Part shown: positions 1-32,615 of the stretch, in pieces
How the letters are laid out: each line of letters starts with the position of its first letter
How positions within the stretch are numbered: the first letter of the stretch is position 1
DNA from: an uncultured Verrucomicrobiales bacterium
Lineage (GTDB): Bacteria > Verrucomicrobiota > Verrucomicrobiia > Verrucomicrobiales > Akkermansiaceae
Reading direction: 5' to 3'
DNA length: 32,615 nt
NCBI GenBank assembly: GCA_937969495.1
Contig: CALBVY010000064.1
Span: 1 to 32,615 of the forward strand
Notes under the pieces: generated by a model
What the model saw: the letters and a program-made list of their open reading frames with translations, nothing else
The model's database searches: none
What the model was told of the DNA's origin: nothing
Translations under genes and position numbers: made by a program

Positions 1-1
1 G

Positions 2-283
2 GAAACACTTACTTACGATAACGGTTTAGAGTTCGCTGGTCATGAGACAGTGAGCAAAGAGCTTAAAGCAGCCGGTTACTTCTGCGCGCCCTATGCCAGT
101 TGGGAGAAAGGAGGTGTGGAAAACTTTAATGGATTAGTGAGACAATATTACCCGAAAGGCAGTAGCTTCACGCATATCAACAATGAATCATTGAAGCTTG
201 TTGAGAAGGAGCTTAATGAACGACCTAGGAAAATATTAGACGGGCTCAGTCCCTCAGAATTATCACAAGAAATAGCAGCGTAA
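2..283 (+). CDS. IS30-family transposase, C-terminal part (cut by window edge)
   Basis: The frame is open from base 2, so the gene begins before the window; a GTG at 50 is only an internal codon. The visible 93 residues carry the end of a DDE integrase core. TYDNGLEF near the edge holds the second catalytic Asp, and GGVENFNGLVRQYYPKG holds the catalytic Glu in the typical IS30 context. The NERPRKILDGLSPSEL tail is also IS30-like. It lies on the opposite strand to the polysaccharide genes and marks the left border of that cluster. Whether the full element is intact cannot be judged from here. The family call is from motif recognition. Confidence 0.9.
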   Translation, partial: ETLTYDNGLEFAGHETVSKELKAAGYFCAPYASWEKGGVENFNGLVRQYYPKGSSFTHINNESLKLVEKELNERPRKILDGLSPSELSQEIAA

Positions 284-300
284 TGAGAGGTTGCTTTTTT
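274..300 (+). terminator. Possible terminator at the end of the IS30 transposase
   Basis: AGCAGC (274-279) can pair with GTTGCT (290-295), with one G-U pair and a 10-base loop that includes the stop codon. A run of T (295-300) follows. The stem is short, so this is a modest call. It could instead be part of the element's terminal sequence. Confidence 0.35.
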
Positions 301-382
301 CGTTAGAAATTATTCTTTAGAACTTTGAATTCGCCAAACAATAAAGCATTTGCTCCGTTCTACACGGCCAGAATATAATTCG

Positions 383-1408
383 CTACAATAGCTTTTTGCG
401 CAAAAATTTTAATACCGGAGTCTCCAAATACCGATTTAGTAAAATAGAAATGAATACAGTTAAGAGCACTAATAAAAACCAAGATATATTATAATCATAA
501 AAATTGTATTTTGCTAATATTCTTATCGTCACAACCATCAATGTAGAATGCAAAAGATAAAATATGTAAGAAGAATCACCTAAGATACTAAAAAATTTAG
601 GCAGTGTTGATTTAATCCAATAACTCTCAAAAGTGCACATTAAATAAATTAATGAACTAAAAAAAATACTAGATATAAAAATTACAGTATTAGACTTACC
701 TGAGTGAGAGGGCTTATGATCTAATAAAAACAGCAAAATGCATGATATTAAGCTGACAGCTAAAACTAAAAAGTCTAATTTTAAAGGTTTAATAATCTGG
801 ATCAAATCACGCTTAAGATATAGATATGCAAATAGCGCACCCCCACAAAAAATAGATACACAAGGTGCTGTAAACATTAGCCAAGCAGCAGACGCATTTT
901 CAGAAGAATCATAAATCAATGTTAAACAGCCCCACATCATTAATAAGGCATACATCCAGACTTCTTTTCGAATAAAAAAGATAATGGAAAAAAATGTATA
1001 AAACATCATTTCAAATCTCAATGACCATGCGACATTTACAATGTGTTCTGTAGAATCAGGTAATAATAAATACGAACGGATAATCCACCAGGTTCTATTT
1101 AGATCAGGATTCGAAGTGATGATCCACATTCCCACCTGTAAACTGGTGAAAAAAATGAGAGCAGGATAGATTCTTATTATTCGCTTTTTACAATAAACAC
1201 TTAACTTTTTTCTTTTACCCAGATCATTAGCATGAGCAACAACCATTACAAAACCACTCAAAGCAAAAAAGAAATCAACTCCTAGATTACCATAACTGTT
1301 AAAACCCCAATCCACATTAAAATGTTTTTCGTGGTAGCCTTGTAGATGATATATACAGACCCATAGTGCAGCTAAAAAGCGACTAAGTTGTAAAAATTGA
1401 TACCTCAT
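383..1408 (-). CDS. Acyltransferase 3 family membrane O-acyltransferase
   Basis: This 341-residue integral membrane protein has about ten hydrophobic segments. The N-terminus LSRFLAALWVCIYHL holds the family's Arg-x10-His pattern (Arg10, His21), and RIIRIYPALIFF follows. Proteins of this family (OafA/YrhL type) transfer acyl groups, usually acetyl, to sugars of surface polysaccharides at the inner membrane. It is the last gene of the minus-strand polysaccharide operon, 52 bp after the FkbM methyltransferase, which supports a role in decorating the polymer. It lacks the C-terminal SGNH domain seen in longer relatives. The DNA is AT-rich, like the rest of the module. The acyl group and target sugar cannot be read from the sequence. 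Confidence 0.88.
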   Translation of the reverse strand: MRYQFLQLSRFLAALWVCIYHLQGYHEKHFNVDWGFNSYGNLGVDFFFALSGFVMVVAHANDLGKRKKLSVYCKKRIIRIYPALIFFTSLQVGMWIITSNPDLNRTWWIIRSYLLLPDSTEHIVNVAWSLRFEMMFYTFFSIIFFIRKEVWMYALLMMWGCLTLIYDSSENASAAWLMFTAPCVSIFCGGALFAYLYLKRDLIQIIKPLKLDFLVLAVSLISCILLFLLDHKPSHSGKSNTVIFISSIFFSSLIYLMCTFESYWIKSTLPKFFSILGDSSYIFYLLHSTLMVVTIRILAKYNFYDYNISWFLLVLLTVFISILLNRYLETPVLKFLRKKLL

Positions 1409-1460
1409 TAGAGATTAATTTGGTTTGTAATAATTTTTCAATCTACTTTTAAACAGCATC

Positions 1461-2261
1461 TCAACTAGATTTAGTTATAATTCCACGTGATAAATAAACA
1501 TTTTCACCAAGGTGCCACTCATGCTCAAAACCTTTTGTAGCATTATAAAAACTCCGATTACAACCTGACTTCATTCTTTCATGTAACTCAACAATAAGAG
1601 AATCTACATTTGGTAGCCAACTATCAGCATCCATAAACACCTCTTTTTCAGCACCTTCAATATCAATTTTAAGTATATCTATTTTATCAATATTAAACGT
1701 GTTCATTATGTCATTAATCGTCAATGCTGATACTGTTTCACTTTTAAGACCGTGTTGACTAGATCCGCCTTCTTCCGTCATAAACCCCCAATTTCCTAGA
1801 CCTGGATCCACTAGGTTGATTTCACCAGATTCATTCCACAATGCAGCGTGAACTGGAGTTACATTACTATAGTTAGATACATTCTTTTTTAAAACTTCAA
1901 AATTACTCGTCTCAGGCTCAATCGCAATTATTCGAGCCTTTGGAAATTTATTAGCAAAATAAATTGATGCCAATCCAATATTAGCACCCACATCTAAAAT
2001 TACTTCCGGATATTTATCGGCGTTAAATGCATATTCCCCATCTAGATATATTTGTTTATAAGTAGGTACATCAGAAGTCAACATACGTAAATTAATAGGA
2101 AACTGAACATCTTTTTGCGATACAGTAATATAGCTTTTTCTTTTTAAAAGAAAAGAAGTGCCAGCTTTAACTAGGCCTTTGAAACCAAGCGTTCTATAAT
2201 ACAACTTTGATGTTTTTATTATAGATATTATTTGATGTGCCAATGGAGGGTTTTTATTCAT
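1461..2261 (-). CDS. FkbM family methyltransferase
   Basis: This 266-residue protein has a Rossmann-type SAM-binding motif VILDVGANIG (residues 87-96), an acidic loop IAIEPE (113-117) that should hold the SAM ribose, and the KIDIEGAE motif typical of FkbM proteins. The family O-methylates sugars and natural products. Within a polysaccharide operon it is likely to methylate a sugar of the repeat unit. The first 60 residues are poorly conserved. It sits 36 bp downstream of a sulfotransferase gene and 52 bp upstream of the acyltransferase gene, so three decorating enzymes are consecutive. The exact acceptor is unknown. Confidence 0.88.
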   Translation of the reverse strand: MNKNPPLAHQIISIIKTSKLYYRTLGFKGLVKAGTSFLLKRKSYITVSQKDVQFPINLRMLTSDVPTYKQIYLDGEYAFNADKYPEVILDVGANIGLASIYFANKFPKARIIAIEPETSNFEVLKKNVSNYSNVTPVHAALWNESGEINLVDPGLGNWGFMTEEGGSSQHGLKSETVSALTINDIMNTFNIDKIDILKIDIEGAEKEVFMDADSWLPNVDSLIVELHERMKSGCNRSFYNATKGFEHEWHLGENVYLSRGIITKSS

Positions 2262-2297
2262 GCTTAAAGATTTAATATATTGATGTTATTAAAATAT

Positions 2298-3080
2298 TTA
2301 ATCACCTCGTGTATACAGTGATTTATGAGGTGGTATTCTTTTTGTAATCCCCATTTCTAAATATTCTTGATCACTTAGGTAATCAAAATGAATTAACGAC
2401 GGCAATTCTAGCTTCATGGTGATAGAGCGTATCTCAGGATCCCATTCAGGCTGTTTTACTTTAGCCTTAGATACATTTACGCGATTCATATCAAGTATGG
2501 CTTGTTTATCATAACCCAAATTTTGTATATCAAGCACTTTCATTAGATCTTCTGAAAGATTTTCAGTCTTACCTATAAAATTAATACCAGGTTTAGTGAA
2601 AGCGAAATATAATTCTGATACATATCCAGGTCTTTTATTGATTACATTACTAACAAATTGATTGAAATCATCTGACCCAAGTCCATTTAAAATAGAGTTT
2701 GGATGCCAATTCACAGGATCATTTTCTTCTCCCCAATCATTCCAACCGAGACCTGACATATATTTCCACCATGACTCATACCATGATAAAGGATGGCGCA
2801 CGAAACAAAATCTATAAGGGGCGCTAGACTTCTTATTAAGATTATCTAGAGATGGAAATTTACGCTGTGCTTTTTCAATAGCTCGATTAATTTTTGCATT
2901 CAAAATAAACTTCGAATTCCCACAAAGCCGCCAGTTCATTAATCTATCATAATCTGCATGCTTATGTCCACCCGCTTGGCTATCTACCAAATTATTTACA
3001 TTTAAAACTTTAGATACCCAACTACCTCCAGTTTTTGGAAGATGTAAGAATTCAGAATTATTTATTAATTTTAGTGCCAT
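2298..3080 (-). CDS. Sulfotransferase family protein (PAPS-dependent)
   Basis: This 260-residue protein starts with FLHLPKTGGSW (residues 11-21), the 5'-phosphosulfate-binding loop of PAPS sulfotransferases in the form found in carbohydrate sulfotransferases. RFCFVRHPLSWYESWW (90-105) follows and matches the 3'-phosphate-binding segment, with Arg95 and Ser99. There is no signal peptide or membrane segment, so it should act in the cytoplasm on lipid-linked or nucleotide-linked sugar. It lies between the Wzy-like polymerase gene and FkbM in the same operon. It is one of two sulfotransferases here and is unlike the second. The PAPS supply genes cysDNC lie upstream on the same strand. The acceptor is unknown. 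Confidence 0.8.
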   Translation of the reverse strand: MALKLINNSEFLHLPKTGGSWVSKVLNVNNLVDSQAGGHKHADYDRLMNWRLCGNSKFILNAKINRAIEKAQRKFPSLDNLNKKSSAPYRFCFVRHPLSWYESWWKYMSGLGWNDWGEENDPVNWHPNSILNGLGSDDFNQFVSNVINKRPGYVSELYFAFTKPGINFIGKTENLSEDLMKVLDIQNLGYDKQAILDMNRVNVSKAKVKQPEWDPEIRSITMKLELPSLIHFDYLSDQEYLEMGITKRIPPHKSLYTRGD

Positions 3081-3119
3081 ACTAGAAACTTGAAATGTAA
3101 GTGATACAGAGGAAAAAAT

Positions 3120-4649
3120 TTAATTAGTCAACATATTAACTTCTGAATTTTCTACCCTCAGTTGATTTTCATTATTAGCTTTTTCAAAACTACCCATAGC
3201 TATCATCTTTCTTATAACTATTAAAATAGCTCCTTGATAAGCTGGCACTTCGATAAAATTAATCACATAGGCTAATTGAAATGTCATCAAAGCAAATTTT
3301 AAAGCAAATATTGCAAAATAAATAGCAAAAACTTTTGTCATGAAGTCATCAGGATAATGCTTCCTCAAATAAAATAACGTACGGACAGACTCCCATGTAA
3401 TTATAATAACTATTAATGCTATTAAGAAAAAACCAATAGCTCCAAAATATATCCAAGGTGTTAATAAAAGAGCATCAAAATAACATGATGCATAAGTGTA
3501 ATCTATACTAGATGTATCTATATACTCCAATCCATCAGGATCATATGTACTATAACCAACACCTGTCAAAAGATTCATTTCTTGAAAAACTTCATAAGAC
3601 AATTCTTGAATCCATTCTCTTCCGCCATCATTGGCCAAAGTGTCTGTATGTCCCTCTGCTCTTAAGCGACTTTCCATTCCAGGTAAAATCGTTAAAGTCC
3701 GCTGAATAGCACCCGGCAACCTCTCAAATCCTGAATATGCTGTGGTTAAGGCAATAGTTACCAGCGCAGCAAAACCTATAATCACAGGCGGCTTGATACT
3801 ACGCGTAACCCACATCACAGCAACAATACAACAGGGAATATTGATAATTCTGGCTCTAGAGCCTGCAAAGAAAGAACCAATAACTAAAGCTATAATAATT
3901 ATCCAAAAAACAAGACTATAGGAGCCAAATTTATATTTCTTACGTGTAGATAATACAAACATAGCTAATGCTATAGAAGCAGTTGCAATACCCGAATAAC
4001 GGTTGTAACCAAATTTTTCATCCATAGTAGCGAAACTAATTGCATCATGAGGAGCCTTGAAAATTAAACTAGCAACACCGTAGAGACTTGGCTGAACATG
4101 GAGAATAACTTCTATCACCAAGTAGCTAAGACCTGTAATAAAACCAATTTTGATCAGCTGTGGTATTTTTGATACATCATAACGATTAATATAAACAAAA
4201 AAGGGCAACATGAACATTAAGCCAAATTTGAGAAAACGCTTCCCACTAAAAGTAGTTATCAAGCTCTTAATCCCCATGCCATGCACAAATACAAGACAAA
4301 TAATATAAATACCTAAAATAAGAAATAAGACTGCTAACAAATTAACGCCCCTCCCAAGATTCAGAGGTCTATTTTTATTAGCAAGCAGCGATAAACCTCC
4401 ACCAATAACAGCCAGTAAGCCACAAAAATGCCACATATCAGGGCTGGTAGGAATAGGGATTTGAAATGCAGATTCTTTAAATAAGAAAATACCTAATATA
4501 CCTAAAGAGCTCCATTTAGGGAATGTAACAAATAAGGTCAATCCAAATAATATCGCCAACGGCAACAGATTGCCGGTTAATACACTTGAAATTGTGTAAA
4601 GACTAAATACTAGCGCAAGAAATACAATGATATATCTATTCAAATTCAT
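3120..4649 (-). CDS. O-antigen polymerase/ligase-like membrane protein (Wzy type)
   Basis: This 509-residue protein is strongly hydrophobic with about a dozen predicted membrane segments. A large hydrophilic loop in the second half (around residues 315-370, with RLRAEGHTDTLANDGGREW) matches the long periplasmic loop of Wzy/WaaL-type proteins. These proteins are poorly conserved, so the call rests on topology and on position immediately next to the flippase gene (11 bp apart). It would polymerise lipid-linked repeat units on the periplasmic face of the inner membrane. A ligase role cannot be excluded. The C-terminal 25 residues are hydrophilic. The DNA is AT-rich. Confidence 0.72.
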   Translation of the reverse strand: MNLNRYIIVFLALVFSLYTISSVLTGNLLPLAILFGLTLFVTFPKWSSLGILGIFLFKESAFQIPIPTSPDMWHFCGLLAVIGGGLSLLANKNRPLNLGRGVNLLAVLFLILGIYIICLVFVHGMGIKSLITTFSGKRFLKFGLMFMLPFFVYINRYDVSKIPQLIKIGFITGLSYLVIEVILHVQPSLYGVASLIFKAPHDAISFATMDEKFGYNRYSGIATASIALAMFVLSTRKKYKFGSYSLVFWIIIIALVIGSFFAGSRARIINIPCCIVAVMWVTRSIKPPVIIGFAALVTIALTTAYSGFERLPGAIQRTLTILPGMESRLRAEGHTDTLANDGGREWIQELSYEVFQEMNLLTGVGYSTYDPDGLEYIDTSSIDYTYASCYFDALLLTPWIYFGAIGFFLIALIVIIITWESVRTLFYLRKHYPDDFMTKVFAIYFAIFALKFALMTFQLAYVINFIEVPAYQGAILIVIRKMIAMGSFEKANNENQLRVENSEVNMLTN

Positions 4650-4660
4650 ATATTAAATTC

Positions 4661-6172
4661 TTATATACCAGAGCGTATAGGCAACAGATCAAGAACTAAG
4701 TCTATCTGATTGATCGTAAAGACCGCAATTATCTCTGAATTCAAAATAACTCCTACTAGCAGAATCAGGGCAATACATGCATGATACACATAAGTTTTCC
4801 GATTAAGGGCTGCAAATTCACCCAAAGAACGCCACGCAATTTTTGGGGCATACCATGACATTATAATAAGATTAGAGAACAATTCTGCTATAATGATTCC
4901 CATTATTCCAAAATATTTTGCCCCGACAATCATCAAAATCAACTTAATAAATCCTGTAATAATCTGTTCCCTAAGAAACATAACTTTATTTGAAGATAGT
5001 AAAATCTGACTATGCATCGCTGTATGCCTGCTTATAAAGTATGACAAGGAGATGAGTAACCAATATTGAGGCGCAAGAAATGGTATGTTAGCACCTATAA
5101 TTTCAAACATTACCGGAAATCCTACAGACATCGCTGCAACCATTAAAGAAAAAGCATATAACGAATTCCGGATACCTAAGCCCGTTTCCTTAGCAAGACA
5201 TTCAATATCTCCCTTACTACGTAATGAAGCAAACCTTGGCCCATAAGGAAAAAATGGTGAAAGCGAAATAGAAATCGCTATCATGATCATGGCGCATGCG
5301 TGTAAATAAGATGCAAGATCTCCGCCTACAAGAAAAAACGAAGCTATGATGCCAGAGGCTCTATTAATTCCCATAGTTAAAATGGAAATCATTAATTCTC
5401 TGGAAGATGCAGACCAAATAGACGTATATGTACTTTTATCAACTGGAAAAATGCTTTTTGTTAAATACTGACTGACTTCAGTTTTTTTAATAATTAATTT
5501 TTGTAATACACCACTCATTAATACCACTATCATAGTACCAAGTGAAATAGCATAAAATTTCATATCTAGGCTTAGTAAAATAGCCGTCAGTACAATACCA
5601 ATAAGAGTGATGAGAGTTTGCTGTTTGTTTAACTTAGCAACAAGTCCTATTCCTTGTATTAGTGAGTTATCACGATTAATCCAAACTCTAAAAAGTATAC
5701 ACAAAGTTAAAATATTCCAACTAATCCAAGCAGCAGATGGCTTATCTAAAAGAGCTATTTGATTTCTTAAACCAAAGTAACCAATTGCAGAAATGAGGAT
5801 AAAAACGATTAACCCCATTAGTAGCTGAATTAAATTCGATGCAGTGTATATCTTTATAAGAAAGTTAAAATCAGGAGTATTCTTTTTAACAGGCGAGTGA
5901 ATATCAAATGATGATGCGCCACTCCACGCATATGAAAAACCTCTCATGTATGAACCGGCAACCGCGCTGGTCAAGAAAGGCGAAAAAGCTAAAACCGTAT
6001 TAAATAAGTAATAAACCGTGATTTCGTCTGAGGTGAGCATAGTAACAATCAATGGTGTTACTATTAACCCTCGCAGTAATAAACTAGAGTGTTTCAGCCA
6101 TGACGTCATCATTGGCGATTCGCTAAACCTATGATATAATTTTTTAAAATTTATATCCATTTGCTCAAACAA
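4661..6172 (-). CDS. Polysaccharide flippase (Wzx-like, MOP superfamily)
   Basis: This membrane protein of about 500 residues has roughly twelve to fourteen hydrophobic segments spread evenly over its length, the layout of MOP-superfamily lipid-linked oligosaccharide flippases. It would move undecaprenyl-linked repeat units across the inner membrane. The longest frame begins at TTG 6172, but ATG 6160 (MDINFKK) looks the more natural start. Either way it overlaps the end of the GT61 gene (stop at 6151), so the two are translationally coupled. The polymerase candidate follows after 11 bp. Sequence identity within this family is low, so the call rests on topology and context. Confidence 0.78.
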   Translation of the reverse strand: MFEQMDINFKKLYHRFSESPMMTSWLKHSSLLLRGLIVTPLIVTMLTSDEITVYYLFNTVLAFSPFLTSAVAGSYMRGFSYAWSGASSFDIHSPVKKNTPDFNFLIKIYTASNLIQLLMGLIVFILISAIGYFGLRNQIALLDKPSAAWISWNILTLCILFRVWINRDNSLIQGIGLVAKLNKQQTLITLIGIVLTAILLSLDMKFYAISLGTMIVVLMSGVLQKLIIKKTEVSQYLTKSIFPVDKSTYTSIWSASSRELMISILTMGINRASGIIASFFLVGGDLASYLHACAMIMIAISISLSPFFPYGPRFASLRSKGDIECLAKETGLGIRNSLYAFSLMVAAMSVGFPVMFEIIGANIPFLAPQYWLLISLSYFISRHTAMHSQILLSSNKVMFLREQIITGFIKLILMIVGAKYFGIMGIIIAELFSNLIIMSWYAPKIAWRSLGEFAALNRKTYVYHACIALILLVGVILNSEIIAVFTINQIDLVLDLLPIRSGI

Positions 6173-7218
6173 AGTCGGAATGATTCTAAATCGATTTTAA
6201 AGTGCTGCCCCTCCATTTCGCTGTAATAGGCTTGATATTCTAGTCCCAGATCAAGTGATAAAGAAGCGTAACACATTACAGGGTTAGACTTTGGTAAAAA
6301 CTCTAATACTTTTACTTTTCTATTTTTATTACAAAAAATTAAGTTTGTGAGTCCAGCACCATGTGGAGCAATAATTTCTGTTACATCACCAAAAAGAGCC
6401 ATCTGCTTCTTCACCGACATTCCAGACAACTGAACAACTTCATAGCCTAGAGGCACAATGTGTTCTAATAGTTCCTGTTCGTTAATTACGCTTCTACGTC
6501 TAGCATCATTCCTTGTTATATATATTTTTTTTTCCTTAGTTTGTAGCTCAGAAGGCCGTATTTTTTTAGCTAACTGAGACACTAATCCAAGTGTTTTAGC
6601 GTGTGATCGCCCATATTTCCTATGAAAATTAAATATATAAGCTCCTGATAAAAATTCTCTAGATCCATTCGCCACCTCAAAACAGCTTTTTTTTATCCCC
6701 AGCATATCTAACCATTCTTTTTGGTATTGATGTTTAATAGGAGAAATTACAATTTTTATGTTATTTTTTTCAATGAAACTTTGTGCGGCAATTAGTTTAG
6801 GTAGGACCTCCAATGTCCAATGAAAATAATTTTGATCCCAAAGTGTTGATAGAATTATTTTTTCTTCCGTCTTCTTCTTTTTAAAGTTCAATAAAAAGCT
6901 TTTAATTGATTCCTTTATCAAAACTTTCTTGTCAATTGACAATAAAGCTCTTTCATTCAGCATCAAATGTTCGTATGAAAAACCTTTAGGACTAAGAATA
7001 AGTGATGGCACATCCCAAATATATAAATTACGCAGCTTTGCTAAACTGGGAGGAGACACTGTAAGGTTTGAAGTTAATTTGTAACCTGATCTTTCATTAA
7101 AATCAGGATCTATTTTATTTTTCTCTTCTAAAGGAAAATCTACTAATTTTTCTGCTATAGTATGGCGCTTATCAACTTTAATAAGTGATAAGAAAGTTTT
7201 TTTAAGAAAGCTTTTCAC
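6151..7218 (-). CDS. Glycosyltransferase family 61 (DUF563) protein
   Basis: This 355-residue protein shows the GT61/DUF563 pattern. NYFHWTLEVLPKL (residues 130-142) comes early, YITRNDARRRSV (233-244) lies before the C-terminal lobe, and APHGAGLTN (284-292) is the hallmark motif of these capsular polysaccharide enzymes. It would transfer a sugar, often a pentose or hexose from a UDP donor, to the growing repeat unit in the cytoplasm. UDP-xylose from the uxs gene in the same operon is a plausible donor, but this is inference. Its 3' end overlaps the wzx start, and the second sulfotransferase gene lies 38 bp upstream. Confidence 0.82.
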   Translation of the reverse strand: MKSFLKKTFLSLIKVDKRHTIAEKLVDFPLEEKNKIDPDFNERSGYKLTSNLTVSPPSLAKLRNLYIWDVPSLILSPKGFSYEHLMLNERALLSIDKKVLIKESIKSFLLNFKKKKTEEKIILSTLWDQNYFHWTLEVLPKLIAAQSFIEKNNIKIVISPIKHQYQKEWLDMLGIKKSCFEVANGSREFLSGAYIFNFHRKYGRSHAKTLGLVSQLAKKIRPSELQTKEKKIYITRNDARRRSVINEQELLEHIVPLGYEVVQLSGMSVKKQMALFGDVTEIIAPHGAGLTNLIFCNKNRKVKVLEFLPKSNPVMCYASLSLDLGLEYQAYYSEMEGQHFKIDLESFRLCLSKWI

Positions 7219-7256
7219 AAAAACTGATTATCTATTTTTTCTACTAAAGTTGATCA

Positions 7257-8069
7257 TCAATCATAACCAAGATAGTCTCTCGCCTGAATTGTTTTTGACT
7301 TAATGAAATCGATATCATTTTGCGAAATCCTGTGTTTTGAACTCCCAATCTTAGCTATCCCAGTAAAGCTTTCTTTACTAGAATCCAGCTGAAAATCTGT
7401 TTTGTGCACTTTTTCTGAAGCCCTCATATTGTTTATACTACTTTGCTCTATAGCATACCTAATTGAATCATTGCAGCTGGGCAACCCTAGCAAATCAATG
7501 ACTTGGCTAAGAGTTTCATGAGGTTTTGTAATAAAGTCTTCATATTTATAGTATCGTATATATTTACCAACACTATATTTATTAAGCCAACCTAAAACGT
7601 GACGATTCCAGCCAGCTATACCATACTTAAATGAGTTACCAGTACAGAATTCCATGAACTCAATATGCATTGGTAATGCACCTATATTTCTCAAATAATT
7701 GTAACATGAGCTTATAGAATCTTCAGGCCTACGTGCAATATATATCACCCTGTTATACTGCAAGTTATAAAAACTATGACTTTTAATTATCCGCGAACCA
7801 TATTTTTTTTTAAGCAGGTTATTAGTATCAATTTTTCTATCTACATGGATATCTGGAATGATATCTTGGATCGTAAACCAATTTGCTTTTGTAGGTAAGT
7901 CTAGCGATTTTTCAAAATAAGAACTTAGCATGTAGCGAATCCAAGTATTTCCAGACTTAGGATACGATACAAGATAAATATCTGATGCCAAAGGCAGGTA
8001 TGGCATATCATCATCTGATATGTGTTTTGGCAGAATTTTAGAGAGTTTTTTTCGCCAGTTTTTATTCAT
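7257..8069 (-). CDS. Sulfotransferase domain protein (PAPS-dependent)
   Basis: This 270-residue protein has LVSYPKSGNTWIRYML (residues 33-48), the classic 5'-phosphosulfate loop of the Sulfotransfer_1 family. IIKSH (94-98) contains the likely catalytic His98, and VIYIARRPEDSISSCYNYLRN (108-128) matches the 3'-phosphate-binding Arg and Ser. Usual family length is 260-300, so it appears complete. It transfers sulfate from PAPS to a hydroxyl group; in this operon the acceptor is probably a sugar. It belongs to a different subfamily from the sulfotransferase at 2298-3080, suggesting two sulfation positions. A 138-bp AT-rich gap separates it from the GT4 gene upstream. Confidence 0.9.
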   Translation of the reverse strand: MNKNWRKKLSKILPKHISDDDMPYLPLASDIYLVSYPKSGNTWIRYMLSSYFEKSLDLPTKANWFTIQDIIPDIHVDRKIDTNNLLKKKYGSRIIKSHSFYNLQYNRVIYIARRPEDSISSCYNYLRNIGALPMHIEFMEFCTGNSFKYGIAGWNRHVLGWLNKYSVGKYIRYYKYEDFITKPHETLSQVIDLLGLPSCNDSIRYAIEQSSINNMRASEKVHKTDFQLDSSKESFTGIAKIGSSKHRISQNDIDFIKSKTIQARDYLGYD

Positions 8070-8207
8070 TTTTAATATTTAATTTAGGTTTTTTCTAAGA
8101 ACCTCTATGACTAAATCTAGTTAATTCAAATCACATCGACTTAAATATATTATGAAAAGCCGATTAATTTTTTGAGTTACTGTCAATGTCAGTAAAATTA
8201 CAAATTC

Positions 8208-9365
8208 TCAATTGGCTTTAGTTATTTGTTCCATAACTTCGCGCAATTTCAATCCAGCAGATTTCCAATTTAATCTAGCCTCATATTCCTCAAAGCTAGA
8301 TCGTGCCAGATCTATATATCTCGCTTTGGAAAGCATCATTTTTTTAATACGTTTACCATATTCTTCAGGAAGAGCATCGAGCTCAAACGTCCAGCCATTT
8401 TTATTGTCGACAATTTGTGTAGTAATACCACCTACATTAGTTGCTAAACTAGGCAATCCATACGAACTTGCTTCAGCTAGAACGACAGGTGCACAATCAG
8501 CAATGGTTGGTAAAATAAGAAAATGGCTTTTGGTAAAAAATGATTCTATTTTTGAACGCCCAGCTTCTGTAGACTTAGAAATAAAACCATGACACTTAAC
8601 ATAGTCAGGAGTTGGATACGGCGGGGAGCATCCAACAATATTCAACTCCACCAGTATCCCATTATTTCTTAACCAATCTGCAACTGCAATTACCTTGTCT
8701 CCCCCTTTACGCTCCCAATCTACGCCAATAAATAATAGCTTACATAGTTTGGTTTCCTTAGCGTTAGCAATATTATTAATAATTTCTATGTTTCTTTTCC
8801 CGCTAACATTAGCACCAAATGGAATAACAAAAACTTTATTAGGGTCTACATCATAATGTTCTATCGCAGTCTTAGCAGCCCAGTCTGATGAATATATTGC
8901 TAAGCTGCAATTCTCTAGTGCTACTTTTTCACTTAACATTCCATTATGAATTGTCTCATCAGACAAATTAGAAAATTCTGAATAAAAATTTACCATTCCT
9001 GCAAATGAGGCATCAGTCCAAAATACAATTGGAGATTTTGTTTTTAAGTAAGCCACAGGTAATGTTCCAGGACTAAATATTATATCAAATTGCTTATATT
9101 TTAGTATTTTTTCCACGCTTTTAGCATAACCTTTAAGTTTATGCGGGTTGCGATCATATAGATGCTTTTTTCCATTAGGGAAAACCGTCCAAAATAGTTT
9201 TTTCAATCGTGAAATTATAATACCGATACTGACACCTGTAGAAAGATTGCCAACCTGTTCAGTTTCTATACCAGCTGCTTCAATTGCTTTTAATATATTC
9301 TTTCCAGTTCCTGACCAAGCATGGATATCTTCTGAATCATAAATTGTTACATATGCTATCTTCAC
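8208..9365 (-). CDS. Glycosyltransferase family 4 protein
   Basis: This 385-residue protein is a GT-B fold retaining glycosyltransferase. The N-terminal domain carries WSGTGKNI (residues 17-24), a variant of the glycine-rich acceptor loop. The C-terminal domain starts with LLFIGVDWERKGGD (210-223) and carries ADCAPVVLAEASSYGLP (289-305), the EX7E-type donor site with Glu298; the first Glu of the motif is replaced by Asp or Cys here. It begins with GTG, and its start overlaps the stop of the WecG-like gene as GTGA, so the two are coupled. It would add one sugar to the lipid-linked repeat unit. Donor unknown. Confidence 0.88.
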   Translation of the reverse strand: MKIAYVTIYDSEDIHAWSGTGKNILKAIEAAGIETEQVGNLSTGVSIGIIISRLKKLFWTVFPNGKKHLYDRNPHKLKGYAKSVEKILKYKQFDIIFSPGTLPVAYLKTKSPIVFWTDASFAGMVNFYSEFSNLSDETIHNGMLSEKVALENCSLAIYSSDWAAKTAIEHYDVDPNKVFVIPFGANVSGKRNIEIINNIANAKETKLCKLLFIGVDWERKGGDKVIAVADWLRNNGILVELNIVGCSPPYPTPDYVKCHGFISKSTEAGRSKIESFFTKSHFLILPTIADCAPVVLAEASSYGLPSLATNVGGITTQIVDNKNGWTFELDALPEEYGKRIKKMMLSKARYIDLARSSFEEYEARLNWKSAGLKLREVMEQITKAN

Positions 9366-10222
9366 GATGACTTATTTTTAAGAATATTAATTAAGAACTT
9401 TGTATTACTCATCAGATACCTCATTAATAACCTCTTAGGCTCTTGAAAGACTCTGTAGAGCCACTCGAAGCCGGAGCGTTGGATCCAGTAAGGGGCTTGT
9501 TTGACTTGGTAGGACAAGAAGTCGAAGGCGGCTCCTACTCCTAAGAGGGTGGTGCCGTTGTTCCAGGTTTTGTTGAGGTCGGGGTATTTATCGAGGAGGC
9601 TTGCCATGAAGCGTTCTTGCTTCGGGGTGCTGAGGCCTACCCAGATGAGGTGAGGTTTGGTAGCGCTGAGCTGATTAACGAAATCTTGCTCTTCGTTTTC
9701 TGAAAGTGGGCGGAACGGTGGGGTGTAGGTGCCTGTTATATTGGACTGGGGGTATCGTCTAAGGAGGCAGGTCTTGAGCTCTTCGGCTACGCCATCGGCA
9801 CCGCCGTAGAAAAAGTGGCGAATTCCGCTACCTTCTGTTCTTCTGAAGATTTCATCCATAAGCTCGGGGCCGTAGACTCTGTCCATGTGCTGGTGGCCGT
9901 AAACGTATTTACCGATCCATACCATTGGCATACCATCAGGTGTGCTGAGGAAAGAACTGTTATGAATAGCTTTGAGCGCATCATCGTCTTGGGATTCCAT
10001 GACACCATGGACTCCTGTAATAGTAACGTAGCCTAAATGGTGAGGGTCTTCGCCAGCATGAACAATTTGTTCAATCGCGATATCTAGATTAAGCACTGAA
10101 ATACCTACGCCTAGAACGTCTATTCGAGAAACTGGTAATCTTTGTTTTTTAACCACGGAATACTCGGGAAGCACGGAATCGTTAGATTCTTGTATTGTGC
10201 TTTTTCTAGCCACGAATCGCAC
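9362..10222 (-). CDS. WecG/TagA/CpsF family glycosyltransferase (GT26), first copy
   Basis: The GT26 domain begins near residue 34 (IDVLGVGISVLN) and shows TPDGMPMVW (94-102, catalytic Asp96), RVYGPELM, and the C-terminal VKQAPYWIQRSGFEWLYR and QEPKRLLMRY. Enzymes of this family add a second sugar, such as ManNAc or ManNAcA, to undecaprenyl-linked sugar. The first 32 residues do not look like the family: they are encoded by a repeat sequence (see 10147-10232). No ATG lies between residue 1 and the domain, so the start is uncertain. It ends with TGA, overlapping the next gene by 4 bp. A more distant paralogue lies at 11352-12173. Confidence 0.88.
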   Translation of the reverse strand: MRFVARKSTIQESNDSVLPEYSVVKKQRLPVSRIDVLGVGISVLNLDIAIEQIVHAGEDPHHLGYVTITGVHGVMESQDDDALKAIHNSSFLSTPDGMPMVWIGKYVYGHQHMDRVYGPELMDEIFRRTEGSGIRHFFYGGADGVAEELKTCLLRRYPQSNITGTYTPPFRPLSENEEQDFVNQLSATKPHLIWVGLSTPKQERFMASLLDKYPDLNKTWNNGTTLLGVGAAFDFLSYQVKQAPYWIQRSGFEWLYRVFQEPKRLLMRYLMSNTKFLINILKNKSS

Positions 10223-10232
10223 GAATCTACAG
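10147..10232 (-). repeat. Two degenerate copies of an ATTC(C)GTG...ATTC(C)GTGG-TTAAAAA repeat
   Basis: On the minus strand, one unit reads ATTCGTG-CG-ATTCGTGG then CTAGAAAAAG. A second reads ATTCCGTG, ten bases, ATTCCGTGG then TTAAAAAACA. The two units share order and spacing logic and lie about 45 bp apart. They fall across the upstream gap and the first codons of the WecG-like gene. Repeats of this general form are common intergenic elements in environmental bacteria; that identification is from memory. Confidence 0.55.
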
Positions 10233-10336
10233 GGATTTTTGCTTGGTTAATATGTTTATATTGATTGCGGGAAACAGGAAATTTAACAGAATATTTCAGT
10301 GAGTATCCACTCATCTTATATGCTGAGCTTAATCTT

Positions 10337-11332
10337 TTAAAGAACCACGGTCTCGCCATGTTTACGTCGTTCGTATTGCTCTTTAATCCAGTGATAGGTA
10401 GCTTCCATGCCCGTGCGTAAATTGATTTCAGGTTCCCAGTTTAGGATACGATGAATCTCGGAGTTATCTGAATTACGTCCACGGACTCCCTGAGGAGCAT
10501 CGAGGTTATAGGTTCTCTTAACTTTAACACCTGCAATATCTTCCACGATATCAAGAAGGCCATTGATCGTCACCAATTCTGAGCGACCTAGGTTAAGAGG
10601 ATCTCTATGATTAGAGGCCATCAGCTTATCGATACCTGTAATACAATCGTCTATGTACATAAACGAACGAGTCTGCTCACCATCGCCCCATATTTCCATT
10701 TCCAGGTTACCGGTATCAATACACTCGATTACTTTCCTGCACATAGCGGCAGGAGCCTTTTCACGGCCCCCGTCCCATGTGCCATAAGGACCATAAACAT
10801 TGTGGAAACGATAAACGCGTGATTCAAAGCCAAAGTCTTCCTCGAAATTTTTACAAAGACGCTCAGAAAACAACTTCTCCCAACCGTAACCATTTTCAGG
10901 CATCGCTGGGTAGGCATCCTTTTCTTTGAGAGCGATCACTTCTGCATCTGTTTGTTTATAATCTGGATAAATGCATGCACTAGAAGAATAGAAATACTTA
11001 CTAACGCCATGATGTTTAGAGGCTTCTAGCATGTGTGTATTGATCAGCACGCTGAGCATACAGAGACTTTTATTATTTTCAATAAATCCCATTCCGCCCA
11101 TGTTACAAGCGAGACAATAAACTTCATCACAACCCTCAATCAGTTTAAAACAATGATCACGCAGGCCCATATCTGCGTGGTGGTTTTCTGCCTCTTCACA
11201 AAGTTGATACCATTGGTCTAGTGGTTTGATATCAGCTACAACAACGTCATGCCCACGCTCGATAAAAACTTTAACCAGTTGGCCACCTATAAATCCACCA
11301 CCACCGGCGACTAGTATACGTTTTTTGTTCAT
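10337..11332 (-). CDS. GDP-mannose 3,5-epimerase-like extended SDR epimerase
   Basis: This 331-residue extended SDR protein has the NAD-binding loop GGGGFIGG (residues 10-17), NMGGMGFIE (77-85), SSSACIYP (116-123) and YGWEK (149-153, Tyr149/Lys153). These segments, plus YRFHNVYGPYGTWDGGREKAPAA (174-196), match plant GDP-mannose 3,5-epimerase closely. Cys120 and Lys192 stand where the plant enzyme has its acid/base pair. That enzyme converts GDP-mannose to GDP-L-galactose and GDP-L-gulose. The gene sits between two WecG-like genes, downstream of gmd and fcl, which use the same GDP-mannose pool. Another GDP-sugar epimerase activity is possible. Confidence 0.82.
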   Translation of the reverse strand: MNKKRILVAGGGGFIGGQLVKVFIERGHDVVVADIKPLDQWYQLCEEAENHHADMGLRDHCFKLIEGCDEVYCLACNMGGMGFIENNKSLCMLSVLINTHMLEASKHHGVSKYFYSSSACIYPDYKQTDAEVIALKEKDAYPAMPENGYGWEKLFSERLCKNFEEDFGFESRVYRFHNVYGPYGTWDGGREKAPAAMCRKVIECIDTGNLEMEIWGDGEQTRSFMYIDDCITGIDKLMASNHRDPLNLGRSELVTINGLLDIVEDIAGVKVKRTYNLDAPQGVRGRNSDNSEIHRILNWEPEINLRTGMEATYHWIKEQYERRKHGETVVL

Positions 11333-11351
11333 ATTCTATTGGGTTTATGAT

Positions 11352-12173
11352 TTAATCTTTAGCCTTATCTTTACAAGTATACCAAATAAACAGGCTGTTA
11401 TAAGTAAAATATCGTTTAAACAATCTCTTAGGTTCTTTACAAAGTCGATAGGCCCATTCAATACCATATTTTTGTATCCAGGCAGGGGCTTGCTTGACTT
11501 CACCAGCGTGAAAGGCAAAGGCGGCGCCGATACCGAAGTAGACAGCGGGGGGGAGTTGATCTTTGTGTTTGGCAATCCAAGCTTCTTGCTTCGGGCAACC
11601 GAGACCTACCCAGACGAGATTGGCTCCAGAGTCTTTGACTTTTTGGCAAATACGATCGAATTCATCGGGTGGCCAGTCACCAAATGGTGGAGAATAAGAA
11701 CCTGCAATGACCGATTCGGGAAAATCATTCACGAATCTTTGCTCAAGCTTATCAAGGGTGCTTTGTTTACCTCCGAAAAGGAAATGTTTAAACTCGGGCT
11801 GACTTTGAGTGGCCTCAATCGTTTTAAGCATTAAAGTGGGCCCGTAGACACGATCTGTTAGCTTTTCTGTGTCCGGTAACTGACGATTGATGGCCCAGAC
11901 GAGGGGCATACCATCAGGGCAAATAAGATCGAATTTTGCCATCGTTTTGCCAAAATCTCTATCATGCCGAGCAAGAGTTACAACATGGGTGTTAGCTGCT
12001 TCTACAGCATAGGCTGTATCTGCCTTCAACGCTGCCTTTTTAATCCAAGTAATCGCAGTGCTATACGTGCTGACTGCTACGGGAAGACCAATAACGGAAA
12101 TTGTATCAAAAGCAGGCAGTTCTAAATTACCAGTATTTTGTTGAGAGGAAGGCATTGTGGAATCAAACACCAA
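11352..12173 (-). CDS. WecG/TagA/CpsF family glycosyltransferase (GT26), second copy
   Basis: This 273-residue protein has the GT26 domain from about residue 24. It carries AANTHVVTLAR, CPDGMPLVW (85-93, catalytic Asp87), DRVYGPTLM, FGGKQSTLDKLE, NLVWVGLGCPKQEAWI, and the C-terminal VKQAPAWIQKYGIEWAYR with KEPKRLFKRY. The last segment is thought to hold the membrane-associating arm in this family. It is clearly related to the copy at 9362-10222 but diverged over most of its length. It lies 19 bp upstream of the epimerase gene and 30 bp downstream of fcl. Having two GT26 enzymes in one operon suggests two different acceptors or donors. Confidence 0.9.
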   Translation of the reverse strand: MVFDSTMPSSQQNTGNLELPAFDTISVIGLPVAVSTYSTAITWIKKAALKADTAYAVEAANTHVVTLARHDRDFGKTMAKFDLICPDGMPLVWAINRQLPDTEKLTDRVYGPTLMLKTIEATQSQPEFKHFLFGGKQSTLDKLEQRFVNDFPESVIAGSYSPPFGDWPPDEFDRICQKVKDSGANLVWVGLGCPKQEAWIAKHKDQLPPAVYFGIGAAFAFHAGEVKQAPAWIQKYGIEWAYRLCKEPKRLFKRYFTYNSLFIWYTCKDKAKD

Positions 12174-12203
12174 AGAAAAACCAGAAATTACGGTACTCGA
12201 GAA

Positions 12204-13166
12204 TCAAACCTCCCGAACTTTCTCTGTAAGGAAACATTGGTAAGCATGAGCGAGTCCCTGTTCGAGATTGATGGTTGGCTTCCAATCAAGTGAGCGAAGA
12301 ATGCTGTTATCCATTAACTTTCGTGGGGTGCCATCTGGTTTGCTGGGGTCTTTTCCAATATTGCCATTAAACCCAACAGCCTTGGCAACAGCTTGGGCAA
12401 GTTCGAGGATGGTGATATCATCGCCATAGCCAACATTGACCCAATCGGGAGGGTTCTCGACTGCCATAAGGTGGAAGCATGCATCTGCTAGATCTTCTAC
12501 GTAGAGAAATTCACGGCGTGGAGTACCACTACCCCAGATAGTAACTGTTTCTGCTCCAGCTTCTTTTGCCTCGTGGAAGCGGCGGATCATGGCTGGAATG
12601 ACATGGGAATTTTCTGGATGGTAGTTATCGCCTGGGCCATAAAGGTTAGTTGGCATAGCGGAATGATATTTCACTCCATATTGTTGACGATAATGTTGGC
12701 ATAGTTTTAATCCCGCGATCTTGGCTACAGCGTAGGCTTCATTGGTAGGCTCCAGATCAGATGTTAGAAGACAACTTTCTGGCATCGGCTGAGGTGCTTG
12801 CTTTGGGTAAATACAGGAACTACCCAGAAAAAGTAACTCTGTGATCCCTGCCTGATAAGAGCCTTCAATAGCATTCGCAGCGATCATTAGGTTTTTATAA
12901 ATGAACTCTGCTGGATAAGTGCTATTAGCATGAATACCTCCTACCTTAGCGGCGGCGACAATGACCTGATCTGGCTTTTGCTCGGAGAGATAGGCGTGAG
13001 TCTGAGCCTGATTCGTGAGGTCTAGTTCATTACTCGCAGGCTGGAGAATATCCTTGTAGCCACGTTTTTCAGCAGCACGAATCAGGGCTGATCCTACCAT
13101 ACCGCCAGAACCGAGAATAAGGAGCTTAGTATTCATGTTAGAATGTTGCTGATAGTTTTCTTCCAT
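12204..13166 (-). CDS. fcl: GDP-L-fucose synthase
   Basis: This 320-residue extended SDR enzyme has [13 protein letters not shown] (residues 18-30), [16 protein letters not shown] (74-89), GSSCIYPK (115-122) and YAVAK (145-149). These are the motifs of GDP-4-keto-6-deoxymannose 3,5-epimerase/4-reductase. It makes GDP-L-fucose from the Gmd product with NADPH. The longest frame starts [10 protein letters not shown], but ATG at codon 11 (MNTKLLIL) gives the usual family N-terminus, so the real start may be 13136. It lies 27 bp after gmd, as expected for a functional pair. Also known as wcaG. Confidence 0.93.
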
Positions 13167-13193
13167 TCTTTAAAAATGACTCAGTGAGTTATG

Positions 13194-14312
13194 CTACTCT
13201 TTAGCAACGGAAACATCGTACCCATGCGACTTTAGCAACGCGTGGCGTTTAGCGTGATCGAGATCATGAGCGACCATTTCTGCGCACATTTCTTCAACGG
13301 TAATTTCTGGTGCCCAGCCGAGTTTTTCCTTAGCCTTGGAAGGATCTCCTAAGAGGGTTTCAACTTCTGCGGGGCGGAAATAGCGCGGATCAACCTTAAC
13401 GATAACATCACCAAGTTTTACACCTGGTGTTTTTTCTGGATCAGCGATGGATACAATCTTAGCTGTTTCCTCGAGGCCTTCACCTGAGAATTCAAGTTCA
13501 ATTCCAGCTTCTTTGGCAGACAATGCTACAAAATCACGAACAGAAATTTGTTTCCCTGTGGCAATGACAAAATCATCTGGTGTATCCTGCTGGAGCATCA
13601 TCCACTGCATCCGAACGTAATCCTTAGCGTGGCCCCAATCGCGTAAAGCATCCATATTTCCTAGATAGAGACAAGACTCTAAACCCTGTGAAATATTTGC
13701 AATGGCACGAGTGATCTTACGCGTTACAAATGTTTCACCACGGCGTGGAGACTCATGATTGAAAAGAATACCATTACAGGCATACATCCCATATGATTCA
13801 CGGTAATTGACCGTAATCCAATAGGCATACATTTTTGCAACAGCATAGGGTGAGCGTGGATAAAAGGGTGTCGTCTCCTTCTGAGGGATTTCCTGAACCT
13901 CACCATACAGCTCAGAGGTAGATGCTTGGTAAAAGCGGGTCTTTTTCTCTAGCCCAAGAAAACGAATCGCCTCTAACAATCTCAATGTTCCCATAGCGTC
14001 AACATCTGCAGTATATTCAGGTGATTCAAAGGAAACAGCAACATGTGATTGCGCACCAAGATTATAAACTTCATCGGGCTGAACTTCGCTAATGATCCGC
14101 GTTAGATTTGAAGTATCGCTAAGATCACCATAATGAAGCTTAAAGCGTGCATTTTCAACTTGAGGATCCTGATAGATATGATCAACCCGCTCCGTGTTAA
14201 ATGATGAAGCACGACGTTTAATACCGTGTACTTCATAACCTTTCTCAAGAAGAAATTCGGCGAGATAGGAGCCGTCTTGACCCGTGATACCTGTAATAAG
14301 TGCTGTTTTCAT
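13194..14312 (-). CDS. gmd: GDP-mannose 4,6-dehydratase
   Basis: This 372-residue extended SDR protein has [13 protein letters not shown] (residues 7-19), [10 protein letters not shown] (61-70), QASTSELYG (129-137) and YAVAK (156-160). The [16 protein letters not shown] segment is diagnostic for Gmd. It converts GDP-D-mannose to GDP-4-dehydro-6-deoxy-D-mannose, the precursor of GDP-L-fucose and related deoxysugars. Length is normal. It is followed by fcl in the operon, so GDP-fucose is the likely product. No Shine-Dalgarno sequence is visible before the ATG. Confidence 0.96.
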
Positions 14313-14345
14313 ATGGGGAACTAAAAATGATGGTTTACTGATTCA

Positions 14346-15275
14346 TTAAATTACGGATCTGAAATAGGCAATGGTACGATCTAGACCAGTATCGAGATCA
14401 ATTGTCGGTTGCCAGTCTAGTTTATTTTTCGCAAGGGTAATGTCAGGTTGGCGTTGTTTGGGATCATCACCTGGAAGCTCTCGAAAGACAAGTTTTGATG
14501 GGCCGCCTACTTTGGCCATCACCTGTTCAGCAAGTTCGAGCATGGTAAATTCATTTGGATTCCCGATATTGATAGGACCAGTTATTTCATCCTGATTCAT
14601 CAAGCGGATAAAACCTTCGATAAGATCATCGACGTAGCAGAATGAGCGTGTTTGCTGACCGTCTCCATAGATTGTAATATCATCACCGCGTAAAGCTTGA
14701 CAGATGAAATTCGACACCACCCGACCGTCTTCAGGGTTCATACGCGGACCGTAGGTATTAAAGATTCTGACAATTCTTATATCCACTCCATTCTGGCGAT
14801 GATAATCCATAAAAAGCGTCTCGGCGGCGCGTTTACCTTCATCATAACATGAGCGAATACCTATTGGGTTTACATTCCCCCAGTAAGATTCAGGCTGCGG
14901 ATGCACATCTGGATCACCATAAACTTCTGATGTGGATGCTTGGAAAACACGAGCCTTGCAGCGCTTCGCCAAGCCAAGACAATTAATTGCTCCCATCACT
15001 GAGGTCTTGATGGTTTTAATCGCGTTATACTGGTAATGCGGAGGTGATGCTGGGCATGCGAGATTATAAATCTGATCAACTTCAAATTTAAATGGATCAA
15101 TCACATCATGGCGGACTTGCTCAAACATTGGATTATCCAACAAATGAACGACATTTTGTTTACTCCCGGTAAAGTAATTATCTAAAGCAATGACTTCATT
15201 CCCAGCGGCTAATAATCTATCGCATAAATGTGAGCCTAAAAAGCCAGCTCCTCCAGTAACAAGTATTTTTTTCAT
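14346..15275 (-). CDS. UDP-glucuronate decarboxylase (UDP-xylose synthase)
   Basis: This 309-residue extended SDR enzyme has [12 protein letters not shown] (residues 6-17), the UXS signature [17 protein letters not shown] (70-86), [10 protein letters not shown] and the catalytic YDEGK (144-148). It decarboxylates UDP-glucuronate to UDP-xylose via a 4-keto intermediate. The substrate is produced by the UDP-glucose dehydrogenase encoded two genes upstream. Its ATG overlaps the TGA stop of the dTDP-glucose dehydratase-like gene as ATGA, indicating translational coupling. Length and motifs are complete. Confidence 0.93.
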
Positions 15276-16282
15276 TGTGTTTTGAAATTCTTTAAAAATG
15301 ATTTTACAGTCATCCTGAGTCCCTGCTCTAGAGAGAGCTTAGGTTTCCAGCCAAGCTGCGAGATTTTCCCCGCATTCATCGCATAACGCACATCGTGACC
15401 AGCGCGATCATCTACATACTCTATGAGCTGATGATATTTTCGCACTTCAGATTTTTCGCTAGAACGGACAAAGTTATCTAGGACCTCGCAAAGTTGGCTT
15501 ACTAGATGAATATTTTCCACTTCATCACCTGTGGAAATATTATAACTCTCTCCTATTTTCCCGTGGTCGAGGACATTTATTACAGCACGGGCATTATCAT
15601 CAACGTAGATCCAATCACGCACTTGAGATCCCGTTCCGAATATGGGAATACTTTTCTGAGCAAGAGCGTTAGAGATAACTTTAGGGATCAGCTTTTCCTC
15701 ATTCTGCCCAGGGCCATAATTATTAGAACTGTGTGTAACTAAAACTGGTATACCATATGTGCGCGCCCATGATCGCGTAAAATGATCTGCCGCAGCTTTA
15801 CTTGCTGCATAGGGAGAGCTTGGCCGATATGGCGATGATTCGTCTGCCCGTTCAAGGCCATCTAAATCACCGTAGACTTCATCAGTAGAAATTTGAAGGA
15901 ACCGAAATTGCTTTTTTTTTACTTCTGTTAATTTTGTGAAGTAATCACGCACCACTTCCAACATATGATAAGTTCCCGCGACATTACTGCGTAAGAACTT
16001 TTCAGGAGATTCGATAGAGCGATCCACGTGAGTTTCCGCAGCGGCATGGATGACGGCATCGATATTATATTCGTTCATCACCTGCTGCATGATCTTACGA
16101 TCACAAACATCAGCCTGAACAAATTGATAATGATGACTACCAGCACAATCTGCTAAACGTGTCAGATCTGCGGCATAGGTTAGCTTATCAACATTGACTA
16201 CGAGACCGCGGCCTTCGCGAACGAGTTGGCGGACAATGGCTGAAGCGATGAAACCTGCTCCGCCAGTGATCAATATATTCAT
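15272..16282 (-). CDS. rfbB: dTDP-glucose 4,6-dehydratase-like enzyme
   Basis: This 336-residue extended SDR protein has [12 protein letters not shown] (residues 5-16, third glycine replaced by Ala), [16 protein letters not shown] (81-96), [10 protein letters not shown] (131-140, Thr133/Asp134/Glu135 of the dehydratase site) and YAASK (158-162). It should form the 4-keto-6-deoxy nucleotide sugar that feeds the DegT aminotransferase encoded two genes upstream. No dTDP-glucose pyrophosphorylase gene is in the window, so the nucleotide could also be UDP. A TTAGGATT stretch before the ATG is one of the few Shine-Dalgarno-like motifs here. It overlaps uxs by 4 bp. Confidence 0.88.
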
Positions 16283-16320
16283 AGATTAATCCTAACACCG
16301 GTATTTTTTATCGTCACCAG

Positions 16321-17706
16321 TTAACCTTTACCTATGGCATAGACAGAGAAGCCTTTTTTCTCAAGTGCCGCATGATCGAGTAAGTTACGCCCATCAAAGA
16401 GAAAGGCTGGCTTATACATTTCCTTGAGTACTTGATCAAAATCCACTTGAAGGAACTCGTCCCACTCTGTCAGAACAGCTACACCGTGTGCTCGTTCAGC
16501 AGCCTCTTCACAAGATGCACAGACAGTCAATTGTTTCTCAATAACTTCATCAGGAACGCCAACATATCGCAAATCTTCATGAATGAGAGTCTCTGGGACA
16601 CATGGGTCATAGAGTGCAACATGAGCACCTTCCAACAGTAGATCTTTACAGATATAAATGGCAGCAGATTCTCTTGTATCATTGGTGTCTTTCTTAAATG
16701 CAAAACCCCAAATTGCGATACGTTTACCACTTACGGTATTAAATAGCGTTTTGACAATTTTCTCCGTAAAGCGCGATTTCTGCCAATCATTCATCTTAAT
16801 GACCGACTCCCAGTATGCGGAGACTTCAGGCAGACCAAAATGCGCACAAAGATAGACTAAATTGAGAATATCCTTCTGGAAACACGATCCGCCAAAACCA
16901 ACAGAGGCTTTTAAAAACTTGGGTCCGATACGAGAATCCATCCCAATAGCGCGAGCGACTTCATCCACATCCGCCCCCGTGGTTTCACAAAGTGCGGAAA
17001 TAGAATTGATAGAAGAAATACGCTGCGCCAGAAAAGCGTTAGCTACTAATTTAGATAATTCTGACGACCAAAGGTTCGTGGTTAAGATACGCTCGCGTGG
17101 AATCCATTGGTTATAGACACTCACGAGTGTTTCCACTGCTGCATCGCCGGCCTCGGTTTTCTCACCGCCAATGAGAATCCGATCTGGATTTTGCAGATCC
17201 GCTATGGCGGTGCCCTCCGCAAGGAACTCAGGATTAGATAGCACCTGAAACTTTCCGCTCTCTGAATTAGCACTCAAGATAGCATGGAGAGCTTCAGCCG
17301 TTCTTACAGGGATAGTGCTTTTTTCAACGATAATTTTAGGACCCTTACAGACCTTAGCAATCATACGCGCAGCGGACTCGATGTAACAAAGGTCAGCAGC
17401 ACGGCCCGCACCCATACCATAAGTCTTGGTAGGGGTGCCCACGGCAACAAAGATAATATCAGCATCCGCAACCCGCTCTTCAACCTCTGTAGAGAAAAAT
17501 AAGTTTTTACCACGAGCCTCACTCACCACCTCAAAAAGGCCTGGTTCATAAACTGGTAAATCGTCAGAATTCCAGGCTGCGATCCGATGGCTATTAATAT
17601 CAACAACATCCACACGGATACTTGGACACTTGGCAGCGATCATCGCCATGGTCGGACCGCCAACGTAACCGGCGCCAATACAACAGATTTTTTTAGGTAG
17701 ATTCAT
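16321..17706 (-). CDS. ugd: UDP-glucose 6-dehydrogenase (animal-like type)
   Basis: This 461-residue protein has the NAD-binding loop GAGYVGGP (residues 11-18), [12 protein letters not shown] (128-139), [12 protein letters not shown] (157-168) and the catalytic cysteine in [18 protein letters not shown] (Cys275). The motif wording and length resemble animal UDP-glucose dehydrogenase more than the shorter bacterial Ugd forms. It oxidises UDP-glucose to UDP-glucuronate in two NAD-dependent steps, supplying uxs downstream. It starts 11 bp after the DegT stop. A TATAAT lies 5 bp before its ATG (17712-17717). Confidence 0.95.
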
Positions 17707-17711
17707 CGTTT

Positions 17712-17717
17712 ATTATA
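17712..17717 (-). promoter_or_regulatory. TATAAT -10 candidate just upstream of ugd
   Basis: A perfect TATAAT on the minus strand ends five bases before the ugd ATG, in the 11-bp gap after the DegT stop. If used, it would start transcription at or near the start codon, giving a leaderless ugd message. No convincing -35 is seen. Confidence 0.3.
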
Positions 17718-18830
17718 CTATGACTGAAATGATTTAAGTGCAGTGATTACAGCGTCTTGCTGCTCATGCGAAAGTTCAGGGTAAATAGGAATACTGAGCA
17801 CTTCCTTGGAAAGTTGATCTGTACTAGCCAGTGATGTGCGCTGATTACCTTCCAGATGGGCAAAGCACTGCTGCTGGTGCATCGGAATTGGATAGTAAAT
17901 TTCACAACCGACCCCTTGATTCCCTAGATAGTTTTTAAGTGCATCACGCTGCCCATTTTGCACGCGTAGTGTAAACTGATTCCAGATATGTGCATAGCCC
18001 TCTTGCTCAGTGGGGAGGATGATACTATCCAAGCTGGCTAATTGTTTTCTATAATACGCGGCATTTTCCTGACGCTGACGGATGTAATCTGCATAATGAG
18101 AAAACTTTACCCTCAGAAGGGCCGCTTGGAGAGCATCTAAACGGAAATTACCACCAATCATCTGATGATAATATCGAGGGTGCATTCCATGGTTCCGCAT
18201 CTTAGTGGCTATATCAGCCAGCTCATCATTTTGCGTAACCAGTAAACCTCCATCGCCGAGGCCTCCGAGATTTTTTGATGGGAAAAAACTGTAACTACCA
18301 AAATCAGACATCGCGCCACATGCCCGACCATTAAACTGCGCACCTAAAGATTGTGCGGTATCTTCGATGACTTTGAGCTCGTATTTCTTAGCAAAGACTT
18401 CGCATGCATCCATATCGACCGATTGTCCAAACAGATGCACAGGGATAATTGCCTTTGTTTTTTCTGACACACATTCTTCCGCTGATGCAAAATCAATGTT
18501 GAATGTATCTGGATGACAATCGCAAAAAACAGGCGTTGCCCCTGTGCGTGCAATACAGCCTGCCGTAGCAAAGAAAGTAAAGCTGGGGCATATCACCTCA
18601 TCTCCCACACCAATATCCATTGCCATCAAGGCTAACAAAATGGCATCTGTACCGGATGATAAGCCTATAGCGTGCTTCACTCCTAGGAACTCCGTCATAG
18701 CAGACTCAAACTGCTCGACCTCCGACCCCATGATAAAACGTCCAGTTTCCAGCACCCCATTAAATGCTGCCCGCAGCTCATCCGCGATCGGATGATTCTG
18801 AGCATTTACATCTAATAAAGGGACATTCAT
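17718..18830 (-). CDS. DegT/DnrJ/EryC1/StrS family PLP aminotransferase
   Basis: This 370-residue protein has the nucleotide-sugar aminotransferase pattern: GLSSGTDAILLAL (residues 56-68), EDTAQSLGA (156-164, Asp157 contacts the PLP nitrogen) and SFFPSKNLGGLGDGG (181-195, Lys186 forms the PLP Schiff base). It aminates a keto-sugar nucleotide, giving an amino-deoxy sugar. The 4,6-dehydratase two genes downstream is the likely source of the keto sugar. C3 versus C4 specificity cannot be told from sequence alone. It is the first gene of the polysaccharide operon as it stands, 55 bp past the IS200 transposase stop. Confidence 0.93.
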   Translation of the reverse strand: MNVPLLDVNAQNHPIADELRAAFNGVLETGRFIMGSEVEQFESAMTEFLGVKHAIGLSSGTDAILLALMAMDIGVGDEVICPSFTFFATAGCIARTGATPVFCDCHPDTFNIDFASAEECVSEKTKAIIPVHLFGQSVDMDACEVFAKKYELKVIEDTAQSLGAQFNGRACGAMSDFGSYSFFPSKNLGGLGDGGLLVTQNDELADIATKMRNHGMHPRYYHQMIGGNFRLDALQAALLRVKFSHYADYIRQRQENAAYYRKQLASLDSIILPTEQEGYAHIWNQFTLRVQNGQRDALKNYLGNQGVGCEIYYPIPMHQQQCFAHLEGNQRTSLASTDQLSKEVLSIPIYPELSHEQQDAVITALKSFQS

Positions 18831-18862
18831 AATGTTTTGTATCTAGAAGCTACAGTAAAGAA

Positions 18863-18882
18863 CCTCGGGGCAAGCCCCGAGG
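18863..18882. repeat. IS200-type end hairpin (right end), CAAG loop
   Basis: A perfect 8-bp stem, CCTCGGGG/CCCCGAGG, with a CAAG tetraloop lies three bases beyond the tnpA stop. A second hairpin with the same loop lies upstream of tnpA (19367-19382). Paired subterminal hairpins are the recognition sites of IS200/IS605 transposases. This one may also help stop tnpA transcription. Confidence 0.7.
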
Positions 18883-18885
18883 CAT

Positions 18886-19341
18886 TCATGAGAAGTCCAG
18901 ATTCAACTGACCTTTGTGTAATTCCCTGTAATCTCCTTCACCACCCTGATTAGCAACATACGCGGCAATCACTTGCTCGCTCCCGTGTTGTCCAACCGTA
19001 TTCACAAAATATCCTTTCCCCCAGAACTCCCCTCCCCAAAGCTTTTTCTTCACCTCTGGCACTCGCTCAAACACTTCACGAGCAATCATACTTTTCACCG
19101 TCCTCGCTATCTTTGTCACACTATACATCGGCACAGATTGTATCAGAAAATGAGCGTGATCCCTGTCCAATCCTACCTCCAAAAACACTATCTCCCAACG
19201 CTTCTCTATATCCAAACATACCTCCTTCATTACCTCATCTACCTCCTTACTCATCACCACTCGACGATACTTCGCTGAACATACCAAATGATACATCAGC
19301 ACCGACACATTATGCTTCTTGTGAATATAACGACTTTCCAT
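18886..19341 (-). CDS. tnpA: IS200-family Y1 transposase TnpA
   Basis: This 151-residue protein is the usual length for IS200 TnpA. It shows VFLEVGLDRDHAHFLIQ (residues 52-68), whose His62-Ala-His64 is the HUH metal-binding motif, and FWGKGYFVNTVG followed by IAAYVANQ, where Tyr128 is the likely DNA-cleaving residue. The reading frame is complete with all key residues, so the element may be active. It moves single-stranded DNA by recognising the end hairpins that flank it. It ends with TGA. Confidence 0.93.
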   Translation of the reverse strand: MESRYIHKKHNVSVLMYHLVCSAKYRRVVMSKEVDEVMKEVCLDIEKRWEIVFLEVGLDRDHAHFLIQSVPMYSVTKIARTVKSMIAREVFERVPEVKKKLWGGEFWGKGYFVNTVGQHGSEQVIAAYVANQGGEGDYRELHKGQLNLDFS

Positions 19342-19366
19342 AACTCACCATCTTCCCTTTTCAAAG

Positions 19367-19382
19367 CCGAAGCAAGCTTCGG
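19367..19382. repeat. IS200-type end hairpin (left end), CAAG loop
   Basis: CCGAAG-CAAG-CTTCGG is a 6-bp stem with the same tetraloop as the hairpin at the other end of the element, 25 bp upstream of the tnpA start codon. Shared loop and position support a pair of IS200 ends. Confidence 0.65.
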
Positions 19383-19403
19383 GGTATTAGACCCATTGAG
19401 AAT

Positions 19404-19427
19404 AAAAAAGCCTTCTGCCTAGAAGGC
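19404..19427 (-). terminator. Rho-independent terminator of cysCDN
   Basis: On the minus strand GCCTTC-TAGGCA-GAAGGC forms a 6-bp stem followed by six T. It lies 26 bp after the cysN stop, so it should end the cys operon before the IS200 element and the polysaccharide genes. Confidence 0.75.
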
Positions 19428-19453
19428 GTATCCCTTTCTCGAAATATGAAGGA

Positions 19454-20758
19454 TCAAGCAATCATCCCAGCTGCCACAGTCTCATTAGACATGGCATCGA
19501 TCAGGATAAATGAGCCTGTGGTGCGATTACGCTTATAGCGATCATAGATTAAAGGGGCTGAAGTCCGCAGGGTGATACGACCAATGTCATTCAGGCGGAA
19601 TTCAAGATCGTCTTCTATCTTGTGCAGAGTGTTGATATTGACTTTATAATTAACCTCTTTGATCACTGCTTTTACCTCACGCGAAGTGTGGCGGAGGATA
19701 TATTTCCCACGTGCTTGCATTGGCTTATCTGAGAACCAACAGATCATGGCATCAATATCCTGACCTACGGCAGGAGGGTTATTTGATTTCACAATCATAT
19801 CCCCACGTGAAATATCAATTTCATCCTCCAAGGTAATCGCTACAGAGAGAGGGCTAAATACCTCCTCGAGCTCTTGGCCGTCTGCATGAATCGCTTTAAT
19901 TTTAGTAGAAAAACCGGAGGGCTGCACCGTGACGCTGTCCCCTGGTTTAAACACCCCACCAGCAATACGCCCTGCATAACCACGGAAATCATGCCATTGA
20001 TCAGACTGAGGGCGAATGACCCATTGTACGGGGAACCGGGCTTCGATATGGTTTTCTTGGTTACCAATGTAGACCGTTTCAAGATGGTAAAGGAGGGATG
20101 AACCCTCATACCAATCCATATTTTCTGACTTATCTACCACATTATCACCGTTGAGTGCGGAAATTGGAATGAAAGTAATATCCACCACATTATCAAGGCG
20201 TGAAGCAAAGTCTTTGTAGTCTTCAACAATTTTATCATACACCTCCTGAGAATAGTCCACGAGATCCATTTTATTAACACATACTACGATGTGCTGAATA
20301 CGAAGTAAGCTGGCGATGAAAGAATGTCGGCTGGTTTGCTCGATGACACCCTTACGTGCGTCTACTAAGATAATGGCTAAATTAGCAGTGGAGGCGCCAG
20401 TGACCATGTTTCTCGTATATTGAATATGCCCCGGTGTATCAGCGATGATAAATTTCCGCTTAGGGGTGGCGAAATAGCGGTAAGCAACGTCAATGGTAAT
20501 ACCCTGCTCGCGTTCTGCCTTGAGGCCGTCTGTTAAGAGAGCAAGATTTACATGCTCATCACCACGTGATTTACTGGACTCCTCGACAGCTTCCATTTGG
20601 TCTTCGAAAGTATTCTTGGAATCATAGAGCAAGCGCCCAATGAGGGTAGATTTACCATCGTCGACGCTGCCAGCGGTGGTAAAACGGAGCAGGTCCATAT
20701 CGAGGTAACCTGTAGTATCCGCAGAAGACGGAAGATCGGAATGAGATGAAGTAGACAT
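19454..20758 (-). CDS. cysN: Sulfate adenylyltransferase subunit 1 (GTPase)
   Basis: This 434-residue EF-Tu-like GTPase has TAGSVDDGKSTLIGRLL (residues 28-44, P-loop), DTPGHIQYTRNM (107-118, G3) and VNKMDLVDY (161-169, G4), with beta-barrel domains after residue 230. With CysD it forms ATP sulfurylase, where GTP hydrolysis drives adenylyl-sulfate formation. There is no fused APS kinase domain; that function is the separate cysC in the same operon. No PAPS reductase gene is here, which fits a role in making sulfate donor rather than, or as well as, assimilation. It lies 44 bp after cysD. Confidence 0.95.
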   Translation of the reverse strand: MSTSSHSDLPSSADTTGYLDMDLLRFTTAGSVDDGKSTLIGRLLYDSKNTFEDQMEAVEESSKSRGDEHVNLALLTDGLKAEREQGITIDVAYRYFATPKRKFIIADTPGHIQYTRNMVTGASTANLAIILVDARKGVIEQTSRHSFIASLLRIQHIVVCVNKMDLVDYSQEVYDKIVEDYKDFASRLDNVVDITFIPISALNGDNVVDKSENMDWYEGSSLLYHLETVYIGNQENHIEARFPVQWVIRPQSDQWHDFRGYAGRIAGGVFKPGDSVTVQPSGFSTKIKAIHADGQELEEVFSPLSVAITLEDEIDISRGDMIVKSNNPPAVGQDIDAMICWFSDKPMQARGKYILRHTSREVKAVIKEVNYKVNINTLHKIEDDLEFRLNDIGRITLRTSAPLIYDRYKRNRTTGSFILIDAMSNETVAAGMIA

Positions 20759-20802
20759 CGGAAAAATAATATATGTTAAGTTAAATGGATAAGAGGTAAG
20801 GC

Positions 20803-21708
20803 CTAGAAGTAGCCTTCTTTTTTGCGATCTTCCATCGCAGTCTCTGAGCGTTTATCATCTGAGCGTGTTCCGCGCTCGGTCTGACGGGCGGATGCTACCT
20901 CTTGGATGACAGCATCGATGTCAGCAGCGGGAGATTCTACAGCACCAGTGCAGGTAGCATCACCAATGGTTCTAAAGCGGACGATTTTCTTTTCCACTAC
21001 CTCGTGCTCCTGCACGGTGACAAAGTCGGTAACGGCAAGTAGAGAGCCATTGCGCTCAAAGACCTCACGCTCGTGTGAGAAGTAAAGATTGGGCAAGTCA
21101 ATATTTTCTTTTTTGATATACTGCCAGACATCCATTTCCGTCCAGTTAGAGAGAGGGAAAACTCTAAAGTGTTCACCATGCTGCTTACGACCATTAAAGA
21201 TATTCCAAAGCTCAGGGCGCTGGTTTTTAGGATCCCACTGGCCAAAATCATCACGGTGTGAGAAGAAACGTTCTTTAGCACGGGCTTTTTCCTCATCGCG
21301 GCGACCACCTCCAAGAGCAGCATCAAACTGATGTTCCTCGATGCCATCGAGAAGGGCTACGGTCTGCAATCCGTTGCGGCTGGCGTTAACACCTTTTTCT
21401 TCAGTGACACGTCCTTTATCAATGGACTCCTGCACACTTGCTACCACAAGACGAGCACCAATTTTTTCGATAAATTGATCCCGGAAAACCATCGTTTCAG
21501 GGAAATTATGCCCTGTATCTACGTGCATCAAAACAAAAGGGATCCTCGCGGGAGAGAAAGCCTTGTAGGCGAGATGCGCCATAACAATGGAATCCTTACC
21601 GCCAGAAAATAGCAAAACTGGATTCTCAAACTGGGCTGCCGTTTCCCGAAGGATAAAGATAGCCTCTGATTCTAAATGGTCGAGGTGACTAAGTGCGTAT
21701 GAGGACAT
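20803..21708 (-). CDS. cysD: Sulfate adenylyltransferase subunit 2
   Basis: This 301-residue member of the PP-loop ATPase family has LLFSGGKDSIVMAHLA (residues 32-47) with the SGGKDS ATP-binding loop at 35-40. It carries ALGGGRRDEEKARAKERFFSHR in the middle and ends in the conserved AMEDRKKEGYF. It is the catalytic half of ATP sulfurylase, forming APS from ATP and sulfate. Length is normal. It lies between cysC and cysN, with no Shine-Dalgarno motif before the ATG. Confidence 0.97.
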   Translation of the reverse strand: MSSYALSHLDHLESEAIFILRETAAQFENPVLLFSGGKDSIVMAHLAYKAFSPARIPFVLMHVDTGHNFPETMVFRDQFIEKIGARLVVASVQESIDKGRVTEEKGVNASRNGLQTVALLDGIEEHQFDAALGGGRRDEEKARAKERFFSHRDDFGQWDPKNQRPELWNIFNGRKQHGEHFRVFPLSNWTEMDVWQYIKKENIDLPNLYFSHEREVFERNGSLLAVTDFVTVQEHEVVEKKIVRFRTIGDATCTGAVESPAADIDAVIQEVASARQTERGTRSDDKRSETAMEDRKKEGYF

Positions 21709-21744
21709 GGTATTAAATGAAATAGTATAAATAGGGTGTGTAAT

Positions 21745-22350
21745 CTATGACCAAGTCACTCGAGGTGTAACTTCAGCCAGTAGTTGATCTAAGCAGGATG
21801 CAAGTGAGTTGTTTTCTGTATTAAGAATGATATTTGCACAAGCAGGTTCTTCGAAGGCAGACGCTTGTCCGGTAAAATGCGCAATTTGACCAGCTTCCGC
21901 TTTGTCATAAAGCCCCTTCACATCACGCTGGCGGCAAGTTTCGAAGGAGGCTTGCACATACGTTTCTAGTAAATCTTGATCACCGATGATTTCTCTAGCG
22001 GCTTTACGAAACCGCTCCTGTGGTGTGATGACGGAGACAATCACAATGGCACCCGTATGCACGATGGATTTTGCCATCTCCGCAACGCGTCTGACATTCT
22101 CGCAGCGATCTTCATCCGTAAACCCAAGATTACTATTCAACCCACTGCGTAAATTATCTCCATCAAGCATGACCACAAACCGACCCGAATCATGCAGATA
22201 CCTCTCAAGCGCATTAGCGATGGTTGATTTACCTGATCCAGATAACCCATAGAGCCAAACAACTAATCCCCTTTGGCCGAGAAGCTCTTCCTTTTCTTCT
22301 CTTGGCACCTGCCGCTGGAATTCAGGATGAATATTCGTTGCATCTGTCAT
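21745..22350 (-). CDS. cysC: Adenylyl-sulfate kinase
   Basis: This 201-residue protein has the P-loop YGLSGSGKSTIANALE (residues 34-49), LDGDNLRSGLNSNLGFTDEDR (63-83) and the EIIGDQDLLETYVQASFETCRQRDVKGLY segment typical of APS kinase. It phosphorylates APS to PAPS, the donor used by both sulfotransferases of the polysaccharide operon. It is the first gene of cysCDN. The leader before ATG is pyrimidine-rich with no Shine-Dalgarno motif. Confidence 0.96.
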   Translation of the reverse strand: MTDATNIHPEFQRQVPREEKEELLGQRGLVVWLYGLSGSGKSTIANALERYLHDSGRFVVMLDGDNLRSGLNSNLGFTDEDRCENVRRVAEMAKSIVHTGAIVIVSVITPQERFRKAAREIIGDQDLLETYVQASFETCRQRDVKGLYDKAEAGQIAHFTGQASAFEEPACANIILNTENNSLASCLDQLLAEVTPRVTWS

Positions 22351-22516
22351 AGCAAAGAGGGGAAATAAATCTGGAAATACATTCTCCTTACGCTGCCGCC
22401 CTTGGTCGATTAGCTATATTACAAGCTAAAACCACGCGGAGTTCTTATCGAGAGTTGAGAGCCTTGTAGATGAAAACCACAGTGAACTGCTGGGAACACA
22501 CCACAGATCGCGGTAT

Positions 22517-22538
22517 TTGTTCAATAAAAAATGAACAA
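22517..22538. repeat. Inverted repeat TTGTTCA-n8-TGAACAA
   Basis: Perfect 7-bp arms are separated by an A-rich 8-base spacer, midway between two divergent genes. It could be a repressor site or a small hairpin. The TGTTC/GAACA half-sites recall the verrucomicrobial LexA motif, but the spacing is wrong for it. Confidence 0.4.
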
Positions 22539-22648
22539 TTTAATTGAACTAAAATAACTTAACGTGAGCCAACACCTCAGATCCAGACAGTGTATTGGAT
22601 GTATCGTGCTGTTATTCTGAGTTCTTTTCGATCGTTTTACTTCCAAGC

Positions 22649-22676
22649 TTGCATCAATGATTAAGATTGCTTTAAT
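22649..22676 (+). promoter_or_regulatory. Weak promoter candidate for the parC-like gene
   Basis: TTGCAT and TTTAAT are 16 bp apart, and the predicted start of transcription lies about 40 bp before the ATG. The -10 match is modest. Confidence 0.25.
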
Positions 22677-22723
22677 AACTTCAGCCCTACGTTAACTCCC
22701 CTTTCCCCTGATATTTCTCTCCC

Positions 22724-24724
22724 ATGGATGGACATGAACCAATAGATTCTGACGGACCTACCGAACAGCAAAGCCTCGGAAGCATGTACTCGGATTACTT
22801 TCTTGATTACGCCAGTTACGTGATCATGGAGCGTGCCGTACCGCATCTCTGTGATGGTCTTAAGCCCGTGCAGCGCCGTATTTTACACTCTATGCGCGAG
22901 CTAGAAGATGGTCGTTACAACAAAGTGGCCAATGTGGTGGGCAACACAATGAAATACCACCCCCATGGTGATACCTCCATTGGAGATGCCATGGTACAGC
23001 TTGGGCAGAAAGAGCTCCTCATCGATACCCAAGGAAACTGGGGCAATGTGCTTACTGGGGATAAAGCGGCTGCGCCGAGATACATCGAAGCTCGCCTAAC
23101 ACCTTTCGCCCTTGAAGTCGCATTTAACCCAAAGACTACCGAGTGGACACGGAGTTATGACGGGCGTAACAAGGAGCCAGTTACACTCCCTCTTAAGTTT
23201 CCACTTCTTCTGGCACAAGGAGTAGAAGGCATCGCTGTGGGCTTGGCCTGTAAAATGCTACCGCATAATTTTATTGAGCTCCTAGAAGCCTGTATCGCGC
23301 TACTGCGCAAGGAAAGCTTTGAGCTACTACCAGATTTCCCCACTGGTGGCTTGATGGATGCTAGCAATTATAACGATGGCTTACGTGGCGGAAAAATCCG
23401 TGTGCGTGCTGAGATCAAAATTGAGAAAAAACGCATGCTGCGTATTACCCAAGTGCCTTTTGGGGTGACCACCGGAGGTCTTATGGACAACATCGTGGCG
23501 GCCAATGAAAAGGGTAAAATTAAGATCTCAAAAATAGAGGACAACACCGCCGCAGAGGCAGATATCCTCATTCACCTTCCTGCAGGGTCAGATCCAGAGA
23601 CCTCGCGAGATTCCCTTTACGCATTTACAGATTGTGAAGTCTCTATTTCTCCAAATTCCTGTGTAATTTACGATGGTAAACCACGGTTTATGGGGGTTAC
23701 TGAAATCCTTAAACACTCCGCTTTCCAGACCAAAGATCTGCTCAAGATGGAACTGGAAATCAAGCTCGGTGAGCTCCAAGAAAAATGGCACTTTTCCTCA
23801 CTGGAAAAAATCTTCATCGAGAACAGAATCTACCGCGACATTGAAGAATGTGAAACGTGGGAAGCCGTCATTGAGGCCATCGATAAAGGGCTCAAACCGT
23901 TTAAAAAACTCCTCAAACGTGAAGTCACCGAGGAGGATATCGTCAGACTAACAGAAATAAAAATCAAACGTATTTCAAAGTATGATTCCTTTAAGGCAGA
24001 TGAAATCATCCAGAATCTCGAAAATGAAATCGGAGAGGTAGAGAAAAACCTGCGCAATCTAACACGTTACACCATCGCCTATTTTAAAAATTTAATCAAA
24101 AAATACGGTAAAGGTAGAGAGCGCCGCACAGAAATCACCTCATTTGGCGTAGTCAACCGCGTGCAGGTAGTGGCTGCAACTGAGACTCTGTACGTCAACC
24201 GGAAGGACGGTTTTGCTGGCTGGGGATTGAAAAAAGAGGAAAGCCTCGAGAAGTGTTCGAAGATTGATGATGTCATTGCTATCGATGGCGAGGGCATTAT
24301 GCGCGTTTCCAAAGTAGCGGATAAAGCCTTCGTCGGAAAACGCGTGCAGCACATTGCTATTTTCCGCAAGGATGAAGAAAAAATCTTCTCAATGATCTAT
24401 CGAGATGGTCGCCAAGGCGCAGTTTACGCAAAGCGCTTCAAAGTCGGTGGAGTTACCCGGGATAAAGAATATGATCTCACTAAGGGGACCAAGGGCACGC
24501 GTGTGCTCTACCTCGCAGTTCATGATACCGAGCAAGAGAGTGAGGACAATACCGTGCTCGTTCACCTGAAACCTGCTCCACGCCTCCGCAGTCTGTCACG
24601 TTTATTCAGCTTTGGAGAACTCGCTCTCAAAGGCCGTGCGGTAAAGGGAAACCTGGTGACCAAACACATCGTAGACCGTGTCGTCAGAGCCCCCAAAGAT
24701 GGCGAAGATCTGGAACTTGAGTAA
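22724..24724 (+). CDS. parC: Type IIA topoisomerase subunit A (ParC/GyrA-like)
   Basis: This 666-residue protein has the breakage-reunion domain of GyrA/ParC: YASYVIMERAVPHLCDGLKPVQRRIL (residues 29-54), KYHPHGDTSIGDAMV (77-91, the quinolone-resistance region with Thr84 and Asp88) and AAAPRYIEARLT (115-126) with catalytic Tyr120. A coiled-coil stretch near residues 420-450 leads to a short C-terminal beta-propeller-like part. The canonical GyrA box is absent and the protein is much shorter than GyrA, so a topoisomerase IV role is likelier. The wording resembles the Bacteroidetes ParC type. No parE is adjacent in the window, which is unusual. Confidence 0.88.
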   Translation: MDGHEPIDSDGPTEQQSLGSMYSDYFLDYASYVIMERAVPHLCDGLKPVQRRILHSMRELEDGRYNKVANVVGNTMKYHPHGDTSIGDAMVQLGQKELLIDTQGNWGNVLTGDKAAAPRYIEARLTPFALEVAFNPKTTEWTRSYDGRNKEPVTLPLKFPLLLAQGVEGIAVGLACKMLPHNFIELLEACIALLRKESFELLPDFPTGGLMDASNYNDGLRGGKIRVRAEIKIEKKRMLRITQVPFGVTTGGLMDNIVAANEKGKIKISKIEDNTAAEADILIHLPAGSDPETSRDSLYAFTDCEVSISPNSCVIYDGKPRFMGVTEILKHSAFQTKDLLKMELEIKLGELQEKWHFSSLEKIFIENRIYRDIEECETWEAVIEAIDKGLKPFKKLLKREVTEEDIVRLTEIKIKRISKYDSFKADEIIQNLENEIGEVEKNLRNLTRYTIAYFKNLIKKYGKGRERRTEITSFGVVNRVQVVAATETLYVNRKDGFAGWGLKKEESLEKCSKIDDVIAIDGEGIMRVSKVADKAFVGKRVQHIAIFRKDEEKIFSMIYRDGRQGAVYAKRFKVGGVTRDKEYDLTKGTKGTRVLYLAVHDTEQESEDNTVLVHLKPAPRLRSLSRLFSFGELALKGRAVKGNLVTKHIVDRVVRAPKDGEDLELE

Positions 24725-24742
24725 AATTCACAGAAGAATTTA

Positions 24743-24777
24743 TTGACATTTAATTGGTGTTCACGAACACTGTTCAC
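24743..24777 (+). promoter_or_regulatory. TTGACA promoter with three TGTTC/GAACA half-sites
   Basis: TTGACA (24743-24748) is followed after 17 bp by AACACT (24766-24771), a poor but correctly spaced -10, six bases before the ATG at 24778. Overlapping the -10 are TGTTC (24758-24762), GAACA (24765-24769) and TGTTC (24771-24775), which form inverted pairs with 2- and 1-base spacers. This looks like an operator over a promoter, with transcription beginning at the start codon. The half-sites equal those of the verrucomicrobial LexA motif, but the spacing differs. Confidence 0.4.
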
Positions 24778-24948
24778 ATGAATAAATTCAACCTCAACCC
24801 ATCCTCTGTCATCGTTTCTCTCAAAGCTGTATTAGATCGAGGTATTTGTCTTATCCGTGGAGAAAAATACGATGTGAACCCTAGATCACAGTGGCAGCAA
24901 CTAGAGCTACCATTCTCTAGGACTCCAGTGAAAAAATGGAATCGCTAG
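24778..24948 (+). CDS. Small unknown protein, 56 residues
   Basis: From ATG 24778 the protein is 56 residues, basic, with a C-terminal QWQQLELPF segment. I do not recognise a family. The longest frame starts at TTG 24754, but that would place the operator-like repeat inside the gene, so ATG 24778 is preferred. There is no Shine-Dalgarno motif; the promoter spacing suggests a leaderless message. It stands alone, 53 bp after the topoisomerase stop. It is probably a real regulated small gene, though chance cannot be excluded. Confidence 0.5.
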   Translation: MNKFNLNPSSVIVSLKAVLDRGICLIRGEKYDVNPRSQWQQLELPFSRTPVKKWNR

Positions 24949-25049
24949 GACCACCTACTTGCTCCCGCTTCCCCCTATTCGTAATTTTGATTCTATAGCT
25001 TCGGTAAATCCTATTTACACATTTTTCTTAGCCATGGTTCAATCCATCC

Positions 25050-25130
25050 ATGAAAAATCTTAGGAACACCTTTACCCTAATACATGTGGCACTGGCGGCG
25101 GTATCACTCAGCTCATATACCTCACAATAA
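25050..25130 (+). CDS. Tentative 26-residue signal-peptide-like ORF
   Basis: The frame reads MKNLRNTF, then a hydrophobic core of about twelve residues, then SSYTSQ and stop. It looks like a secretion signal with no mature protein. No ribosome-binding site is visible. It may be a remnant or chance. Confidence 0.2.
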   Translation: MKNLRNTFTLIHVALAAVSLSSYTSQ

Positions 25131-25213
25131 AAGGCTATTATGCGCGTCACCCTAGCTGTGCTTTAAGCCATTTCCTTTTCTACACAGATAGGGAATCTCT
25201 TTTTATCCAATGA

Positions 25214-25219
25214 TATAAT
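25214..25219 (+). promoter_or_regulatory. TATAAT -10 candidate for miaB
   Basis: A perfect TATAAT lies about 60 bp upstream of ATG 25279, giving a leader of roughly 50 bases. The -35 region is not recognisable. Confidence 0.4.
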
Positions 25220-25278
25220 CTTGATTCTTATCGATTTACTTTTACACCTGCATCACCGCCAGCTGCGGTAAAGACGCC

Positions 25279-26655
25279 ATGCCCAAAGTTTTCATTAAGA
25301 CATACGGATGACAAATGAATGAACGCGATTCTGAGCAGGTTGCTCGGATGTTCGTGGAGGGAGGCTATACCGTAACGCCATCTGAATTTGATGCAGACGC
25401 CATACTGGTAAATACCTGCAGCGTACGCGATCAAGCGGAACAAAAAGCACTTGGTAAAATGGGTATCATGGGCAAACACCGGCAGAAGAAGCCGCACGTA
25501 GTCTACGGCTACATGGGCTGTATGGCACAGAGCCGTGGTAACGAACTCTTTGAAAATATCCCCCACCTCGATGTGGTGGTAGGCACCCAGAAGTATCATA
25601 AAGTTTTTCAATACGTGGATGAGATCCTCACCAAGCGGATGGAACGCCGGATGGATGATCCTGCACTCTCCCTCACTGGCGAAAGCGTCTGTGATATTGC
25701 AGAAGAAAAAGATAGCCAGAATACTATCCGCGATCATGTGGCTAAAGAAAACCAAACCACAGCTTTTGTTTCCATCATGCAGGGCTGCAATATGCGCTGC
25801 TCATTCTGTATTGTTCCAGATACACGAGGGCATGAGCGTGGCCGGCCTATTAACGATATTGTCGCAGAGTGCAGAGACTTGGTCGCAAAGGGGGTAAAGG
25901 AAGTCACCCTGCTAGGCCAGATTGTTAATCTCTACGGCCGCACAGAATTCCCTAAAGTCGATGGCAAGTCCCCCTTTGTGCAGCTGCTAGAGGCTGTGCA
26001 TGAAATTGAAGGACTAGAACGAATCCGTTTCATATCACCTCATCCTATCGGCTATCGAGCGGACCTTGTAGCTGCTTTCACTTACCTCCCGAAGCTGTGC
26101 AGCCATATTCATTTTCCCATGCAATCAGGATCTGATGCTATTTTGAAAAAAATGCGCCGCCCCTACAAGCACCAGAAATTCGTAGAAATCTGCCAAAACA
26201 TGAAAGCAGCGCGCCCAGATCTAGCTATCACCACAGACATCATTGTCGGCTTCCCTGGTGAGACGGAGGAGGACTTCCAAGCCACTGTGGATACCGTCAA
26301 AGAGTTAGAATTCGATAACGCCTTTATCTTCCGTTACTCCAAACGACGTAACACCCCAGCAGCCGAGATGGAGGGCCAACTGCCTGAGCGCGTCAAAGAA
26401 GAACGAAATCAAGCGCTTCTCAAGGTGGTCAATGAACTGGCTATTGCTAAAAACGAATCACTTGTTGGCACCCGGCAGCAGGTTCTCTGCACTGGCCCAT
26501 CAAAGACGAATAAAGAACGCCTCATGGGGCGAACAGGACAGAATAAAATTGTCATCTTTGATGGCGATGAAAAACGGATGACCGGGCAGATCTTTGATGT
26601 GATGATTGAAGAGGCTACAGGCTTCTCCCTTTACGGCACAGCCGTGCTGAAATAA
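25279..26655 (+). CDS. miaB: tRNA-2-methylthio-N6-dimethylallyladenosine synthase MiaB with in-frame TGA (probable selenocysteine) at codon 11
   Basis: Read from ATG 25279 with TGA 25309-25311 as an amino acid, the product is 458 residues, the family's normal length, and begins MPKVFIKTYG-[TGA]-QMNERDSEQVA. The N-terminal domain should hold three cysteines for the auxiliary [4Fe-4S] cluster; here they are codon 11 (TGA), Cys47 (NTCSVR) and Cys81 (GYMGCM). The radical-SAM cluster Cys170-x3-Cys174-x2-Cys177 and the C-terminal TRAM region are intact. MiaB adds methylthio to i6A37 of tRNAs. If TGA were a stop, restart at ATG 25315 would lose strand beta1 and the first ligand. A SECIS-like hairpin follows. 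A point nonsense mutation (TGC to TGA) or a read error is the alternative. sufCBD, needed for Fe-S clusters, lies downstream. Confidence 0.85.
25319..25355 (+). promoter_or_regulatory. SECIS-like hairpin downstream of the miaB TGA
   Basis: The upper stem pairs 25330-25337 with 25341-25348 (8 bp, one G-U) around the loop GGT at 25338-25340. The lower stem pairs 25319-25324 with 25350-25355 (6 bp, one G-U), with a 5-by-1 internal loop between. Twenty-six bases separate the TGA from the loop. Bacterial SECIS elements have a G in the first two loop positions and sit about 16-37 bases after UGA. The E. coli fdhF element has the same GCAGGU...UGC apex. Folding was done by eye. Confidence 0.65.
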
Positions 26656-26695
26656 TCCTTTTCACCCAAGTATTTCTCCATAACATCCGCCCCAC

Positions 26696-27286
26696 ATGCA
26701 TCCTTACGAAAAAATCCCTCTTAATGCCGCTGGCTACGTTCTAGCTGCGTGGCTCATCGGCCTCCATGTTTGGATGCTCATGAAGCCCGAAGAGAGTAAA
26801 AATTTCTTCCGTAAACTACCGCGGAACCGCTCGCTAGGGCCATGGTTTCTCGGTGCTGGTATGCTGTGGTTCTGGCTACTGATCGCACCAGATAAGTTGG
26901 GCGTTCTCAGTAGCCTGCAGATGGATCTCGGCGAGTTTAATAATGCCAAAAACATCCTACGCATCTTAGTGCCCATCGCTGCCTATGGAATCATCGTACA
27001 CGTCAAAGAATTCCTATCAGTACGCGGCCTAGGACTCCTTGCTCTCATGGCAGCTGCTCCTTTACTTTACTCCGCCTACCTTGAGCCACCAATCAGCAGA
27101 CTGCTAATTTCTATTTTTACCTACGCCATGATTTTTGCAGGCCTCTTCTGGGTGTCTATGCCTTACACGATGAGAGATGGCATCACTTGGGCAATTAAGA
27201 CAAATAGCCGCTACCGCGCTCTTACTTTAGCAGGGCTTGGCTATGGTATTGCCATACTGGTCTGCAGCATCCTCTTTTGGAACTAG
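26696..27286 (+). CDS. Six-helix membrane protein of unknown function
   Basis: This 196-residue protein has about six hydrophobic segments (near residues 10-29, 48-64, 87-104, 110-128, 135-155 and 173-194) and short polar loops. I do not recognise a family. It starts 40 bp after miaB on the same strand and ends 123 bp before the Fur-family gene. Its leader is C/A-rich without a Shine-Dalgarno motif. Codon use matches its housekeeping neighbours, so it looks like a native gene. An inner-membrane location is expected; no catalytic residues stand out. Confidence 0.75.
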   Translation: MHPYEKIPLNAAGYVLAAWLIGLHVWMLMKPEESKNFFRKLPRNRSLGPWFLGAGMLWFWLLIAPDKLGVLSSLQMDLGEFNNAKNILRILVPIAAYGIIVHVKEFLSVRGLGLLALMAAAPLLYSAYLEPPISRLLISIFTYAMIFAGLFWVSMPYTMRDGITWAIKTNSRYRALTLAGLGYGIAILVCSILFWN

Positions 27287-27309
27287 CCTCTGAAAAACCC
27301 ATTAAATAG

Positions 27310-27328
27310 AATTAGAATTATTCTAATT
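27310..27328. promoter_or_regulatory. Fur/PerR-type operator, 9-1-9 inverted repeat
   Basis: AATTAGAAT-T-ATTCTAATT is a perfect inverted repeat around one central base. Its core TTAGAATTATTCTAA closely resembles the PerR box (TTATAATNATTATAA) of Firmicutes. It lies 82 bp upstream of the Fur-family start codon, implying autoregulation and possibly control of the suf genes that follow. Confidence 0.7.
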
Positions 27329-27409
27329 AATTACTTGTCAGAGAGAGAATCCGTTCTAGCTTCTCCACGCCTTACTCTTAAGTGACTCATTTAAGAATAA
27401 TCATCTCCC

Positions 27410-27841
27410 ATGAAAAACGAAGTAACAGCACAGGAAATTGCTAATCACCCTAAGGTCAAAGGCCTGCGGATGACTCGGCAGCGCACTGAAGTCTACCGCG
27501 TGCTGATGGGACACCGTGATCACCCAACAGCCGGTGAGGTATTTGAGCGTGCAAAGCAAAACATGCCCAGCATCTCTCTCGCCACTGTCTATAACTGCCT
27601 CGAGGCACTGGTGCAGCACGGCGCTGTCCGCCAGGTTAACTTTGAGCGGGAGTCATCACGCTACTGCCCGAACCTTTCCGAGCATGGTCACTTTCACGAT
27701 GAAACATCCGGAAAAATCATCGATATACCTTTAAAAAAAGGTGCCGCACTCTCTGATCTTCTCGAACTTCCCAAGGGCGCACAAATAGACAACTTAGAGA
27801 TTACTCTTCGCGGCAGAGTGCTCCAATCAAAAGCACTCTAA
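27410..27841 (+). CDS. Fur/PerR family transcriptional regulator lacking CxxC zinc sites
   Basis: This 143-residue protein has an N-terminal winged helix (MTRQRTEVYRVL, HPTAGEVFERAK, SLATVYNCLEALVQHG, residues 21-71) and a short dimerisation domain with EHGHFHDETSGKIIDIP (91-107). Likely metal ligands are His38, His92, His94 and Asp105. By eye, Cys86 stands where PerR has Asp85. The C-terminal CxxC pairs that bind structural zinc in Fur and PerR are missing. It lies directly upstream of sufCBD on the same strand, with a PerR-like box in front. It probably responds to iron or peroxide; which one cannot be decided here. Confidence 0.85.
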   Translation: MKNEVTAQEIANHPKVKGLRMTRQRTEVYRVLMGHRDHPTAGEVFERAKQNMPSISLATVYNCLEALVQHGAVRQVNFERESSRYCPNLSEHGHFHDETSGKIIDIPLKKGAALSDLLELPKGAQIDNLEITLRGRVLQSKAL

Positions 27842-27894
27842 ATTAAATCTTTCTCCCGAATCACCATTTCTTAATACCAACTACCCATAAAAAC

Positions 27895-28650
27895 ATGAGC
27901 CTCGTCATCAAAGACCTGCATGCAAGCATCGAAGAAACGCCTATCCTGAAAGGTTTAAATCTGGAAATCCCAAAAGGTGAAATTCACGCCATCATGGGCC
28001 CTAACGGCTCTGGAAAATCAACTCTCTCCAAGGTCATCTCTGGCCATGACGACTACGAGGTGACTTCTGGCTCCGTCACTCTCGATGGAGAAGAAATTCT
28101 AGAAAAAGACGTCGATGAACGAAGCCGTGACGGTATTTTCCTCGCCTTTCAATACCCAGCAGAAGTCCCCGGTGTATCAAACGCCAACTTCATCCGTGCC
28201 GCCCTACAAGCACGCCTACCCAAAGGTGAAGAGCTAGATGCCGTAGCATACTATAAAAATCTTTACTCAAAAATGGACGTCTTGGAAATGGACAGAAAGT
28301 TTACCGCTCGCGCCGTCAACGAGGGCTTCTCTGGTGGAGAGAAAAAGCGTAATGAGATCCTGCAAATGATGATGCTTGATCCCAAATACTGTATTCTCGA
28401 TGAGACAGACTCTGGTCTTGATATCGATGCCCTGAAAATCGTCGCTAAAGGCGTCAATGCCATGCGTTCCCCTGAGCGCGGCTTCCTCATTATCACCCAC
28501 TACCAAAGACTGCTTGATTACATTGAGCCTGATCACGTGCACGTCATGAGTGATGGGCAGATTGTAAAATCTGGAGACAAGAGCCTCGCTCTAGAACTCG
28601 AAGAACACGGCTACGATTTCCTAAAAGAAGGTGAACTCACCAACGCTTAA
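27895..28650 (+). CDS. sufC: Fe-S cluster assembly ATPase SufC
   Basis: This 251-residue ABC-type ATPase has Walker [10 protein letters not shown] (residues 35-43), the SufC-specific signature [20 protein letters not shown], Walker [18 protein letters not shown] and the switch His in [13 protein letters not shown]. It powers the cytosolic SufBCD scaffold and has no membrane partner. It is 53 bp after the Fur-family gene and 24 bp before sufB. The gene order C-B-D differs from the E. coli ABCDSE order. No Shine-Dalgarno motif is seen. Confidence 0.97.
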
Positions 28651-28674
28651 TTAACCTATTTACCCACTGCTAAA

Positions 28675-30108
28675 ATGAGTCCTGATACCGCCACCGTTGA
28701 TCGAGAAACTCAAACTGCAATCGATATTGATCGCACTAAGGGTGATTTTAGTTTTCCAGAAAATCACAAGTATGATGCTGGTGTTGGCCTGACTAAAAAT
28801 ACCGTTGATTATATCAGCGATGTAAAAAATGACCCAGACTGGGTGCGTGCTTTTCGTCATAAAGGACTGGAAACATTTTTTGATAAGCCCATGCCCACAC
28901 ACTGGGCTACAGAAGATCTGGAAAATATCGATTTCGACAAAATCCGCTACTACCTCTCTGATGGTCAAAAACCAAAACGCAGCTGGGATGATGTTCCACC
29001 AGAAGTTTTAGAAACCTTTGAGCGCCTTGGCGTGCCTGAGCAAGAGCGTGCATTTCTTGCTGGTGTGGAAGCTCAATATGACTCTGAAGCAGCCTACTCT
29101 AACGTTAAAGAAGAGCTGGAGAAAGATGGCGTCATCTTTGTCAACTCCACAGAAGGCCTTAAGGAACATGAGGAAATTTTCCGCCCATGGTTCGGCAAGG
29201 TGATCCCTACAGGCGACAACAAATTTTCCGCCCTCAATAGCGCTGTTTTCTCTGGAGGTTCATTCATTTACATCCCCAAGGGGCTGAAAGTAAAACATCC
29301 ACTCCAGGCATATTTCCGCATTAATTCTGAGAACTTTGGCCAGTTTGAAAGGACCCTTATCATCGCTGACGAAGGTGCCGAGGTAATGTATATGGAGGGC
29401 TGCACGGCTCCCAAATTTGAAACCGCTACCCTGCACTCCGCTGTTGTTGAACTAGTGGCCATGAAAGGTGCTAAAATACAGTACGTCACCGTTCAGAACT
29501 GGAGCTCCAATGTCTTTAACCTCGTTACCAAACGTGGCTTAGCACATGAAGACGCTGAAGTGCGCTGGATCGATTGTAACATCGGCTCCCGCCTCACCAT
29601 GAAGTATCCTGGTGTGGTCATGAAAGGTGAGCGCGCTCGTGGTGAGGTAATCTCCATCGCTCTTGCAAACAGCGGACAACATCAAGACACCGGAGCTAAG
29701 ATGATCCATGCCGCGAATAACACCACTTCCAATGTAGTTTCCAAATCTATCTCTGTTGGAGAAGGCCGTGCAACATACCGTGGCCAAGTTCACATTCCTA
29801 AACGACTCAAAGGCTGCAAGAACAACACAGAGTGTGATGCTCTGATGATCAATGCTAATAGCAAAACAGATACTTATCCAGCCATCACAGTCCGAGGAAA
29901 CCAACACGTCACTCAGCACGAGGCCAGTGTCTCGCAAGTGAGTGAGGAAATGCTCTTCTATATGCAGCAGCGTGGTATTTCCGAGGCAGCAGCTATGTCT
30001 CTAGCAGTAAACGGATTTATCAACGATCTTGTTAGTGAATTTCCCATGGAATACAGCGTGGAGCTTAAACGTCTCATCGAACTTGAGATGGAGGGCAGCG
30101 TTGGCTAA
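28675..30108 (+). CDS. sufB: Fe-S cluster assembly scaffold SufB
   Basis: This 477-residue protein has the complete SufB beta-helix core. Cys387 in NNTECDALM and His415-Glu416 in VTQHEASVS correspond to E. coli Cys405, His433 and Glu434, offset evenly by 18. These residues take part in building the nascent cluster at the SufB-SufD interface. The N-terminal [18 protein letters not shown] stretch is typical of the family. It acts in the cytoplasm with SufC and SufD, encoded on either side. Clusters made here would serve MiaB and other enzymes. Confidence 0.97.
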
Positions 30109-30148
30109 TGGACACCCAACCTAACACATTTACCCAAACATTTTTCCT

Positions 30149-31366
30149 ATGAGCACGATAATGGCGCAATCAAGCATCCTCGAGTCCACACCCGAGACAC
30201 CCACGCAATTCCCCACTTGGTTTTCCGAGCAACAGCAGCAGGCTTGGGCAGACTTCCAATCCCTTCCCATGCCGTCACGCGGGGATGAAGTGTGGCGTTT
30301 TGGAAACCTTAAGCAGCTAGATTTTTCTGAATTTACTGAAAAGGAAACAAGTGATATTCATTTTCAAATCCCCTCTCTACCGGATGGCGTCATCTGTCTT
30401 CCGTTAGAAGATGCGCTCCAGTCTCACAGTGATCTAGTGCAAGAACACTTCATGAAGAGCGAGACTCGCCTCGGATCGGCAAAATTTACCGCGCTCCACA
30501 AGGCAAAGGTCAAGAGTGGTCTTTTTGTCTACGTGCCAGATGGTGTTAAAGTAGCTGATCCTATCGAAGTCAGCCACGTATTATCTGGTGCGCATCAGAC
30601 AATATTTCCTCATACACTCATCGTTACAGGGAAAAATGCAGAGGTTAGTGTAATTGATCGTTTTTCCTCAGCAAATGAAGATGACGCAGGTCTATGCATC
30701 GCGGTAAACGATCTCATTGCTGGTGATGGCTCTAAGTTAACGTATTGCACGATCCAAGAGCTAAATACCTCCAGCCGTATGATTCAGGTCAATGTCACAA
30801 ACGTGGGCCGCGACGCACATGCCACTGCCTTTATTACCAATACCGGCGCTCAGTGGGCACGTAATGAATCCGTCAGTATGATGACAGGTGAAGGTGCACA
30901 CTCCGATATGCTTTCATGTTCTATTCCATCTGGCACTCAGCAGTATGACCAGCGCACCTACCAACACCATGCTTCACCACATACCAATAGTGATCTGCTC
31001 TATAAAAACACTCTCTACGATACCAGTAAGACCGTGTTTTCAGGCCTCATTCTCGTGGATGAAGGCGCGCACTACACAGATGCCTATCAGACCTGCCGCA
31101 ATCTTCTTATGGAGGACACCACTGAGGCAAACTCCATGCCAGGACTTGAAATTAACGCCGATCAGGTAAAATGCTCTCATGGCAGCACCTCTGCAAGCAT
31201 CAGTGACGAAGAGATTTACTATCTTTGTGCCCGTGGTATCCCACCACAGCAGGCACGCCGGCTGATTGCTAATGGGTTTTCCACCGAGGTCGTTGAGCGC
31301 CTGCGTAATGAAAAACTTGAAGAAATCGTCTTACAGGCCATCGAGCGCAAGTTTGCTCTAGTCTAA
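30149..31366 (+). CDS. sufD: Fe-S cluster assembly protein SufD
   Basis: This 405-residue SufB paralogue has the helical N-terminal part (PSRGDEVWRFGNLKQLDF, residues 42-59) followed by the beta-helix. VKCSHGSTSAS (340-350) holds Cys342 and His344, matching E. coli Cys358 and His360, and the C-terminus has YYLCARGIPPQQARRLIANGF. It completes the SufBCD complex. A second ATG lies at codon 5. No cysteine desulfurase (sufS) or carrier (sufU/sufA) follows; the next gene, lolA-like, is convergent only 7 bp away. Confidence 0.95.
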   Translation: MSTIMAQSSILESTPETPTQFPTWFSEQQQQAWADFQSLPMPSRGDEVWRFGNLKQLDFSEFTEKETSDIHFQIPSLPDGVICLPLEDALQSHSDLVQEHFMKSETRLGSAKFTALHKAKVKSGLFVYVPDGVKVADPIEVSHVLSGAHQTIFPHTLIVTGKNAEVSVIDRFSSANEDDAGLCIAVNDLIAGDGSKLTYCTIQELNTSSRMIQVNVTNVGRDAHATAFITNTGAQWARNESVSMMTGEGAHSDMLSCSIPSGTQQYDQRTYQHHASPHTNSDLLYKNTLYDTSKTVFSGLILVDEGAHYTDAYQTCRNLLMEDTTEANSMPGLEINADQVKCSHGSTSASISDEEIYYLCARGIPPQQARRLIANGFSTEVVERLRNEKLEEIVLQAIERKFALV

Positions 31367-31373
31367 ACACGCT

Positions 31374-32036
31374 TTACTCCCAAGTATAATACTCGCGATT
31401 AACCGAGAAAATATCCTTAGGAAGACTTGCATTTAACTTTGGTCTAGCAAATTCAGTAATAATCACTGAGCCATCTTTTTGCGTCCACTCGATACGCTCA
31501 ATATAGGATGTCTCGAGATTGATCTGGAGTACCATCTGCACAATCACACGCTTCAGCTTCCCAGACTTAGGAACTAACGCTACCGCATATTGTGTGCCTT
31601 TCTGAGTAACTCCAGTAACCTCAAAAGTTTTCATCATACTATCAAAGCGAGCACCTTCACCTATACCAAGCATCAACAGCAACGGCTTTACTTTTCGATT
31701 ACTAGAGCTATAGGCCTTGGCGGTTTTTTTCTTTTCATCTAGGAGGTAGACTTCCTTCCCGTCATACACCGCACTCTGCATCTTAGGATCACCCAGCTGC
31801 CAGCGAAATGCCCGCTTCGGCTGAAGCCAGAGATAGCCAGTATTCACCACAGGTTCCTTGAGAGTTGGCAGCTTCTTTGTCTGCTTTATTTTCACTTGAA
31901 CCGATTGATAAGTCACCTGTTTGGCAAAGGATTTTTTCAACGGCTCCAGATCAAACTCCTCCGCAGCTGAAGCAAAACAGGAGGTAACCAAAATAACAAG
32001 AAAACCGAAACGAGACTTAAGTGCAAAAGCAGACAT
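31374..32036 (-). CDS. LolA-like outer-membrane lipoprotein carrier
   Basis: This 220-residue protein begins with a signal peptide (charged start, hydrophobic FGFLVILVTSCFASAA, cleavage near residue 25). The mature part has the LolA pattern: a long-strand region with QTKKLPTLKEPVVNTGYLWLQPKRAFRW, YDGKEVYLLDEKKKTA, and a C-terminal KDGSVIITEFARPKLNASLPKDIF. LolA carries lipoproteins across the periplasm to the outer membrane, so the cell is likely diderm. It is convergent with sufD. Homologues vary widely, so a wider LolA-fold protein is possible. Confidence 0.8.
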   Translation of the reverse strand: MSAFALKSRFGFLVILVTSCFASAAEEFDLEPLKKSFAKQVTYQSVQVKIKQTKKLPTLKEPVVNTGYLWLQPKRAFRWQLGDPKMQSAVYDGKEVYLLDEKKKTAKAYSSSNRKVKPLLLMLGIGEGARFDSMMKTFEVTGVTQKGTQYAVALVPKSGKLKRVIVQMVLQINLETSYIERIEWTQKDGSVIITEFARPKLNASLPKDIFSVNREYYTWE

Positions 32037-32042
32037 AGGCTT

Positions 32043-32070
32043 ATTCTAGCCCAGCCTTTGAATGAATCAA
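32043..32070 (-). promoter_or_regulatory. Promoter of the lolA-like gene, leaderless spacing
   Basis: On the minus strand TTGATT (32065-32070) and TAGAAT (32043-32048) are separated by 16 bp. Only six bases lie between the -10 and the ATG, so transcription would start at the start codon. Both hexamers are good matches to the vegetative consensus. Confidence 0.5.
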
Positions 32071-32368
32071 GCCACCATCACGGTTGGTAAAAGCAGGGTG
32101 ATCCAGTTCGAGAGGGTGTTGCATCTTGGTTTCAAAATAATCTTTGCCTTATCATAGAACCGCTTATCAGCCTTACAGGCTTAAAAAACCTGAAAAAGAC
32201 AACACCTATTTCATTAGATCAGCCCTTTCTATCCACTCGCGTGATACAACGTGTCCATGAGTCTGCGAGATATTTTAAGGGAGAAATTCAATTTTTATCG
32301 CGTGATAGAATCACCGCATATCGAAGATCAAAGCGATACTGCAAGAAATCTTCCGCCTCCACGACTCC
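32071..32368. other. Gap between the lolA promoter and the REP-associated transposase
   Basis: I see no convincing gene in these 298 bp. A small imperfect hairpin, GCGTGAT-AGA-ATCAC-c-GC, lies at 32300-32317, and the string TCGCGTGATA occurs twice about 60 bp apart. These could be REP-like sites of the neighbouring transposase gene but are weak. Confidence 0.3.
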
Positions 32369-32615
32369 TTATTCCAAAACCTCTTTCCGTAGCTCCCGCA
32401 TCGAGTAGAGCCTACTTTTCTTGTTCTCCCAGCCCACTCCTCTGAGACTCCTCGCTCCGTCCTTGCGTTTTGCCCCAAATCGCTCACGCGCTCCTTGAAA
32501 CACCTTTTCCACAAACTCCTTACTCCCAAAGGTCATCCCATCACTGAAATAACGCACACGACAGCGTATCATTTCTCCCATTGTTAGCTTCCCGCCACGG
32601 CTTAATACCTTTTCC
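32369..32615 (-). CDS. REP-associated tyrosine transposase, C-terminal part (cut by window edge)
   Basis: The frame is open to the window edge, so ATG 32581 is probably internal. The visible 81 residues include VLSRGGKLTMGEMIRCRVRYF, SDGMTFGSKEFVEKVF and ARERFGAKRKDGARSLRG. This is the C-terminal extension typical of Y1-type REP-associated transposases in Verrucomicrobia and Planctomycetes. The catalytic HUH domain would lie outside the window. Such proteins are usually single-copy domesticated genes linked to REP hairpins rather than full insertion sequences. Recognition is from memory of the motif. Confidence 0.7.
   Translation of the reverse strand, partial: EKVLSRGGKLTMGEMIRCRVRYFSDGMTFGSKEFVEKVFQGARERFGAKRKDGARSLRGVGWENKKSRLYSMRELRKEVLE

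Follow-up and report, generated by a model that had tools for sequence, protein, structure and literature searches.

In a window of 32,615 nucleotides from an uncultured Verrucomicrobiales bacterium of the family Akkermansiaceae, we find a gene of 56 codons whose start codon lies within a LexA-type box and whose product ends in a conserved peptide of the beta-clamp-binding type (Table 1). Control of this gene by LexA is well supported, and we consider it fairly probable that the locus, read as a whole, specifies a basic microprotein that is induced in the SOS response and occupies the sliding clamp. A wider proposal is advanced more tentatively, as possible rather than probable: that the gene represents a new class of SOS effector in the Akkermansiaceae, leaderless, with its operator in the first codons, and serving as a clamp-occupying replication brake or polymerase-exchange factor. 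Such a protein would point to a means, not recognised before, by which these bacteria control replication once their DNA has been damaged.

Table 1. Features of the small-gene locus, in coordinates of the window
Feature	Coordinates	Strand	Basis or remark
parC-like topoisomerase IV subunit A gene	22724..24724	+	conserved upstream neighbour
-35 hexamer TTGACA	24743..24748	+	read directly
TGTTC at N2 spacing	24758..24762	+	only in the window's genome among genus copies
Extra GAACA half-site	24765..24769	+	one base 5′ of the LexA box
-10 hexamer AACACT	24766..24771	+	17-base spacer from -35; six bases, then ATG
LexA box TGTTC-ACAT-GAATA	24771..24784	+	TGTTC-N4-GAACA type, spans the start codon
Gene of the 56-residue protein, stop included	24778..24948	+	ORF; homologs in the genus; selection on the tail
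WQQLELPF, with beta-clamp-binding-type hexapeptide QLELPF (24898-24915)	24892..24915	+	alignment and motif count
SRTPVKKWNR basic C-terminal extension	24916..24945	+	only in this genus (alignment)

The original prediction described a TTGACA hexamer, a correctly spaced -10 element ending six bases before an ATG, and a 56-codon ORF, all of which lie where it had placed them, as do three half-sites, TGTTC, GAACA and TGTTC (the last at 24771-24775), with spacers of 2 and 1. It had regarded this spacing as odd, and had suggested either a variant SOS box or the site of another repressor. A further half-site that it overlooked, GAATA at 24780-24784, within codons 1-3, completes a box of normal N4 spacing over the start codon, matching TGTTC-N4-GAACA at 9 of 10 positions, so that neither the variant spacing nor the other repressor is needed. 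The last T of the -10 hexamer is the first T of this box. Since only six bases separate the -10 element from the ATG, leaving no room for a Shine-Dalgarno sequence, transcription probably starts at the ATG and yields a leaderless mRNA. An alternative start, TTG at 24754 (64 aa), was ruled out, the upstream frame not being conserved. A generic promoter scan of the window gave nothing at this promoter, and an Rfam search of the window gave no match. Taken alone, the window's own box, with its one mismatch, is within chance and not significant: the window holds three sites with at most one mismatch against 1.04 expected, and 10 of 100 shuffles reach three.

It is conservation in register that lifts the operator above chance. 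TGTTCNNATGAAYA covers the start codon, in the same register, in all 13 copies of the genus, with GAACA as the right half in seven and GAATA in six, and TGTTCNN[AG]TGAACA spans the start in that register in 10 of 10 readable copies of three other Akkermansiaceae genera (g8, g9 and g16). All 12 genus copies whose upstream sequence is long enough have TTGAC at a spacer of 17 and keep the -10 register (AACACT, AATACT, GATACT, GAAGGT or TATGGT); in g8, g9 and g16 the -10 reads TANNNT. In relatives the protein and the N4 box are conserved and the half-site at N2 spacing is not, this first TGTTC being confined, among the same 12 copies, to the window's genome. The extra GAACA is present in six of them, exactly those with a GAATA box (the window's copy included), and absent from the other six. 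In the window a second, degenerate box can be made out at 24756-24769, 15 bp upstream of the first, and the extra GAACA is its right half; in G011 a second box with one mismatch is present. Given that GAACA-N1-TGTTC is also found at lexA in the genus, the extra GAACA appears to mark a second LexA site, adjoining or incomplete, and its occurrence beside GAATA boxes may reflect compensation through a second LexA dimer; this arrangement is at the same time the triple repeat of the original prediction. The three copies of genus g12 are arranged differently: none has the N4 box at the start, and all have GAACA-N2-TGTTC upstream (L120, L122 and L276), a spacing known from Gram-positive LexA. This could be a shift of the LexA motif; the g12 recA loci inspected do not settle which motif this genus uses. 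The g12 copies, which do not have the box, begin with Met-Thr or Met-Ser, so that the Met-Asn start seems to be fixed by the LexA box.

Comparison with the lexA and recA promoters of the genus revealed that the N4 box is common to both. Among 14 genus genomes lexA was found in 12, and 11 of these lexA promoters have an N4 box with no more than one mismatch (exact in the window's genome); [GA]AACA-N1-TGTTC is likewise present at 11 of 12. At recA, a box with at most one mismatch occurs in 12 of 14 loci, often as two boxes 15 bp apart; the recA box of the window's genome is weak, with two mismatches, and one other locus (L082) is too short upstream. The umuC-like genes have the N4 box in 10 of 10 cases, nine of them exact, and dinB has no box in any of eight. 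Over the 14 genomes the pattern TGTTCNNRTGAACA gave 24 matches versus 7 for the reversed control. With both protein and operator conserved, and the N4 box shared with lexA and recA, neither outcome named at the outset as refuting is seen, and the data support the SOS interpretation put forward originally; we infer that LexA binds the operator, and the gene is probably switched on by DNA damage. One genome, G001, carries the small gene but gave no lexA match (it is 76% complete). G004 alone in the genus has no small gene, and it belongs to the pair of genomes that gave no lexA match, a single suggestive case.

Boxes spanning a start codon were also seen elsewhere. In the window's genome, TGTTCATATGAATA lies over the start codon of a TIGR03916 radical SAM repair-type gene (L026:170-1507, contig C16), whose product has QMELSF near its C-terminus. 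A start-spanning TGTTCNN[AG]TGAACA was noted at a recQ-like gene (L269, in G013) and, in frame, before lexA-like genes (L179 in G277 and L221 in G415), these names resting on sequence likeness. In the family, with 130 loci read among the places listed (most g9 and g16 places falling outside them), a clamp-tailed small ORF was met at such a box only in G020, most of the other boxes standing before very short frames or before other genes, among them lexA-, recA- and recQ-like ones.

The protein was described at the outset as unknown, which holds in so far as no family match was found: the genus protein and alignment gave nothing useful in Pfam, PHROGs, NCBIfam or PDB sequences, and a search for a viral relative found none. 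It is not featureless, however, its tail being of the clamp-binding type. Homologs were found by sequence search of 58 genomes in the window's genome and in 12 of 13 others of the genus, and in none of the 44 remaining; a class-wide profile search (384 genomes) gave strong matches to genus members only, and the 22 weaker matches that were read are mostly due to chance. While the first half of the protein is variable, the genus tail, PQWQQLELP[FL][ST]RTPV[KR][KR]WNR, is nearly invariant, and WQQLELP is invariant in the 13 copies. The pN/pS ratio is 0.13 for the tail, 0.068 for the clamp motif codons and 0.67 for the middle, with synonymous sites near saturation; the tail is thus under strong purifying selection and the protein is real. 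The motif Q[LM]x[LF]P[FL] lies within the last 22 residues of 22 of the 24 family members tested (a frequency that is partly selected in other genera, since the motif helped to spot the first members there) and is absent from the other ORFs of 30-110 aa in the sequences examined, 5,527 in number. After these motif-aided first finds, every ORF of at least 29 codons behind parC was listed; with G024, which has the motif, and G428, which has not, the tally is 23 of 26, and the three exceptions show degraded forms (QRLQLPF in G424, GAKLVF in G028 and GSRLVF in G428). The family proteins, of 47-72 residues, are basic, with net charges of +4 to +16. AlphaFold models the genus protein at low confidence (mean pLDDT 63) with an unstructured tail, so that the conserved peptide, of the Q-L-x-L-(P)-F/L type, lies in a region predicted, at that confidence, to be exposed. 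Binding of the tail to the DnaN sliding clamp is probable.

The upstream gene is presumably parC, a name that we give it by sequence likeness. A search with the parC end found matches in 57 of 60 family genomes, and the downstream side was read at 30 loci, 28 of them readable (in g9 one was masked and one lay at a contig end). The small gene stands directly behind parC in 18 of these 28: in g1 (6/6), g8 (1/1), g9 (4/4 readable), g16 (5/5) and g12 (2/3), and in none of g10 (0/6), g7, g11 and g14 (0/1 each); in the third g12 genome (G024) it lies about 6 kb from parC. The proteins of the other genera have 47-49 residues, a net charge of +9 to +16 and a predicted N-terminal helix (mean pLDDT 72.5), and end just after the clamp-type motif, as in QLELPFR, QMELPFR, QLDLPFRG or QMDLPLSQ. 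Sequence search alone did not join them with the genus family, and Pfam gave nothing useful with their alignment; profile-profile comparison does join the two groups (probability 87.5, moderate). Together with synteny and operator register, this match argues moderately for a link between them. In a parC tree of 30 rows, carriers and non-carriers occur to either side of branches with weak support, and the tree therefore does not discriminate between a single ancient gene later lost in places and gain on several occasions. In three genomes of genus g80, of the same class (L043, L044 and L047), another small ORF of about 50 aa, with QQLELPL, is conserved; it is divergent from a WYL/WCX/HTH_11 regulator (by Pfam, in the L047 copy only), and regulators of this type can answer DNA damage. 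It may encode a parallel clamp-binding microprotein.

The mechanism that we propose would run as follows. In the undamaged cell, LexA would sit on TGTTC-N4-GAAYA, covering the last base of the -10, the start site and codons 1-3, as a simple road block to RNA polymerase; upon DNA damage its removal would release a probably leaderless mRNA. The product would consist of a lineage-variable N-terminal helix, which, being basic, might hold DNA or a partner, and of a flexible tail whose QLELPF or QLELPL could dock in the peptide groove of DnaN. Many induced copies would then compete for clamp grooves at stressed forks, and the occupied grooves would most likely limit access of the replicative polymerase, causing replication to pause or aiding polymerase exchange; exchange to DinB, a pause of Pol III or recruitment of a partner are alternative outcomes. 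This effect on replication is the least certain step. Peptides of this kind are plausibly encountered by the clamps of the family: in the genus all 8 DinB proteins end in Q[LM]EMF, and in a genome of the same family a Y-family polymerase has RWEQLELPF near its C-terminus.

Instead of inhibiting, the protein could act as an adaptor that brings another SOS protein (a translesion polymerase, RecA, or radical SAM/UDG repair proteins) to the clamp. We rate this as unlikely, if worth serious consideration: the motif adjoins the conserved SRTPV[KR][KR]WNR extension, which could bind a partner, and the umuC-like proteins of the genus have no C-terminal Q-motif. But the extension is absent in other genera, and no umuC-like gene turned up in G000, G001, G007 or G010, all carriers of the small gene, which makes a dedicated UmuC adaptor unlikely. 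The linkage to parC would be explained if the protein modulated topoisomerase IV in the way that SbmC/GyrI, a LexA-regulated inhibitor, acts on gyrase in E. coli. The gene does stand directly behind parC at 18 of 28 readable loci, but this reading is improbable, as the gene has its own promoter and box, keeps away from parC in G024, and has the clamp-type motif as its best conserved element. Scarcely better, and if anything a little worse, is the idea of an SOS cell-division inhibitor like SulA, YneA, SidA or DidA: small size, restriction to a lineage, the LexA-type box and the N-terminal helix would all suit it, but the clamp motif would have no purpose in such a role and the proteins are strongly basic. 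That the operator serves some other repressor, with an ORF that is merely incidental, as the chance level of the window's site taken alone would allow, is very improbable, the box type being shared with lexA, recA and umuC-like genes and coding selection being seen.

Cell division is the target of the best-known SOS brakes; a damage-induced microprotein directed at the clamp would, if confirmed, act directly on replication as a brake or switch, and the tail peptide, being a natural one, could inform the design of clamp inhibitors. The gene is also an example of an operator written into the first codons. Its parts are of known kinds and their combination is, to our knowledge, new: among titles and the first parts of abstracts, our literature search found no small clamp-binding protein of the SOS response, which is no proof of absence. 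The LexA regulon of Verrucomicrobia studied by Erill et al. in 2016 reportedly has a TGTTC-N4-GAACA operator, with tandem sites at lexA, the same operator type as at the small gene; we know of no clamp-binding microprotein in that regulon. SocB of Caulobacter crescentus, as one account has it, is small, binds the sliding clamp and inhibits replication, presumably because other clamp binders are outcompeted (PMC7566177). The likeness is one of description, both being small proteins of clamp-binder type, with binding predicted in our case; SocB, however, is a toxin that ClpXP removes by way of SocA, and no SocA-like neighbour was noticed in the ORF lists here. As to the peptide, QLSLPL is reported to be required for clamp binding by Hda of E. 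coli (PMC3836487), that of ImuB is given as QLPLWG, and QLSLPL placed in DnaQ is described as a strong-binding form; QLELPF resembles these published peptides, as well as QLEMF of DinB in the genus. The TIGR03916 protein of the window's genome comes close in having the same start-codon LexA-type box together with a C-terminal QMELSF, but it is an enzyme of 445 residues. In Hda, ImuB and DinB, too, the peptide is carried by larger enzymes or hub proteins, whereas in the small protein it makes up most of what is conserved.
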